A stretch of 64,000 nucleotides of DNA, taken from Pseudophaeobacter sp. GTDB taxonomy: Bacteria > Pseudomonadota > Alphaproteobacteria > Rhodobacterales > Rhodobacteraceae. A program made the position numbers and the translations under genes. Position 1 is the stretch's first letter. Every line of letters starts with the position of its first letter. Shown piece after piece: positions 1 to 64,000 of this stretch. The DNA is taken from NCBI GenBank assembly GCA_027019165.1, contig JALUXC010000024.1, forward strand, positions 62,001 through 126,000, in the 5' to 3' direction. The notes under the pieces were generated by a model. It worked only from the letters and a program-made list of their open reading frames with translations, did not search any database and was not told the origin of the DNA.

Positions 1-662
1 TCACAGCCGCCTACAAGGCCAAGGAGCGCTACATCGAGATCATGTCCGGCGATGTGGAAGCCAGCGACTTTGGTGAGCTGGCCGAGCTGATGATCATGGC
101 AACCGGCGGCTATGTGTCGCCCGAAGCGCAAACCGCATTGACTCTGTCTCTGCGCCGCGACCCAGAGAATGGCGCTGCGCGCTACTACTACGGCCTGATG
201 ATGTCGCAGGTCGGTCGCCCTGACCGCGCCTATCAGATCTGGGCGGAAACCCTGCGCGATAGCGCACCGGGCGATCCTTGGGTCGAGGGGATCCAGGCCC
301 AGATCGAAGAAATGGCCTTCCGCGCCGGTGTGGAATACCAGCCGATCACACCACGGGGCACGCCGCCATTTGCAGGGGCCTTGCCCGGCCCGGATGCAGC
401 AGATGTGGAAAATGCGGCAGAAATGAGTGAAGAAGACCGCGCCGAGATGATCCGCGGCATGGTCGCGCGCCTGTCTGACCGGCTGGCCACCGAGGGTGGC
501 ACGGTTCAGGAGTGGGCCCGCCTGATTGGCGCCCTGGGGGTTCTTGGAGAGACCGAGCAGGCCCGCACCATCTACAGCGAAGCCATGCAGACCTTTGCCG
601 GGGATGATGCAGCTCTTGCCCAGATCACTGCAGCTGCGGTTCAGGCCGGGGTTGCGGAATGA
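1..662 (+). CDS. ccmI: Cytochrome c biogenesis protein CcmI, C-terminal part (5' truncated by window edge)
   Basis: Open frame runs in from the window edge; TPR-like segment GAARYYYGLMMSQVGRPDRAYQIWAETLRDSAP..PWVEGIQAQIEE is typical of the CcmI C-terminus. Confidence 0.8.
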   Translation, partial: TAAYKAKERYIEIMSGDVEASDFGELAELMIMATGGYVSPEAQTALTLSLRRDPENGAARYYYGLMMSQVGRPDRAYQIWAETLRDSAPGDPWVEGIQAQIEEMAFRAGVEYQPITPRGTPPFAGALPGPDAADVENAAEMSEEDRAEMIRGMVARLSDRLATEGGTVQEWARLIGALGVLGETEQARTIYSEAMQTFAGDDAALAQITAAAVQAGVAE

Positions 663-1132
663 TCTGCGAATCCTTCGAAGAGTTCGCCGCCGCCCTTCCC
701 GGCTACACGGCTTTGGTCGGGCTGGACCTTGGCGACAAGACCATCGGCGTTGCGGTCTCGGACCGGATCGGCGCCGTCGCCACCCCGCTTGAAACGGTGC
801 GGCGCAAGAAATTCACCCTCGACAGCGCCCGACTGCTCGAGATCATCAAGGAGCGCGACGTTGGCGGCATCCTGTTGGGCCTGCCGCGCAACATGGACGG
901 CACCGAAGGCCCGCGCTGCCAGTCCACCCGCGCCTTTGCCCGCAATCTGTCGCGGCTCACGGATCTGCCAATCGGGTTCTGGGACGAACGCCTCAGCACC
1001 GTTGCCGCCGAAAAAGCACTGCTAGAGGCGGATACGTCCCGCAAACGCCGCTCAGAGGTTATCGATCATGTGGCAGCGTCCTATATCCTTCAGGGCGCAC
1101 TGGACCGGATGAGGCATCTGAAGAATGACTGA
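659..1132 (+). CDS. ruvX: Holliday junction resolvase-like RuvX/YqgF
   Basis: GLDLGDKTIGVAVSD, GLPRNMDGTEGPRCQSTRAFARNL, WDERLSTVAAE, DHVAASYILQGALD motifs. Confidence 0.92.
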   Translation: MICESFEEFAAALPGYTALVGLDLGDKTIGVAVSDRIGAVATPLETVRRKKFTLDSARLLEIIKERDVGGILLGLPRNMDGTEGPRCQSTRAFARNLSRLTDLPIGFWDERLSTVAAEKALLEADTSRKRRSEVIDHVAASYILQGALDRMRHLKND

Positions 1133-1370
1133 CAAGAACACAGACAAGATCTGGAAGCGGGACGAGATCCAGTCCCCTTGCATCAAGATCTGCGTGGTCC
1201 ACCCGGAGGCGCGCATCTGCACCGGTTGTTATCGGACGATCGACGAGATCACGCGCTGGTCCAAGATGACACATGATGAGCGTGCAATGGTCATGGAAGA
1301 ACTTGCAGGGCGTGAGGCGTCTCTCAAGAAACGGCGCGGCGGCCGCGCCGCGCGGCTACAGCGCAACTAG
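1125..1370 (+). CDS. DUF1289 domain-containing protein
   Basis: SPCIKICVVHPEARICTGCYRTIDEITRWSKM Cys motif. Confidence 0.88.
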   Translation: MTDKNTDKIWKRDEIQSPCIKICVVHPEARICTGCYRTIDEITRWSKMTHDERAMVMEELAGREASLKKRRGGRAARLQRN

Positions 1371-1382
1371 GATCTCTCAAAG

Positions 1383-2390
1383 TCAGGCCGCAGAACGCCC
1401 CGCAACCGGCTCCAACGCCTCAAGCACCAGGTTGGTGCCTGCACCTGCGCGATTGGCCCCCTCCGACAGAATTCGACGCCAGGAGCGCGCACCGGGGCGT
1501 CCGGCGAACAGCCCCAGCATGTGCCGCGTGATCTGATGCAGGCGCGCGCCCTGAGACAGTTGGCTTTCGATGTAAGGCAGCATCCTGTGGACCACCTCGA
1601 CTGCGTCGCGGGCCTCTCCCGTGCCAAAGATCAGCGGATCGGCTTCTGCCAGAATATCAGTCGGCTGATGGTAAGCTGCACGCCCGATCATCACGCCATC
1701 CAGCCCAAGATCCAGGTGCTCTTTGGCTGCCTCAAGCGAGGCAATCCCGCCATTGATCGAGATGTGAAGATCCGGAAACCGGGCTTTCATCCGGTGAACC
1801 AAATCGTAGTCCAACGGCGGGATATCGCGGTTTTCCTTGGGCGACAGTCCCTGTAGCCAAGCTTTTCGGGCGTGGATGGTTACCCGCTGACATCCCGCCT
1901 CGCGGATCTTTTCCAGGAACCCGGGCAGCACGTCTTCCGGTTCCTGATCATCAACCCCGATCCGGCATTTGACAGTAACCTCGACCTCAACGGCTGCGCG
2001 CATCTCAGCGACACACTCAGCCACCAGATCCGGTGACTTCATGAGCACCGCACCAAAGGCCCCCGATTGCACACGATCACTGGGGCAACCGCAGTTGAGG
2101 TTGATCTCATCATATCCCGCCTCTGCCCCCAGCCGCGCCGCCTCAGCCAGTTCTTGCGGATCCGAGCCGCCAAGTTGCAGCGCAACGGGATGTTCTTCGG
2201 GGCTGTAGTCCAACAAATGCAGCGCCCCCCCGCGCACCAAGGCCGGCGCGGTCACCATCTCCGTATACAGCAGTGTTTCCCGGCTCAGAAGACGGTGCAG
2301 ATACCTGCAGTGGCGGTCTGTCCAGTCCATCATGGGAGCGACCGACAGGCGGGCACTTCGTGCTGCATTTACAAATTTATTTTCAAACAC
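1383..2390 (-). CDS. dusA: tRNA-dihydrouridine synthase A; N-terminus supplied by the adjacent insertion
   Basis: RLSVAPMMDWTDRHCRYLHRLLS, NLNCGCPSDRVQSGAFGAVLM, VTVKCRIGVD, INGGI; the start lies beyond a 29-bp repeat that recurs at 3768. Confidence 0.93.
   Translation of the reverse strand: MFENKFVNAARSARLSVAPMMDWTDRHCRYLHRLLSRETLLYTEMVTAPALVRGGALHLLDYSPEEHPVALQLGGSDPQELAEAARLGAEAGYDEINLNCGCPSDRVQSGAFGAVLMKSPDLVAECVAEMRAAVEVEVTVKCRIGVDDQEPEDVLPGFLEKIREAGCQRVTIHARKAWLQGLSPKENRDIPPLDYDLVHRMKARFPDLHISINGGIASLEAAKEHLDLGLDGVMIGRAAYHQPTDILAEADPLIFGTGEARDAVEVVHRMLPYIESQLSQGARLHQITRHMLGLFAGRPGARSWRRILSEGANRAGAGTNLVLEALEPVAGRSAA
2326..2354. repeat. Left att-like direct repeat inside dusA: tccatcatgggagcgaccgacaggcgggc
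   Basis: Identical to 3768..3796. Confidence 0.9.
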
Positions 2391-2549
2391 TTAACGATCC
2401 CCAACTTCCAACATCGCACCTTCTAACACATACTAAAGAGCGGAAATGAGCCACAATATGCAACTGGAACAACAAAAGTTGCTCCAAATTGTTGTGTATT
2501 GTTCCGCTTTGTCCGTCCCATGTTAGATTGGGATTGACAGAATATCTTC

Positions 2550-3662
2550 TCACATCGAGGCAACGGCAATATCACAAAGTTCTTGGAACACATCTAGGTT
2601 GGCCTCCAAACCATCGTCTTCCTTCTCAGCAGCTTCGATACGCGCTTGGTAGGCTTTGGGAATGTTGACCAACTTCAGATCAACTACTGACCCAGCTCTC
2701 ATTATTCGGAAGGAACAGACGCGCATGCCAGTTTCTTCTGTCCTCCCCCCTGTAAAGCGGCTACCATCGGGATCAAAAGGGTCTTCAATTGGCCAAGACG
2801 CATGACCCAATTGCTCGACGGGTGAGTAAAGCTTGATGACCATTCGAGGGGTCACAGATCTTGGCATAAAGCCAGCCGTTTTGCCATAGAACCCAAGCAA
2901 CTTTGGAGTTGGTTCAAGCTCTACATCGAATGCAAAAAATTGAGTGTTCGGTGAGGAAGCTATTACCCTATCCTTTCGGAAGCAAACAAATTCCAAAGCG
3001 CCACCCCAAGAGTTTCTCGTCTCTGATAGTGGCTCCCAGAACAACTTTATCATGTTTGCATAAGCGCTGAGTTCCGCGATCAATAGCATTGGGTATTCAA
3101 TTAGTTCTGGAATATCCTTTGGTGCGTTTTTTGATTTCAGGCTCGCATCCATCATCTCCACCAGCCTTTTAAAATCATGCTTTCCGCTTCCAATCGCGCT
3201 GCATTCGCCAAAATACTCAGACTTAAAGTCAACAATATCGCCTGCGCCATAGTGGATACTATTCAACCCGCTACCCTTATGTGCTTCGAGTGCAAGAAAA
3301 TGTACAAGATCATCAGGGCTTGTATCATCTGGATGAGCGTCTCGCCAAAGCTGCTCAACCATATCAGCAGCTACTTGATCAGGTTGAAGAAACCTAAGCC
3401 GCAGTTGAATATTTTGGGCCAACTCCAAAATCTTTTCCCCATTATTTCCGGCAAAGCAGAAACCCTTGCCGTTGTTTGTCACGAAGTGCTTTCGCGTAAG
3501 GCGCGCTGCTCTCAAGCCTTCGTGAAGTAAGTTAACTTCTTCAGGTCGAAAATTGGATGGAGTGACTAACGCAGGCCCACGAGTTGTTACCAGCAGATCC
3601 GACACCAATGTGGGCGCACCGCAAGGACTGAGTATGGCTCCAACGGTCATTTTAACACCCAC
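2550..3662 (-). CDS. Hypothetical protein, possibly Ntn-hydrolase (proteasome beta/HslV)-like
   Basis: 370-aa ORF, only substantial ORF in the island; MTVGAIL..., GKGFCFAGNNGEKI and ECSAIGSGKHDF resemble the order of proteasome-beta-like motifs. Confidence 0.65.
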   Translation of the reverse strand: MGVKMTVGAILSPCGAPTLVSDLLVTTRGPALVTPSNFRPEEVNLLHEGLRAARLTRKHFVTNNGKGFCFAGNNGEKILELAQNIQLRLRFLQPDQVAADMVEQLWRDAHPDDTSPDDLVHFLALEAHKGSGLNSIHYGAGDIVDFKSEYFGECSAIGSGKHDFKRLVEMMDASLKSKNAPKDIPELIEYPMLLIAELSAYANMIKLFWEPLSETRNSWGGALEFVCFRKDRVIASSPNTQFFAFDVELEPTPKLLGFYGKTAGFMPRSVTPRMVIKLYSPVEQLGHASWPIEDPFDPDGSRFTGGRTEETGMRVCSFRIMRAGSVVDLKLVNIPKAYQARIEAAEKEDDGLEANLDVFQELCDIAVASM

Positions 3663-3767
3663 AAATTAGTGTGAACGGACCAGTAAGAACAACAATAGGA
3701 ACAACTCAGCAAAAACCTGAACACTAACAAATTGAATTCATAAATACTTTCCCAGACCGCCTTCCCT

Positions 3768-3796
3768 TCCATCATGGGAGCGACCGACAGGCGGGC
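3768..3796. repeat. Right att-like direct repeat (displaced dusA 5' codons ARLSVAPMMD)
   Basis: Identical to 2326..2354. Confidence 0.9.
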
Positions 3797-4299
3797 GGCT
3801 TTTATTGCAGTGTTGTTCAATGCCCAAACTCCGTTCAGTTCAACGCCATGGCTGGAAAAGATGTTCGAGACCTTACAAGCGGGTCAGGCGGTGCTCGGGT
3901 CGCGAATCCAGTGAACCTCGGTTTACCACAGCCCAACCCAGCAGCCCAACCACGCTCCTGCGGTCAGCTGGCAATGGCCAAACGGGTCACGGCAGCTCTT
4001 TGAACCGTCCTGAGTGTCCGCAGGCCTTGCCCCCCTCCGATGATGTCCCTCGCTTGCCCGAGCAAAGCCATCGAAACCTTTGCGAGGGAGGAGCACCCAT
4101 TCAGCACACAAATACCACCAATTCAAACATGCAATTTTTGTGATGCAGAAACACCTTTTACCGTGTCGCAAAACGGGAGGAGACGTTTTCGCAATGACAG
4201 TAAAGACCCCACGTGTGCGCGCAGGTTCGCAAGGCACCTTGGCCGAGCGAGCTGTAATCGGCGCCAATGGCGCGCGGCCTTGACGTGCAAAGCCAGACT

Positions 4300-6231
4300 A
4301 TGACCGATATGCCCGTTAACAGACCTTTGTCTGACCGGCTGGAGCGTTTTGCCGACAGGCTGACCGGCTTTCTGGCCGTCATTGCCGTGGCCGGGCTTCT
4401 CATGGGAGCTGCCGTGGTTGTGGCAGATGTACTGATGCGCTGGCTTTTTGCGGGAGGCATCGTGGCCCTGAACGAAGTCATGGGGCAGATGTTTGCCATT
4501 GCAGTGGCTGCGACTCTTCCAGCGGGGGTCTCCCGCCGGGTAAATCTCAGCGTTGACCTTCTGGCCAGTCAATTCGGTCCTCGTATCTCACATCTTTTGT
4601 CAGTCCTCAGCTCATTGGCGCTGACGCTTTTTCTGGCGGCATTGACCACCTATATCTGGTCTCTGGCCCTTCGGTTTCTGAAACAAGGGCGCGAGACCAT
4701 GATCCTGGAGTGGCCCATCGCGCCAACCTATGTCTTGGCGGCTGTGGCCATGGGGCTGGCGCTGCTGACGCAGGTCCTGTTGCTGTGGAAAGATTGTCTG
4801 CGCGCGCCGAAAGGCACGCCCTTGCGCACGACGCCGTTTGGCATGGCACTGGTCGCGGCGCTGCTGATCGCCTGTTTCCTTGGCGGGGTATGGGCAGCGT
4901 TGGATATGTCCGGCCTGCAATCTGCGGTGATGAGCAAACCTGGCATGTTCACTGCCTTGGCCTTCATTCTGCTGTGGATCGCGGTTCTGTGCCAGATCCC
5001 CCTGGCTGCGGCCACCGGATTGATTGGACTGGCCGGAACAGCCATTATGCTGTCCTTGCCGTCGGCCGGCAGGGTCTTTGCCAATGACGCGATGGAGTTC
5101 CTGACCAATTGGCAGGTTGCAACTTTGCCGATGTTCCTGATGATGGGCAGCTTTGCCGTCGCGGCCGGCATCTCGGACGATATCTATCGCCTGGCGAGCG
5201 CTCTCCTGGGGCGGGTCCGCGCAGGTCTCGCCTATACGACCGTTCTGGGCTGCGCCTGCTTCGGCGCGGTCAGCGGCTCATCGGTGGCCACAGCCGCCAC
5301 CTTTGGCCGGATCGCCCTGCCCGAGATGCGCAGGCGCAACTACGAGAGCGGGTTTGCCAGCGGCGTGGTTGCGGCGGGAGGCACGCTTGGCTCGCTGGTT
5401 CCGCCCTCAGGCGCAATCATTCTGTTTGCGCTGCTGACAGAACAATCCATCGGCATCCTGTTTGTTGCAGCCATGATGCCAGCGCTATTGGCCCTTGGGC
5501 TGTATTTTCTGACCATATGGCTGCTGGTGACAGTCAATCCGGGCCTCGTTCCGGAACGGGTCACCGAGAATGAGCCACTCGGCCCCGCCTTGATCGGAGC
5601 TCTGCCCGTGGTCTTGCTTTTTGGGGTCGTCATTGGTGGCCTTTACGGCGGGATATTTACCGCCACCGAAAGCGCGGCCTTTGGAGCCATGGGAGCCTTT
5701 GTGATGGCGCTTGCACGCGGCAAGCTCAGCCGGGCGCGGCTGCTTGAGGTCATGCGGGAAACCACGGCAACCACCGCTTTGATCTATGGGCTGATCTTTG
5801 GCGCGCTGATCTTTTCTTTCTTTGTCAATCTGGGAGACGCGCCCGCCGTGGTTGCGCGGACCATCGGAGCGCTGGATCTGTCGCCACTTCTGATCCTGTC
5901 CATCCTTCTGGTGTTCTATCTGATCCTGGGCGCGATCATGGACAGTTTCGCGGTCATGGTGATCACGGTTCCGGTTGTCACCCCCATCGTCATCGGACTT
6001 GGCTTTGATGTCTTCCACTGGGGTGTCCTGATGCTCGTGGTGGTGGAGATCGGCCTGATTTCCCCCCCCTTCGGCATCAATCTTTTTGTGCTCAAAAGCC
6101 TGATGCCGGACCAGCCAATCAGCCGGATCATGAAGGGCGTGCTGCCCTTTCTGGTCGCAGATCTGATCAAGGTCGCCCTGCTGCTGGCGATCCCGGCTTT
6201 GGCCCTGTGGCTGCCGGGCACGATGAACTGA
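4300..6231 (+). CDS. TRAP transporter fused permease (DctQ-DctM)
   Basis: N-terminal DctQ-like helices followed by DctM motifs (GCACFGAVSGSSVATAATFGRIALPEM, GGTLGSLVPPSGAIILFALLTEQSIG, ESAAFGA). Confidence 0.88.
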   Translation: MTDMPVNRPLSDRLERFADRLTGFLAVIAVAGLLMGAAVVVADVLMRWLFAGGIVALNEVMGQMFAIAVAATLPAGVSRRVNLSVDLLASQFGPRISHLLSVLSSLALTLFLAALTTYIWSLALRFLKQGRETMILEWPIAPTYVLAAVAMGLALLTQVLLLWKDCLRAPKGTPLRTTPFGMALVAALLIACFLGGVWAALDMSGLQSAVMSKPGMFTALAFILLWIAVLCQIPLAAATGLIGLAGTAIMLSLPSAGRVFANDAMEFLTNWQVATLPMFLMMGSFAVAAGISDDIYRLASALLGRVRAGLAYTTVLGCACFGAVSGSSVATAATFGRIALPEMRRRNYESGFASGVVAAGGTLGSLVPPSGAIILFALLTEQSIGILFVAAMMPALLALGLYFLTIWLLVTVNPGLVPERVTENEPLGPALIGALPVVLLFGVVIGGLYGGIFTATESAAFGAMGAFVMALARGKLSRARLLEVMRETTATTALIYGLIFGALIFSFFVNLGDAPAVVARTIGALDLSPLLILSILLVFYLILGAIMDSFAVMVITVPVVTPIVIGLGFDVFHWGVLMLVVVEIGLISPPFGINLFVLKSLMPDQPISRIMKGVLPFLVADLIKVALLLAIPALALWLPGTMN

Positions 6232-6258
6232 CCACCATCATCAAATTGGGGAGGAAAT

Positions 6259-7479
6259 GTGATGCAAGAGTGGAGAAAAGGAAAGCGCGTGGCGATCGTC
6301 GGGGCAGGCCCAGGCGGTGTATCGGCCGCCCTGGAGCTGATCGCGCAGGGCTTTGACGTCAGGATCTTTGAGAAAACCCCAGAGCCGCGCCCACTTGGCG
6401 GGGCGGTGCTGCTGAGCACGCCTGTCCTCGCGATCATGCGAAAGCACGGTGTGGACATAGAGACCCTCGGCTCCAGGACCCGCACGCTGTTTTGCAATCA
6501 CAAAGGCAAGATCCGCGCCGATCTGCCTTGGAACGCATCGGTCGAAGCGGCTCTCGGCATCCCCGGATGGCACTACGGAATGCTCCGCTCAAACGCCTTT
6601 GGCAGGATGATGGAGCGTTTGCCGAAGGGCGTGATCTTCGGCGCCAAACAGGCGACAGGCTATTCAGAGGCTCGCGATGACATAACCGTACATTTTGCCG
6701 ATGGCACCTCTGAAACCGCCGATCTGCTGATCGGTGCGGATGGGATAAACTCCCCCATTGCGCAGCAGGCCTTTGGGGATCCAGGCACCTTTCACATCGG
6801 TCTGCGGGTGACGCTTGCCTGGTGCGAGGATTTTGGCGGCATTGACCGAACGGTCGGCAAGATCTGCCATTCCCGCGACGTTCAGGCAAGCTACTTCCCG
6901 ATGCTGCACGATGGAAAACCTGGATGGGAATGGTGGGTCGTGGAGCGCTCAACAGGTGAAGACGAGGTCATCCCCGACCTCAAAGCCCACCTCAAGGCCC
7001 ATGTCGCCACATTTGCGGACCCGATCCCGAGGTTTGCCGACCATACCGATTTTGAAACCCAGGCCTTTCGCTGGGAGATCCGCAACAAGCCTCTGATGAC
7101 AACATGGTGCAAGGGCCGCGTGGCCTGCGTCGGGGATGCGGTGCACCCCGTCTCACCCTATGCGGCCTACGGTATGGGCATGGCCATTGAGGATGGCTAT
7201 TTCCTGGCGCGGGCGCTGTCAGGACAGGACCTGAGTCAGCTGTCCCAGATCAGATCGGCCTGCAAGACCTACGAGGCCGAGCGCGTCGCCTACGTCAACC
7301 ACCACGTTGGCTTCGCCCGCACCCTCGGCGACCGGTTCCACAAGGCCCCCGCCCCGCTCGCCTGGTTGCGGGACATGGTTTTCGACCATACGCCCCTGCT
7401 GCAAAGGCTGCTGAGCAAAGACTACCTTCAGGACAGCGAGACGATGTCGCTTCACTTGAAGGAACTGCATGTGACCTGA
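6259..7479 (+). CDS. FAD-dependent monooxygenase/oxidoreductase
   Basis: GxGxxG FAD motif VAIVGAGPGGVSAALELIAQGFDVRIFEK; LLIGADG; VACVGDAVHPVSPYAAYGMGMAIEDG. Confidence 0.88.
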   Translation: MMQEWRKGKRVAIVGAGPGGVSAALELIAQGFDVRIFEKTPEPRPLGGAVLLSTPVLAIMRKHGVDIETLGSRTRTLFCNHKGKIRADLPWNASVEAALGIPGWHYGMLRSNAFGRMMERLPKGVIFGAKQATGYSEARDDITVHFADGTSETADLLIGADGINSPIAQQAFGDPGTFHIGLRVTLAWCEDFGGIDRTVGKICHSRDVQASYFPMLHDGKPGWEWWVVERSTGEDEVIPDLKAHLKAHVATFADPIPRFADHTDFETQAFRWEIRNKPLMTTWCKGRVACVGDAVHPVSPYAAYGMGMAIEDGYFLARALSGQDLSQLSQIRSACKTYEAERVAYVNHHVGFARTLGDRFHKAPAPLAWLRDMVFDHTPLLQRLLSKDYLQDSETMSLHLKELHVT

Positions 7480-7534
7480 GCCAGGACAGTGGGGCGCTCA
7501 AGGGGGCTCAAATGGACCGACAGATCACAAAAAG

Positions 7535-7559
7535 ACGCCCCGAACTTTCGTCGGGGCGT
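7535..7559 (-). terminator. Intrinsic terminator between convergent genes
   Basis: ACGCCCCGA-N7-TCGGGGCGT stem with an A tract on its left, i.e. a U tract on the minus strand. Confidence 0.75.
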
Positions 7560-7582
7560 ATAGTTTGGGAGTGTTCTAAGGT

Positions 7583-8356
7583 CTATTCGGACAGGATCGC
7601 AACAGGCCTGCACCAGCCCGCCGAAGCGCGTGCCACCTTGACCGGAAGGGCAATGACCTCGAACCCTGTTGCTGGCAGCTGATCAAGGTTGGCAAGCTTT
7701 TCCATGTGGCAATAAACACAATCCGCACCTGCTTTATGCCCCTCCCAGAACAGCCCATAATCACCTGTTTCTTTGGCATTTTTCGCTTGATAGGCCAGCG
7801 GCGGATCCCAACTCCAGCCGTCGATCCCGCAAACCTTCATGCCGCGCTCGGCCAGCCACAGGGTTGCCTCGCGCCCCATACCGCAGCCAGAATTTACATA
7901 GTCGGGCTGACCATATTTCGCGCCTGCGCTGGTGTTGACCAGCACGATATCACCTGGTTGAAGAACATGATTGATGCGGGCAAGTTCTGCCTCAACTTCG
8001 GACGCTGTCACAACATGACCATCCGGCATGCTGCGAAAGTCCAGTTTGACACCGGGCCCCATGCACCACTCCAGCGGAACCTGATCAATGGTGATCGCAG
8101 GCGTGCCGCCATCCATGGTCGGGTGGTAGTGCCAGGGCGCATCCATATGCGTGCCGTTGTGCGTGGTCATCTCGACCCGTTCGGCCGCTGGGCCGCAGCC
8201 CTCAAGCTGCTTGTCCGCCGCAATGCCGAAAACCTGCTCCATTTCCGCGGCCCCCGCGGCATGATCCATATAGCTGATCTTGGGTCCAAGCCCCGGAGGA
8301 TCGGCTGGAAGCTGATCGTCCAGAACGACAGACAGATCGATAATACGTTTTCCCAT
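7583..8356 (-). CDS. Cyclase family protein (kynurenine formamidase-like metal-dependent hydrolase)
   Basis: IIDLSVVLDDQLP..., HNGTHMDAPWHYHP motif, GIDGWSWDPP. Confidence 0.85.
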   Translation of the reverse strand: MGKRIIDLSVVLDDQLPADPPGLGPKISYMDHAAGAAEMEQVFGIAADKQLEGCGPAAERVEMTTHNGTHMDAPWHYHPTMDGGTPAITIDQVPLEWCMGPGVKLDFRSMPDGHVVTASEVEAELARINHVLQPGDIVLVNTSAGAKYGQPDYVNSGCGMGREATLWLAERGMKVCGIDGWSWDPPLAYQAKNAKETGDYGLFWEGHKAGADCVYCHMEKLANLDQLPATGFEVIALPVKVARASAGWCRPVAILSE

Positions 8357-8461
8357 TTTGGTATCCTTGCAAAAGGTCGGCAGCAGCAGGGCGCCGCTTT
8401 GCGCCCGGTCTTTTGCGATTGAGGGCCAGTAGCCCTCTATCCCGCAGATGTGGCTATCCGA

Positions 8462-9589
8462 TCAGATCGGCTCAGCCATCATCGCCATGGTCTGAGCCAT
8501 TGTTGTATTCATATCGACCTGAGGCCCCTTGCCCATCTGCCCGTCGCCAATCGCAACAGAGACCCTGGCCACATGAGACACCCTGTCAAACCGCCTGGCG
8601 CGATAGGCCTCAAAGGCGGCCTCTGGCGTCTGCGCCTTTTCCAGCTCCTCAGCCAGAACCAGACCGTCCTCAATCGCCATGCCTGCCCCTTGGGCCAGAT
8701 GCGGGGTCGAGGCGTGTACCGCATCGCCAACCAGAACAACCCGCCCCTTGGACCATGGCTGATCTTCCAGGAAAATGACCTCCATCGGGCGGGCGACAAC
8801 GCCAGAATCTTCCGTAATCTGCTCGATCCAGGGCTTCAGATTTGGCGGCGCGAGCTTAATAGCGCGGTCCTGCATCTGCCGGGCCGCCCCTGACGGATCA
8901 AGCTGGAAGCCTTCGGGCTCTTCGGTGACAAAGAACATATACATCAGCGCATCGGACATGGGCACCAGGCCTGCCTCGATGGCTCCGGTCCAGATCTGGA
9001 TCCCGTCCAGATCTCCAGGCTTTGGAAGGTTGTAGCGCCAGACCCACTGGCCCGTGTAACGAGGCGCCGAAATCTCGGGGAAAAGCGCTGCCCTGGTCGT
9101 GGAAAAGACACCATCCGCGCCCACCACGATGTCATATCTCCCCCGACCGCCGTCGGAGAACAGCACATCCACGCCCTCACCGTCATCCATCATGCTCTCA
9201 ACGGTCAGCCCCAGACGGATGCGCGCCCCGTTTGCCTTGGCCGCATCGCCAAGGACCTTTTGAAGGTCGGTGCGGCGAATGCCGGCGTTCGAGGGGAACT
9301 CCGCTCCAGCCAGACGCGGCGCGTCGAACTCGGCCACTTTTGCACCGACAGGCCCGGCAAAAAGCGTAGTTTTATCAAATCCATAGGCCAGGGAAAGGTA
9401 TTGATCCAGAACACCAAGTTCGTTCATCGCCCGCACCGTATTCATCTGCTGAATGATGCCAACGCCGTAGACCGACCAGTTCGGATCCCGCTCGATGATC
9501 TCGACATCAAAGCCCTTGCGCCGCAACGCAATAGCGGCCGTCAGCCCTCCGATGCCACCACCCACAACAAGAATTGATGCACCTTGCAT
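8462..9589 (-). CDS. FAD-dependent monooxygenase (aromatic hydroxylase type)
   Basis: ILVVGGGIGGLTAAIALRRKGFDVEIIERD, VGADGVFS, VVLVGDAVHASTPHLAQGAGMAIEDGLVLAEEL; RBS ggaggag upstream of 9589. Confidence 0.9.
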   Translation of the reverse strand: MQGASILVVGGGIGGLTAAIALRRKGFDVEIIERDPNWSVYGVGIIQQMNTVRAMNELGVLDQYLSLAYGFDKTTLFAGPVGAKVAEFDAPRLAGAEFPSNAGIRRTDLQKVLGDAAKANGARIRLGLTVESMMDDGEGVDVLFSDGGRGRYDIVVGADGVFSTTRAALFPEISAPRYTGQWVWRYNLPKPGDLDGIQIWTGAIEAGLVPMSDALMYMFFVTEEPEGFQLDPSGAARQMQDRAIKLAPPNLKPWIEQITEDSGVVARPMEVIFLEDQPWSKGRVVLVGDAVHASTPHLAQGAGMAIEDGLVLAEELEKAQTPEAAFEAYRARRFDRVSHVARVSVAIGDGQMGKGPQVDMNTTMAQTMAMMAEPI

Positions 9590-9640
9590 TCTTTGTCTCC
9601 TCCCGTTTCGCGGGGAGCCTAGGAGATCGATTGACATTTA

Positions 9641-9676
9641 GAAAATCAAAACGGTGGATTGGAGGCATTGATTTTC
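9641..9676. promoter_or_regulatory. Inverted repeat GAAAATCAA-N18-TTGATTTTC upstream of the monooxygenase gene
   Basis: Perfect 9-bp arms in the intergenic region upstream of the gene starting at 9589. Confidence 0.5.
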
Positions 9677-9692
9677 ACAATACCACAGCACC

Positions 9693-10613
9693 TTAGAAGG
9701 GATGATCTCCCAACGTGGACGCAGCCCTTTCGAATGCGGAGCGCAACCACATCAGGCCTGTATCCTGTTCTCGGTAGCTGTGCCATTGCAAGGCCTGCCG
9801 AAACACCGCCTGATCAAATGGCAGAGGAAAGACATCGATGGTTGCATTCTGCCCCACCACCATGGCCAGCTTTCCATGCACGGTCGCAAGTTTGTCCGTC
9901 CCGCTCAGCAGATGCGGCAGCGTCGAAAAGGAGAACGTCGTCGCAATGATGTTTCGCTCGACCCCAGCCATCTGTACCAGGGTTTCTTCCGCCGCCACCT
10001 GATCGCTGTTGGGGGGGCGCATTGCGACATGTTCGGCCTCTGCATATCGCTGGCGGGTCATCGGCTGACCTGCATGCACGCTGTTGGAGCAGGCTATGAC
10101 CACATATTCGTCCTCGAACAGGAGAGAAGACGGATGATCCTTTGACAGCATGACCTCAGGCGAAACCAGCAGATCAGCAGCCCCCCGCTCCAGCATGATC
10201 GCGGGTTTCTCGGTTTGCGACAAAAAGTTGATCTTGCAGGCTGCCCGGTCCTTTTCAAATTCCCGGAGCACCGCAGCGCCCAAAACACGCAGGGTGTAAT
10301 CGGACACCAGCACGTTAAAAGTCCGCGTCGAAACCGACGGATCGAATTCCGGGTGTTCTTCGATGGTGGCTTCGATCCTGACAAGAATATCCCGTAATGG
10401 TCCCTGCATCGCTTCTGCGCGCGGGGTCAACTCCATCCTCTTGCCGACCAGGACAAGAAGAGGATCATCGAAATGCTGCCGCAACCGGTTAAGGGCGTTG
10501 GACATGGCCGATTGGCTCATGAACATCTTGTCGGCGGCCGCACTGACGGACCGCAGTGTCATCATGTGATCAAGGGCGACCAAAAGATTGAGATCCAGCT
10601 TTTTGAAGCGCAT
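9693..10613 (-). CDS. LysR family transcriptional regulator
   Basis: N-terminal HTH KLDLNLLVALDHMMTLRSVSAAADKMFMSQSAMSNALNRLRQHFDDPLLV. Confidence 0.93.
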   Translation of the reverse strand: MRFKKLDLNLLVALDHMMTLRSVSAAADKMFMSQSAMSNALNRLRQHFDDPLLVLVGKRMELTPRAEAMQGPLRDILVRIEATIEEHPEFDPSVSTRTFNVLVSDYTLRVLGAAVLREFEKDRAACKINFLSQTEKPAIMLERGAADLLVSPEVMLSKDHPSSLLFEDEYVVIACSNSVHAGQPMTRQRYAEAEHVAMRPPNSDQVAAEETLVQMAGVERNIIATTFSFSTLPHLLSGTDKLATVHGKLAMVVGQNATIDVFPLPFDQAVFRQALQWHSYREQDTGLMWLRSAFERAASTLGDHPF

Positions 10614-10729
10614 CAGATTTCCTCCCGCATCAGCAATTCACGAAATCAATTTACCCCATCCAGAATTGCAATTTTCCGAATGCCTAAGGCTTCGATAGCG
10701 TGCCGTCAAGAATTTGGAGGAGACGAGCT

Positions 10730-11659
10730 ATGCGCATCATCGGCCCGGATGAACTGATCTTCGGTGTGGACGATAAGGAGGCCTGCAGGGCTTTCCTGAG
10801 CGATTATGGGCTACAAGAGAAGCCCGGAGGGACCTTCGAGGCGCTGGACAAGACTGGGATCACGATCAAAGCCAAAGATGATCCATCGTTGCCTGCGCCT
10901 CTCAGAACCTCGACCCTGCTGCGCCAGACCATCTGGGGCGTCGAGGACGAAGAAGCCTTGGATCAGATCGAAGCCGAGCTGTCCAAGGATCGCGAGGTAA
11001 TGCGCGACGAGAATGGCCGCCTGACCTGCAAGGATGATTGCGATTTCGAGATTGGCTTTCAGGTCACCCGGCGCATCAAGCTGGACCTGCCCCCCGAACG
11101 CATCAACTCGCCCGGCGCGGCACCGGGACGGGGGCCGAACGAGCTGGGCGCAAACCAGGATGCCCCGGCCCTGCCCCGCACGATGAGCCATATCGTCTAC
11201 TTCGTGCCGGACATGAACCGGATGGCGGATTTCTACATCAACCGGCTGAAGTTTGTGATCACCGACAAGTTCTCCAACAACGGACCGTTCCTGCGCCCTC
11301 AAAGCAATGATGACCATCACGTTCTGTTCATGATCCAGACCCCAGAGTACATGCAGGGGCTGGAACACGTGGCCTTCCACATGCAAGGGCCAACCGAGTT
11401 GATGCTGGCCGGCTCGCGCATGGTGCAAAAAGGCTACCAAAGCTTTTGGGGCCCCGGTCGGCACAAGTTCGGCTCAAACTGGTTCTGGTACTTCAACTCC
11501 CCCCTTGGCACCCATGTGGAATACGACGCCGACATGGATAAGCACGACGACAGCTGGCAGTATCGCGAGGTCGTAGCAAGCAAGGAAGCATCGCAGATGT
11601 TCCTTTTCGAAAATGTCGAAAAATGGATGCCGGGTGGGCCCCCTCCGGGCAAGGGCTGA
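10730..11659 (+). CDS. VOC family protein, extradiol ring-cleavage dioxygenase-like
   Basis: SHIVYFVPDMNRMADFYINRLKF, EHVAFHMQG, GTHVEYDADMD give candidate His/His/Glu metal ligands; RBS ggaggag. Confidence 0.82.
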   Translation: MRIIGPDELIFGVDDKEACRAFLSDYGLQEKPGGTFEALDKTGITIKAKDDPSLPAPLRTSTLLRQTIWGVEDEEALDQIEAELSKDREVMRDENGRLTCKDDCDFEIGFQVTRRIKLDLPPERINSPGAAPGRGPNELGANQDAPALPRTMSHIVYFVPDMNRMADFYINRLKFVITDKFSNNGPFLRPQSNDDHHVLFMIQTPEYMQGLEHVAFHMQGPTELMLAGSRMVQKGYQSFWGPGRHKFGSNWFWYFNSPLGTHVEYDADMDKHDDSWQYREVVASKEASQMFLFENVEKWMPGGPPPGKG

Positions 11660-11719
11660 GGCGACATCAGTCGTCTCTTTGCCGCCAAGGTCCCCGCCTG
11701 ACAAGGAACACGTTCTGAA

Positions 11720-12073
11720 GTGACACAAATACCCGTTGCCCACCGTTCCGAACCAATTTGCGCCTTGGACGATATTCCCGATGGCGGCTCACGGGGGGCA
11801 TGTCCAAGCCGGCGAGGCCGTGATCAGGTCCTGCTGATCCGTCAGGGGCCGCGTGTCTACGGCTATGTGAACAACTGCCCCCATTACGACCGGGCGCCGC
11901 TTGGCTGGAAGAAGGATGAATTCCTGTCAGGGGACCGTCGGCATATCATGTGTGCCGCCCATGGCGCCTTGTTCCGCATTACCGATGGGACCTGCGAAGT
12001 TGGACCGTGCCTTGGCCAGAAACTGACACCCGTTCCGATCAAGGTCGAGAACGGGCTTTTGTTTTTCGCCTGA
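11720..12073 (+). CDS. Rieske [2Fe-2S] ferredoxin-like protein
   Basis: NNCPHYDRAPLGW and CAAHGALFRITDGTCEVGPC (CxH...CxxH). Confidence 0.87.
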   Translation: MTQIPVAHRSEPICALDDIPDGGSRGACPSRRGRDQVLLIRQGPRVYGYVNNCPHYDRAPLGWKKDEFLSGDRRHIMCAAHGALFRITDGTCEVGPCLGQKLTPVPIKVENGLLFFA

Positions 12074-12243
12074 TCTCATCCTCTGACATGTTCTACGGCC
12101 ACCCAGCATCCACCTGCTGAATACTCGATATGATGAATTAAAATTTCATATTTTTCATACACTTATTAGAATTACCCCACGACCCCGAGTGGGGAGGTTG
12201 GCGTGAGGGACGGCAATCATCTCGGGGAACTGGGAGGAACACC

Positions 12244-13347
12244 ATGAAGATGAATTTGATGGCCGCGGCAGCGGTCTCTGTAGGTATGCCTTGCGCCCTT
12301 CTGGCCGGAGGCCACGATGGATCCGGCGGGCATGGGGCACCCGGAGCGCCGGGTGCCCCCCGCGGAGCACCGCCACCATTTGTGCTGTCTCAGATCAACC
12401 TGAGTAAGGCGGGCCTGCTGATGCCCTACTATTCGGAAACGCAATTCGGGATGACGCAGGCGCGGGTCGGCCAGAACCGGTCACGGATCGGCGCGGTCGG
12501 CGCTGGCTCTCCCTCTGTCGGCCACGAGAACCAGGCCTTTACCCTGATCGCGCCAATCTATGCCCGCAAAAAAGTTGGCCCTGGCAATGGCTACCTGACC
12601 TTCAAGCTGGTGGGTGTGGACAGTGACGAGCGTCCCAATCTCGTCGAGGAGGACTCGCACTCAACCGCCTTTTCTGTCGGCTATCAGAACTTCTATTCGC
12701 CAACCGCGATGTATGCTTTCCAGATCGAATACAAGGATTTCAGCCTGGAGAGTTCCGCGATCACAATCGACCGGGAATCTGTTCAACTGCGGTTTGATTA
12801 CGCCAATGCCTTCTCCGAGCGATGGGGCGTTCATGCGCGGGCGCTCTATTCCATGGGTGACAACGATCTGCTCATCAAGGGGCCAAGCATCACGGAATCC
12901 CAGCCTGACGACTACCTGTACCTTGAGGCAAACCTTGTCGGCACTTTCAAGTCCGGTCAGCTGGGCCTCGTGCCTCAGGGCTGGACGCTGCACCCTCAGA
13001 TCGGCATCAGCTTTCAGCGCAACTGGGAAAAAGACACGACAAACAGCGTCGGCGCGCCTGTGAGCGGATCAACCGATGACCAGGGATCGGTCCTTGCCCT
13101 GGCCAAGTTTGAAAAGAACACCCATCCCGGAGGCTGGGCCCCCTACTTCGAGTTTGGTCTCGAGCATGTCTACAAGGATGATCTCGACCTCTACAGCAAT
13201 GAAACCAGCTATGTGGTCGGCGGCTTTGGTGTCACGCGCGTGTCGAAATCAGGCACTGCTCTGATCGCAGCCTTTCAGCGGCGCCATGGTTTCAAAGGCG
13301 AACGAATTTTCGACGAACTGGTGCTGAGCGCGAATATCTCGTTTTGA
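12244..13347 (+). CDS. Putative outer-membrane beta-barrel protein (aromatic pathway porin-like)
   Basis: Signal peptide, alternating aromatic/hydrophobic strands, terminal Phe (LSANISF). Confidence 0.65.
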   Translation: MKMNLMAAAAVSVGMPCALLAGGHDGSGGHGAPGAPGAPRGAPPPFVLSQINLSKAGLLMPYYSETQFGMTQARVGQNRSRIGAVGAGSPSVGHENQAFTLIAPIYARKKVGPGNGYLTFKLVGVDSDERPNLVEEDSHSTAFSVGYQNFYSPTAMYAFQIEYKDFSLESSAITIDRESVQLRFDYANAFSERWGVHARALYSMGDNDLLIKGPSITESQPDDYLYLEANLVGTFKSGQLGLVPQGWTLHPQIGISFQRNWEKDTTNSVGAPVSGSTDDQGSVLALAKFEKNTHPGGWAPYFEFGLEHVYKDDLDLYSNETSYVVGGFGVTRVSKSGTALIAAFQRRHGFKGERIFDELVLSANISF

Positions 13348-13365
13348 ACCTGAGCCGGAAACAGC

Positions 13366-13404
13366 AAGGAGGAGCGGCGCTGTCGCTCCTCCTTCTTTTT
13401 TTGT
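13366..13404 (+). terminator. Intrinsic terminator after the outer-membrane protein gene
   Basis: AAGGAGGAGCG / CGCTCCTCCTT stem followed by a T-rich tract. Confidence 0.8.
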
Positions 13405-13444
13405 CCGGGGCCCAAGTTCTTTGTCCGTTTGGGCCTTTTAGGGG

Positions 13445-14404
13445 TCAGGCCTGAACGATCTGCTGATCGATCGGTCCGAACAGCGGGCTGCCATCCGCCG
13501 CCAGGCATTCCATTCGCACACGGTCCCCAAAGTGCATAAAATCAGTGCGCGGCGCACCATGGTCCAGGATCTCGATCCCGCGGCGCTCGGCGATACAGGC
13601 GGAGCCGATATCACGGAAATTCTCATTGGACACCGTTCCAGAGCCAATGATCGTCCCCGCTGGCAGGGCACGAGAATAGGCCGCATGCGCCACAAGATCA
13701 TCAAACCCAAAGCTCATGTGATAGCCGTTCGGCGCGCCAAAGTCTTCGCCATTCCAAGCCACATTCAGGGGCAGGTCCACGCGGGCATCACGCCAGGCCG
13801 CGCCCAACTCGTCAGGAGTCACGACCACAGGTGCCATCGAACAGGCCGGCTTGCATTGCAGGACCCCGAACATCTTTTTCATTTCCATGGGGCCGATCTT
13901 GCGCAGGGACCAGTCGTTGATCTGCCCCACGAGCACGATATAGTCGCGCGGATCCCCGGTGGCGCCCATGGGCACCGCCTTGGTGATGACGCCAAACTCA
14001 CCTTCGAAATCGATGCCATCCTCTTCGGTCCGAAAAACGACATCTGCGGCTGGTGGATAGAACTGGTTCGACAAGCCCTGATACATCAGCGGCTTGCCAT
14101 CATCCGGGATATCAAGGTCAAAGATCTTGTCCAGAAGGTTCCCGTGGCTCTCAAAGGCCGACCCATCCAGCCATTGCCAGGCGCGCGGCAGCGGTGCCAG
14201 GGCCGTGGAGGGGTCAAAGGGCGCTCCGCCCCCGGCGTTCAGCGCGTCGTATTCGGCCTGCAAGGCCGGTGTCAGTGCGTCCCAGTCCTCCAACGCCGCC
14301 TGCAGTGTTGGCGCGGCCTCGGACGGGATGCAGCGGCAGTTGTCGCGGCTGACGATGTGCAAACGCCCATCGGGGGTGCCATCGGGCAAAGTGGCAAATC
14401 TCAT
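13445..14404 (-). CDS. Fumarylacetoacetate hydrolase family protein
   Basis: DVVFRTEEDGIDFEGEFGVI, GTIIGSGTVSNENF, GDRVRMECLAADGSPLFGPIDQ. Confidence 0.82.
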   Translation of the reverse strand: MRFATLPDGTPDGRLHIVSRDNCRCIPSEAAPTLQAALEDWDALTPALQAEYDALNAGGGAPFDPSTALAPLPRAWQWLDGSAFESHGNLLDKIFDLDIPDDGKPLMYQGLSNQFYPPAADVVFRTEEDGIDFEGEFGVITKAVPMGATGDPRDYIVLVGQINDWSLRKIGPMEMKKMFGVLQCKPACSMAPVVVTPDELGAAWRDARVDLPLNVAWNGEDFGAPNGYHMSFGFDDLVAHAAYSRALPAGTIIGSGTVSNENFRDIGSACIAERRGIEILDHGAPRTDFMHFGDRVRMECLAADGSPLFGPIDQQIVQA

Positions 14405-14418
14405 GGTCTCTCCTCCAG

Positions 14419-15327
14419 CTATTCAAAGGCTCTGCTGACCAGCGCGTCCACGTCTGCATCCCGGCTGAAGCCAAGCGCATCTGCGGTCTCGGTCACAAGT
14501 GGGGGGTGCGAGCCAAACAGGGCAACGATCTGCGGGTCCGGATCATAGCGAACGGTCGATCCGCTGTCCGGGAACCGCCGCCTCAACGCGGCAACCAGTT
14601 CGGCAAAACGAACCCGAAGCGCGGGCAGCGTAAAAGCGCGCCGCGCGCCAATTTCAGGGCACAGCGCCGCCTCGACAAAGTTCGAGGCCACCGTGTCGCG
14701 GCTGGCCATCCAGGTTGTACTGTCTTCACTGACCGGCAGGGTGATGTCTTCGCCCCGGGCAACTGCGTAGAACAGGCGCGACATGAAGGCCGTCTTCAAC
14801 GCAGGGTTCACCCCATCGCGGGCCATCACGCCTGCCGGGCGCAGGCTGACCGCATCAAGCCACTCCCGGCGGGCAAAATTGGACAGAAGGACTTCGATCA
14901 TGACCTTCTGCGCGCCGTAAACCATCTGCGGAGCCAAAGGCGTCGCATCGTTCACCACAGCGGGGAGCGGATCGCCATAGGCCGCCACGGTCGAGGCATT
15001 CACGAAACGGGTTTGCGGCGCGCTCGCCCTGAGGTAGTCGATCAGATCAAGCGTCGCGTCAATGTTGACTTGCCGGGCCAGCGGGTAGTTGTCTTCTGCG
15101 GCCCCGCCCAGAACAGCCGCAAGAAAGATCACGGACGACACGCCATCCAGCCCCCGCGAAATGATCTCAGCGTCAGAGAAGTTGCCCTGAAATGTCGTGA
15201 CATTCGGCATCCGAGGCATCTCAACCCGGTCTATCGCATGGACTGCCGAGACGTCGCTGGAGGCCAACAGAAGTTGCGTGACCCTTTGGCCCACAAATCC
15301 GCCAGCCCCGATGACCGCAACCTTCAT
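14419..15327 (-). CDS. NAD-dependent epimerase/dehydratase (SDR)
   Basis: MKVAVIGAGGFVGQRVTQLLLAS, FVNASTVAAYGDP, YGAQKVMIEVLL (YxxxK). Confidence 0.88.
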   Translation of the reverse strand: MKVAVIGAGGFVGQRVTQLLLASSDVSAVHAIDRVEMPRMPNVTTFQGNFSDAEIISRGLDGVSSVIFLAAVLGGAAEDNYPLARQVNIDATLDLIDYLRASAPQTRFVNASTVAAYGDPLPAVVNDATPLAPQMVYGAQKVMIEVLLSNFARREWLDAVSLRPAGVMARDGVNPALKTAFMSRLFYAVARGEDITLPVSEDSTTWMASRDTVASNFVEAALCPEIGARRAFTLPALRVRFAELVAALRRRFPDSGSTVRYDPDPQIVALFGSHPPLVTETADALGFSRDADVDALVSRAFE

Positions 15328-15397
15328 GCCGCACCTTTACATTGGTGTTTGAAAGCGGTGCTTTTGCCGGTCTTGATGATCTGAGAGGCGCACATCG

Positions 15398-15844
15398 TCA
15401 GGGCCGCTCGACGCTGGAGATGACACCGGACTGGAACATTTCCATTTTCCCAGGCATCAGCGCAGAGGCGAAAATCGCCTTCTGATCCAGATCCAGGATC
15501 AATGCCACATGGCCGATGCGGCCGGGAACCAACCAGTGCACGAGGTAGCTATCCTCTTTGATCGGGCGGGCCAGATAGGGCACCGTCAAAGTCGGCGCCG
15601 GCGTATCGAGCTGAGAAAAAGATACCCGGTCATCGTAGAATTTCAGCCTGTAGGCCCGACCACTGTCGTAGGTGTACTCCACTTCAAGACCGTCCAGATT
15701 GGCCAGGTCCTGCCGGTCGATCTCATCCGGGAACGTGCCTTCCGGGATCATCGGCGGTTTGGTCAGGATCTCTGGCTTTTGCGCCTCAGAAACTGAGGCA
15801 CTCAGCAGTAGCGCAAAGGTCGCCGCCATCAGGTTTTTCATCAC
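15398..15844 (-). CDS. Secreted MoaF-like/calycin-type protein
   Basis: Signal peptide; LEVEYTYDSGRAYRLKFYDDRVSF...YLVHWLVPGRIGHVALILDLDQKAIFASALMPG. Confidence 0.55.
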   Translation of the reverse strand: MMKNLMAATFALLLSASVSEAQKPEILTKPPMIPEGTFPDEIDRQDLANLDGLEVEYTYDSGRAYRLKFYDDRVSFSQLDTPAPTLTVPYLARPIKEDSYLVHWLVPGRIGHVALILDLDQKAIFASALMPGKMEMFQSGVISSVERP

Positions 15845-15868
15845 GTCCTCCCCTAATTGAATGCTCCA

Positions 15869-16876
15869 TCACCATCCAAGCAAGGCTTGCCCGGCGACCG
15901 GGCTCTGGAACACCGGAATGCGTGTCCCCTGTAGCGAGCCGAGATAGACAGTGCACAAATCCGCCCCTCCAAACGTGAGCGAGGCCATCCAGCGGCACAG
16001 TGTCCCGCCCGCCGCGCCCATCAGAGCCGGGGTGATCTCATTGCGCTCCCAGGCTGCATCCAGGGCCGCCAAGGCCGCGGCATCGCCGCCAAGGTCGAGA
16101 ATGGTGAGAAGATCACCCTGCGGCGTGATCGCCACCAGACGATCAGCCATGATCAGGGTGGTCCAAAGGTTGCCATAAGCATCAAAAGCGATCCCATCGT
16201 TGAAACCGCCAAGGTTCTCGGGGCCATAGATCTGGCGCTCGACCAGTTCATCGCCTTGAACGCGGAACCGCGTCACGCGCCGTGCGCTGGTTTCAGCCAC
16301 GTAAAGCCATCCCTCCTCCGGATCGAACCGCAGCTCATTGGTGCCACACAGCCCATCGGCGACAATACGGGCACCGCGCTCATCGATCAGCGCGATATAT
16401 CCATCATGGCTGAGGTCCTTGAAATGATCCGTCCAGGGCTGTTTCTGCGTTGTCACTGTCAGCCAGAGCCGCCCCTTGCTGTCTCGCGTGACGAAATTGG
16501 CCTTGCCGATGCGGCGTCCCTCGATGTGGTCCAACAGCACCGTCGTTTCACCATCCCGGGTCATGCGCTCTAACTGCTCTGTCCCCCAGTTGGCAATCAG
16601 GATTGAGCCGTCCGCGTCAAAGGCCAGCCCATTGGGCAGGCTGCCCTCGGCCTGGATCAGACGGCTCTCATAATCGCTCGCCGTGTTGGGTGCGGCTTGG
16701 TCCTGAAGGATCAGCTCCTGCGTGCCATCCGGATCGATCCGGGTGATCCCACCCCGGCCATCGGCGACCCACAGGGTCCCGTCCCGCTCGGCAAGAATGC
16801 ATTCGGGTCGTTCCAAGCCTTCTCCGACGAACCGCAGCTCGGCCGGATCCACCTGAAAGCCGATGAGCGGGTTCAT
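15869..16876 (-). CDS. SMP-30/gluconolactonase-like lactonase
   Basis: GLERPECILAERDGTLWVADGRGGITRIDPDG; NGLAFDADGSILIANWG; GFNDGIAFDAYGNLW. Confidence 0.87.
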   Translation of the reverse strand: MNPLIGFQVDPAELRFVGEGLERPECILAERDGTLWVADGRGGITRIDPDGTQELILQDQAAPNTASDYESRLIQAEGSLPNGLAFDADGSILIANWGTEQLERMTRDGETTVLLDHIEGRRIGKANFVTRDSKGRLWLTVTTQKQPWTDHFKDLSHDGYIALIDERGARIVADGLCGTNELRFDPEEGWLYVAETSARRVTRFRVQGDELVERQIYGPENLGGFNDGIAFDAYGNLWTTLIMADRLVAITPQGDLLTILDLGGDAAALAALDAAWERNEITPALMGAAGGTLCRWMASLTFGGADLCTVYLGSLQGTRIPVFQSPVAGQALLGW

Positions 16877-18030
16877 GCGGTGCGCCCGCCCAGCGTTTCC
16901 GCCACCCAGTCCGAGATATAGGCCCCGGCGTTGGCAGAGTTGTCAAAGCTGGAATGCTGAACCCCGCCGGTGCGCTCATCAAAGATCTTCAACTCCCGTT
17001 TCGGAGAGTTCACCAGCTGTTCGTAGGTTTCATATGCCCATTTCAAAGGGATCTGGCTGTCATGCTTGCCGTGGGTCACCAGGAACGGCACTTTGATCCG
17101 GTCGAGGATACCATGCAGATGCATCTGCTCGGCCTTCTCCATGAACTCTTCGTTGGTTTCCACCCCGAACACCCACCGCGCATGGGCCCAGTAATGCGGC
17201 ACCGGAAAGTTGCCTTCCTTCTCGAGCCGCCGCTTTTGCACGTCGCGCCAGTCGTGGTTCGCCCCCCAGGTGACACCCATGGCAAAGCGCGGCTCAAAGG
17301 CCACCGCACGCGGACAATAATAACCGCCCAGGCTGACCCCGTGCAGGCCAATCCGCTTGGCATCCACATCGTCGCGGGTTTCCAGATAGTCCACCACTTT
17401 CGAGGCCCAATGCTCACTGTCGTAGCGGGCATGAAGCCCGCGCAGACGCAGCGCATCACCGGTGCCGGGCTGGTCAATGACCAACGAGGCAACCCCGCGT
17501 TTGGCCAGCCAATCGGGCATGCCGACCATGGTCACCATCTCTTTGATACTGTCAAACCCATTGACCTGAACCAGGATGGGCTGAGGTCCTTCGACGCCAA
17601 TCGCGGGCCGGAAAATCCCGCTGAGATAGGTGTCACCATAGGGGATCTTGACCAATTCAATCTCGGGCCTGGACAGGGCCACCCCCCGCCCAAAGGTATC
17701 CAGCATGTCGCGGTAAAGCGCTACGCGCCCTTCCGATCCATGGGCCAGCATCCGTTCGGCGATCATCATGTAATTCGACGCCCGCAGGTATTTTTCGCCC
17801 GCTGAAATCATCCGGCCAAGGGTCTCGTCCTCGGCAGCCAGATCAACCAGCTTCTCTGCCATGCCCACCCAGGCTTGGCGAAAAGCTGCGGTCCCTTCGG
17901 CATCAGGCTGCTCGGACGCCGCTACGAGCGGGCCGCACATTTCCTGCATCTCGCCCATCTTCGCCCCCATCTCGATGGACAGGTTTACAGACAGATCCCA
18001 GACGTAGTTCTTTGGAAAAAATCGAAACAT
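16873..18030 (-). CDS. Alpha/beta hydrolase resembling the 2,6-dihydroxypseudooxynicotine hydrolase/FrsA-like group
   Basis: GVSLGGYYCPRAVAFEPRFAMGVTWGA nucleophile elbow, VTHGKHDSQIPL, long helical N-terminal domain; RBS gggagg upstream of 18030. Confidence 0.75.
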   Translation of the reverse strand: MFRFFPKNYVWDLSVNLSIEMGAKMGEMQEMCGPLVAASEQPDAEGTAAFRQAWVGMAEKLVDLAAEDETLGRMISAGEKYLRASNYMMIAERMLAHGSEGRVALYRDMLDTFGRGVALSRPEIELVKIPYGDTYLSGIFRPAIGVEGPQPILVQVNGFDSIKEMVTMVGMPDWLAKRGVASLVIDQPGTGDALRLRGLHARYDSEHWASKVVDYLETRDDVDAKRIGLHGVSLGGYYCPRAVAFEPRFAMGVTWGANHDWRDVQKRRLEKEGNFPVPHYWAHARWVFGVETNEEFMEKAEQMHLHGILDRIKVPFLVTHGKHDSQIPLKWAYETYEQLVNSPKRELKIFDERTGGVQHSSFDNSANAGAYISDWVAETLGGRTA

Positions 18031-18237
18031 GCGGCGCCTCCCGAACCTAATAGTCACGACGATGGCTAAGCAGTCCCCAGATATACATCAAATTAATTCA
18101 CTCAATCACCCTTATTGAAGCCACAAATACATACATTTCAACCGCACATTCACGGGAGTGATATCCATTCTTGAAACTCGAAATTATGAGAAACAGGATC
18201 GCCACGTTAGCGTCCCCCCATTCCAAGGGAGGACAAA

Positions 18238-19227
18238 ATGAAAACATCAGGGCTCATTGCCGCTGCGACTGCTGCCATCCTGTCAACCTCGGCACTCGCA
18301 GACAGTTTGACTTTCGCCACAACCAACCCAGAGATGCATCCGTTGAACACCGGCTTGATGACAACCTGGGCCGAAGAGATAAACCAGTCCGGCGCGCTCG
18401 ATATCACCCTTCGACACGGACCGATGATCGCAAATCACACCAATTTCTATGATCGGGTGATCGACGGCGTTGTCGATGGTGCCTGGGGCATGTCAGTGTT
18501 CAATCCCGGCAAGTTCACCAACTCCTTGATCATGGGCATCCCCTTTTATGTCCGCAGTGCCGAGGAAGGCTCGGTCGCGGCCTGCCGCCTATGGGAGGCG
18601 GGCCTGTTCGGAGATGACTATGACGATGTGCACCCCTTGTTCTTTGCACAATTTCCGAATGCCTCGTTTCACACGGTGGACACGCCGATCGATGGTCTGC
18701 GCGCGATGAACAGCCTGAGCGTCATTGCCTTGTCTCCCTCTGGGGCAGAGATCATCAAAGGCAATGGCGGCACCCCCCTGTCCGTCAATGTGACCGAAAT
18801 CTACGAAACGCTGGAACGCGGTATGGCAGATGCGCTTCTGTCCCCCTTTACCGTGATGCCGGCATTCCGCACGGATGAGCAGCTCAAGCATCACTATATT
18901 GCCCCTCTGGGCGGGGCGCTTGGCGTGGCGTTCATCTCGAAGGACGCCTATGAAGGCCTGTCAGAAGAGGCCAAAGCCGTAATCGCCCCGGTGTGCGAGA
19001 TGTCCCGCAAGGCCGGGAAATTCATCGACGGCTGGGAGGCTTCGGCTATCGAGATGATTGGGGCCAAAGACGGCCACACGATCGCCACCATGAGCGATGA
19101 AGAGGTTGCCGGCGCGATCTCATATGTCGGCGGGGACATTCTCGCAGGCATCGCTCAGAGCCTGCCGGGCGGCCAGCCGCTTGTGGATGGCTTGCTCGCG
19201 GCCCTTGAGACAGCCAAGACCAACTAG
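18238..19227 (+). CDS. TRAP transporter substrate-binding protein (DctP-type)
   Basis: Signal peptide; MTTWAEEINQSGALDITLRHG; GAWGMSVFNPGKFTNSLIMGIPF; NVTEIYETLERGMADALLSPFT. Confidence 0.82.
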   Translation: MKTSGLIAAATAAILSTSALADSLTFATTNPEMHPLNTGLMTTWAEEINQSGALDITLRHGPMIANHTNFYDRVIDGVVDGAWGMSVFNPGKFTNSLIMGIPFYVRSAEEGSVAACRLWEAGLFGDDYDDVHPLFFAQFPNASFHTVDTPIDGLRAMNSLSVIALSPSGAEIIKGNGGTPLSVNVTEIYETLERGMADALLSPFTVMPAFRTDEQLKHHYIAPLGGALGVAFISKDAYEGLSEEAKAVIAPVCEMSRKAGKFIDGWEASAIEMIGAKDGHTIATMSDEEVAGAISYVGGDILAGIAQSLPGGQPLVDGLLAALETAKTN

Positions 19228-19336
19228 GACGCCGCACCTCACAGGTTTTCAAGCCGAAACAAGCGGGGTTTGATGCACATCATAGGGCGTTGACAAAAAA
19301 AGAAACTTAAGCCCAACCACCCAGAACCAAACCTTT

Positions 19337-19364
19337 GCACGCCCCGATCCGGGCGTGCTTTTTT
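19337..19364 (+). terminator. Intrinsic terminator after dctP-like gene
   Basis: GCACGCCC-N6-GGGCGTGC followed by T6. Confidence 0.8.
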
Positions 19365-19475
19365 GTCTGCCCGACCTGATGAAATCGGGCTGAAAGGCGC
19401 AGGGAAAAACAAGTGATTTTTTTGACCTTTAGCCTCTTGCAATTTCCGTTTCGATCCGTCACATATCCGCCTCAC

Positions 19476-19565
19476 GGAGAGGTGGCCGAGTGGTCGAAGG
19501 CGCACGCCTGGAAAGTGTGTAGGCGGGAAACCGTCTCCAGGGTTCGAATCCCTGTCTCTCCGCCA
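19476..19565 (+). tRNA. tRNA-Ser (anticodon GGA), CCA encoded
   Basis: ggagaggtggccgagtggtcgaaggcgcacgcctGGAaagtgtgtaggcgggaaaccgtctccagggttcgaatccctgtctctccgcca; acceptor pairing, TTCGAAT T-loop, long variable arm. Confidence 0.96.
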
Positions 19566-19757
19566 TTACCCACAAAGTAATGCTTGTCTTCGGTTGCGGC
19601 ACATTTGGCTGCGGCGGCGGCCTGACCGATGTCTGGGCGCCGGAACGCGGACAAACCTCACAGCGAACAGGGCACGGCCAATGGCAAAAAAGGCCATGCT
19701 CTCCTGATATCAAGGCGGCGGGAAACGGGCTCGGCGCCCCTTCCCCAGAACCCAGCC

Positions 19758-21245
19758 CTAGAACCCGGCAGCCTCGTCCAAAGGTCTGGTCGAGGCCTTG
19801 GTCTTTGCGGCGGCAAACGGCCTGACGTTGTTCCCGGCGGCTACCGTGAAGGTTCCCACCAGTTCAGAAAGCACCTGCGTGTCCTGCTGCAGCGACAGAA
19901 TTGCAGCGGCGGTTTGCTCCACCATAGCCGCGTTCTGTTGTGTGACCTGGTCCAACTGGGAAACGCCGGTGGCGATCTCGCTCAGTCCTGTTGATTGCTC
20001 GCGCGAAGAATTGACAATATCCGCGGTCAGATCGGAGACCTTTTCGATGCTTTTCACAATCTCGGTAAGAGCCGAACCGGCCTGATCGACCATGGAAACC
20101 CCATTGTCCACATGCTGCGTACTTGTGGTGACCAGTTCCTTGATTTCCTTTGCCGAATCTGCCGCGCGCTGCGCAAGTCCGCGCACCTCTGAAGCAACAA
20201 CAGCAAACCCCCGCCCTGCTTCACCAGCCCGGGCCGCTTCAACGCCCGCATTCAGAGCCAGAAGATTGGTCTGGAAGGCGATGTCATCTATGACACTGAT
20301 GATCTGGGAGATCTGAACGGAGGACTCCGCAATTTCACGCATCTTGGTGACCGCCTGCTCCGCAACTTCGTTGCCCTTTGCAGCATTCTGACGGGTCTGG
20401 AGAACAACATTTTCCGTAGACGACGTCGCTTCTGCCGAAACCTGCACGCTGGTGTTGATTTCCTCCACGGCGGCGGCAGTCTGCTCCAGCGTGGCGGCCT
20501 GGGTTTCCGTGCGATGAGAAAGGTCTTCAGCTGACTGGTTCACCTCCACGGCAATCCGGTTAAGGTTGCCGGTGGCATCCTGGATCGTGACGATCACATC
20601 CCGCATCGACTCCATCAGCCCGTTGAAGGATTGGCGCACCTGATCATAGCGTGCCGGGAAATCGCTGTCTTTCGGCCCCGGAATTGGCACCGACAGATCG
20701 CGCTCGGACATCCTGTTGATCCCCTCGCAAAGATAGGCAAAGGCCGTGTCCTGCTCGGCCTTTTGAGCCGCGAAATAGGCGTCGATCACCTGATAGGTAT
20801 CAAAGGCAAAGGCACGGGTCAGCACCCCAAGAATGTCGCCTTGCTTGCTTCTGGAGAGTCTTGCCACCATCGGTCCGGCGCGCTCCAGGAGGCGCTTTTG
20901 AATGAAGGCGCTGGCGCGTGAATAACCCGAAAGGTAAAGCGAAAAGGGCAATTGGATCTTGAAATGCACATTTCCGACCCGCGCCGCAGAGGCAAGGTAG
21001 TCTTCATTGAAGGTTCCGGAAAGGAGTTTCTCCCAATGGGCCTTCTGCGCAGCCCGTGCATGGGCCATGATGCTTTCGTCCGGGAAGAATTCGGCAATCT
21101 CCGGGTCGGCTTTCGCAAAGGAGTAGAAATGCTCAAGCGCGTCCTCAAGGATCGGCTCGACGAGTTGGCCTGCCTTCTTCAGTTTTTGACAATCATGCTC
21201 TGAAAGCCCGAACTTGGACAGGGTAGTCTGCGTTTCGCGTTCCAT
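19758..21245 (-). CDS. Globin-coupled methyl-accepting chemotaxis protein
   Basis: N-terminal protoglobin-like domain ([43 protein letters not shown]), C-terminal MCP hairpin [42 protein letters not shown]. Confidence 0.92.
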
Positions 21246-21525
21246 TGATAAACCTCACTCCAAAGTGATTTGCTGCAAACCCCGGCTTAACTTTTGCGGG
21301 AAATTTGCGATCAACCCTGAATAGAAGGCCTTAAATTTGGAATAATTGTCCTTTTCACTCAGAAACCAAGCGCATTCCCGCAGTGTTCGGTCAAAACAAA
21401 TTGCGACAATCGGACAAATGATCTGTCCAAGATGTAACATTTGGACGAATCATGGATATTTGCCTGGGGCCTCCTGCCGGGCACGTCCTCCCAGGCAGGG
21501 GCTGCGCCATCCAAGATGGTGGATG

Positions 21526-21557
21526 GCCCTCTGCGCGCTGGTCGCTGCGCAGAGGGC
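21526..21557. repeat. Hairpin (11-bp stem) downstream of TRAP dctM
   Basis: GCCCTCTGCGC-N10-GCGCAGAGGGC; no clear U tract. Confidence 0.55.
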
Positions 21558-21568
21558 GTGACTGTCAC

Positions 21569-22972
21569 CTATCCAGCCAGTGACGGCAGATAGAGAACGA
21601 TACCGGGAAATGCGACCAGAAGCGCAATCGTGACGGCATCGGCAATGAAGAACGGCGTAACGCCTTTGAAGACGTCTTGAACCGTCAGATCGTCCCGTAC
21701 CCCGGCCACAACGAAACAGTTGAGCCCGATGGGCGGTGTGATCAGGCAGAACTCGGCCATTTTCACCACCAGGATCCCGAACCAGATCGCGCACATGGTC
21801 CCATTCATGCCAAAGGCGCTCTCGGCTGCGGTGACGGTCTCACCTCCGTTCAGCGCCATGACCGCCGGGTAAACCACCGGGAGTGTCAGGAGCAGCATAC
21901 CGATGGCGTCCATGAACATCCCCAGCACCGCATAGGCCAGAAGGATACAGATCAGGATCAGCATCGGCGACATATGCAGCGACGTGATCCAGTCCGAAAA
22001 CGCCCCCGGCAGATCCGCGAACCCGAGAAAACGCACGTAGATCAGAACGCCCCATATGATCGAAAAGATCATCACCGACAGTTTCGCCGTCTCAAGCAGT
22101 GCCGATTTCAACTCGGCCCATTTCATGCCCCCCTTGAGCGCATAAAGGAAGACGATGAAGGCGCCGATTGCGCCGCCCTCGGTTGGCGTGCCCCAGGCTT
22201 GCTCGCCGAAGGGGTTGTAGACGAAACAGATGATGATCAGCACCACAAGGATAATCGGCAGCGCTCCGGGCAGTGAGGCAAAGCGCTGGCCCCAGGTGAA
22301 GCCTTTGACAGGCGGGCCTACCGATTTGAAGACCACTGCGATCCCCACGATCAGACCACCATAGATCAGCGCGGAAAAGGCACCGGGGATGAAACCCGCC
22401 AACAAGAGCTTGCCCACGTCCTGCTCAACGATGATCGCATAGATCACAAGGATGGCCGAGGGCGGGATCAGTGAGGCCAGCGTGCCGCCTGCGGCCACAA
22501 CACCAGCGGCGAATTGCTTGTTGTAGCCGATAGAGAGCATCTCGGGGATGGCAATCCGGGCAAACACCGCAGAGGTTGCAACCGAGGCCCCCGAAACGGC
22601 AGCAAAGCCTGCAGTGGCAAAGACGGTCGAGACCGCAAGCCCTCCGGGAAGCCAGGCCACCCAACGCTTGGCAGCCTCGAACAGCGCCTTTGTGAGGCCC
22701 GCGTAATAGGCCAGATAGCCGATCAGAATAAAGGTCGGGATCAGCGACAGCGCCTGGCTCGACACTTTGGAATGGGGCACCTGACCGGCAGTTTTCACCG
22801 CAATGGTCAGCGCCTTGGTAAAGCGGGCCGGATCATAGCCGAATTTGGCCCAGAAGATCCACACAAGGCCCACCAGCCCTGCAAGCGCCGCCGCAAAGGC
22901 GACCCGCATGCCGGTGACCACAAGAACAAGAAGAAAGCCCGTGACCCACAGGCCGATTTCAATCGGTTCCAT
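21569..22972 (-). CDS. TRAP transporter large permease (DctM)
   Basis: FATAGFAAVSGASVATSAVFARIAIPEMLSIGYNKQFAAGVVAAGGTLASLIPPSAILVIYAIIVEQDVGKLLLAG. Confidence 0.93.
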   Translation of the reverse strand: MEPIEIGLWVTGFLLVLVVTGMRVAFAAALAGLVGLVWIFWAKFGYDPARFTKALTIAVKTAGQVPHSKVSSQALSLIPTFILIGYLAYYAGLTKALFEAAKRWVAWLPGGLAVSTVFATAGFAAVSGASVATSAVFARIAIPEMLSIGYNKQFAAGVVAAGGTLASLIPPSAILVIYAIIVEQDVGKLLLAGFIPGAFSALIYGGLIVGIAVVFKSVGPPVKGFTWGQRFASLPGALPIILVVLIIICFVYNPFGEQAWGTPTEGGAIGAFIVFLYALKGGMKWAELKSALLETAKLSVMIFSIIWGVLIYVRFLGFADLPGAFSDWITSLHMSPMLILICILLAYAVLGMFMDAIGMLLLTLPVVYPAVMALNGGETVTAAESAFGMNGTMCAIWFGILVVKMAEFCLITPPIGLNCFVVAGVRDDLTVQDVFKGVTPFFIADAVTIALLVAFPGIVLYLPSLAG

Positions 22973-22984
22973 CTTTTCTGCGTC

Positions 22985-23656
22985 CTATTCCTGTGCACTG
23001 CGCCCGGCAGCGCTGCTGGCAGTGTCATCATCATGGCCCGAAAGAACATCCGCTTCATGAGCGGCCTGGGCTGCGGCATCCTGGATCAGGGGCACGGCGG
23101 CCGGGGTCTCCAGCCCCAGAACAAGGGCCCGCCCATAGGCCCAGACCTGCAACACAAGGCGCAGGCACAGGACCGAAAACGCCACCGGCGCAAGCAGCTT
23201 GGCCGGCCAGAGCGGAATGCCGATATCGATGGAGCTGTCGCGGCTCCACAGTGGCGCTGCAAAGTCAAAGGAGCGCGAGAAATGCGACCAGCTGCCCCAG
23301 ACCAGAAGCAGCATCAGCGCCAGAATAAGAACGACCGAGAACAGTTCGAACAGCCACATCGCACGCCCCCGCAAAGAGCCGATCAGGATGTCCATGCGGA
23401 TATGCCCGCCATCGCGCTGCACATAGGCAATCCCCATAAACGCGATCAGCGGCATCGCCTGTTCGATCCAGTCCACATAGCCCGGCAAGGGTGCATTGAA
23501 GGCAGACCGGCCCCCAACCGACACCACCGCCATCACCATCAGCGAAAACACTGCAAGACCGCTGACCAGTGCCAGCACCTGCTCCACACGCAACAGCTTT
23601 TGGTCCAGACGACTGACCAGGCTGCCATCTACAATTACCGCGGCGCTTCCCGCCAT
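22985..23656 (-). CDS. TRAP transporter small permease (DctQ)
   Basis: Four hydrophobic helices, YVDWIEQAMPLIAFMGIAYVQRDGGHIRMDIL; adjacent to dctM. Confidence 0.88.
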   Translation of the reverse strand: MAGSAAVIVDGSLVSRLDQKLLRVEQVLALVSGLAVFSLMVMAVVSVGGRSAFNAPLPGYVDWIEQAMPLIAFMGIAYVQRDGGHIRMDILIGSLRGRAMWLFELFSVVLILALMLLLVWGSWSHFSRSFDFAAPLWSRDSSIDIGIPLWPAKLLAPVAFSVLCLRLVLQVWAYGRALVLGLETPAAVPLIQDAAAQAAHEADVLSGHDDDTASSAAGRSAQE

Positions 23657-23691
23657 GGCCCCACCTTTCTATTGAAACTGTGAAATGCAAA

Positions 23692-23721
23692 AACAGGCCG
23701 GGAGAGCGATCCCGGCCTGTT
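23692..23721 (-). terminator. Intercistronic stem-loop between dctP and dctQ
   Basis: AACAGGCCGGGA-gagcga-TCCCGGCCTGTT perfect 12-bp stem with a U run on the minus strand. Confidence 0.75.
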
Positions 23722-23736
23722 GATGCGAACGCGTGC

Positions 23737-24753
23737 TTAGTTGCCCGCGCGGGTGTTTTCCAGGGTGGTCATCACCAGATCATAAAGCTCCTGACCGGGG
23801 ATGCCCTGCGCTTCCATGTCCTTGATCCACTGGGCACGGATCGGATCGGCAGCCTTGGCGCGGAAGGCGGCCAGCTCCTCGTCGGAGATCATGACCTTCT
23901 CAACGCCCTTCTCTGCCAGTACGCTGTCCCATTTGGTGAGCAGCTGACCGTAGTTCTCAAGGTAGTGTGCGATGGCCTCATCGACCGAGCTGTCAAGCGC
24001 TTCACGCTCGGAATCGCTCAGCGCCTCATAGGCGTCAGTGTTGACCACAACCGGGCAGTTCACCGTGCCGGGGTTCAGGTTGGCGGTCCACCAGTCCGCC
24101 TTGTTGATGGTGCCAAAGCTGAGGTGCGCGTGCTGGGCAAAGGCCACGGTATCGACAACACCGGATTCCATTGCGTTGTAAGCCTCGGTCGCAGGAACCG
24201 AGGTCGGCACACCGCCGACCGCCTCAAACGCCTTGCCCAGACCACCGGTTGCGCGCACGCGCATGCCGTCAAACTCGGACAGCTGATCACGCGGATCACC
24301 GGTGCCGACCAGATTGTACTGCGGCATGGGCGAAGTCATCAGCAGCTTGGCGTTCCAGCGGGCCAGATCCTTGGCCGCCGAGGGATGCGCATAGACTGCG
24401 TGGCTGACGGCAACTTCCTCTTCCAGGTTCTGCACGCCCAGGAAGGGCAGTTCCAGAACGGTGATCGAGGGGTTCTTGTCGCGGTGATAACCGGCACAGA
24501 ACTGCGCCATCTCAAAGGCGCCGATGGAAATGCCATCCAGGTTTTCGCGCGGCTTGGACAACCCGCCGTAGCTGACGTTCATGGTAAAGGCGCCACCGGT
24601 CTTTTCGCTGACCAGCTCGGCCAGTTTCTCGACATGTTCCGTAAACGCGCGGCGCTTGCCCCAGACGGAAACGTTCCATTCGGTGGCGGCGGCCTCTCCG
24701 GCGATGGCGAAACCAGCAGCGGCTGCCACAGCGGCAGTCAGAAGTTTGTTCAT
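23737..24753 (-). CDS. TRAP transporter substrate-binding protein (DctP)
   Basis: Signal peptide; EHVEKLAELVSEKTGGAFTMNVSYGGLSKPRENLDGISIGAFEMAQFCAGYH; ATGGLGKAFEAVGGVPTSVPATEAYNAMESGVVD. Confidence 0.92.
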   Translation of the reverse strand: MNKLLTAAVAAAAGFAIAGEAAATEWNVSVWGKRRAFTEHVEKLAELVSEKTGGAFTMNVSYGGLSKPRENLDGISIGAFEMAQFCAGYHRDKNPSITVLELPFLGVQNLEEEVAVSHAVYAHPSAAKDLARWNAKLLMTSPMPQYNLVGTGDPRDQLSEFDGMRVRATGGLGKAFEAVGGVPTSVPATEAYNAMESGVVDTVAFAQHAHLSFGTINKADWWTANLNPGTVNCPVVVNTDAYEALSDSEREALDSSVDEAIAHYLENYGQLLTKWDSVLAEKGVEKVMISDEELAAFRAKAADPIRAQWIKDMEAQGIPGQELYDLVMTTLENTRAGN

Positions 24754-25257
24754 GATATTTCTCTCCCATTCTGCGCCCATTGATGACCTTCGAGCCTCAG
24801 CCCGAGGGGCGCTTGGCCATCAAGCTACCCGCAAGGCGCCGCACTGCCAAGCCCTGCCCCGGTCAATTTCCTGATAGCGCGAACTGAGTCTGTCATGGGC
24901 CGGCTTTTCAAGCCCCTCAGCCTGGCGACAGCACATTTTGCCGCAGGTCCTTGACGACAGCAGCCAGACCAAACCAAGGAAAATGTCCCGTTTAGCCTCA
25001 GGGTTGAGCAGCACAGGGGATGAAGGCGTTGACTCTCAACCCCCTAAAAACACGTTATTTTTCCTAGGGTTTTCAAACCCCCTTTACCAAAATGAGAATA
25101 TCAGGAAATTCATTTACAAACAAATCATTGTTTTTCCGGCGCTTATTCACTTCTTTTCAACACTCTCTATTATGGCCGGTGAGGAAGGAAACGGTTTGAC
25201 ACCTGCGCTGTGGCGCTGTCGGGTGACAAACTGAAGAATAGTCAGGGAGGACTCCAG

Positions 25258-27219
25258 ATGACCACGCAGCCCGAAGGCAAAGTATATCCGCCGTCTGAGG
25301 ATGTGATTGCCCGTGCCCATGTGGACGCGGCCAAATACCAAGAGATGTACGCAGCTTCGATCAAAGATCCCGAAGCGTTTTGGGGCGAACAGGGCAAGCG
25401 GATCGACTGGATCAAACCCTTCACATCGGTGAAGGATGTGAACTACAAATTCGGTGAAGTTTCGATCAACTGGTATGCAGACGGCACTCTGAACGTCTCG
25501 TCCAACTGCATCGACCGCCATCTTGAGACGCGCGGCGATCAGACCGCGATCATTTTTGAGCCGGACGACCCAAATGAGGCCGCTCAGCACATTACCTACA
25601 AGGATCTGCACCGCAGCACCTGCCGGATGGCCAACATCCTGGAATCGATGGGGGTACGCAAGGGCGACCGGGTGGTGATCTACCTGCCGATGATCCCCGA
25701 AGCGGCCTATGCCATGCTGGCCTGCGCCCGCATCGGCGCCATCCATTCCATCGTCTTTGCCGGATTTAGCCCCGATGCGCTGGCGGCGCGGGTCAACGGC
25801 TGCGACGCCAAGGTGATCATCACTGCAGATGAGGCTCCGCGGGGCGGGCGCAAGACTCCGCTGAAATCGAATGCGGATGCGGCGCTGCTGCACTGCAAGG
25901 ACACCGTAAAGTGCCTCGTTGTGAAACGCACCGGCGGTCAGACCACCTGGATTGACGGGCGCGACTACGACTACAACGAAATGGCGCTGGAGGCGGACGA
26001 CTACTGCAAACCGGCCGAGATGAATGCCGAAGATCCGCTGTTCATCCTCTATACCTCCGGCTCCACCGGTCAGCCCAAGGGGGTTGTGCACACCACCGGT
26101 GGCTACCTGACCTATGCGGCGATGACCCATGAGATCACCTTTGACTACCACGATGGTGATATCTACTGGTGCACCGCCGACGTGGGCTGGGTCACCGGCC
26201 ACAGCTATATCGTCTACGGCCCGCTCGCCAATGGCGCCACCACGCTGATGTTCGAAGGCGTGCCGACCTACCCGGATGCCTCGCGCTTCTGGCAGGTCTG
26301 TGAAAAGCATAAAGTAAACCAGTTCTACACCGCCCCCACCGCCCTGCGCGCGCTGATGGGTCAGGGCAATGAGTGGGTCGAGAAATGCGATCTGTCGAGC
26401 TTGCGCCTTCTGGGTACTGTCGGTGAGCCGATCAACCCCGAGGCCTGGAACTGGTACAACGATGTTGTCGGCAAGGGCAAATGCCCCATCGTCGACACCT
26501 GGTGGCAGACCGAAACCGGCGGCCACCTGATGACCCCCCTGCCCGGCGCCCATGCGCTGAAACCGGGCGCTGCGATGAAGCCCTTCTTTGGCGTGCAGCC
26601 CGTCGTTCTTGACCCGCAGTCCGGTGAAGAGATCGAAGGCAATGGCGTCGAAGGTGTTCTGTGCATCAAGGACAGCTGGCCCGGCCAGATGCGCACCGTC
26701 TGGGGCGATCACGAACGGTTCGAGAAAACCTATTTCGCCGACTACAAGGGCTATTACTTCACCGGTGACGGTTGCCGCCGCGATGAAGGGGGCGATTACT
26801 GGATCACCGGCCGCGTCGATGATGTGATCAACGTCTCCGGTCACCGCATGGGCACCGCCGAGGTGGAAAGCGCGCTCGTCGCCCATGCCGCCGTGGCAGA
26901 GGCCGCCGTTGTGGGCTACCCGCATGAGATCAAGGGACAGGGCATCTACTGCTATGTCACCCTGATGAACGACCGCGAGCCTTCGGACGATCTGATGAAA
27001 GAGCTGCGCACCTGGGTTCGCACCGAGATCGGCCCGATCGCCAGCCCGGATGTGATCCAATGGGCCCCCGGCCTGCCCAAGACCCGCTCGGGCAAGATCA
27101 TGCGCCGCATTCTGCGCAAGATCGCCGAGAATGACTTTGGCTCACTCGGGGACACCTCGACGCTCGCCGATCCGTCGGTGGTGGACGATCTGATCGCCAA
27201 TCGCGCGAACAAGGGGTAA
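25258..27219 (+). CDS. acs: Acetate--CoA ligase (acetyl-CoA synthetase)
   Basis: [68 protein letters not shown]. Confidence 0.97.
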
Positions 27220-27223
27220 GGCC

Positions 27224-27907
27224 ATGACAACAGACGTTATGACCCGCCCCGCCGTTCTGATCCTTCTTGGCCCTCCGGGCGCCGGGAAGGGCACTCAGGC
27301 CCGCATGCTGGAAGAGAGCTTTGGCCTGGTGCAGCTTTCGACCGGCGACCTTTTGCGCGCTGCCGTGGCCGCAGGCACCGAGGCCGGCAAGGCCGCGAAA
27401 TCGGTGATGGAGTCGGGCGGCCTTGTTTCGGATGAGATCGTGATCGCCATCCTGCGTGATCGCCTGGCCGAGCCTGACTGCGCCAAAGGCGTGATCCTTG
27501 ATGGTTTCCCCCGCACAGCCGTTCAGGCCGAGGCGCTTGATGCGCTCCTGTCGGAAACCGGCCAGAAAATCAACGCGGCGATCAGCCTTGAGGTCGACGA
27601 CGATGCCATGGTGACCCGCGTTGCCGGGCGCTACACCTGTGCGGGCTGCGGCGAGGGCTATCACGATACCTTCAAGCAGCCGCAAAAGGCAGGCACCTGT
27701 GACAAATGCGGCAGCACCGAGATGAAGCGCCGCGCCGATGACAATGCCGAAACCGTGGCAAGCCGTCTGGCCGCCTATCACGAACAGACAGCCCCCCTGA
27801 TCACTTACTATGGCGACAAGGGGGTGCTGCAAAAAATCGATGCCATGGGCCAGATCGATGAGGTCGCCAATGGCCTGGCAGCGATTGTGAAGACCGCCGC
27901 GCCTTAG
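27224..27907 (+). CDS. adk: Adenylate kinase (long form, Cys-containing LID)
   Basis: LLGPPGAGKGTQA, LDGFPRTAVQAEALD, CAGCGEGYHDTF...CDKCGS zinc-type LID. Confidence 0.95.
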   Translation: MTTDVMTRPAVLILLGPPGAGKGTQARMLEESFGLVQLSTGDLLRAAVAAGTEAGKAAKSVMESGGLVSDEIVIAILRDRLAEPDCAKGVILDGFPRTAVQAEALDALLSETGQKINAAISLEVDDDAMVTRVAGRYTCAGCGEGYHDTFKQPQKAGTCDKCGSTEMKRRADDNAETVASRLAAYHEQTAPLITYYGDKGVLQKIDAMGQIDEVANGLAAIVKTAAP

Positions 27908-28120
27908 GCCCGGCCAAGATCCGGGCGCCCGGCAAAAGCTGCCGCCGGACGCCCAGCCCAAAACCCGAAATACCCGATGGAGCCGCCAAAACCCGTTTTG
28001 GCGACCAAAGGAGTACTGCCTGATGTTTGCCCGTTTCAAAGCGGGCAGCGCGGGCAAACAGAGAAGGCTTGCCCAGCGCCCCAGCGCAGCAGGCCCAACC
28101 CGTAGCAAGGAGGAGCCGCC

Positions 28121-28405
28121 ATGGCGGACCAAACAACAAATGCCGCAAAGGCTGCCGAGTCCGATAAGGGCTATTGGCAGGCCAATGTGCGCATCATTCT
28201 CATCAGCCTGGTGATCTGGGCTGTCGTTTCCTTCGGATTTGGCATTCTGCTGCGCCCGATGCTCTCTGGCATCTCGGTGGGTGGCAGCGATCTGGGCTTC
28301 TGGTTTGCCCAGCAGGGATCGATCCTGGTCTTCCTGGGCCTGATCTTTTTCTACGCCTGGCGGATGAACCGTCTCGACCGTGAATTCAGCGTCGAGGAGG
28401 AATGA
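28121..28405 (+). CDS. DUF4212 symporter small subunit
   Basis: YWQANVRIILISLVIWAVVSFGFGILL...GFWFAQQGSILVFLGLIFFYAWRMNRLDREF, directly upstream of the symporter. Confidence 0.9.
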   Translation: MADQTTNAAKAAESDKGYWQANVRIILISLVIWAVVSFGFGILLRPMLSGISVGGSDLGFWFAQQGSILVFLGLIFFYAWRMNRLDREFSVEEE

Positions 28406-28407
28406 TC

Positions 28408-30189
28408 ATGGACCAGTTTACCATCAACCTTCTCTTTGTGGGCGCCTCCTTCGCGCTCTATATCGGCATCGCCATCTGGGCGCGTGCTGGCTCCACCTCG
28501 GAGTTCTACGCCGCCGGTCGCGGCGTGCACCCTGTCACCAACGGCATGGCCACGGCGGCGGACTGGATGTCGGCGGCCTCTTTCATCTCGATGGCAGGTC
28601 TCATTGCCTTTACCGGCTATGACAACTCCTCCTTCCTGATGGGATGGACCGGCGGCTATGTGTTGCTGGCGCTGCTGTTGGCGCCCTACCTGCGCAAGTT
28701 CGGCAAGTTCACCGTCTCCGAGTTCATCGGCGATCGTTTCTACAGCCCGACTGCGCGCATCGTTGCGGTGATCTGCCTGATCGTGGCCTCGACTACCTAC
28801 GTTATCGGTCAGATGACTGGCGTTGGCGTGGCCTTTGGGCGCTTCCTTGAGGTTTCCAACACGGCGGGTCTGCTGATCGGCGCCTGTGTGGTCTTTGCCT
28901 ACGCCGTGTTCGGCGGCATGAAGGGCGTGACCTATACCCAGGTTGCACAATACTGCGTGCTGATCATGGCCTATACCATTCCGGCCATCTTCATCTCGCT
29001 GCAACTGACCGGCAACCCGATCCCGGCGCTGGGTCTGTTTGGCGATCACGCCGCATCTGGTGAGCCTCTCTTGGCAAAGCTCGACGCCATCGTGCGCGAG
29101 CTGGGCTTCAACGAATACACCGCCCACCATGCCGACACGCTCAACATGGTGCTCTTTACCCTGTCGCTGATGATAGGCACCGCCGGCCTGCCCCACGTGA
29201 TCATGCGCTTCTTCACGGTTCCCAAGGTGTCGGATGCACGCTGGTCCGCTGGCTGGGCGCTGGTCTTCATCGCGCTCTTGTACCTCACCGCCCCCGCCGT
29301 TGGCGCCATGGCCCGCCTCAACATCACCGACATGATGTGGCCCAATGGCACAAATGGCGAAGCGGTCTCGGTCGAGCAGATCGAAAACGACGCCCGCTAT
29401 GACTGGATGGCCACTTGGCAGAAAACCGGTCTTTTGGATTGGGAAGACAAGAACGGCGACGGCAAGATCCAGTATTACAACGACAAGAACGCCGATATGC
29501 AGGCCAAGGCAGCCGAGAACGGCTGGCAGGGCAATGAGCTGACCAAGTTCAACCGAGATATCCTGGTTCTGGCCAACCCGGAAATCGCCAACCTGCCTGG
29601 CTGGGTGATCGGTCTGGTGGCTGCCGGCGGTCTGGCGGCGGCGCTGTCCACCGCTGCGGGTCTGCTCCTTGCGATCTCCTCGGCTGTCAGCCACGACCTG
29701 ATCAAGGGCTCGATCAATCCGAAGATCTCGGAAAAAGGCGAGCTGCTGTCGGCCCGTGTTGCCATGGCGGTTGCCATCGCGGTTGCCACCTACCTGGGTC
29801 TCAACCCTCCGGGCTTTGCGGCGCAGACCGTGGCGCTGGCCTTTGGCCTGGCGGCGGCCTCGATCTTCCCGGCGCTGATGATGGGCATCTTCACCAAGGT
29901 CAACAACAAGGGCGCGGTTGCAGGCATGATCGCAGGTCTGGTGGTGACGCTGATCTACATCTTCCTGCACAAGGGCTGGTTCTTCATCCCGGGCACCAAC
30001 AGCTTTACGGATGCGGATCCGCTGCTGGGCACCATCAAATCCACTTCCTTTGGCGCGATCGGCGCGATGGTGAACTTCGCGGTGGCCTATGTGGTCTCCA
30101 AATCCAGCGAGCCGATCCCGACAGAGATCGAAGAGCTGGTGGAAAGTGTCCGTATCCCGCGCGGTGCGGGTGCCGCCCAGGATCACTGA
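28408..30189 (+). CDS. actP: Sodium:solute (acetate/cation-type) symporter, VC_2705-like subfamily
   Basis: SSS-family: AGRGVHPVTNGMATAADWMSAASFISMAGLIAFTGYD; MTGVGVAFGRFLEV; AGLLLAISSAVSHDL. Confidence 0.9.
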   Translation: MDQFTINLLFVGASFALYIGIAIWARAGSTSEFYAAGRGVHPVTNGMATAADWMSAASFISMAGLIAFTGYDNSSFLMGWTGGYVLLALLLAPYLRKFGKFTVSEFIGDRFYSPTARIVAVICLIVASTTYVIGQMTGVGVAFGRFLEVSNTAGLLIGACVVFAYAVFGGMKGVTYTQVAQYCVLIMAYTIPAIFISLQLTGNPIPALGLFGDHAASGEPLLAKLDAIVRELGFNEYTAHHADTLNMVLFTLSLMIGTAGLPHVIMRFFTVPKVSDARWSAGWALVFIALLYLTAPAVGAMARLNITDMMWPNGTNGEAVSVEQIENDARYDWMATWQKTGLLDWEDKNGDGKIQYYNDKNADMQAKAAENGWQGNELTKFNRDILVLANPEIANLPGWVIGLVAAGGLAAALSTAAGLLLAISSAVSHDLIKGSINPKISEKGELLSARVAMAVAIAVATYLGLNPPGFAAQTVALAFGLAAASIFPALMMGIFTKVNNKGAVAGMIAGLVVTLIYIFLHKGWFFIPGTNSFTDADPLLGTIKSTSFGAIGAMVNFAVAYVVSKSSEPIPTEIEELVESVRIPRGAGAAQDH

Positions 30190-30310
30190 TCTCCCCCCGG
30201 GGCGGGCCGCCTCCCTCGGTATCATGGCCCGCCCTCTTTTCCTCACCATCCTGTCCGGTCACACTCGGGCAGGATGACTTTTGTCCCGGCTTACCACACA
30301 GGCGACGCCC

Positions 30311-32134
30311 ATGCCCCTTTCACCCGACGGTCTGATCCAGTTCCTGAAGACGGTGCACCCCTATGACAGCCTCGATGTGGCGCGCCTTGGTACGCTGGCG
30401 CCCAGGTTCGAGGTGATCCGCGCCGCACCGGGAGACGAGATCTACGCCCTCGGCAGTACCATGCAGGGGCTCTACCTGGTTCATAGCGGCGAAGTCGAAG
30501 TCTTTGACGAGAACGGTATGACCGTCTCGATCCTGGGTCCGCGAAATTCCTTTGGTGAGCGGGGCCTTACCCGTGACGGCATCGCGGTTACCACGGCCCG
30601 CGCCAATGACGAATGCGCCCTGCTGCTGCTACCGCGCGCAGATTTTGACGCATTGATGCAGGCCGAACCAAAGGTCGCGCGTTTCTTTGACCGTCGCCGC
30701 CCCGGCGGCTCCACCCGGAACAGCCTTGCCACCCGCCGGGTTGGGGATTTCATGGCCCAGTCCCCGGTAACCTGCTCCAGTGGCCTCACCTGCCAGGGGG
30801 CAGCGCAACTGATGCGGGAGCATCATATTTCCTCGGTCTGCGTTACCTCTGGCGATGTGCTGGAAGGCATCCTCACCAACCGCGACCTCACGGAAAAGGT
30901 GCTGGCCGAAGGGCTGCCGATCTCCACCCCCGTTGCGCAGATCATGACCCGTGATCCTTTGACACTGCCCTCCTCTGCAATTGCCTCGGATGTTCTCCAC
31001 GCGATGATGGAGCACCGGATCGGCCATGTGCCGGTGGTGGATTCCGGGCGGCTTTCGGGCATCGTGACGCAAACCGACCTCACCCGCCTGCAGGCGATGA
31101 GCTCGGCCGAGATGATTGCCGAGATTGCCCGCGCAACCGATGCCGAAGCGATGGCCCGCGTCACCGCCCGCATTCCCGCACTTCTGTTGCAGCTGGTGGC
31201 AGGCGGCAACCGGCACGAGGTGGTGACCCGCCTGATCACCGATATCGCCGATGCCGCCACCCGGCGCCTGCTGACGCTGGCCGAAGAGCGCCTTGGCCCG
31301 CCGCCGGTCCCCTACCTGTGGCTTGCTTGCGGTTCGCAAGGGCGGCAGGAGCAGACAGGCGTCTCGGATCAAGACAACTGCCTGATGATCGCCGATGAGG
31401 TTCAGGAAACTGACGCCCCCTATTTCGAAGCCCTCGCCCAGTTTGTCTGCGACGGGCTCAACACCTGTGGCTATGTCTATTGCCCCGGCGACATGATGGC
31501 GAGCAATCCGCGCTGGCGCCAGCCCATGCGCGTCTGGCGGCAGTATTTCGCGGGCTGGATCAAGACACCCGATCCCATGGCGCAGATGCTGGCCTCGGTG
31601 ATGTTCGACCTGCGTCCCATCGGCGGCACCACAGCCTTGTTCACCGGGCTTCAGGAAGAGGTGCTGGAGGCCGCCAGCGCCAATTCGATCTTTGTCGCCC
31701 ATATGATTTCGAATTCGCTGAAACACACCCCGCCACTGGGGCTCCTGCGCGGTATTGCAACCATCCGATCAGGCGAGCATCGCAACACGCTGGATCTGAA
31801 ACACAACGGCGTGGTGCCGGTGGTGGATCTGGGACGGATCTATGCGCTGCAGGCGCGGCTTGCCCCATGTAACACCCGCGCCCGGCTAGAGGCCGCGGCA
31901 GAGACATCCGTGCTCAGCCCTTCGGGTGCGCGGGATCTGATGGATGCCTATGATCTGATCGCCCAGACCCGCCTTCAACATCAGGCCGACCAGATTCGCA
32001 AAGGCGCGGCACCGGACAATTTCCTTGCGCCTTCTGATCTATCCGACTTTGAGCGAAGTCATCTGCGCGATGCCTTTGTTGTGGTAAAAACAATGCAATC
32101 GGCGCTAGGTCATGGAAAAGGAATGCTGGGCTAA
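30311..32134 (+). CDS. cNMP-binding/CBS-pair/DUF294 putative nucleotidyltransferase
   Basis: cNMP-like N-term, two CBS motifs (LEGILTNRDLTEKVLAEG; SGIVTQTDLTRLQ), GlnD-type NTase motif ACGSQGRQEQTGVSDQDNCLMIAD. Confidence 0.9.
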   Translation: MPLSPDGLIQFLKTVHPYDSLDVARLGTLAPRFEVIRAAPGDEIYALGSTMQGLYLVHSGEVEVFDENGMTVSILGPRNSFGERGLTRDGIAVTTARANDECALLLLPRADFDALMQAEPKVARFFDRRRPGGSTRNSLATRRVGDFMAQSPVTCSSGLTCQGAAQLMREHHISSVCVTSGDVLEGILTNRDLTEKVLAEGLPISTPVAQIMTRDPLTLPSSAIASDVLHAMMEHRIGHVPVVDSGRLSGIVTQTDLTRLQAMSSAEMIAEIARATDAEAMARVTARIPALLLQLVAGGNRHEVVTRLITDIADAATRRLLTLAEERLGPPPVPYLWLACGSQGRQEQTGVSDQDNCLMIADEVQETDAPYFEALAQFVCDGLNTCGYVYCPGDMMASNPRWRQPMRVWRQYFAGWIKTPDPMAQMLASVMFDLRPIGGTTALFTGLQEEVLEAASANSIFVAHMISNSLKHTPPLGLLRGIATIRSGEHRNTLDLKHNGVVPVVDLGRIYALQARLAPCNTRARLEAAAETSVLSPSGARDLMDAYDLIAQTRLQHQADQIRKGAAPDNFLAPSDLSDFERSHLRDAFVVVKTMQSALGHGKGMLG

Positions 32135-32162
32135 GCTCTTGGTACGATAAAAGGATCACGAG

Positions 32163-32681
32163 ATGTTTCTGGAACTGATCGCCACCATATTTGCAGGCTT
32201 TGCCGTGGCGGGCGTTGTGATGCTGGTCGGCCTTGCCAGCGGCGGGCGGCTGCCGAAATGGCTGGCGCCGGTGGCAGCCGGTCTTGCCATGATCGGCGTC
32301 ACCATTGCCTCGGAATACGGCTGGTACGAACGCACCCGCGCCGCGTTGCCGGATGGTGTCGTGGTGGCAGAAACAAGCCGGAACAAAAGCCTCTATCGCC
32401 CCTGGACCTATGCGGTGCCTTTTGTCGAACGCTTTGCAGCCATTGATACCGGGAGCGCAAAGACCCATCCTGACCTGCCCGGCCACTACCTGACAGAGGT
32501 CTATTTCTTTGGCCGCTGGGCGCCGGTCAGCAGCCTTGCCGTGCGTTTTGATTGTGCAAGATGGCGGCGCGCCGTTGTTGACAGCGACGCAGGGATGGTA
32601 GCGGGGGATGACAGCGCACTTGATTGGGTCTCCCCCCCCAAAGATGACGGCCTGCTGGGCACCTTCTGCGGAGCGCTCTGA
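32163..32681 (+). CDS. Hypothetical membrane-anchored protein
   Basis: ORF tightly packed between DUF294 and exonuclease genes; two N-terminal hydrophobic segments. Confidence 0.75.
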   Translation: MFLELIATIFAGFAVAGVVMLVGLASGGRLPKWLAPVAAGLAMIGVTIASEYGWYERTRAALPDGVVVAETSRNKSLYRPWTYAVPFVERFAAIDTGSAKTHPDLPGHYLTEVYFFGRWAPVSSLAVRFDCARWRRAVVDSDAGMVAGDDSALDWVSPPKDDGLLGTFCGAL

Positions 32682-34102
32682 TGCCGAAACATCTTAGCCT
32701 TCGCCTGCGGATCTTTCTGTTCTTTTGCCTGATCGCAGTCGCCTCTATCGGCATTGTCGGTGCGGCGCTGTGGATCGGATATGCGCGGAGCAATGATCCG
32801 ACCCTGCTGGATGGGTTTGTCTTTGCAGGGACGCTCAGCCTTTTTGGCATCTTTGGCATCACCGCCGGGATCTGGCTTCTGTTCGATGAAAACGTCGCAA
32901 AGCCGATCGAGCGGCTGGCTGCAGGTCTGCGCGCCCGCGCCCATGGCGGGGTGACCTCGGATCTTGACCAGCAGGCCGCGCGCTATCTTGGCGATCTGGC
33001 CCCGGCCGCCTCCAGCCTTGTGGGGAAGCTCGGAGAGGCAAACCTGAGTACCGCCGAGGCTATCGCCCGCGAAACGGCCCGTCTTGAGGCAGAAAAAGCG
33101 CGTCTGACCACCCTTCTGTCCGAGGTGCCGGTCGCCACCGTCATGGTCGGCCCCGATCACCGGATCGTTCTGTACGATGCGCAGGCCGCAGCGGTCCTGT
33201 CTCAGATCGCGCCCGCGCGCCTTGGTGCTGATCTTGGCGATTACCTAGAGGCGCAAGCGCTGGGGAGTGCCCATGGGAAAATGATCCGCTCCGGGAAGGA
33301 AGTCAGCGCTCGCATCGCCGGAAGCGACGGGCGGCAAACCTACGGGCTGCGCCTCAAGCCGCTTGGCAATGCGCCTGGTTATGTGGTGATCTTTGACAGC
33401 GCTGAGGCGGATATCTCGCCCGAGGCGGCGCGCCCTTTGGTCTATGATTTTGGCCTCCTAAACCCTGTCGCCCGCCAGATCGAGGACCGGTGCCTGTCCG
33501 ATCTGACCTTTGCCGTCTTTGACACAGAAACCACAGGGCTTTTGCCGCACAAGGATCACGTGGTGCAGCTGGGCGCGCTGCGCGTTCTGCGGGGCCGGAT
33601 CGTCGAGGGTGAGGCGCTGAATGTCATTGTCGATCCCGGCGTACCGATCCCGGCTGCATCAACCAAGGTGCATGGGATCACCGATACCATGGTGCAAGGG
33701 GCACCCGACATCGCAGAAGTGTCGCGGAGCTTTCACCATTTTTGCAGGGATGCAGTGATCGTCGCCCATAACGCGCCCTTCGACATGGCCTTTTTGCGCC
33801 GCGAGGCAAAACGGCTGGACCTCACCTGGGACCACCCAGTGCTGGACACTGTGCTTTTGAGCGCGGTTCTGTTCGGCGCCTCGGTGCCCCATACGCTGGA
33901 TGCGCTGTGCGAGCGGCTTGATGTGACCATCCCCACCGCGCTGCGCCACACCGCCCTGGGCGATGCCCGCGCCACAGCAGAGGTTCTGTGCAAGATGCTG
34001 CCCATGCTGGAGGCGCGCGGTTTCAAGTCCCTGGCCGAGGTCATAGACCAAACCCGTTCCCATGGTCGGCTGTTGGAAGATCTGAACCCGGTGGACAAAT
34101 AA
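32681..34102 (+). CDS. Membrane-anchored HAMP/PAS-like sensor fused to a DnaQ-like DEDDh 3'-5' exonuclease
   Basis: Two N-terminal TM segments, linker with PAS-like ARLTTLLSEVPVATVMVGPDHRIVLYDAQAAAVL, then FAVFDTETTGL, VAHNAPFDMAFL, RHTALGDARATAEV. Confidence 0.88.
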   Translation: MPKHLSLRLRIFLFFCLIAVASIGIVGAALWIGYARSNDPTLLDGFVFAGTLSLFGIFGITAGIWLLFDENVAKPIERLAAGLRARAHGGVTSDLDQQAARYLGDLAPAASSLVGKLGEANLSTAEAIARETARLEAEKARLTTLLSEVPVATVMVGPDHRIVLYDAQAAAVLSQIAPARLGADLGDYLEAQALGSAHGKMIRSGKEVSARIAGSDGRQTYGLRLKPLGNAPGYVVIFDSAEADISPEAARPLVYDFGLLNPVARQIEDRCLSDLTFAVFDTETTGLLPHKDHVVQLGALRVLRGRIVEGEALNVIVDPGVPIPAASTKVHGITDTMVQGAPDIAEVSRSFHHFCRDAVIVAHNAPFDMAFLRREAKRLDLTWDHPVLDTVLLSAVLFGASVPHTLDALCERLDVTIPTALRHTALGDARATAEVLCKMLPMLEARGFKSLAEVIDQTRSHGRLLEDLNPVDK

Positions 34103-34163
34103 ACTGGCCCGTGGCAGGTCGGGGCCTAGATCTGACGAACCACTCAGACAAAGGGCCCGCAGC

Positions 34164-34664
34164 ATGCCAGAGACCACCTTGACCCCGGGACCCGAAACGC
34201 AGCGGGCCTTTCGCGATGCCTTGGGCTGTTTCGCAACCGGCGTCACCGTGATCACCACTCAGACTGACAATGGGCCGCTGGCCTTTACCGCCAACAGCTT
34301 CTCCTCCGTCTCGATGGATCCGCCTTTGTTGATGTGGTGCCCGGCGCGGGCCTCGCTGCGCCATGATGCCTTTGTGTCGGCAGAACGCTATTCCATCCAC
34401 GTCATGGGCGAGGACCAGCTGGAACTGGCCATCCACTTTGCTCGCAGCGGCGATGATTTCGACGCCGTCTCATGGCAACCCGGCGCAGGTGATATCCCGC
34501 ATCTGGAGGGTGTGCTGGCCCGGTTTGACTGCAAGGCCCATGCCACGCATCCAGCCGGAGATCACACGATCATCCTTGGCGAAGTGCAACGTTTTGCCAC
34601 CCGCCCCGGCAAGGGGCTGATCTTCAAACAGGGGATGTACGGCGGTTTTCTGAAGCAGCCCTGA
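34164..34664 (+). CDS. Flavin reductase family protein
   Basis: FRDALGCFATGVTVITTQTDNGPLAFTANSFSSVSMDPPLLMWCPARAS. Confidence 0.9.
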   Translation: MPETTLTPGPETQRAFRDALGCFATGVTVITTQTDNGPLAFTANSFSSVSMDPPLLMWCPARASLRHDAFVSAERYSIHVMGEDQLELAIHFARSGDDFDAVSWQPGAGDIPHLEGVLARFDCKAHATHPAGDHTIILGEVQRFATRPGKGLIFKQGMYGGFLKQP

Positions 34665-34686
34665 TCCTGCTTTTGAAAAACAAGAC

Positions 34687-34716
34687 GGCCCGCCCCTGAA
34701 GGAACAGGGACGGGCC
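34687..34716. terminator. Hairpin between convergent genes
   Basis: GGCCCGCCCCTG-aaggaa-CAGGGACGGGCC. Confidence 0.55.
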
Positions 34717-34738
34717 ATAGCGTAGGTTCCCGACTGGC

Positions 34739-35725
34739 TTACTTCAGCGCTGCATCGGTGATGGCGTGGGTCCAGGCGCCTTGCGGGGCCTTGGTGATCA
34801 CCGGCGAAGAGCCGCCTGCCAGCAGGGTGGCAACGGTGCGCTCATAGTCGGCCACATCCAGTGCGCCATTGCTGCCTGCGGTCAGCTTGGCGATCTCACT
34901 CATCATGCGTTTCTGGTGCTCTTCGGTCTGGGCGCCCGAGGCGTCATTGTCCAGAACGATCTCCGCCGCTTCATCCGGGTTGGCTTCGGCGTATTTCCAG
35001 CCCTTCATCGAGGCGCGCACGAAACGCTCCATCTTGTCGGCAAAGGCGGCATCGCTCAGCTTGTCTTCCAGCACGTAGAGACCGTCTTCCAGCGTCGCAA
35101 CGCCCTGGTCTTCATACTTGAAGGTCACCAACTCATCCGCGGCGACGCCCGCATCCAGAACCTGCCAGTATTCGTTGTAGGTCATGGTTGAGATACAGTC
35201 CGCCTGACGCTGCAGCAGCGGATCCACGTTGAAGCCCTGCTTGAGGACCTCGACGCCCATCTCACCTTTGCCTTCGGTGGAAATGCCCAGCTTGCTCATC
35301 CAGCTCATGAAGGGGAATTCATTGCCGAAGAACCACACACCCAGAGTGCGGTCGGCAAGGTCCTTGGGCTCGGCAATGCCGGTGTCTTTCCAGCAGGTCA
35401 GCATCATGCCCGAGGATTTGAACGGCTGTGCGATATTGACCAGCGGCAGGCCTTTTTCACGCGCGGCCAGTGCGGCCGGCATCCACTCGACGGTCACATC
35501 GGCGCCGCCACCTGCGATCACCTGGGTCGGAGCAATGTCAGGGCCACCGGGCAGGATGGTGACGTTCAGATCTTCTTCTTCGTAAAAGCCCTTGTCGAGC
35601 GCCACGTAGTAGCCAGCGAACTGTGCCTGTGTCACCCATTTCAATTGCAGCTTGACGTCGTCTGCTGCCTGAGCGGCTCCGGCGGCACCAAGGGCCAGCG
35701 CGGCGGCTGTCAGAATGTGTTTCAT
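34739..35725 (-). CDS. ABC transporter substrate-binding protein (NMT1/ThiY-like), probably for a pyrimidine
   Basis: Signal peptide; LQLKWVTQAQFAGYYVALDKGFYEEEDLNVTILPGGPDIAP. Confidence 0.88.
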   Translation of the reverse strand: MKHILTAAALALGAAGAAQAADDVKLQLKWVTQAQFAGYYVALDKGFYEEEDLNVTILPGGPDIAPTQVIAGGGADVTVEWMPAALAAREKGLPLVNIAQPFKSSGMMLTCWKDTGIAEPKDLADRTLGVWFFGNEFPFMSWMSKLGISTEGKGEMGVEVLKQGFNVDPLLQRQADCISTMTYNEYWQVLDAGVAADELVTFKYEDQGVATLEDGLYVLEDKLSDAAFADKMERFVRASMKGWKYAEANPDEAAEIVLDNDASGAQTEEHQKRMMSEIAKLTAGSNGALDVADYERTVATLLAGGSSPVITKAPQGAWTHAITDAALK

Positions 35726-35768
35726 TGGTAGGTTCTCCCTGTTGGTTATGGTTGCAGCTTGCGCGAAT

Positions 35769-35784
35769 TTGACCATTTGTTCAA
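35769..35784. promoter_or_regulatory. Candidate RutR-like operator TTGACCA-TT-TGTTCAA
   Basis: One mismatch from TTGACCAnnTGGTCAA, 44 bp upstream of the ABC binding-protein start. Confidence 0.75.
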
Positions 35785-35945
35785 AGTTTTTTTACCAAAT
35801 CAAACCGTGGCATTCTGCCCGGCGCGCAAGGATTAAGCACCGCTCTGCGCCCATGGTATCCGGGAGGATTTTGCCAATCAACCAAGGGCGGAAAGCGGGC
35901 AAAAACCACCACCCCGAGGCGCCCCGGGATGGTGGAAATCTGGCG

Positions 35946-36791
35946 TCATCCCCGCTGCGAAGGATGCCAGAAGGTCAGTGATTTCTCGATCAGAGCGATC
36001 ACGCCATAAAAGGCCGACCCCGCCAATGCCGCGACCAGAATCTCAGCCCAGACCATGTCCAGCGCCAGCTGACCAACGCTGGTCGAGATCCGAAAGCCCA
36101 TGCCCACGGTGGGCGAGCCAAAGAACTCCGCCACGATCGCGCCAACCAGAGCAAGGGTGGTCGAGATCTTGAGGCCATTGAAGATGAACGGCAGGGCCGC
36201 AGGCAGGCGCAGCTTGAAAAAGCTCTGCCAATAGCTGGCTGCATAGGTGCGCATCAGGTCGCGCTGCATGGCCGAGGTCTCGCTGAGGCCGGCAACCGTG
36301 TTCACCAGCATCGGAAAGAACACCATGACCACGACAACGGCCGCCTTGGACTGCCAGTCAAACCCGAACCACATCACCAGAATGGGCGCAGTGCCGACAA
36401 TGGGCAGGGCCGCCACGAAATTGCCCACCGGCAAAAGGCCCCGGCGCAGGAAATCACTGCGGTCCACGGCAACCGCCATGGCCAGCGCCGCCACGCAGCC
36501 CATGATGTAGCCAGACAGCGCGCCCTTGATAAAGGTCTGTGCAAAGTCCTGCCACAGGATTGGCAGCGAGGTGGCAAACCGTTCGGCAATCACCGTGGGT
36601 GCAGGCAGGATCACCATGGAGACCTCAAGCCCCCGCACCAAAAGCTCCCATACAATCAGGATGGTGACGCCAAAGATAAGCGGAACCAGCAGTTTCACGG
36701 CCCGTGTCTTGGCTGCAGGGCTGTTTGCCAGGCGGCTGTTGATCCACCAGCCGCCCAACCAGACCAGAGCGGCAATAGCAACTTCAATCAT
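35946..36791 (-). CDS. ABC transporter permease
   Basis: Multi-TM; VAALPIVGTAPILVMWFGFDWQSKAAVVVVMVFFPMLVNTVAG (EAA-type region). Confidence 0.9.
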   Translation of the reverse strand: MIEVAIAALVWLGGWWINSRLANSPAAKTRAVKLLVPLIFGVTILIVWELLVRGLEVSMVILPAPTVIAERFATSLPILWQDFAQTFIKGALSGYIMGCVAALAMAVAVDRSDFLRRGLLPVGNFVAALPIVGTAPILVMWFGFDWQSKAAVVVVMVFFPMLVNTVAGLSETSAMQRDLMRTYAASYWQSFFKLRLPAALPFIFNGLKISTTLALVGAIVAEFFGSPTVGMGFRISTSVGQLALDMVWAEILVAALAGSAFYGVIALIEKSLTFWHPSQRG

Positions 36792-37705
36792 GCGCTCATC
36801 CCCATGCGTTTGAGAACCAGACGTTCGATGAGGCCGAGCAGCGCCACCAGTAGCGCCGCCAGGATGGCCGCTGCGAACAGAGCCGACCAGATCTGAACCG
36901 TCTGCCCGTAGTAGCTGCCCGCCAGAAGGCGCGCGCCAAGCCCCGCAACCGCGCCGGTTGGCAGCTCACCCACGATGGCCCCCACCAAGGACGCGGCGAT
37001 GCCGATCTTGAGAGAGGCAAAAAGGTAGGGCAGCGAGGACGGCAGCCGCAGCTTCCAGAACCCTTGCGCGGTTGAGGCGTTATAGGTCTTCAAAAGATCC
37101 AGCTGCATGTGGTCCGGGCTGCGCAGCCCTTTCACCATGCCCACAACAACCGGGAAAAAGCTGAGATAGGCCGAGATGATCGCCTTGGGCAGGATCCCCT
37201 GCACCCCGATGGAATACAGCACCACGATGATCATCGGCGCCAGCGCGATGATCGGGATGGTCTGGCTGACGATGGCCCAGGGCATCACCGACATATCCAT
37301 CACCTTGGAATGCACGATCCCCACGGCCAGCAGGATGCCGAGCCCGGTGCCGATGGCAAAACCAAGCAGCGTCGCGGAGAGCGTCACCTGCCCGTGATAG
37401 ATCAGGCTGCGTTTGGAGGTGATCTTCTTCTCTACCGTGGTCTTCCACAGCTCCACCGCGACCTGATGCGGTGCGGGCAGACGCGGGCGATCCTGCGCCC
37501 AAGTGTCGGCGATGGCAAAGGTGTTCGAGGCCACCAGACCAAAGGTTCCCATATCGCGTCGCTCTTTGGCGGTGGCAGGGCTGACTTCGGTCCCTGCCCG
37601 CTCGGCCTGGTCCAGAACGCCCTTGATGTTCATCGGAACGCAGGCGGCATACCAGAAGGCGATGATGGCGGCGACAACGGTAAGAACGGCGAGAATGTTC
37701 TTCAT
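36788..37705 (-). CDS. ABC transporter permease
   Basis: Multi-TM; QTIPIIALAPMIIVVLYSIGVQGILPKAIISAYLSFFPVVVGMVKG. Confidence 0.9.
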   Translation of the reverse strand: MKNILAVLTVVAAIIAFWYAACVPMNIKGVLDQAERAGTEVSPATAKERRDMGTFGLVASNTFAIADTWAQDRPRLPAPHQVAVELWKTTVEKKITSKRSLIYHGQVTLSATLLGFAIGTGLGILLAVGIVHSKVMDMSVMPWAIVSQTIPIIALAPMIIVVLYSIGVQGILPKAIISAYLSFFPVVVGMVKGLRSPDHMQLDLLKTYNASTAQGFWKLRLPSSLPYLFASLKIGIAASLVGAIVGELPTGAVAGLGARLLAGSYYGQTVQIWSALFAAAILAALLVALLGLIERLVLKRMGMSA

Positions 37706-37804
37706 GACATGCCCCTCCCGATCAGACAGCCAAGCGGTGCACCGGGGGTGCACACGGGGTGCACGGATGTCACCCCTCCGGTTTGACAGGTTCTACGGTG
37801 TGGA

Positions 37805-38614
37805 TCAGTCATCGCTATGCCCCGCGCGCAGCCCCTCGCGCACCCGGTGCGCGATGTCGATGAACTCCTGACTGTCGCGGATATCGAGCGGGCGTTCCTT
37901 TGGCAGGGTGCTTTCGATCACATCCGTAATCCGGCCCGGGCGCGGCGACATCACAACGATCTTGGTCGAAAGATACACCGCCTCAGGGATCGAGTGAGTG
38001 ACAAAACCGATGGTCTTGTCAGTACGTGCCCAGAGCTTGAGGAGCTGCTCGTTCAGATGATCGCGCACGATCTCATCCAGCGCCCCAAAGGGTTCATCCA
38101 TCAGCAGGATATCGGCATCGAATGCCAGCGCGCGGGCAATGCTGGCCCGTTGCTGCATACCGCCCGACAGCTGCCAGGGGTACTTGCCGCCAAAACCGGA
38201 AAGCTCAACGAGATCAAGAACCTGCGCGACGCGCTTATCCTGCTCTTCCTTGGAATAGCCCATGATCTCAAGAGGCAGCTTGATGTTCTTGGCAATGGTG
38301 CGCCACGGGTACAGACCCGCCGCCTGAAACACATAGCCATAGGCCCGTTTCTGGCGCGCCTCATCCGGGGTCATGCCGTTCACGGTGATGGAGCCGCTGG
38401 TCGGGTGTTCCAGCGCCGCCATCACCCGCAAAAAGGTCGTCTTGCCGCAGCCCGAGGGGCCGATGAAGCTGACGAAATCGCCCTTGTTGATGGTGAGGTT
38501 CACATCCTTCAGCGCCTGCACCGGACCATCGTTGGTCTCGAACACGAGGTTCAGATCGCGCGCTTCTACGACGGCCTGGGGAGAACTGGCCTGGGGTGTC
38601 GTTTCATTTGTCAT
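37805..38614 (-). CDS. ABC transporter ATP-binding protein
   Basis: GPSGCGKTTFLR Walker A, LSGGMQQRASIARALAFDADILLMDEPFGALDE. Confidence 0.95.
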   Translation of the reverse strand: MTNETTPQASSPQAVVEARDLNLVFETNDGPVQALKDVNLTINKGDFVSFIGPSGCGKTTFLRVMAALEHPTSGSITVNGMTPDEARQKRAYGYVFQAAGLYPWRTIAKNIKLPLEIMGYSKEEQDKRVAQVLDLVELSGFGGKYPWQLSGGMQQRASIARALAFDADILLMDEPFGALDEIVRDHLNEQLLKLWARTDKTIGFVTHSIPEAVYLSTKIVVMSPRPGRITDVIESTLPKERPLDIRDSQEFIDIAHRVREGLRAGHSDD

Positions 38615-38681
38615 GTCATTGCCTTAGTCGGACGAAGGACGGCCCGCCGCATGGGCGGCCCGCCTTCGGATGATCGCCAGA

Positions 38682-40136
38682 TTAAACGCCGGTTGCCGGA
38701 ATGCCGGTCCGCTCAACCGGGCGGGGGGCGGTCAGTTCTTTCCAGGTCGAAAGCGCCTTGTTCACGGTGGTGTTTGCCTCACGCTCGACGAACTTACCAT
38801 GGCCCTCCTGGGTGCGGATCTCACCATCATGCACCGCCACATGGCCGCGTGTCAGGGTAAAGCGCGGCAGGCCTTTGACCTCATGCCCTTCAAAGACGTT
38901 GTAGTCGATGGCGGACTGCTGCGAAGATGCGGAAATGGTCTTGCTCTTTTCAGGATCCCAGACCACGAGGTCGGCATCGGCGCCCACCAGAACCGCACCC
39001 TTTTTCGGATAGCAATTCAGGATCTTGGCGATGTTTGTTGAGGTGACAGCGACGAATTCATTGGGGGTCAGGCGACCCGTTTCCACACCATGAGTCCAGA
39101 GCATCGGCATACGGTCTTCAAGGCCGCCGGTGCCGTTCGGGATCTTGGTGAAATCACCCACGCCATAGCGTTTCTGTTCGGTCGAGAAGGCACAGTGGTC
39201 CGTCGCCACAACCGACAAGGACCCGGACTGCAGACCATTCCACAGGCTGTTTTGGTGCTGCTTGTTGCGGAAAGGCGGCGACATCACCCGGCGCGCAGCA
39301 TGGTCCCAATCCTGATTGAAGTATTCGCTTTCATCTAAGGTAAGGTGCTGGATCAGCGGCTCGCCCCAAACCCGCTTGCCCTGCATGCGGGCACGGCGGA
39401 TCGCCTCGTGGCTTTCCTCACATGACGTATGCACCACATAAAGCGGAACCCCTGCCATATCGGCGATCATGATGGCGCGGTTGGTCGCCTCGCCCTCCAC
39501 CTGCGGCGGGCGGGAATAGGCGTGCGCCTCGGGGCCGGTGTTGCCCTCGGCCAGAAGTTTCGCGCTGAGCTCGGCCACCACATCGCCGTTTTCGGCGTGC
39601 ACCATGGCAATGCCGCCCAGTTCCGCCAGACGCTGGAAGCTCGCGTACAGCTCATCATCGTTGACCATCAAAGCGCCTTTGTAGGCCATGAAGTGCTTGA
39701 ATGTGTTGATGCCGCGGGTTTCGATCACGGTCTTCATATCGTCAAAGACCTGCTCGCCCCACCAGGTGACCGCCATGTGGAAGGAGTAGTCGCAGTTGGC
39801 GCGGGTGGATTTATTGTCCCAGCGTTTCAGCGCGTCCAACAGGCTTTCGCCCGGATTCGGCAGAGCAAAATCGACAACCATAGTGGTGCCGCCGGCAAGG
39901 CCCGCGCGGGTGCCGCTTTCAAAGTCATCAGACGAATAGGTGCCCATGAAAGGCATCTCGAGGTGGGTATGCGGATCGATCCCGCCCGGCATCACGTAGC
40001 AGCCGGTTGCGTCCAGCTCCTCATCCCCTTTGAGGTTCGCGCCGATCTCGGTGATGACGCCGCCTTCGATCAGAACGTCCGCCTTGTAGGTGAGATCAGC
40101 GGTCACGATCGTGCCGTTCCTGATGACTTTACTCAT
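38682..40136 (-). CDS. hydA: Dihydropyrimidinase
   Basis: GGIDPHTHLEMPFMGTYSSDDFESGTRAGLAGGTTMVVDFALP; FKHFMAYKGAL; ATDHCAFSTEQK. Confidence 0.95.
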   Translation of the reverse strand: MSKVIRNGTIVTADLTYKADVLIEGGVITEIGANLKGDEELDATGCYVMPGGIDPHTHLEMPFMGTYSSDDFESGTRAGLAGGTTMVVDFALPNPGESLLDALKRWDNKSTRANCDYSFHMAVTWWGEQVFDDMKTVIETRGINTFKHFMAYKGALMVNDDELYASFQRLAELGGIAMVHAENGDVVAELSAKLLAEGNTGPEAHAYSRPPQVEGEATNRAIMIADMAGVPLYVVHTSCEESHEAIRRARMQGKRVWGEPLIQHLTLDESEYFNQDWDHAARRVMSPPFRNKQHQNSLWNGLQSGSLSVVATDHCAFSTEQKRYGVGDFTKIPNGTGGLEDRMPMLWTHGVETGRLTPNEFVAVTSTNIAKILNCYPKKGAVLVGADADLVVWDPEKSKTISASSQQSAIDYNVFEGHEVKGLPRFTLTRGHVAVHDGEIRTQEGHGKFVEREANTTVNKALSTWKELTAPRPVERTGIPATGV

Positions 40137-40174
40137 GTCTTATAACTCCCTGTTTTCTTTTGTTTCGACCTATC

Positions 40175-40495
40175 TCAGACAGAGCTGAAACAGCCGATTG
40201 CATGTCCATGTACGCCGATATCCAGCGGCCCGAAGACGGATTCCACACAGAGCGAGAAATACCCCGCCAGCGGTAGAAAGATGACCCGGTAGTCGCCGTT
40301 TGCCCGCGTGACGGCCCAGCATTCCTGCGTCAGCCCGCCTGAGAAATTCACGGTGACGACCTCCGGCTCGCACAAGGCCGCGCGAAAGGCGTAGAGGGTT
40401 GCAAGCGCGGCCTCGCTGGCGACATTGAACTCGACCATCTCCGTCTCGATCAGATGGGTAATCCGATCGGGGATGGAGAGGCCTTCTTCGATCAC
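40175..40495 (-). CDS. Hypothetical protein in the pyrimidine operon
   Basis: 106-aa ORF between dihydropyrimidinase and Zn-hydrolase genes, same strand. Confidence 0.7.
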   Translation of the reverse strand: MIEEGLSIPDRITHLIETEMVEFNVASEAALATLYAFRAALCEPEVVTVNFSGGLTQECWAVTRANGDYRVIFLPLAGYFSLCVESVFGPLDIGVHGHAIGCFSSV

Positions 40496-40534
40496 CGGAT
40501 CGCGGCCCGCTGCATTGGCACCAGTGTCACCGCG

Positions 40535-41785
40535 TTACTCAACGATTTCAGCAGTTTCGACGACGGCGTGGAACAGGACATTTCCCCCGGCTTCGGCCCA
40601 TTCCTTGCTGATCTCTTCGGCTTCATTGTGGCTTAACCCGTCGACACAGGGGCACATGACCATTGCGGTCGGTGCCACGCGGTTGATCCAGCACGCATCA
40701 TGGCCTGCACCAGAAATGATGTCGAGATGAGAATAGCCAAGACGCTCGGCTGCACTGCGCACGGCTGTGACGCAGGCATCGTCGAATTTCACCGGATCGA
40801 ACCCGCCGACCTTTTCGAACGCGATCTCAACACCCATGGCATCGGCGATCTCTTGGCCCTTTTCGCGCAGACGGTTTTCCATGTCTTCGATCACCTCCAG
40901 CTCGGGGCTGCGGAAATCGACAGTGAAGACAACCTTGCCGGGGATCACGTTGCGAGAGTTCGGGTAGACATCGATATGCCCCGCCGCGCCGACAGCATGC
41001 GGCGCGTGCGACCAAGCGATTTCATCCACCGCATCCAGAATGCGCGCCATTGCAAGGCCAGCATTGCGGCGCATGGGCATCGGCGTCGACCCTGTGTGTG
41101 CGTCTTTGCCGGTGATCGTCACTTGCGTCCAGCTGAGGCCCTGACCGTGGGTCACGACACCAATGTCTTTACCTTCAGCTTCCAGGATCGGGCCCTGCTC
41201 GATGTGCAGCTCAAAAAAGGCATGCATCTTGCGAGCTCCGACCTCTTCGTCGCCGCGCCAGCCGATCCGCTTCAGCTCGTCGCCGAATTTCTTGCCCTCG
41301 GCATCGGTGCGATCATAGGCCCATTCTTGTGTGTGAATACCCGCGAACACCCCCGATGACAGCATGGCGGGCGCATAACGTGTGCCCTCCTCATTGGTGA
41401 AGTTGGTCACCACGATGGGGTGTTTTGTCTTGATATTCATGTCGTTGAGCGAACGAATTAATTCAAGACCACCCAGAACCCCGAGAATACCGTCATACTT
41501 GCCGCCCGTGGGCTGGGTATCAAGGTGCGAGCCCACATAGACCGGCAGCGCATCGGGATCTGTGCCCTCCCGCCGCGCGAACATATTGCCCATCTGATCA
41601 AGACCCATGGTGCAGCCCGCATCCTCGCACCATTTCTGGAACAGGGCGCGCCCCTCGGCATCTTCATCGGTCAAGGTCTGGCGATTGTTGCCGCCCGCAA
41701 CACCGGGGCCGATCTTGGCCATATCCATCAGACTGTCCCACAGCCGATCGCCATTGATCTTCAAGTTCTGTCCAAGCGACGTCAT
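40535..41785 (-). CDS. Zn-dependent amidohydrolase (beta-ureidopropionase / N-carbamoyl amino acid hydrolase family)
   Basis: GSHLDTQPTGGKYDGILGVLGGLELIRSL; TNEEGTRYAPAMLSSGVFAG; ELHIEQGPILE; SGAGHDACW. Confidence 0.93.
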   Translation of the reverse strand: MTSLGQNLKINGDRLWDSLMDMAKIGPGVAGGNNRQTLTDEDAEGRALFQKWCEDAGCTMGLDQMGNMFARREGTDPDALPVYVGSHLDTQPTGGKYDGILGVLGGLELIRSLNDMNIKTKHPIVVTNFTNEEGTRYAPAMLSSGVFAGIHTQEWAYDRTDAEGKKFGDELKRIGWRGDEEVGARKMHAFFELHIEQGPILEAEGKDIGVVTHGQGLSWTQVTITGKDAHTGSTPMPMRRNAGLAMARILDAVDEIAWSHAPHAVGAAGHIDVYPNSRNVIPGKVVFTVDFRSPELEVIEDMENRLREKGQEIADAMGVEIAFEKVGGFDPVKFDDACVTAVRSAAERLGYSHLDIISGAGHDACWINRVAPTAMVMCPCVDGLSHNEAEEISKEWAEAGGNVLFHAVVETAEIVE

Positions 41786-41910
41786 CGCAGCTTCCTTCCT
41801 GTTCATCCCGCACATATTGCAGGCTATTTTTGGCTTTGCGCCCTATTGGTGGCTTTGAAGCGTTGACCCAAACCCGCCCGCCATTCACGATTTGTTTTGC
41901 GGCGTCGGAT

Positions 41911-41926
41911 TTGACCAACTGGTCAA
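41911..41926. promoter_or_regulatory. RutR-like operator TTGACCA-AC-TGGTCAA
   Basis: Perfect palindrome matching TTGACCAnnTGGTCAA in the divergent intergenic region beside a RutR-like gene. Confidence 0.88.
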
Positions 41927-42063
41927 AGTCAAGCTACCATGCGGGTACAGTCAGTCAAGAAATTGCGACACGGAGACTGGGAAAACGCTTGGTTTACAGG
42001 TGAAATGTGTGAAATACAGGCGTTCTGCGAATGCCAAGACAGTCAAGGACGAAAAACGCTCCC

Positions 42064-42675
42064 ATGCCCAAGGACAGATCCCCGACTCGCATCCAGAAAA
42101 AGAATCGCGCCGCCATTCTGGAGGCCGCTCTGGAAGTGTTTTCCGCGCATGGGTTTCGTGGTGCGACCGTGGACCAGATCGCCACTGAAGCAGGCCTGTC
42201 AAAGCCAAACCTGCTTTATTATTTTCCGTCCAAAGAGGCGATTTTCACCGCTCTTTTGTCCGAACTTCTGGATACCTGGCTGGATCCTTTGCGCGCCCTT
42301 GATCCCGACGGCGAGCCACTGGAAGAAATGCTCGCCTACGTTCAACGCAAGCTGCAAATGAGCCAGGATTTCCCCCGCGAAAGCCGCCTGTTTGCCAATG
42401 AAATCGTGCAAGGCGCACCGCGCATGTTGGAAGCGCTGTCGACAGATCTGAAAGATCTGGTCGAAGAGAAAGCCACCGTCATCGACGGCTGGATGAGCGC
42501 CGGAAAACTCAAGCCAAGCCACCCCAAGCACCTGATATTCTCGATCTGGTCCCTGACCCAGCACTATGCGGATTTCGATGTTCAGGTACGGACCCTGATG
42601 GGGAAGGAAGACCCGTTTGACGCGGCGCCCGCGTTTCTTGACACCTTCTATCGACGGATGCTGACCCCTGCTTGA
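42064..42675 (+). CDS. rutR: TetR family regulator, RutR-like
   Basis: KKNRAAILEAALEVFSAHGFRGATVDQIATEAGLSKPNLLYYFPSKEAIFTALL; RutR-like C-terminal domain; neighbouring operator. Confidence 0.88.
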   Translation: MPKDRSPTRIQKKNRAAILEAALEVFSAHGFRGATVDQIATEAGLSKPNLLYYFPSKEAIFTALLSELLDTWLDPLRALDPDGEPLEEMLAYVQRKLQMSQDFPRESRLFANEIVQGAPRMLEALSTDLKDLVEEKATVIDGWMSAGKLKPSHPKHLIFSIWSLTQHYADFDVQVRTLMGKEDPFDAAPAFLDTFYRRMLTPA

Positions 42676-42691
42676 GCTCGAAACACAAGAC

Positions 42692-42725
42692 AAAAAAGGG
42701 CGCCCGATCAGAGGCGCCTTTTTAC
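42692..42725. terminator. Bidirectional intrinsic terminator between rutR and preA
   Basis: AAAAAAGGgCGCC...GGCGCCTTTTT. Confidence 0.75.
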
Positions 42726-42753
42726 TTTTTGTTAATCACTTACAAAGCGAAGC

Positions 42754-44058
42754 TTACTCAGCAGCGGTGGCTGATGGGTTGTTCGGATGCGTCGTCCAGT
42801 TGGCATACTGATCCGAGACCACCTTGCCGGTGCGCAGATCGATCTGCCCCGCCGGAACTTCTTCCATGGTGATGCAGCCTTCAACCGGGCAGACGTTGAC
42901 GCAAAGGTTACAGGCCACGCATTCCTCATCTTTCACGGTGAATGTGCGGTCCTCGCTCATGGCGATGGCCTGGTGCGAGGTGTCCTCGCAGGCCGCATAG
43001 CAGCGCCCGCATTTGATGCAGTCGTCCTGGCTGATCTTGGCCTTGGCGACGTAGTTGAGATCCAGATACTGCCAGTCGGTCACATTGGGAACCGCCATAC
43101 CGATGAAGTCCTGGGTCGAGGTGTAGCCCTTTTCATCCATCCAGTTGGACAGGCCCGAGATCATCTCTTTCACCACGTTGAAACCATAGGTCATCGCGGC
43201 GGTGCAGACCTGCACATTGCCCGCACCCAGCGCCATGAATTCGGCTGCATCTTTCCAGGTGGTGACACCGCCGATGGCCGAAATCGGCAGACCGTGGGTC
43301 TGCGGATCGCGGGCGATTTCAGCCACCATGTTCATGGCAATCGGCTTCACCGCCGGGCCACAGTATCCGCCATGGGTGCCCTTACCGCCGATGGTGGGCT
43401 CTGGCGCCATATTGTCGAGATCGACCGAAACGATGGAGTTGATGGTGTTGATCAGGCTGACCGCATCGCCGCCACCCGCCTTGGCCGCACGCGCCGGGAA
43501 GCGCACATCGGTGATGTTGGGTGTCAGCTTCACGATCACGGGTTTGGAATAGTATTTCTTGCACCACTCCGTGACCATCTGGATGTATTCGGGCACCTGT
43601 CCTACGGCGGAGCCCATGCCGCGTTCAGCCATGCCGTGCGGGCAGCCAAAGTTCAGCTCGATCCCGTCGGCGCCGGTGGCTTCCACCTTGGGCAGGATCG
43701 CCTTCCAGGCTTCTTCCTCGCAGGGCACCATGATCGACACGATCACGGCGCGATCCGGGTAGTCCTTCTTGACGCGGGTGATTTCCTCAAGGTTGGTCTC
43801 AAGGCTGCGGTCGGTGATTAGCTCAATGTTGTTGAGGCCCAGCAGGCGGCGGTCCGCGCCCCAGATCGCGCCGTAACGCGGCCCGTTGACGTTGACGACG
43901 GGCGGCCCTTCAGAGCCAAGCGTCTTCCAGACCACACCGCCCCAACCGGCCTCAAAGGCGCGGCGCACGTTGTATTCTTTGTCCGTGGGCGGCGCCGACG
44001 CCAGCCAGAACGGGTTCGGAGATTTGATCCCCAGAAATTCAGTTGTCAGATCAGCCAT
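42754..44058 (-). CDS. preA: NAD-dependent dihydropyrimidine dehydrogenase subunit PreA
   Basis: ADLTTEFLGIKSPNPFWLASAPPTDKEYNVRRAFEAGWGGVVWKT; C-terminal 2x[4Fe-4S] CIKCGRCYAACEDTSHQA and CVACNLCVNVCPVEGC. Confidence 0.96.
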   Translation of the reverse strand: MADLTTEFLGIKSPNPFWLASAPPTDKEYNVRRAFEAGWGGVVWKTLGSEGPPVVNVNGPRYGAIWGADRRLLGLNNIELITDRSLETNLEEITRVKKDYPDRAVIVSIMVPCEEEAWKAILPKVEATGADGIELNFGCPHGMAERGMGSAVGQVPEYIQMVTEWCKKYYSKPVIVKLTPNITDVRFPARAAKAGGGDAVSLINTINSIVSVDLDNMAPEPTIGGKGTHGGYCGPAVKPIAMNMVAEIARDPQTHGLPISAIGGVTTWKDAAEFMALGAGNVQVCTAAMTYGFNVVKEMISGLSNWMDEKGYTSTQDFIGMAVPNVTDWQYLDLNYVAKAKISQDDCIKCGRCYAACEDTSHQAIAMSEDRTFTVKDEECVACNLCVNVCPVEGCITMEEVPAGQIDLRTGKVVSDQYANWTTHPNNPSATAAE

Positions 44059-44113
44059 TTATCTGTTCCTTTTCATGCTCGCCTACTGTCCCAAATTGGG
44101 ACAGCGGGCTGGC

Positions 44114-45448
44114 TTAGCCCATCAGGCTGGAATGAATGTCCATTGCGGCATCGCGGCCCTCGGCCACGGCGGTCACGGTCAGGTCCTCGCCCCCCGAGGC
44201 ACAGTCGCCCCCGGCCCAGACACCAGCAACCGAGGTGCGCCCGGTCTCGGAAACCTTGATCTTGCCGCCCTCGATCTCCAGCCCGTCGGGCTGGCCTTCC
44301 AAGGTTTGACCAATTGCCTTGAAGACCTGATCTGCAGTCAGCCGCACGGTTTCGCCGGTTCCGGCCACGCGACCGTCCTTGATCTCGGTATACTCCAACT
44401 CGATCTCGGCTGCGGCGCCATTGCCGTGGATCGCCTTGGGCATCACGTTGAACATCAGCTTGACGCCTTTGGAGGCCGCCAGATCCTGCTCGAACCGGCT
44501 GGCGCCCATGGCCTCGCGACCACGGCGATAGGCGATGGTGACATTCTCAGCGCCAAGCAGCTTGGATTGCACTGCTGCATCCACTGCGGTCATACCGCCG
44601 CCGATCACGACAACGTTGCGCCCAACGGGCAGCGCGGTCAGATCCTCGGCCTGGCGCAGGTCGGCGATGAAGTCCACCGCATCACGCACGCCGTCCTTGT
44701 CTTCACCTTCGCTGCGCAGCGCGTTGACACCGCCCAGACCGATGGACAGGAAGACCGCATCAAACGCGCCGTTCAGTGCATCAAGCGACAGCTCAGCCCC
44801 GAGCTTCTTGCCGTACTCCATTGAAATGCCACCGATTTGCAGCAGCCACTCAACTTCGCGCGCGGCAAAATCATTGGTGGATTTGTAGGCGGCAATGCCA
44901 AATTCGTTGAGACCGCCAGCCTTTTCCTTACTGTCGAAAACCACAACATCGTGACCCAGCATCGCCAGACGGTGCGCTGCGGACAGGCCTGCGGGACCGG
45001 CGCCCACAACAGCCACGCGCTTGCCTGTGCCTTCGGCGCGGGTGAAGGGGTGAACGCCCTTGGCCATCAGCGTATCGGTCGCATAGCGCTGCAAACGGCC
45101 AATCTCGACCGGCTTACCTTCTGCGGTTTCGCGCACGCAAACCTCTTCGCACAGGGTCTCGGTCGGGCAGACGCGAGCGCACATGCCACCCAGGATGTTC
45201 TGCTCAAGGATCGTCTTGGCTGCCGACACCGGGTGCCCCGCCTGAATCTCGCGGATGAACTGCGGGATGTCGATCGAGGTCGGACAGGCCGTCATGCACG
45301 GCGCATCATAGCAGAAGTAGCAACGATCTGCGGCCACAGCGGCCTCATGCTGATCGTAAGGGGCATGCAGATCCCCGAAATTCTCGGCGATCTCGGGGGC
45401 GGACAAACGTCCCGCCTGGATGCCGGATGCCTGATGGCTGGTCGCCAT
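44114..45448 (-). CDS. preT: NAD(P)-dependent oxidoreductase PreT (dihydropyrimidine dehydrogenase subunit)
   Basis: CYFCYDAPCMTACPTSIDIPQFIREI; VAVVGAGPAGLSAAHRLAMLGHDVVVFD; VVIGGGMTAVDAAVQSK. Confidence 0.95.
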   Translation of the reverse strand: MATSHQASGIQAGRLSAPEIAENFGDLHAPYDQHEAAVAADRCYFCYDAPCMTACPTSIDIPQFIREIQAGHPVSAAKTILEQNILGGMCARVCPTETLCEEVCVRETAEGKPVEIGRLQRYATDTLMAKGVHPFTRAEGTGKRVAVVGAGPAGLSAAHRLAMLGHDVVVFDSKEKAGGLNEFGIAAYKSTNDFAAREVEWLLQIGGISMEYGKKLGAELSLDALNGAFDAVFLSIGLGGVNALRSEGEDKDGVRDAVDFIADLRQAEDLTALPVGRNVVVIGGGMTAVDAAVQSKLLGAENVTIAYRRGREAMGASRFEQDLAASKGVKLMFNVMPKAIHGNGAAAEIELEYTEIKDGRVAGTGETVRLTADQVFKAIGQTLEGQPDGLEIEGGKIKVSETGRTSVAGVWAGGDCASGGEDLTVTAVAEGRDAAMDIHSSLMG

Positions 45449-45503
45449 TGGGTGTCTCCCTGACTGTTCTTTTTCTGCGACTCAGACTGCCACAGATTGT
45501 TTT

Positions 45504-45519
45504 TTTATCAACTGGTAAA
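45504..45519. promoter_or_regulatory. Degenerate RutR-like site TTTATCA-AC-TGGTAAA
   Basis: Palindromic, three mismatches from the perfect operator, upstream of preT. Confidence 0.5.
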
Positions 45520-45532
45520 ATTTTTGGATCGA

Positions 45533-45566
45533 CAAAAAAAATCGGCCACCCCAAAGGAACGGCCGA
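45533..45566 (-). terminator. Intrinsic terminator downstream of the cupin gene
   Basis: TCGGCC-N13-GGCCGA followed by a U run on the minus strand. Confidence 0.7.
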
Positions 45567-45600
45567 CAAAACTCTGTTTTTCCAGCAGAATGCCGGACGC

Positions 45601-46239
45601 CTAGAAATTCAGCATTTCGGTAAGGTGCCCAATTTTCATCCAGATGCGCGCGCCATCGGGGCCAGCTTTTGCCTCAAAATGAGCCCCAGGAGGCAGGCGC
45701 AACCAATCCCAGCGGGAAAAGTCCTCGCCCTCTTCGAAAAACCCACCTTCCAGAACAAAGATCTCAGCGCCGCCCTCAGCCTCGAATGAAACGTTTTCGC
45801 CTGGCGCCCATGTCACCAGGCGCACGTCTTCGCGCGCGTCCCGAAACAGGGGCAGCCCGGCATGCCCATTTGTGTCTATTTTCACGGTTTGACGATCAGC
45901 CGGGTCGAACTGATGCAGTTTCACAAGGATCGTCGCGCCGTCCTGCGCCGCTGGCGTGTGGCTGGAGGTCGGCGGGTTGCGCACGTAGGAGCCGACAGGG
46001 AAATCGCCATCCTCATCCTGAAAGACGCCATCCAGAACGATGTATTCCTCTCCGCCATCGTGGGTGTGCGCCTTGAAAGCAGACCCCGCCGCGAAACGTA
46101 CGATTGTCGTCGCGCGAGCGACCTCCTCTCCGATCCGGTCCAGCATCTTGCGCTCCACCCCGGCGGCGGGGCTGGGCACCCAGGGGGTGTCGTCAAAATG
46201 CACAGCGGCACGTTTGGTGAAATCAGCATTGATCCGCAT
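45601..46239 (-). CDS. Cupin domain protein (ChrR-like cupin)
   Basis: FAAGSAFKAHTHDGGEEYIVLDGVFQDEDGDFPVGSYVRNPPTSSHTP. Confidence 0.85.
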   Translation of the reverse strand: MRINADFTKRAAVHFDDTPWVPSPAAGVERKMLDRIGEEVARATTIVRFAAGSAFKAHTHDGGEEYIVLDGVFQDEDGDFPVGSYVRNPPTSSHTPAAQDGATILVKLHQFDPADRQTVKIDTNGHAGLPLFRDAREDVRLVTWAPGENVSFEAEGGAEIFVLEGGFFEEGEDFSRWDWLRLPPGAHFEAKAGPDGARIWMKIGHLTEMLNF

Positions 46240-46337
46240 GAGTGGCCCTCCATCTGATAGGTTCAGACATGGGGCACCCAGTTCAGATTTCCAACCGCTT
46301 TCACCAGGTAGTGTGCGGAAACACCTATTCCATTAGA

Positions 46338-46736
46338 TTACTTGGGAAGAACCGCAGTGGCTTCGATCTCGACCTTGGCCTCATCCTCGACCAATGCAGA
46401 CACAACAACCATGGTCATTGCGGGGAAATGATAGCCCATGACATCGCGGTAGGCCTTACCCACCTCAGCCTGATGGGCAAGGTATTCGGCCTTGTCGGTC
46501 ACATACCAGGTGAGACGCGTGATATCGCTCGCCTGCCCTCCAGCCGCCTGGACCACATCCAGAATGTTACGCAGAGCCTGGCTCATCTGACCGATAAAGT
46601 CATGCACCTCGAAAACCTGATCTGCCGTCCAGCCGATCTGACCACCGACAAAAAGCAGCTTGCCTTCGGCGACCATGCCATTGGCATAGCCCTTGGCCGG
46701 CTTCCAGCCTTCGGGATGCACGTTGATTGCTGGCAT
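46338..46736 (-). CDS. RidA family protein
   Basis: KGYANGMVAEGKLLFVGGQIGWTADQVFEVHDFIGQMSQALRNILDVVQAAGGQASDITRLTWYVTDKAEY. Confidence 0.9.
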   Translation of the reverse strand: MPAINVHPEGWKPAKGYANGMVAEGKLLFVGGQIGWTADQVFEVHDFIGQMSQALRNILDVVQAAGGQASDITRLTWYVTDKAEYLAHQAEVGKAYRDVMGYHFPAMTMVVVSALVEDEAKVEIEATAVLPK

Positions 46737-46875
46737 GGTTTGTCTCCTTATCCGGTCGGAATGCACCTGTTGAGGTCAATATTCAATACGGCGATAAATA
46801 CTTCAAGCTTAAAATTTCATACATAAAGATTTAAGCCTTCACCCGATGCACCTCTCCCCGGCACAAACCGCATCA

Positions 46876-46915
46876 AAAAACGCCGCATCCCGGCCTTGGG
46901 AAACGGCGCTTTTCC
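46876..46915. terminator. Hairpin downstream of gapR, possibly bidirectional
   Basis: AAAAAACGCCG...CGGCGCTTTT with an inner CCC/GGG stem. Confidence 0.5.
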
Positions 46916-46940
46916 TTCAACAGGGGCGGCCAGTGGCAGC

Positions 46941-47204
46941 TCACATGCCAAGCGCTTCCTTGTACATGTCCAGAACCGCCTCTTCCTCGGCGATGTCGTC
47001 TTTGTCGCGCTTGCGCAGTGCAATCACCTTGCGCATGACCTTGGTGTCATAGCCGCGGGCTTTGGCCTCAGCCATCACCTCTTTCTGTTGGTCGGCGATG
47101 TCTTTCTTCTCGGCGTCCAGACGTTCGAACCGCTCAATGAACTGGCGCAGCTCTCCGGCGGTCACACGGTAGTTTTCGCTTTTTTCGTCTTCGGTCAGAT
47201 CCAT
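46941..47204 (-). CDS. gapR: GapR family DNA-binding protein (DUF2312)
   Basis: GELRQFIERFERLDAEKKDIADQQKEVMAEAKARGYDTKVMRKVIALRKRDKDDIAEEEAVLDMYKEALGM. Confidence 0.93.
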   Translation of the reverse strand: MDLTEDEKSENYRVTAGELRQFIERFERLDAEKKDIADQQKEVMAEAKARGYDTKVMRKVIALRKRDKDDIAEEEAVLDMYKEALGM

Positions 47205-47397
47205 TTCCGGCTCCGTCAGCAAGGCATGTCAAAACAGTCGATGAAAGGGGATAGCGGTCCCGTCAGATCACTGCAAGCCGGGAAAGCGAAGCGCCGGTCG
47301 AAAGGCGTTCATTTGCGCATGGCCAACCGGCGGCGCCCCCTTGCATCCTTGAGAACGATCCTTTAGGCGCAGCGACAGTCAACAGCGGGAGACCGGC

Positions 47398-47616
47398 ATG
47401 TTCGAAATCCTTGTCTGGGTCGGTGCGACCCTTTCCGTTGCCGGACTTCTTGGGCTGGTCTGGTGCATACTGCGCGTCGCAAAGGCGCGTCGCCAGAAGC
47501 TGGACGACGACGCGCTGCGGGCGGTGGTGCAGTCGGTATTGCCCTACAATCTGGGGGCTCTGTTTCTCTCTGTGATCGGGCTGATGCTGGTGATGGTCGG
47601 CATCTTTTTGTCCTGA
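47398..47616 (+). CDS. Small membrane protein, uncharacterised
   Basis: 72 aa, two hydrophobic helices. Confidence 0.65.
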   Translation: MFEILVWVGATLSVAGLLGLVWCILRVAKARRQKLDDDALRAVVQSVLPYNLGALFLSVIGLMLVMVGIFLS

Positions 47617-47705
47617 CCCTGTCAGTCGTACCCTGACCCTGAACAAAATCGCCTAAGCCGAAATAGCGTGGCCACGCCGCGCGGCCACGCGCAAAAGGCT
47701 TTTCC

Positions 47706-47921
47706 TCAGACTGGCATATTGTCGAACCGGTCCTCGGTCGTTTCTTCGACCATTGCATATTCCATTCTGCGGAGCTGTGCGGAAATCACCGCGCCGTTGC
47801 GGCGCAGGCGTGACATGATCGACAGGAATTCATCGATGCGCTTTGCCCGCGTTGCTCCAGAAGCGCCGCGAATTTCTTTTTCCAGCCGCAACGCCATTTC
47901 CGTAAGGTTCGTACTCGTCAT
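47706..47921 (-). CDS. Small hypothetical protein
   Basis: MTSTNLTEMALRLEKEIRGASGATRAKRIDEFLSIMSRLRRNGAVISAQLRRMEYAM. Confidence 0.6.
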   Translation of the reverse strand: MTSTNLTEMALRLEKEIRGASGATRAKRIDEFLSIMSRLRRNGAVISAQLRRMEYAMVEETTEDRFDNMPV

Positions 47922-48223
47922 TCTCACTCCTCCCTTGAGCGAGACCAGTCTGCCAAGGAAATGAAACAGAAATAAAGCGCTTGCCAAAGCCAAGCCGCCA
48001 GATGTGCGTATTGAGGACGTTTTTTCCGAAGCTTTTGCTTAACACGCAGGCAAAATCCTCTGCCGCTGGGCAGATTTAGGGCCTGCACACAGCAGTCCAC
48101 CTGCTAGTCTTCGAAGGCCGCTTTGCCCAGTTTGCACAAAAATCAACAAGACTGCCGCGACAAGGGTTGAAACACATTCAGCTTTTAACATATGTATAGA
48201 GAAACCCAAGGGAGTGTCCCAAC

Positions 48224-49087
48224 ATGAATCCAATCGTCAAAGCCTTCTTCGACGAAGCCACGAACACCGTTTCCTATGTTGTCCGCGATCCAAACGGCAG
48301 CGCCTGCGCCATTATCGATTCGGTTCTGGATTTTGATCACGCATCTGGCCGGACCGACACCAGTTCTGCCGATGAAATCATCGCCTGGGTCGAATCCGAG
48401 GGGCTCAAGACCGAATGGATTCTTGAAAGCCACGTTCATGCAGACCACCTGTCAGCGGCGCCCTATCTGCAAGAGCGTCTGGGCGGCAAGATCGGCATCG
48501 GCGAGAACATCACCATTGTTCAGGATACCTTTGGAAAGGTCTTTAACGAAGGTACCGAATTCCAGCGCGATGGTAGCCAGTTCGACCAACTGTTCAAGGA
48601 AGGTGACCGCTTCATGATCGGCCAGTTGCGCGGCGAGGTGCTGCATACGCCCGGCCATACGCCTGCCTGCCTGACCTACGTGATTGGCGACGCGGCCTTT
48701 GTGGGCGACACGTTGTTCATGCCCGATTTCGGCACCGCGCGCTGCGACTTTCCCGGCGGCTCCTCCGAAACGCTGTTCCAGTCGATCCAGAAGATCCTCG
48801 CCTTGCCGGATGATACCCGCATCTTTGTCGGCCACGATTACAAGGCGCCCGGCCGCGACGAATACGCCTGGGAGACCACTGTCGGAGAGCAGAAAGCCCT
48901 GAACATCCACATCGGCCAGGGCAAAAGCATCGAAGAGTTCGTCTCCATGCGCGATGCGCGCGATGCAACGCTCGGCATGCCACGTCTGATCCTGCCGTCG
49001 CTGCAGGTCAACATGCGCGCTGGCCAGATGCCTGAACCGGATGAAAAAGGGGACGTCTTCCTCAAGATCCCGGTCAACAAGATCTAG
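48224..49087 (+). CDS. MBL-fold hydrolase, persulfide-dioxygenase/Blh-like
   Basis: ESHVHADHLSAAPYL, HTPGHTPACLTYV, VGHDYKAPGRDEYAWETTVGEQKALNIHI. Confidence 0.88.
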   Translation: MNPIVKAFFDEATNTVSYVVRDPNGSACAIIDSVLDFDHASGRTDTSSADEIIAWVESEGLKTEWILESHVHADHLSAAPYLQERLGGKIGIGENITIVQDTFGKVFNEGTEFQRDGSQFDQLFKEGDRFMIGQLRGEVLHTPGHTPACLTYVIGDAAFVGDTLFMPDFGTARCDFPGGSSETLFQSIQKILALPDDTRIFVGHDYKAPGRDEYAWETTVGEQKALNIHIGQGKSIEEFVSMRDARDATLGMPRLILPSLQVNMRAGQMPEPDEKGDVFLKIPVNKI

Positions 49088-49193
49088 TCACAAAAGCAAT
49101 GCGCTCATTGGGGTGGGCGCCGTGCATTGAAATCAGACCCGGCGCCGCCAGCACGTAGAAAAAGCGGCGCCCCGTATCAAGGAAACGCGAAAC

Positions 49194-49622
49194 ATGGAAA
49201 CAGACTGGATCTGGGGCCTCGTTGGGGGCGCAACAATCGGCCTTGGCGGTGCCGTCTACCTTTTGGGAAATGGTCGCGTCATGGGGGCAAGCGGCATTTT
49301 TGGAGGCCTGATCGATGGCAGCGGCTGGAACAGCCTTTGGGAACGGGTTGCCTTTCTGGTTGGCGTCATCGTAACGCCACTGATCCTCTGGCCGATCTAC
49401 AATGTCGAGATTGACACTCATATGACCACCAACGTTTGGGTGATCATCGCAGCGGGCCTCTTGGTCGGCGTCGGCACCCGGATCGCCAATGGGTGCACAT
49501 CGGGTCACGGCGTCTGCGGCATCTCACGCTTTTCCCTGCGCGGCATCGTCGCCACCGTCTTTTACATCCTGGCCGGTGGCCTGACGCTTGCCATTTTCCG
49601 TCATGTTCTGGGGCTGATCTGA
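49194..49622 (+). CDS. YeeE/YedE-family sulfur transport membrane protein (PmpA-like)
   Basis: GGATIGLGGAVYLLGNGRVMGASGIFGGL; GVGTRIANGCTSGHGVCGISRFSLRG. Confidence 0.9.
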   Translation: METDWIWGLVGGATIGLGGAVYLLGNGRVMGASGIFGGLIDGSGWNSLWERVAFLVGVIVTPLILWPIYNVEIDTHMTTNVWVIIAAGLLVGVGTRIANGCTSGHGVCGISRFSLRGIVATVFYILAGGLTLAIFRHVLGLI

Positions 49623-50050
49623 TGCGTCTTATCCTTTCTCTTATCGCGGGCAGCCTCTTTGGCGGCGGATTGTTCATCTCTGGCATGACCGACACAACCA
49701 AGGTGCAGGGCTGGCTTGATGTCTTTGGCAACTGGGACCCGACTCTGGCCTTTGTGATGGGCGGTGCGGTCATTCCCATGTTCTTTGCCTGGCGCCTGAC
49801 CCGAGGTCGTCAGCCTTTGGTCGGCGGTGAATTCCCCACCACACGCCCGGAACTTGACCACCGGCTAGTAACGGGGTCGGTCCTGTTCGGCATGGGCTGG
49901 GGGCTGGCAGGTCTGTGCCCGGGGCCGGCTCTTGCCTCCCTCACCTACAATGGTTGGGCAGGCGTTCTGTTTCTGGCTGCCATGTCAGCCGGCATGTTGA
50001 TTTCCGCCCCGGTTGGCACACAACTGGACCGCCTCGCAGCAAAGGCGTAA
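49622..50050 (+). CDS. YeeE/YedE/DUF6691-family membrane protein (PmpB-like)
   Basis: GSLFGGGLFISGMTDTTKVQGWLDVFGNWDPTLAFVMGGAV; GMGWGLAGLCPGPALASL; starts in frame within the longer 49436 ORF. Confidence 0.9.
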   Translation: MRLILSLIAGSLFGGGLFISGMTDTTKVQGWLDVFGNWDPTLAFVMGGAVIPMFFAWRLTRGRQPLVGGEFPTTRPELDHRLVTGSVLFGMGWGLAGLCPGPALASLTYNGWAGVLFLAAMSAGMLISAPVGTQLDRLAAKA

Positions 50051-50059
50051 AGGACTGCC

Positions 50060-50485
50060 ATGCAAGCTCGTGACATTACCCCCCGCTACGCCGTCTCGCC
50101 GCAGATTTCGGTCGAAGACATTCCCGCAATCGCAGAGGCCGGTTTCAAGCTGGTGATCTGCAACCGCCCCGACGAGGAAGTGCCGCCCAGCCACCAGGCT
50201 GCGGCCATCCGTGAGGCCGCCGAAGCCGCAGGGCTGCAATTCGAGCAGTTGCCGCTGACGCATCAGACCATGACGCCAGAAAACGTCGCCCGGCAGCGTG
50301 CGCTGTATGAGGGTGCGGACGGGCAGGTTCTGGCCTATTGCGCCTCTGGCACCCGCTCATCCGTTGTTTGGGCCTTGGGCCAGGCCAAGGATCTGGGTGC
50401 TGACGAGGTCCTCGCGAAGACGGCTGCTGCAGGCTATGCGCTCGACGGGCTGCGCCCCGCGCTTGAGGCTGCGGCCAATCCTTAA
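50060..50485 (+). CDS. TIGR01244-type (DUF442) sulfur transferase/phosphatase-like
   Basis: YAVSPQISVEDIPAIAEAGFKLVICNRPDEE; VLAYCASGTRSSVVWALGQA. Confidence 0.9.
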   Translation: MQARDITPRYAVSPQISVEDIPAIAEAGFKLVICNRPDEEVPPSHQAAAIREAAEAAGLQFEQLPLTHQTMTPENVARQRALYEGADGQVLAYCASGTRSSVVWALGQAKDLGADEVLAKTAAAGYALDGLRPALEAAANP

Positions 50486-50534
50486 AACGCTTTTCCACCG
50501 ATACTTTTGAATTCCAACCACCACTCACAAAACC

Positions 50535-50569
50535 AAAGACCCCGGCCTTTCTGTCCGGGGTCTTTTTTT
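50535..50569 (+). terminator. Strong intrinsic terminator
   Basis: AAAGACCCCGG-N9-CCGGGGTCTTTTTTT. Confidence 0.88.
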
Positions 50570-50664
50570 GTGTAGCCATCAAGAAATGTCGGAAAAGCAA
50601 TGTTGGGGTTGTTGGGTGCTTTGACCATCTAGCCAAAGCATGCAGCGCAGACTTGCGCGCCCAA

Positions 50665-52002
50665 TCAGGACCCAAGCCCTGCAAGCTTGGAGATTTCAGC
50701 TGCAGCATCATCCGGGTCGAAACCATCAAGGTTTCCATCGGGAAGCGCAGGCAGATCATCAAGGCCCCCACCGAGCTCCGCCCCAAGGTCACCACCAAGG
50801 GCAGCGCTGAAGTCAGCTTCCAAATCACCACCGAGGTCGCCGCCGAGATCACCACCGAGACCAGCCCCAAGATCACCGCCGAGATCGCCACCAAGGCCAC
50901 CACCGAGCTCACCGCCAAGGCCGCCCATCTCACCCAGGCCGCCAGTGTCAAAGTCGCCGCCCAGACCGCCACCCGGCGTGCTGTCCAGAGGGTCCTGCAG
51001 ATCCTCAGCCGCGATACCAAGGTCGATCGTTGGCATATCATCTTCCGGCATCGAAAGGGCTTCACCCCCGACCCCATCCGAAAAGCCCATTTCACCGACA
51101 TTCATGTCGCTGACCAATTTGGTGCGCGGCTGATTTAGGCGAACCGCCCGCGCGCCGTTCAACTGACCAAGGCGCCCTTGGGCAATAGATTGGCCTCCGA
51201 CGGACTGCAGGTCAGTCTCATAAAGAAATGCCTGATCCAGGGGCAGGACATCTCCGACCTTGAGACCCGAGAATTCGTTGAGCGGAACCCGCATCTTGCA
51301 CAAGACAGCGGACAACTCCGCTCGCATAGCCCCCATGTTCCGCCCGAGTGAGGGGCCGGTTGCACCCCCATGTCCCAATTCTTCCGGCGTCGGCTCAGGC
51401 AGAATAAGCGTCAGCTCGCCCTGCATTGCGCCAATCGCCAGATCAACGGTCAGGGACAACACCCGGTAGTCATCCGCCTCGAGCCCCAGCGCAAGACTGC
51501 GCACATCTTCCACCTGTGCGCCAAAACGATAGCCGGAAAAGATCGATTGGTCCGACTGCCCCTCAAGCATCAGGACCACTTTTTTCAAGGCTCTTTCGAG
51601 AAAATCGGCCGTCATTGCCGCGTCGGTCGGCGTATAGTGACGCTCCGACGGGGCTTTGCCCATCACCTGTCCGATTGTTTGTTTCTGAATCAGAGCGGTG
51701 ACCAGAGCTGCATCAAGCGTTGCGGCGCCTATGCGGCCGTTTGGCCCATCCAAAACCACCAAAAGATGCTTGTCAGAGAGGTGTTCGGGCAATTCCTCTG
51801 GGCTGCGATTGGCCTGCCGCGCCGCCAGAACGGCCAAAGGAAGATCACACAGGTCGGCGGCCGCACGCGCCAAAGATCGGCGCAGCGCCTTCAGAGTCAG
51901 CGAGCTTTTCAGCGCACCGGACCCTTCCTTTGTCGCTGCCAGCTTGCGCGCAAGAACCCCCGCCTTGCCGCTTGCCGAACCCTGGGTTGTCGTGTCGGAC
52001 AT
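50665..52002 (-). CDS. FliM/FliN (SpoA) domain protein with Gly/Asp-rich repeat tail
   Basis: SpoA-like C-terminal block (ELSAVLCKMRVPLNEFSGLKVGDVLPLDQAFLYETDLQSVGGQSIAQGRLGQLNGARAVRL) followed by a ~105-aa tail rich in GGDLGG. Confidence 0.78.
   Translation of the reverse strand: MSDTTTQGSASGKAGVLARKLAATKEGSGALKSSLTLKALRRSLARAAADLCDLPLAVLAARQANRSPEELPEHLSDKHLLVVLDGPNGRIGAATLDAALVTALIQKQTIGQVMGKAPSERHYTPTDAAMTADFLERALKKVVLMLEGQSDQSIFSGYRFGAQVEDVRSLALGLEADDYRVLSLTVDLAIGAMQGELTLILPEPTPEELGHGGATGPSLGRNMGAMRAELSAVLCKMRVPLNEFSGLKVGDVLPLDQAFLYETDLQSVGGQSIAQGRLGQLNGARAVRLNQPRTKLVSDMNVGEMGFSDGVGGEALSMPEDDMPTIDLGIAAEDLQDPLDSTPGGGLGGDFDTGGLGEMGGLGGELGGGLGGDLGGDLGAGLGGDLGGDLGGDLEADFSAALGGDLGAELGGGLDDLPALPDGNLDGFDPDDAAAEISKLAGLGS
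50761..50973 (-). repeat. Degenerate in-frame GGxLGGDLGG-encoding repeats in the FliM-like gene
   Basis: Translated GGGLGGDFDTGGLGEMGGLGGELGGGLGGDLGGDLGAGLGGDLGGDLGGDLEADFSAALGGDLGAELGGGL. Confidence 0.85.
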
Positions 52003-52087
52003 ACGTATTGAACCTGAAACCTTGTCGCCTCTTGTCTCTGTTTTAGACTGCTGAGGGTTACCAATACCTTTATTCTGGACAGAGTTA

Positions 52088-54772
52088 TCAGTTTAACGCG
52101 GCATTTTTGCAGGCAAGAGGCAGGACAACGCGGAAGGCACCGCCGGAGCGTCCCGGCAAGTATGAAATATCGCCCCCGATCCGCTGTGTAATCTCGCGGC
52201 AAATCGCCAGCCCAAGCCCGGCCCCACCGGCACGCTCGGGCCTAACCCTCGAGAACTTCTCGAAAATCATTTGCTGATATTGTGGTGAGATACCACTGCC
52301 ATTGTCGATGAAATCAATGATCACCTGTGGTCCGTCCCGCTCTACGTCGATGGTCAACTCAGGGCTTTCGGCATCGCAGTATTTCTGCGCATTCGCGATA
52401 AGGTTGATAAACACCTGCGCCAGCCGGTCCAGGTCAGAGCTGATCGCGACAGCCTCTTGCCGCGGATCGCGCAGAACGCGGATCGGGGCGTCAAACCCTG
52501 CGACAGCGGTAGAGACGGCGTGATCGAGGACCTCCTGCAAGGTCCCATCTGTCATATTGAGGCTGACCTGGCCGCTTTCCAGCACGCTGAGATCCAGAAG
52601 GTCGTTGAGCAACCGCGTCAGGCGGAGCGCTTCATCGTGAATGATACTTGCATAGCGCGACTTGCCTTCCTGATCGAGCGCGGTGTCATCGCGAAGGATC
52701 TCGGAGAACGCCCTTATTGAGGTCATGGGGGTGCGCAATTCGTGGCTTACCTGGCTCAGAAACGCATCCTTTTGTTGGGAAATCTGGGTGAGCTTTTCAT
52801 TGGTTTCCCGCAACTTGCGGGCGGTACGTGACAGTTCGGCCGATTTCATTTCCAGACGGTTGGAATATTCCAGCATCTGCGCGGTTTCATCGGCAACCGC
52901 CAGAAGATCTTCGACAGAAACCGAGGAGCCGCCAACGATCTGACCGATCATCGCATGGGCGGCAGCCGTGCCGATCGAGGCGCTCAACTCACGTTCCAGC
53001 CGCTCCAGAAACACCGGGGTCGGCTCCGGTAGGCTGCCGCGTCCTCCCTGACGGACCAACTCACGCTGAAAAAAGGCCTGAGCCTCGGTTGCGCCCAGAA
53101 TCCTCTGAGACATGACCATGAGGTCTTCACTTTGCGCGAATGAACCGGTCCAGCCACGTGGCCCCGAGGAGTGATCGAACACATTGACAAATTGCGCACC
53201 CTGCAGACGCTCCATCGGGCTGGGAAAACTGGCAAGCGACACGGCGCAAAACACGACCGTGTTGAGGCTCATGGACCAGATCACCGCGTGCACCGTGGGA
53301 TCAAGAGCTTCAATTCCAAACAGCGCATGAGGGCGCAGCCAGGACAGCCCGAACAACCCGGAAGCCAGAACACTGTCCGGCAGCACGCCGCCACCCAAAG
53401 TCGGCAGAAGCATCGTATAGGCCCAGATCGCAAAACCGGTACTGATACCTGCAAGGGCACCGGTGCGTGTCGCCCCGCGCCAATACAGGCCACCGACAAG
53501 AGCTGGCAGCATCTGGGCCACCCCGGCAAATGAAATCAGACCGATAGCAGCCAGCGCAGCCCCGCCGCCCGACATTTTGTAGTAAAAGTACCCCAGCAGC
53601 ATGATGACCGCGATGGTGATGCGGCGCGTGAACAGAACCACGTTTCGCACATCGCCAGACACCGAGGCCCCTGGCCCCTGGGTGCGCAGCCAAATGGGCA
53701 TCACGATATGATTTGAAACCATCGTTGATAGCGCCATGGCGGCCACGATCGCCATGGAGGTCGCCGAAGAAAATCCGCCAAGAAATGATAGCATTGCCAG
53801 CCCCTGCTGCCCTTCGGCAAGCGGAAGGGTAAGCACGAACAAATCCGGGTTGAAACCTTCTGGCAGCAACTCCAATCCGATGGCGGCTATGGGCACCACA
53901 AACAGGGACATCAGCATCAGATAAAGCGGAAAGGCCCAGGCCGCGACGCGCAGGTGGCGTTCGTCCTCATTCTCCACCACCATGACCTGAAACATGCGCG
54001 GCAGACATACAAAGGCAGCAGCCGACAGGAAGGTGATGGCCGCCCAACGCCCTCCGTCTACCTGCCACTGACCGATACGGGAGGCATCAATGCGCGCAAA
54101 GGTTTCGGACACGCCGCCAGCGATTCCCCAGACCACGAAGATCCCCACAGCCAAAAGGGCAAAGAGTTTCACGACCGCCTCAAGCGCGATAGCGGTGACC
54201 ACGCCATGATGGCGCTCATTGGCATTGAGGTTGCGCGTACCAAAGAGGATCGCAAAGACGGCAAGGCCAACTGCGACCCAAAGAACCGTCGTTGTTTCAT
54301 TCAGGCTTCGCAGGGGGTCTGCCTCTGCAAAGATCGAAAACGACAGCGTGATCGACTGAAGCTGCAAGGAGATGTATGGTGTCACCCCAATCACTGCGAG
54401 CAGCGTCACGCCAATGGCAAGGATGTTGGATTTGCCATAGCGCGCCGACAAGAGGTCGGCAATCGATGTCACCCTCTGGCTGCGTCCGACCCTGACCAAC
54501 TTGCGCAGGCCCCACCACCAGCCGACCATGACCAGTGTTGGTCCAAGGTAGATGGTGACGAATTCCAGTCCCGAACGCGCCGCGTAGCCCACCGCCCCGT
54601 AAAACGTCCAGGCCGTGCAATAAATCGACAATGACAGGGTATAGGTGAGAGGAGAACGCATCCAGGCCGCGCTGGCACCTCGGCTTGCCATCCTGTCGGC
54701 AAGGAAGGCGACAAAGAACAAAAGCGCCACATAGCCAAGGCAGACCAACGCGAGGACATTGAGCGAAGCCAT
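52088..54772 (-). CDS. Sensor histidine kinase with N-terminal sodium:solute symporter-like domain (CbrA-type)
   Basis: SSS-like multi-TM N-term; SHELRTPMTSIRAFSEIL H-box; ANAQKYCDA, DNGSGI, GAGLGLAICREI ATPase motifs. Confidence 0.93.
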   Translation of the reverse strand: MASLNVLALVCLGYVALLFFVAFLADRMASRGASAAWMRSPLTYTLSLSIYCTAWTFYGAVGYAARSGLEFVTIYLGPTLVMVGWWWGLRKLVRVGRSQRVTSIADLLSARYGKSNILAIGVTLLAVIGVTPYISLQLQSITLSFSIFAEADPLRSLNETTTVLWVAVGLAVFAILFGTRNLNANERHHGVVTAIALEAVVKLFALLAVGIFVVWGIAGGVSETFARIDASRIGQWQVDGGRWAAITFLSAAAFVCLPRMFQVMVVENEDERHLRVAAWAFPLYLMLMSLFVVPIAAIGLELLPEGFNPDLFVLTLPLAEGQQGLAMLSFLGGFSSATSMAIVAAMALSTMVSNHIVMPIWLRTQGPGASVSGDVRNVVLFTRRITIAVIMLLGYFYYKMSGGGAALAAIGLISFAGVAQMLPALVGGLYWRGATRTGALAGISTGFAIWAYTMLLPTLGGGVLPDSVLASGLFGLSWLRPHALFGIEALDPTVHAVIWSMSLNTVVFCAVSLASFPSPMERLQGAQFVNVFDHSSGPRGWTGSFAQSEDLMVMSQRILGATEAQAFFQRELVRQGGRGSLPEPTPVFLERLERELSASIGTAAAHAMIGQIVGGSSVSVEDLLAVADETAQMLEYSNRLEMKSAELSRTARKLRETNEKLTQISQQKDAFLSQVSHELRTPMTSIRAFSEILRDDTALDQEGKSRYASIIHDEALRLTRLLNDLLDLSVLESGQVSLNMTDGTLQEVLDHAVSTAVAGFDAPIRVLRDPRQEAVAISSDLDRLAQVFINLIANAQKYCDAESPELTIDVERDGPQVIIDFIDNGSGISPQYQQMIFEKFSRVRPERAGGAGLGLAICREITQRIGGDISYLPGRSGGAFRVVLPLACKNAALN

Positions 54773-55164
54773 CAGTCGTCCTTTGTGCCCTTCCGGGGCC
54801 GAAGATCATCGTTCGCGGCCGCCTGGATCGTCTCCCGCTCAAGTTCTGTCTCCGAATGCCCGCCAGCCGTCCAATGCTCAGCCCAGTGCCGCACGGCTTC
54901 TCCAAAGGCGACACTGACCGCAATAAGCCCGGCCCAGACCAGGAAAACATACGTGATGGCCGAAGACATTTTCATACCGCCATGCGAGCCCGGAGCAGGA
55001 TAGGGATCGGGATCCGGCCACATCAAAGGGATGGCAAAAAGAACCGCTCCGAGGATAGGCAGCAGACGGGCAATATCCATAAGGCGCCGACGGCGGTATG
55101 TGCGTCGCTCGACAAAAGGTGCGGTGCTCTCATCCTGACGCCCTGCCCCATCCCCCCGGATCAT
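54772..55164 (-). CDS. Small membrane protein, uncharacterised
   Basis: Overlaps the kinase start by about 1 bp; two hydrophobic segments. Confidence 0.65.
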   Translation of the reverse strand: MIRGDGAGRQDESTAPFVERRTYRRRRLMDIARLLPILGAVLFAIPLMWPDPDPYPAPGSHGGMKMSSAITYVFLVWAGLIAVSVAFGEAVRHWAEHWTAGGHSETELERETIQAAANDDLRPRKGTKDD

Positions 55165-55234
55165 GACCATCTCCGGCAACGGCAAGGCGGCTCATTCAAG
55201 CCGATCCACTTCCACCCTGTCCGCTTGCAGAATA

Positions 55235-55615
55235 TCATTGGCGACTGGCTTGGGCATGCAGATCACGCACGGCGGTCAGCACCTCAGCATTGGAAAACGG
55301 CTTGGTCATGAAGCGGGTCACCCCGGCCCGTTCAGCCATCTCACGGTCTTTCATCTGCCCGCGCGCCGTCAGCATGAGCACCGGCAGGGCCTTGAGGCTT
55401 TCAACCTCCCGCAGCTCGCGGATGATCTCAAGCCCGCTTTTTCCAGGCAGCATCAGGTCCAGGATCACCAGATCCGGTTGCGCGCTCTGGATCAATTCGA
55501 CAGCACCGGATCCGTCAGCATGAGCATCAACGCTCCAGCCATCGCGGGTCAGAAGGAACCGGATCGCCTCAGTGATATTCGGTTCGTCTTCGATCAGAAT
55601 TACATGTCTGCTCAT
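55235..55615 (-). CDS. Single-domain response regulator
   Basis: HVILIEDEPNITEAIRFLL, LVILDLMLPGKSGLEIIREL, TKPFSNAEVL. Confidence 0.93.
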   Translation of the reverse strand: MSRHVILIEDEPNITEAIRFLLTRDGWSVDAHADGSGAVELIQSAQPDLVILDLMLPGKSGLEIIRELREVESLKALPVLMLTARGQMKDREMAERAGVTRFMTKPFSNAEVLTAVRDLHAQASRQ

Positions 55616-55710
55616 TGGCAGAATTTCCTCCCAGCGCCGCTCCCCGGACCAGTTTGGCCCCAACGCGAATTTTGATGTCGCGCCAGACTACCCCCCGAGG
55701 CAAGCGCCTG

Positions 55711-57009
55711 TCAAAACTCTTCCTTCAGGATCGATGGCTCACGACGGGCCGGGCAGCCGCGCCTTGGACAAATCCGACAACTGGCCCCCACCGGCTGCGC
55801 GTTTTCAGGAATGTCGCTTTGCGGCAGGATCAACATCACCGCATGGTAAAGAGGATCGCTATCGAAATCCGGTGTTGTGCGTTCCCAGGCAACAGCAAGA
55901 CATTCAAAGGCCAGCGCCGAACGCCCCTGTTGAACCACATTGCGCCGGACCGGAACATGCGGACGCGCCAAGGCCGTGTAGATTGGCCACAGCGGGCAAG
56001 AGGCACCAAACCGCGGCAAGGCAAAACCGGTCACCGGTTTTCGCACCAAGATCGACCCAGACGCATCGCAGATCACCAGGCCCGCCTCTTGCCCGAGGAT
56101 TTCAAAGGGCAAAAGACCAAGACGCCGCAGAACCGTTGGCAGATCGCATCCGAAGCGACGCGCCAGGGCCGCAGGATTCGCCCCGTCCTCCTCCAGCGCG
56201 GCTTTCAGGGGGGCAAGCGGCAAGGCTTGGGCATCCCTTTGATATTGCTCCAACGCGCCTCGCGCGATCAGACGGGCAGAATCGCTCACCAGATCGGGCG
56301 CATCTGCGATCAGCTCTTCCGGCGTTGCTGTACCGTCCTCAAGGGCCGGAAAATGATACCCTTGCGCCAGGAAGTAGGCCTCAGCCTCTTCGTGCGGTAC
56401 ACCGCGCCGGTCCGCGCCCGCATTGCTCTCATCCAGAAAGCTGACCAGAGCGCGACTGCTTTCCGCCAGTCGGCGGGAGTCCTCGTTGAGGTTCTTGTGG
56501 AACCGGTCCCGCCATTCAGGTTCCAATTCGCCTGTCTCAGCAAGGATCGAAGCGGTCGAGCGGATCGCCGCCGCCGTTGACAGCACCTCATGCAATGAGG
56601 CCGCCAGATGCGGGTCATGTGTCAGGCGGTCTGACAGGGTTTGCACCGTGCGCTCCAGCGTGGCGATCCGGCGGTGGCTGGTGGCCAGAACCTCGGCCCA
56701 GCCGGGAAAACGGCCCGCAAATTCATCTGCACGGTCCAGCTCTGCCACTGGCACACCGCTGTCCACGGCCGCCTCCCTGAGGTTGGCAATCAGCGCCGCC
56801 TCTGCCCCTTCGCTCAACATCGAGGGTTCCACCCCCAGGACCTGCGCAATATCCACCAGGAGTTTGCCACCGATTCTGCGTCGGTTATGCTCGATCAGGT
56901 TCAGGTAGGAAGCTGAAATACCAGCTGCGCGAGCCAGTTCGGCCTGGCGCAGCCCGAGGATGAGTCGGCGCTCGCGAATTCTGCTACCGGTGAGAGTGTC
57001 CCGTGTCAT
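55711..57009 (-). CDS. XRE-family short-chain fatty acyl regulator (ScfR/RamB-like)
   Basis: IRERRLILGLRQAELARAAGISASYLNLIEHNRRRIGGKLL HTH; C-terminal Cys-rich GASCRICPRRGCPARREPSI. Confidence 0.9.
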   Translation of the reverse strand: MTRDTLTGSRIRERRLILGLRQAELARAAGISASYLNLIEHNRRRIGGKLLVDIAQVLGVEPSMLSEGAEAALIANLREAAVDSGVPVAELDRADEFAGRFPGWAEVLATSHRRIATLERTVQTLSDRLTHDPHLAASLHEVLSTAAAIRSTASILAETGELEPEWRDRFHKNLNEDSRRLAESSRALVSFLDESNAGADRRGVPHEEAEAYFLAQGYHFPALEDGTATPEELIADAPDLVSDSARLIARGALEQYQRDAQALPLAPLKAALEEDGANPAALARRFGCDLPTVLRRLGLLPFEILGQEAGLVICDASGSILVRKPVTGFALPRFGASCPLWPIYTALARPHVPVRRNVVQQGRSALAFECLAVAWERTTPDFDSDPLYHAVMLILPQSDIPENAQPVGASCRICPRRGCPARREPSILKEEF

Positions 57010-57098
57010 TGCAGGCCTTGGCTCCAAAAGGGCGCTATATCAAGCACTTTCCGCGGCGCAGCATAAAAAAGTTTACAGAACACCACGGAATACTGTTC

Positions 57099-57117
57099 AG
57101 TTATTTACACAATAACT
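57099..57117. promoter_or_regulatory. Inverted repeat AGTTATT-tacac-AATAACT between scfR-like gene and ABC operon
   Basis: Perfect 7-bp arms in the divergent intergenic region. Confidence 0.5.
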
Positions 57118-57243
57118 CTGAATTACAAAGGATTTATTGCGCGATTTTACAAGCCGCCCTCATACTGATTTTGCACGAAAACCGTGCCAACGCCGAGCGG
57201 AAGTGAGGAGCTGCCTGGCGTTAAAATCTTAAGGGAGGATTAC

Positions 57244-58590
57244 ATGTCCAAATCTGATGTCTCGCGTCGCGGGGTACTGAAATCTGGTGCGCTGATGGGT
57301 GCCGGCGTGGCATTGCCCACGATCTTCACCGCGCAAAGCGCACATGCATTCACAAACGAGCCGACCGGCAGCACCGTGACTCTCGGCTTCAACGTGCCGC
57401 AGACCGGCCCCTATGCCGACGAGGGCGCCGATGAGCTGCGCGCCTATCAGCTGGCGGTCGAGCACCTGAATGGCGGCGGCGACGGCGGCATGATGAACAC
57501 CTTCAGCTCTAAGGCGCTGAAAGGCAACGGCATCCTCGGCAAGGAAGTCAAATACGTTACCGGTGATACCCAGACCAAGTCTGACGCCGCCCGCGCATCG
57601 GCCAAGTCGATGATCGAAAAAGACGGCGCCATCATGATCACCGGCGGTTCGTCCTCGGGCGTGGCCGTGGCCGTGCAGGCGCTCTGCCAGGAAGCAGGCG
57701 TGATCTTCATGGCGGGTCTGACCCACTCCAACGACACCACAGGCAAGGACAAGCGCGCCAACGGGTTCCGCCACTTCTTCAACTCCTACATGTCCGGCGC
57801 CGCTCTGGCCCCGGTGCTGAAGAACGCCTATGGCGCAGACCGCAAGGCCTATCACCTGACAGCAGATTACAACTGGGGTTACACCACCGAAGAAGCGGTG
57901 AAATCCTCGACCGAAGCCATGGGCTGGGAAACCGTCGCAGCAGTGAAAACCCCGCTGACGCAGACCGACTTCTCATCCTATATTGCTCCGGTTCTGCAGT
58001 CCGGCGCCGATACGCTGGTTCTGAACCACTATGGCGGCAACATGGTGAACTCGCTGACCAACGCGGTTCAGTTCGGTCTGCGCGACAAGCAGGTGAACGG
58101 TAAGGACTTCCAGATCATCGTTCCGCTCTACTCCCGCCTGATGGCGAAGGGTGCGGGCGCCAACGTGAAGGGCATCTTCGGCTCCACCAACTGGCACTGG
58201 TCGCTGCAGGATGAAGGTTCCAAGGCCTTCGTGCGTTCCTTTGGCACCAAATACGGCTTCCCGCCGAGCCAGGCCGCACACACGTGCTATGTGCAGACCA
58301 TGCTCTATGCGGACGCGGTCGAGCGTGCCGGCTCCTTCGCGCCCTGCGCAGTTGCCGAAGCGCTGGAAGACTTCGAGTTCGACGGTCTGGGCAACGGCAA
58401 GACGCTCTATCGTGGCGCCGACCACCAGTGCTTCAAGGACGTTCTGGTTGTGAAGGGTAAAGAAAACCCGACCTCCGAGTTCGACCTTCTGGAGATTGTG
58501 GAAGTCACCCCGGCGGCTCAGGTCACCTATGATCCGAACCACCCGCAGTTCCAGGGCGGTGCTCTGGGTACCTGCAACAACGGCGCCTGA
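57244..58590 (+). CDS. ABC transporter substrate-binding protein, urea/short-chain amide-type (Tat signal)
   Basis: SRRGVLKSGALMGAGVALPTIFTAQSAHA signal; GSTVTLGFNVPQTGPYADEGADELRAYQLAVEHLNGGG. Confidence 0.9.
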   Translation: MSKSDVSRRGVLKSGALMGAGVALPTIFTAQSAHAFTNEPTGSTVTLGFNVPQTGPYADEGADELRAYQLAVEHLNGGGDGGMMNTFSSKALKGNGILGKEVKYVTGDTQTKSDAARASAKSMIEKDGAIMITGGSSSGVAVAVQALCQEAGVIFMAGLTHSNDTTGKDKRANGFRHFFNSYMSGAALAPVLKNAYGADRKAYHLTADYNWGYTTEEAVKSSTEAMGWETVAAVKTPLTQTDFSSYIAPVLQSGADTLVLNHYGGNMVNSLTNAVQFGLRDKQVNGKDFQIIVPLYSRLMAKGAGANVKGIFGSTNWHWSLQDEGSKAFVRSFGTKYGFPPSQAAHTCYVQTMLYADAVERAGSFAPCAVAEALEDFEFDGLGNGKTLYRGADHQCFKDVLVVKGKENPTSEFDLLEIVEVTPAAQVTYDPNHPQFQGGALGTCNNGA

Positions 58591-58621
58591 TCTGCGCGCC
58601 TTGAACTGAACGTGAACAAAC

Positions 58622-58657
58622 GGGCGGCGGGCTCTCTTTTCTGACGGCCCCCGCCCT
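58622..58657 (+). terminator. Intercistronic stem-loop after the binding-protein gene
   Basis: GGGCGGcGGGC...GCCCcCGCCC, no strong U tract. Confidence 0.5.
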
Positions 58658-58735
58658 CTTTGACCACTTCCCCCAAAGACGCCCTCTCCCCGGGCATTTT
58701 CGCTTTATGCACTCACACTTTCCAAGGGTGGGACA

Positions 58736-59767
58736 ATGGACGCCATAATCCTTCAAATCCTAAACGGGCTCGACAAGGGCTCGGCCTATGCGCTGATTGC
58801 GCTGGGGCTAACACTCATCTTCGGCACATTGGGCGTTGTGAACTTCGCCCATGGCGCCCTGTTCATGATCGGTGCCTTCTGTGCAGTGACGCTGAGCCGT
58901 ATCCTGACGCTGAGCCACACAATCATCGACGAAACCCAAAAAGACTTCCTCGGCAATCCGCTGAAAGTAGACGTGCCTTACGTGCACGACATCTTTGGTG
59001 TGTCTGCTGGCAATGCCATCATAGACTGGGCCGTGCCGCTGTCAGTGCTCTTTGCGATCCCGATCATGATCCTTGTCGGTGTCATCATGGAGCGCGGGCT
59101 GATCAAGCACTTCTACAAGCGCCCCCACGCCGACCAGATTCTGGTGACCTTTGGTCTCGCCATCGTTTTGCAAGAGGTAATCAAGTACTTCTATGGCGCC
59201 AACCCGATTCCGACCCCGGCGCCCGAAGCGTTCAAGGGCTCTTTGGATTTCGGGGCGATTATAGGCTTTGACCCCAATATCATCATCTATCCCTACTGGC
59301 GGATCATCTACTTTGCCTTTGCGGCCGTGATCATCGGCGGGGTCTTTGCATTCCTGCAATTCACCACCTTCGGGATGGTTGTGCGCGCAGGCATGGCCGA
59401 CCGCGAGACCGTGGGCCTTTTGGGCATCAACATCGACCGTCGTTTCACCATCATGTTCGGCATCGCCGCCGCTGTGGCGGGGCTTGCCGGCGTCATGTAC
59501 ACACCGATCAACTCTCCCAACTATCACATGGGCATGGACTTCCTTGTGCTGTCCTTCGTGGTTGTGGTCGTCGGCGGCATGGGCTCTTTGCCCGGCGCGG
59601 TTCTGGCGGGCTTCCTTCTGGGCGTGCTTGAGAGCTTTGCCTCGATGCGTGAAGTGATCGACATCATCCCCGGCATCAACCAGGTCATCATCTATCTGGT
59701 CGCCATCATCATTCTGCTGACCCGTCCGCGTGGCCTGATGGGCCGTAAAGGCGTGATGGAGGAGTAA
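58736..59767 (+). CDS. Branched-chain amino acid/urea-type ABC permease (LivH-like)
   Basis: [61 protein letters not shown]. Confidence 0.93.
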
Positions 59768-59771
59768 CAGC

Positions 59772-60974
59772 ATGTTCAATCTGGAAAAATCGGATCTTAC
59801 CCTACTGATCGCAGTGGCGGTACTGACCCTGTTCGCACCCTTCATCCTGAATCCCTTCCCCGCCGACAGCGCCATGGCGCAGTTCAACGCCGGCTATCCC
59901 GACCTGATGCAGCGGTTCGTGATCTTCGGGATCTTTGCCATCGGGTTCAACATCCTCTTTGGCCTCACCGGCTACCTCTCGTTCGGCCATGCGGCCTTCC
60001 TGGGGGTCGGCTCCTACGCGGCCGTCTGGATGTTCAAACTGCTGAGCATGAACGTCATCCCCGCCATCATCCTGTCGGTGATCGTGGCTGGATTGTTCTC
60101 GCTCCTGATTGGTTTCATCAGCCTGCGGCGTTCGGGAATCTACTTTTCGATCCTGACGCTGGCCTTTGCGCAGATGATGTTTGCCTTGGCCTATTCGGTT
60201 CTGACACCCATCACCGGCGGTGAAACCGGGCTGCAGCTGGCGCTGGACGATCCGCGGATCTTTGGTCAAAGCCAGACACCTGAAGGCAACATCCCCGTAC
60301 CCGGCCTGTTTGGCCTTGAGATGCGGGACAGCTTTGATCTTGCCATTGGCAGCTGGGTCTTCACTTTCAACATCGGCTACTACTTCTGCGCACTGGTGCT
60401 GATCGCCTCCTTCTATCTGGCGATCCGCATCTTCCGCTCGCCCTTTGGCATGATGCTGCGGGCGGTGAAGTCGAACCAGCAACGAATGAACTACACCGGT
60501 CTGAACACCCGGCCCTACACCCTTGCGGCCTTTGTGATCTCGGGCATGTATGCCGGTCTCGCTGGTGGCCTGATGGCCTCGATGGACCCGCTGGCAGGCG
60601 CCGAGCGCATGCAGTGGACTGCATCCGGTGAAGTCGTTCTGATGACCATCCTCGGCGGTGCGGGCACCCTGATCGGACCGGTCCTGGGTGCGGGCTTCAT
60701 CAAGTATTTCGAGAACATCTTCTCGAAGATCAACGCCACCATCCTGCACGAATGGTTCGCCTTCCTGCCCGATGGGCTTGAGGACTTCATCGTGGCGATC
60801 CTTTACCCGTTCATCGGCAAAGGCTGGCACCTGACGCTTGGCATCCTGTTCATGATGGTTGTGATCTTCCTGCCCGGTGGCCTGGTCGAAGGCGGTCAGC
60901 GCATCGCGGCCTGGATCAAAGGTCGAAAGGCCGGCAAAACCACTGCCGGCGGCAAAACCGAACCTGCGGAATAA
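59772..60974 (+). CDS. Branched-chain amino acid/urea-type ABC permease (LivM-like)
   Basis: [64 protein letters not shown]. Confidence 0.93.
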
Positions 60975-60986
60975 GGAACCTTTCAT

Positions 60987-61742
60987 ATGGGTATTCTCGA
61001 AGTCAAAAACGTAGGTAAGCGGTTCGGCGGCCTTCAGGCGCTGTCGGATGTGAACCTCAGCGTCAAGGAAAACTCGGTCCATGCCATCATCGGACCAAAC
61101 GGTGCGGGCAAGTCGACCCTGTTGAACTGCCTGGTGGGCAAGCTGATCCCCGACACCGGATCAGTCATGTTCGACGGGCAGTCGGTTCTGGGACGCGCGC
61201 CTTATGAAATCAACCAGATGGGCATTTCCCGCGTGTTCCAGACGCCCGAGATCTTTGGTGATCTCACGGTCATGGAAAACATGCTGATCCCCTGCTTTGC
61301 AAAACGGGACGGCGCGTTTGAGCTGAACGCAATCCGTTCCATTTCAGAGCAAAAGGACGTGCTTGAAAAAGCCGAACAGATGCTGGTTGAGATGAACATG
61401 GCGGACAAGCGGCACATGCATGCCGCCGCCATGTCGCGTGGTGACAAGCGGCGCCTTGAGATCGGCATGTGCCTGTCTCAGGAACCGCGTCTTCTGTTGC
61501 TGGACGAGCCCACCGCCGGCATGGCGCGGGCCGACACCAACAATACCATCGATCTGCTGAAACAGATCTCGGAAGAGCGCGACATCACCATCGCAATCAT
61601 CGAACACGACATGCATGTGGTGTTCAGCCTTGCCAACCGGATCACCGTTCTGGCCCAGGGGACCCCCCTGGTCGAGGACGATCCGGAAAACATCCGCGGC
61701 AATCCCAAGGTGCGCGAAGCGTACCTGGGCGAAAGCGCATAA
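60987..61742 (+). CDS. ABC ATP-binding protein (LivG-like)
   Basis: GPNGAGKSTLLNCLVG; RGDKRRLEIGMCLSQEPRLLLLDEPTAGM. Confidence 0.95.
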   Translation: MGILEVKNVGKRFGGLQALSDVNLSVKENSVHAIIGPNGAGKSTLLNCLVGKLIPDTGSVMFDGQSVLGRAPYEINQMGISRVFQTPEIFGDLTVMENMLIPCFAKRDGAFELNAIRSISEQKDVLEKAEQMLVEMNMADKRHMHAAAMSRGDKRRLEIGMCLSQEPRLLLLDEPTAGMARADTNNTIDLLKQISEERDITIAIIEHDMHVVFSLANRITVLAQGTPLVEDDPENIRGNPKVREAYLGESA

Positions 61743-61754
61743 GGAGAGAGACAG

Positions 61755-62510
61755 ATGAACGTCAAACCGGATTTCTCCAAGAACGCCAACCATGCGACCA
61801 CGGCTCCTGCCTTTCTTTCGGTCTGGGACATGCACGCCTACTATGGCGAGAGCTACATCGTGCAGGGCATCAACTTCAACGTCCACGAAGGCGAGATCCT
61901 CGCGCTTCTGGGCCGCAACGGAGCGGGCAAGACCTCGACCCTGCGCTCGATCGCGCGTATCGGCGATCCTCAGGTGACTCAGGGCGAGATCTGGCTCGAC
62001 CACCAGCCTTTGCACCTCATGTCGAGCCACGAGGCCGCGACTGCCGGTCTCGGTCTTGTCCCCGAAGATCGCCGCATCATCCCCGGTCTCACGGTTGAGG
62101 AAAACCTGCAGCTCGCCCAGATCGCCCCGCCCATCGGCTGGTCGATTGAGCGCCTTTACGATCTGTTCCCGAGACTTGGCGAGCGGCGCAAACAGGAAGG
62201 CGTGACGCTTTCGGGCGGTGAGCAGCAGATGCTGGCGATTGCACGCGCCCTCGCCCGTGACATCAAGGTGCTGCTGCTCGATGAACCCTATGAAGGCCTT
62301 GCGCCGGTGATCGTGGATGAGATCGAAAAGACCCTCATCCACATCAAGGAACAGGGCATGACCACGATTCTGGTGGAGCAGAACGCCGTGCGTGCGCTTG
62401 AACTGGCAGACCGGGCCGTCATCCTCGACACCGGCGGGATCGTCTTTGACGGCACAGCATCGGAAGTTCTGGAAAACGCAGAGCTGCGCGCCGAATACCT
62501 GGCGATCTGA
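61755..62510 (+). CDS. ABC ATP-binding protein (LivF-like)
   Basis: GRNGAGKTSTLRSIA; LSGGEQQMLAIARALARDIKVLLLDEPYEGLAP. Confidence 0.95.
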   Translation: MNVKPDFSKNANHATTAPAFLSVWDMHAYYGESYIVQGINFNVHEGEILALLGRNGAGKTSTLRSIARIGDPQVTQGEIWLDHQPLHLMSSHEAATAGLGLVPEDRRIIPGLTVEENLQLAQIAPPIGWSIERLYDLFPRLGERRKQEGVTLSGGEQQMLAIARALARDIKVLLLDEPYEGLAPVIVDEIEKTLIHIKEQGMTTILVEQNAVRALELADRAVILDTGGIVFDGTASEVLENAELRAEYLAI

Positions 62511-62559
62511 TTTCCTATCCCCCGCGCAATGGCCCTTTGGCCAGTGCGGACACCTTTTG

Positions 62560-62594
62560 ATGGGTCGGCTCCAGTGGAACCGGCCCATTTTTTT
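62560..62594 (+). terminator. Intrinsic terminator after livF-like gene
   Basis: ATGGGTCGG...CCGGCCCAT followed by T run. Confidence 0.75.
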
Positions 62595-62753
62595 GCAAAG
62601 GCTCCATTTTCGCGCATAAACCGGAGTTATAGAGCAATGGCGACAGAGCGCCGTGCAACTCTCCGCCTATTCTCGATCCCTGCTTTCCTTCTGATGTTGG
62701 TGCCACAGCGCCCGCAGAATCCATGGGCCACACCAAACTCAAGGAGAGAAAAA

Positions 62754-63002
62754 ATGATCGCACGTTCCGCAAAAGCCCTCGCCCTGGCCGTCATGCTTCC
62801 TGTTGCGGCCTTTGCCTCGGACGGCAAGCCAAGCGCCGAAGTCGAAGCCAAAATCCGCACCACCCTGACCGAACAGGGCTACGAGGTCCGCAAGATCGAA
62901 AAGGAAGACGGTCTTTATGAAGCCTATGCCATCAAGGATGGAAAGAAGCTCGAGATCTACATGAACGACAAGATGGAAATCATCCGCGTCAAGGAAGACT
63001 GA
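62754..63002 (+). CDS. PepSY domain-containing small secreted protein
   Basis: Signal peptide; EAKIRTTLTEQGYEVRKIEKEDGLYEAYAIKDGKKLEIYMNDKMEIIRVKED. Confidence 0.88.
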   Translation: MIARSAKALALAVMLPVAAFASDGKPSAEVEAKIRTTLTEQGYEVRKIEKEDGLYEAYAIKDGKKLEIYMNDKMEIIRVKED

Positions 63003-63074
63003 TCGGTTCTTCGCACGCCCACGGCAGGCGCGGCCCAGTCCCGCCCTGCGCTTTCCAAACAACAGGAGACGGCC

Positions 63075-63617
63075 ATGCAACGTCACTATGTCTGGGACCC
63101 GATGGTGCGAGTGTTCCACTGGTCCCTTGTGATCCTCTTCACCCTGAATGCGCTGGTCATCGACCCGGATGCGAAGCTCCACGAGACCTTTGGCTATGTG
63201 ATCATGGGCCTTGTCGCCCTTCGGCTGATCTGGGGAGTGATCGGCAGCCGCTATGCCCGTTTCACCAGCTTTCTGCCCAGTCCCTCTGGCGCGGTGGGGC
63301 AGCTGACCGAAATCGCCACCGGGCGCACAAATGCGCACATGGGGCACTCCCCCCTTGGGGCATTGATGATCTACAATCTCATTCTCACCCTTATCGGGAT
63401 CGGGGTCAGCGGCTATCTGATGACCACCGACATGTTCTGGGGCACGGAATGGCCCGAAGAGCTGCACGAAGCGCTCGTGACCTGGGCCGAAATCTCGGTC
63501 GGGCTGCATGTGGGCGCGGTCATTTTCGAAAGCCGCCGCACGCGGATCAATCTGGCCCGCGCGATGATCACCGGCTACAAGGAGATGCCGACATCACAAG
63601 CGGAGCAGAGGTCTTGA
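63075..63617 (+). CDS. Cytochrome b561/b-type membrane protein
   Basis: YVWDPMVRVFHWSLVILFTLNAL; KLHETFGYVIMGLVALRLIWGVIGSRYARF; VGLHVGAVIFESRRTRINLARAMITG. Confidence 0.92.
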   Translation: MQRHYVWDPMVRVFHWSLVILFTLNALVIDPDAKLHETFGYVIMGLVALRLIWGVIGSRYARFTSFLPSPSGAVGQLTEIATGRTNAHMGHSPLGALMIYNLILTLIGIGVSGYLMTTDMFWGTEWPEELHEALVTWAEISVGLHVGAVIFESRRTRINLARAMITGYKEMPTSQAEQRS

Positions 63618-64000
63618 GCAGCAGCCGAACCGATCCGGCCCAACCCGCCGTCCTGATCGCCCTCATCGTCGTGCAGTCCATCTGCGCGGCGATCTTCCTT
63701 GGTGACATTGTGGCGGACCTTTGGATGCCCGAAGCCATGGAAACCGAGGGCCGCCACGCCTTCATAGAAGCCATCGCCACCTTTGGCCTGATCGCCGCCA
63801 TTGCGGTCGAGGGGCGCATCCTGATGTGGCTCCTACGGCGCAAGGCCCACCTTGAGGACAGCCTGCGCAGCGCCCAAGGCGCCATTCAGGAGGTGATTGA
63901 TACAGAGTTCACAGCCTGGAGCCTCACTCCCGCGGAACGGGATGTGGCGACCTTCCTGGTCAAGGGACTCAGCACAGCCGAAATCGCCCAGATGCGCGGC
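63614..64000 (+). CDS. Membrane-anchored LuxR-type regulator, truncated by window edge
   Basis: Open frame from TTG at 63614 to window end; two hydrophobic segments then LTPAERDVATFLVKGLSTAEIAQMRG (start of GerE/LuxR HTH). Confidence 0.75.
   Translation, partial: MSSSRTDPAQPAVLIALIVVQSICAAIFLGDIVADLWMPEAMETEGRHAFIEAIATFGLIAAIAVEGRILMWLLRRKAHLEDSLRSAQGAIQEVIDTEFTAWSLTPAERDVATFLVKGLSTAEIAQMRG

Follow-up and report, generated by a model that had tools for sequence, protein, structure and literature searches.

The window, that is the whole stretch of 64,000 nucleotides analysed here from a contig of Pseudophaeobacter sp., contains a lone gene between two repeats just upstream of dusA. How such a gene came to stand there, and what its protein might do, are the questions raised by this locus. 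The initial annotation had read it as the single cargo of a mobile element, with a possible proteasome-beta/HslV-like (Ntn-hydrolase) fold and perhaps a function in defence, immunity or addiction. The best overall explanation, to which we give a probability of about 0.6, is a mini-island that would be moved in trans and whose cargo would be a divergent Ntn protein of the proteasome-beta type.

The cargo is bracketed by a 34-bp direct repeat that derives from the dusA 5' coding region; its two copies are 94% identical and spaced by 1442 bp. The element is made up of the following features:

1383 to 2390, minus strand: dusA (tRNA-dihydrouridine synthase A; PF01207, E = 3e-86), the integration target, with its frame open
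2321 to 2354, no strand: dusA-proximal att repeat (core 2328-2354)
2355 to 2390, minus strand: GTG start and initial 12 dusA codons, provided by the element
2391 to 2463, minus strand: conserved leader (TGCATATTGTGGCTCATTTCCGCTC...AAGTG), common to the mini-islands and absent from the prophage described below
2466 to 2508, minus strand: dusA-proximal arm array with the GCGGAACAAT ... GGAGCAACTTTTGTTGTTCC dyad, also present in contig C54 of genome G267
2550 to 3662, minus strand: cargo gene, 370 aa from a GTG, or 366 aa from an in-frame ATG at 3650
3687 to 3705, minus strand: pair of arm-like GTTGTTC boxes that begin 65 and 77 nt inward from the far att core
3763 to 3796, no strand: far att repeat (core 3770-3796), corresponding to the displaced original dusA 5' end

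The reading frame of dusA stays open because the element brings a GTG start and the first 12 codons; the original 5' end of the gene lies displaced at about 3763-3830. The leader is a possible dusA promoter, and a consensus promoter scan called none within it. In three genomes of the same genus, dusA is single and uninterrupted. Neither an integrase ORF (in 2355-3762) nor a second ORF of plausible size was found in the 1,442-bp element, whose GC content is 45.7% against 59.3% for the window; low GC characterizes all three complete islands (this one and those at loci L003 and L045, see below). The description of the gene as the single cargo of a mobile element has thus held: it is the sole gene between two dusA att repeats, no integrase accompanies it, and its conserved ends are shared with other elements and with a dusA prophage.

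A search for the dusA att core in 348 genomes of the family revealed a second small att pair, 1726 bp apart, in G253 (L003, with which L043 agrees); this genome is apparently identical in sequence to Phaeovulum vinaykumarii DSM 18714. The dusA-proximal end of L003 matches that of the window, and its cargo is unlike the window's. When 76 nt of this end were used as a query in 397 family genomes, strong matches were found only in the source genome (G000), G253 (5e-23), G263 (2.5e-20) and G128 (6.7e-15), and a GTDB scan yielded one further match, in a Rhodobacteraceae MAG (L042). Conservation of this end extends over about 150 bp among the elements. Besides the window's, two elements are complete (L003, 1,726 bp; L045 in G128, 1,151 bp) and three are partial or decayed, all of them in other genera: L042 is cut by the end of its contig, L044 (G263) consists of a decayed end that lacks dusA, and in L046 (G267, about 1.45 kb) the far att has decayed. 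The cargo differs in every element of the family. That of L003 has two parts. One is a protein with a match to phrog_14906 (1.6e-39) and a D..E.K motif that its Klebsiella homologue conserves (GDICLLGESDPFPIEVK / GDVSLLGKDEPFIIEMK); the other is an ORF of 110 aa, for which the Klebsiella record has a counterpart in a similar position. L045 carries a protein matching phrog_13799 (1.1e-10), L046 an SDR oxidoreductase and L042 an orphan. No mini-island cargo tested had a PADLOC match. Cargo and dusA point the same way in the window and in L003, L042, L045 and L046.

GTTGYTC boxes occur inside the far att core at 65 and 77 nt in the window, at 65 nt in L003 (and at 50 nt with one mismatch) and at 65 nt in L045. 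At the near end, GCGGAACAA...GGARCAACTTTTGTTGYTCC or a close variant lies 110-111 nt from the att core in six of six copies. Run against IMG/VR, the far-end pattern (att plus box) returned a single contig, G1034. This prophage of 35.4 kb has the dusA core, boxes at 50, 65 and 77 nt and, at its terminus, the tyrosine integrase P0002, where the contig stops, so that only one prophage end is covered. Contig C54 of G267 encodes an integrase that is 90% identical to P0002, its matched frame containing a single TAG; next to it come the same box array and then dusA. No single record spans both ends of the presumed helper. The array at this integrase end is 71-77% identical to those of the mini-islands; the next 75 nt are 49-56% identical between mini-islands and prophage end, against 65-84% among mini-islands. 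Since the boxes are common with the phage family and the following 75 nt are dissimilar, the mini-islands share the phage boxes and have a leader of their own.

The shared ends, the box registers and the occurrence of a P0002-type integrase with the same array and dusA therefore suggest that these are probably hitch-hiking mini-islands. Since the core site and arm boxes are kept at both ends, the window's element was probably moved in trans, and the matching ends and boxes point to a P0002-type integrase as the probable agent. In that case, the ends would retain the core site and arm boxes of the dusA-prophage integrase, a P0002-type phage would supply the enzyme by which the mini-island is excised and integrated, and the mini-island would provide a replacement dusA start, perhaps with a promoter, that leaves dusA intact. 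The mini-island family with its matching prophage integrase is a firmer and more interesting result than the orphan protein.

Other histories may explain these elements. One is that they are dead scars, dusA prophages that were separately reduced to their ends and a moron gene and are now immobile. Several observations fit this view: in L046, whose far att is decayed, some 200 bp of the phage's left end persist (77% identity), L044 is an orphan end with no dusA, phage remnants at dusA are already known (PMC4482086), and the source genome has no P0002 homologue that could act as helper. Nevertheless, the leader common to six ends (65-84%) is absent from the prophage end (49-56%), and three elements that differ in genus and cargo have preserved both att cores and the arm registers, which makes the dead-scar history rather unlikely. 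Less probable again is a movement by homologous recombination via the dusA flanks, for example in gene transfer agent particles, instead of by an integrase. An element this small would easily fit such a particle, and PMC9836097 describes gene transfer agent genes as well conserved in Rhodobacterales, but this scenario leaves unexplained both the arm boxes conserved at fixed offsets and the ends common to divergent dusA genes. We thus favor mobilization in trans by the prophage integrase.

Among known systems, the dusA-specific genomic islands that Farrugia et al. 2015 (PMC4482086) located by way of the integrase, which every one of them has, are between 4758 and 184808 bp long. The mini-islands resemble them in their dusA 5' target, their direct-repeat att sites and the new 5' end given to dusA, but they measure 1.15-1.73 kb and have no integrase adjoining dusA. 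CIMEs (cis-mobilizable elements) are decay products of ICEs or IMEs that are moved by accretion (PMC5704250). Like a CIME, the window's element keeps attL and attR without integration or transfer genes, whereas the relative of the mini-islands is a prophage, they carry one or two cargo genes, and their end and leader recur in several genera. With hitcher elements such as CALINs and MITEs (PMC11389934), the mini-islands share a minimal size and, as we infer here, mobilization in trans by the recombinase of another element; unlike those hitchers, they would use the tyrosine recombinase of a dusA prophage and single att pairs. Where that review deals with hitchers lacking an integrase, it names CALINs and not the dusA mini-island form. 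Judged against open-access papers, the mini-island family is a variant of the integrase-less hitchers (CIMEs, PMC5704250; hitcher elements, PMC11389934) at a known site.

The cargo ORF starts with GTG and has a second possible in-frame start, ATG, at residue 5 (base 3650). All the motif strings to which attention had been drawn lie within the 370-aa ORF in the order given (among them AIGSG at residues 156-160 and SWGGALEF from residue 218), and the candidate threonine is residue 6, directly after the in-frame Met5. The parts of the protein relevant to its fold are:

2928 to 3650, minus strand: candidate Ntn domain, residues 5-245
3645 to 3647, minus strand: codon of T6, the candidate nucleophile
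3597 to 3599, minus strand: codon of D22, in the candidate domain
3489 to 3491, minus strand: codon of K58, in the candidate domain
3447 to 3452, minus strand: codons of A71-G72, in the candidate domain
from residue 219, minus strand: WGGALEF, in the candidate domain
2550 to 2927, minus strand: C-terminal extension of about 125 residues, with no family or PDB match

The whole protein has no Pfam, NCBIfam, PHROG, PADLOC or PDB match at E<=10 and no homologue in 298 family, 399 phylum and 289 class genomes (overlapping samples). Relatives were likewise absent from plasmids and phages, and from IMG/VR and GTDB contigs, for which the scans were seeded by exact short peptides and are sensitive to close relatives only. 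At this depth of search, the protein is an orphan. A match in G381 (L002) falls at an apparent sulfite-exporter-type gene and was judged to be due to chance.

Proteasome-like proteins, which include 20S beta, HslV, Anbu, BPH, connectase and 22 further families, share Thr1, Asp17, Lys33 and Gly47 (PMC8665760, Fuchs et al. 2021). If the Met5 start is used, as we assume, removal of this methionine would expose Thr6 as the nucleophile at the mature N-terminus, and no propeptide would be needed. D22 lies 16 residues after T6, as Asp17 does after Thr1; K58 and G72, the latter preceded by A71, are 14 residues apart, the proteasome beta spacing of Lys33 and Gly47, and AIGSG follows downstream. D22, K58 and G72 would accordingly take the places of D17, K33 and G47, with the long extension behind them. 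This register requires an insertion of about 20 residues between the D17 and K33 equivalents; some proteasome-like families also have an insertion near the active site and a C-terminal extension (PMC8665760). These candidate positions make a proteasome-like reading of the cargo protein plausible.

Alternatively, the element may be as described and its protein have some other, uncharacterized fold, the proteasome look being due to chance and the function not being proteolysis. The T1-D17-K33-[AG]G47 signature, drawn up after the earlier reader had pointed out the motif, appears in 0.1% of shuffles with Met-Thr fixed, and together with a GSG in range in 2e-5 of them, a range that also admits the KGSG at 130. 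In a four-block beta profile, the blocks fall exactly on the motifs picked by eye and in the expected order. Anchored at Met+1, the score of this test, likewise designed afterwards, is equalled by 2 of 1500 shuffles and by one of 256 ORFs, a mechanical set that includes non-genes; the cargo protein reaches a z of 3.4 against 11-15 for genuine beta subunits. Without the anchor the score is unremarkable (81/1500 shuffles, 65/256 of the same ORFs), which is what another fold would predict. The same holds for the replacement of the accessory residues D166 and S169 and for the missing profile, PDB and HMM support: hmmscan found no PF00227 match at E<=10, and hhalign values were not significant (P = 0.047 for HslV, 0.27 for beta and 0.21 for Anbu) with small reference sets, in which the sequences used for HslV of E. 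coli, beta of Thermoplasma and human beta5 are approximate. The lack of significant similarity concerns HslV, Anbu and beta, the three families compared. Single-sequence AlphaFold models of the full protein and of residues 5-245 gave uninformative pLDDT values (33.7 and 35.0). Yet the exact T1-D17 and K33-G47 spacings, the AG, the downstream AIGSG and the anchored test speak against a chance resemblance, and another fold seems to us a serious but lesser possibility. On balance, the protein would have an Ntn fold with somewhat better than even odds, and catalytic activity is less likely than the fold. The fold first proposed is made plausible by the active-site register, AIGSG and the order of the four blocks, but the profile searches did not recover it. 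Membership in HslV itself is unsupported: PF00227 does not match, the element is without hslU, and the HslV of the source genome lies on a different contig, C25.

As for its role, the cargo would most likely provide a one-gene accessory function. The context, a phage-linked one-gene element, makes phage interference the leading guess, although a tentative one with slightly less than an even chance, and the SDR oxidoreductase carried by L046 is a counterpoint to defence. It would be bolder, and we think improbable, to suppose that integrase-less one-gene cassettes parasitize the dusA-prophage integrase and carry phage-interference genes, that of the window being a new proteasome-like catalytic family directed against those phages. 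If the proposed explanation is true, some lone accessory genes would be cassettes with a defined target, ends and helper, not random insertions, and a gene found between such ends would become a candidate for a phage-related function. The mobility of the cassette would be testable with one integrase and one reporter, and the structure of the cargo would tell whether the proteasome fold extends past the families already listed.

Some further observations concern the sites and junctions. Two dusA sites occur in G267, a MAG of 77% completeness: contig C6 has one, with the SDR mini-element, and C54 the other, with the P0002-type integrase (L158). This could reflect a mixture of strains. Upstream of dusA, L006, L008 and L010 show the dusA-proximal ends of integrase-bearing or related islands with other dyads (TTTGGTCC/GGACCAAA, ACTACAAAT and GTGTAGCAC), each perhaps matched to its own integrase. 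A helper search in IMG/VR with the dyad alone matched 11 contigs and was set aside as chance-like in appearance. Where cargo and end meet, several elements (2511-2545 in the window) show an inverted repeat resembling TCCGTCCCAT..ATGGGACGGA that may be a terminator; at the window junction, none was called by the consensus terminator scan. In G143, 6.4 kb separate two dusA att cores (L004:3479-9879); in this interval lie an apparent Rrf2-type regulator and an apparent ABC transporter operon of the peptide type, and it shows neither an integrase in its ORF list nor arm boxes of the window type. The orphan end of G263 (L044:6390-6640) has an att core and lies near a tRNA-like sequence, and a fragment upstream of it resembles the 110-aa ORF of L003. 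In L003 itself (2143-3633), this ORF is paired with the phrog_14906 protein, which is PD-(D/E)XK-like, and a comparable pair in the Klebsiella record (L143:11953-13241) has an IS5 element and a NADAR gene nearby.

Follow-up and report, generated by a model that had tools for sequence, protein, structure and literature searches.

Can a nuclease serve as the output of a bacterial membrane receptor? The question is raised by an open reading frame at 32681..34102 (+) of the window, by which we mean the whole stretch of 64,000 nucleotides analysed here. The ORF runs from an ATG at 32681 to a stop codon ending at 34102 and encodes 473 aa. A first-pass annotation had described the product as a membrane receptor with a nuclease output, in which the front of a sensor kinase (two TM helices, a linker and a PAS-like domain) is joined to a DnaQ-type exonuclease. 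The reading frame is unbroken in dozens of relatives, at identities down to about 45%, and dN/dS within the genus is low (0.03-0.09 for the HAMP-like segment, 0.09-0.11 for the PAS domain and 0.07-0.12 for the exonuclease). Therefore, this is not a chance ORF. Moreover, the PAS domain and the helical linker are constrained as strongly as the nuclease, as would be expected if they control it. The AF2 model, from an alignment of 54 sequences, has a pLDDT of 91.7 and a pTM of 0.89, and from N to C terminus it comprises a membrane helix hairpin, a helix-connector-helix reaching residue 147, a PAS-type fold and the exonuclease. This model, together with profile searches, bears out the sensor-kinase front, and we regard the layout of TM, HAMP-like, PAS and DEDDh exonuclease segments as virtually certain.

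The membrane hairpin (32702..32884, +) is evident from sequence hydrophobicity and from AF2 helices at residues 7-37 and 40-89. TM1 spans about residues 8-35 and TM2 about residues 43-68, with an outside loop of about 10 residues between them, leaving the protein without a periplasmic sensor domain. Residues 69-147 (32885..33121, +) are modelled as a HAMP-like helix-connector-helix and signalling helix, with helices running to 89, from 97 to 103 and from 106 to 147. The HAMP assignment of the first-pass annotation holds for the position, the predicted helix-connector-helix and a Pro75 signature, but Pfam gives no HAMP match in the window protein and TM2-HAMP of Tsr aligns in register at only E 0.18. 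We consider a HAMP assignment of the segment after TM2 likely from the model, although it is not recognised statistically.

A PAS-like domain follows at residues 148-240 (33122..33400, +). The first-pass annotation rested in part on such a domain appearing in a structure prediction, and AF2 places a five-stranded PAS-type fold at 152-238 (strands 152-156, 161-166, 208-214, 220-227 and 234-238). A Foldseek search with the window model returned exonucleases only in its top 50, and the PAS domain therefore had to be checked by profile. In the PDB profile search the region best matches a VicK-like kinase PAS domain (4i5s, E 1.6e-5), and the PAS domains of ThkA, WalK and FixL rank below it. Several relatives exceed the cut-off of Pfam PAS models; the window protein by itself gives no Pfam PAS match. 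Next comes a linker (residues 246-275; 33416..33505, +) with an RP-x-x-YDF motif conserved in the alignment.

The DEDDh 3'-5' exonuclease domain occupies residues 276-445 (33506..34015, +). Pfam RNase_T (PF00929) matches residues 279-436 at E 5.6e-34, with 118 bits against a cut-off of 24, and PDB profile matches are to PolC/DnaQ exonucleases (E 2e-29). Foldseek likewise returns DnaQ/PolC, with a TM-score of about 0.84 to E. coli epsilon, and RNase T is also among the matches. The FDTETTGL, NAPFD and HTALGD motifs that had been reported as intact are all present on the + strand, carrying catalytic D281 and E283 (33521..33529), D368 within HNAPFD (33782..33784), and H423 and D428 (33947..33964). 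These five residues are unchanged in 22/22 and 54/54 aligned sequences, and we predict with high confidence that the protein is a catalytically active phosphodiesterase. A role as an anti-phage defence gene was rejected, as PADLOC matches for the exonuclease reach the DEDDh domain alone and DUF294, encoded upstream, gives none.

Relatives of the window protein come in two lengths. The short form, to which it belongs, has about 470 aa, and the long form, found in Rhodobacter capsulatus, Gemmobacter, Paracoccus and Celeribacter, has about 690 aa. The roughly 200 extra residues lie in the PAS-exonuclease interval, ahead of the RP-x-x-YDF motif, and by structure and profile matches are the DHp-CA region of a histidine kinase. 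With the AF2 model of the long form, Foldseek returns WalK (the top match), VicK and LOV-kinases over PAS-DHp-CA and DnaQ at the end; the overall pTM of this model is 0.40, making its domain packing unreliable. The DHp-CA profile matches solved kinases at E 1e-8 and the live kinases of the neighbourhood with an hhalign probability of 98% (E 7e-14), and Pfam detects HisKA in 7/31 long-form relatives. In the phosphoacceptor column none of 51 long forms has His; the residues are Asp (25), Glu (20), Ala (2) and one each of Met, Gln, Thr and Pro. The ATP site is altered as well, with other residues in place of both its N-box Asn and its G1-box Asp. On these grounds a live histidine kinase was rejected for the long form, and for the 473-aa form on the ground that the DHp-CA region is missing.

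The TM-PAS-pseudokinase-exonuclease architecture is found across Pseudomonadota; a long-form query matches 42/299 genomes of the phylum at E 1e-40, some via the exonuclease domain only. It usually lies beside a stand-alone receiver and a DUF294 nucleotidyltransferase, and a symporter-fused histidine kinase is often among the neighbours too. Taken together, the comparisons show an older form, predicted to be a TM-PAS-DHp-CA kinase-like receptor with a terminal exonuclease, from which the window form descends. As the ancestral form combines a complete kinase-like receptor with an exonuclease, a pathway from receptor to nuclease can be taken seriously as a hypothesis. The proposal of a membrane receptor with a nuclease output thus stands as regards architecture and ancestry, and nuclease activity, a signal and the coupling between them would be its hypothetical parts.

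What the dead kinase might do is suggested by its neighbour. At long-form loci a stand-alone receiver (PF00072, E 4e-26) is encoded in a 400-bp gap before the exonuclease gene, and the phylum-wide cluster order is DUF294-receiver-sensor-exonuclease-symporter kinase, often with acs and an acetate-type symporter there too. Presence of the receiver and of DHp agrees at 117/120 loci (both present at 50, both absent at 67), counting as present the shortened DHp of two Paracoccus rows. The three exceptions are L111, in an unrelated gene context; L177, with none of the usual neighbours; and L126, where DHp is decaying (RLGAP in place of RVRRP) and the three forward frames upstream encode no receiver. 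In the exonuclease tree the short clade of the window is nested within long forms, and further losses are seen in L040 (sister to a long form, 99/81), in L130 (Pusillimonas, where DHp is gone and CA retained) and in a clade of L129, L185, L047 and L136. By its starred branches the receiver label changes at least five times; many forks of the tree are weak and the number of losses is therefore approximate. An operon-type receiver (E < 1e-27) is absent from all short-form whole genomes of the family sample. The joint retention or loss of receiver and DHp is most simply explained by a receiver whose job is to dock on DHp. The window clade lost both and would have kept a direct PAS-to-nuclease connection. 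Repeated co-loss of receiver and dead kinase, with one clade keeping the sensor front and the enzyme, is a rare natural experiment.

The gene context points to carboxylate metabolism. The exonuclease gene is the last of an operon, all on the + strand, in the order acs-adk-DUF4212-symporter-DUF294-X172-exonuclease: an acetyl-CoA synthetase (25210..27219; profile match), an adenylate kinase (27224..27907; position and conservation, named from its sequence), a DUF4212 small symporter-associated protein (28121..28405; profile match), a sodium/solute symporter of acetate type (28402..30189; VC_2705 family, TIGR03648, 811 bits), a cNMP-CBS-CBS-DUF294-DUF294_C nucleotidyltransferase (30281..32134; DUF294 E 4e-49) and X172 (32163..32681), a conserved small membrane protein of no recognised family. 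The exonuclease ATG overlaps the stop of X172 in a TGATG junction, and the exonuclease is therefore probably translationally coupled to the operon. Gene order is the same in 20/20 fetched family relatives, as far as each contig reaches, and it recurs in most of 80 named loci (Ruegeria, Leisingera, Phaeobacter, Roseibium, Rhodobacter, Paracoccus and others). A flavin-reductase gene lies 3' of the operon in some relatives only and so probably does not belong to it. We have little doubt that the window protein works in a carboxylate module.

X172 sits between the DUF294 and exonuclease genes in nearly every Rhodobacterales operon. An adenylate kinase gene is almost always part of the Rhodobacterales acs-symporter operon, which fits with acetyl-CoA synthetase releasing AMP and with DUF294 having adenosyl-binding CBS domains. 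The Rhodobacterales-type operon also occurs in the betaproteobacterium Pusillimonas minor (L130) and in two Stappiaceae (Roseibium/Labrenzia, L083 and L088). In the tree, the exonucleases of all three fall among those of Rhodobacterales, indicating probable horizontal transfer of the operon.

The closest partner of the exonuclease appears to be DUF294. The nucleotidyltransferase motif GSQGRQEQTGVSDQD (pattern GSxGRxEQ...DQD) is intact in the window protein. Across 61 genomes surveyed, DUF294 and this exonuclease co-occur in 28/28 cases and neither is found alone, a count that includes one genome (G038) where the exonuclease next to DUF294 matches weakly (E 6e-8). At locus L056 (4509-6776, -) a single protein combines a DEDDh exonuclease, CBS domains and DUF294. 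DUF294 is present in 109/299 sampled Pseudomonadota genomes; among the best 30 matches of the phylum, 18 have a DEDDh exonuclease inside their 1.5-kb flanks and 7 more are of the window operon type, where X172 intervenes and the exonuclease falls just past the flank. Most of these flanking exonucleases are soluble, with about 50 residues ahead of the active site and the sensor absent. A minimal version is encoded at locus L054 (14791-15747, -), divergent from DUF294, with two membrane helices placed straight onto the exonuclease and no PAS domain. Given this protein and the mostly soluble members across the phylum, sensing is dispensable in some lineages. We know of no reaction assigned to DUF294 nucleotidyltransferases and their exonuclease partners. 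Linkage and fusion argue that the two enzymes would share one substrate and act on it in opposition or in sequence. That the exonuclease acts against the product of DUF294 is suggested by the linkage, and we hold it as a possibility somewhat short of an even chance.

The mechanism that we propose is a membrane-tethered, sensor-gated DEDDh phosphodiesterase acting as an eraser against DUF294 in a carboxylate-uptake operon, a reading to which we give about an even chance. What DUF294 makes may be a small oligonucleotide or nucleotides attached to a protein or to the 3' end of an RNA, and the exonuclease would remove or degrade it. For the long form we envisage that the stand-alone receiver, once phosphorylated, docks on the dead DHp and switches the nuclease through the helical dimer; its phosphate would probably come from the symporter-fused histidine kinase encoded nearby, a donor that we guess from the gene neighbourhood. 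In the window clade, with the receiver branch gone, the PAS domain and membrane hairpin would gate the nuclease directly, and the cue may be cytoplasmic, within the membrane, or a contact with the symporter or X172. The outcome would be an adjustment in how acetate, pyruvate or similar acids are taken up and activated. We lean towards regulation of the nuclease activity by the sensor part. The full phylum-wide pathway, from symporter-fused kinase to receiver to dead kinase to an exonuclease opposing DUF294, with the window clade as a streamlined one-protein version, is doubtful as a whole.

Other explanations give the same parts different work. The protein could be a membrane-bound RNA exonuclease that, on a sensor trigger, trims or decays specific mRNAs (of the operon, the glyoxylate shunt or the transporter), to which DUF294 may add 3' nucleotides. 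Hernandez et al. propose a role in mRNA decay for the Pseudomonas putida homologue PP_0353 (PMC9927547), and RNase T is matched as well, with DnaQ/PolC the nearest of the DEDDh folds. Against this, an RNA-binding domain is absent and the C-terminal domain of DUF294 has been grouped with that of GlnD/GlnE-type nucleotidyltransferases (PMC3710099); we consider the RNA reading unlikely. Slightly less probable still is a sensor part that does no signalling and is a mere membrane tether, placing a constitutive DUF294-partner exonuclease beside the symporter. The minimal L054 protein, the periplasmic loop too short for an outside sensor and the soluble relatives that manage without a sensor part all fit such a tether. 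Strong purifying selection on the PAS and HAMP-like segments does not, and the strict co-retention of receiver and DHp points to a signalling input in the long forms.

The exonuclease domain might also have become a non-cutting binding scaffold, with the protein acting by contact with the symporter or DUF294. No activity has been reported, and the neighbouring kinase domain clearly died yet persisted as a scaffold; unlike that pseudokinase, however, the exonuclease retains its catalytic residues in every aligned relative, and we judge a scaffold very unlikely. A general DNA repair or proofreading exonuclease resembling DNA polymerase III epsilon, lying in the operon by chance, is scarcely credible despite the DnaQ-like family. 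The protein scores 111 bits against a dnaQ_proteo cut-off of 222.7, the genome has a separate epsilon-like gene (contig C25, an open frame of 253 aa), and the operon position is conserved in relatives.

The physiology of the soluble Pseudomonas homologues bears on the eraser reading. Exonucleases of the PP_0353/PA3232 type lie beside DUF294 (PP_0354/PA3233) in the MxtR/ErdR regulon, giving the same RNase_T and CBS-DUF294 pairing, and in some species lie beside actP and are co-regulated with it (PMC9927547, PMC8402216, PMC9765439). As described, they consist of an RNase_T domain only, with no known secretion signal, to which the window protein adds an anchor, HAMP-like helices and a PAS domain. 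Deletion of PP_0353 in P. putida leaves growth on 20 mM acetate unaffected and delays growth on pyruvate, as deletion of actP-I likewise does, and a pp_0354 mutant has no acetate phenotype (PMC9927547). PP_0354 is acetate-induced, and ErdR binds its promoter (PMC8402216), and the PA3232-PA3235 cluster is up about 16-fold on propionate (PMC9765439). The missing acetate phenotype of pp_0354 and the pyruvate-only effect of pp_0353 count against a writer/eraser model. Moreover, the first-pass annotation had proposed an acetate growth phenotype, which, given the pyruvate defect of the soluble homologue (PMC9927547), may be the wrong one.

Each part of the window protein belongs to a known family, and there are precedents for sensor proteins whose outputs have been swapped. 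CrbS/MxtR symporter-fused kinases with CrbR/ErdR share its gene neighbourhood and carboxylate biology and are the probable phosphate donors to the receiver; CrbS combines a live kinase with a symporter, whereas the window protein has neither domain. WalK/VicK share the TM-HAMP-PAS-DHp-CA order of the long form, which differs in having lost phosphoacceptor and ATP-site residues and gained an exonuclease; the window form lacks DHp-CA altogether. NifL and the kinase-like modules of plant phytochromes, both Foldseek matches of the long form, are pseudokinases in which the kinase fold is a non-phosphorylating signalling module, and they have no nuclease output. GdpP is a c-di-AMP phosphodiesterase with the order TM-PAS-degenerate GGDEF-DHH/DHHA1. 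Like the long form it joins a membrane anchor, a PAS domain and a decayed signalling-enzyme domain to a phosphodiesterase output of a nuclease superfamily, but the output is DHH/DHHA1 in place of RNase_T, the decayed domain is GGDEF and not a histidine kinase, and the gene context is another. GlnD is a bifunctional uridylyltransferase/uridylyl-removing enzyme whose remover is an HD domain. It pairs a writer nucleotidyltransferase related to DUF294 with a nucleotide-removing hydrolase, as the L056 fusion might, and differs from our proposal in that the remover here would be a DEDDh exonuclease. By analogy, GdpP would be the nearest functional counterpart and GlnD the nearest logical one for the writer/eraser idea.

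In the open-licence PMC literature searched we found no description of a HAMP/PAS-exonuclease or a pseudokinase-exonuclease, and a survey of signalling helices does not mention nucleases. The arrangement of receiver, dead kinase and exonuclease appears undescribed in that literature and, if confirmed, would be a new mode of signalling. The architecture and relatives suggest that a nuclease can serve as the output of a bacterial membrane receptor; if the full phylum-wide pathway is real, the output of a two-component pathway would be enzymatic nucleotide removal and not transcription. DUF294 and its exonuclease partners are common in Pseudomonadota, inside acetate/pyruvate uptake regulons. Were the exonuclease a gated eraser, a nucleotidyl switch for carboxylate uptake would lie under the control of a membrane receptor.

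Lastly, the window contains a second carboxylate-signalling cluster 18 kb downstream, at 52088-57027 (-). It encodes a symporter-fused CrbS/MxtR-like histidine kinase with HELRTP intact (52088-54772, -), a stand-alone receiver with 40% identity to the long-form operon receiver (55235-55663, -), a ScfRs-type short-chain fatty acyl-CoA HTH regulator (55711-57027, -) and, besides these, a small ORF.
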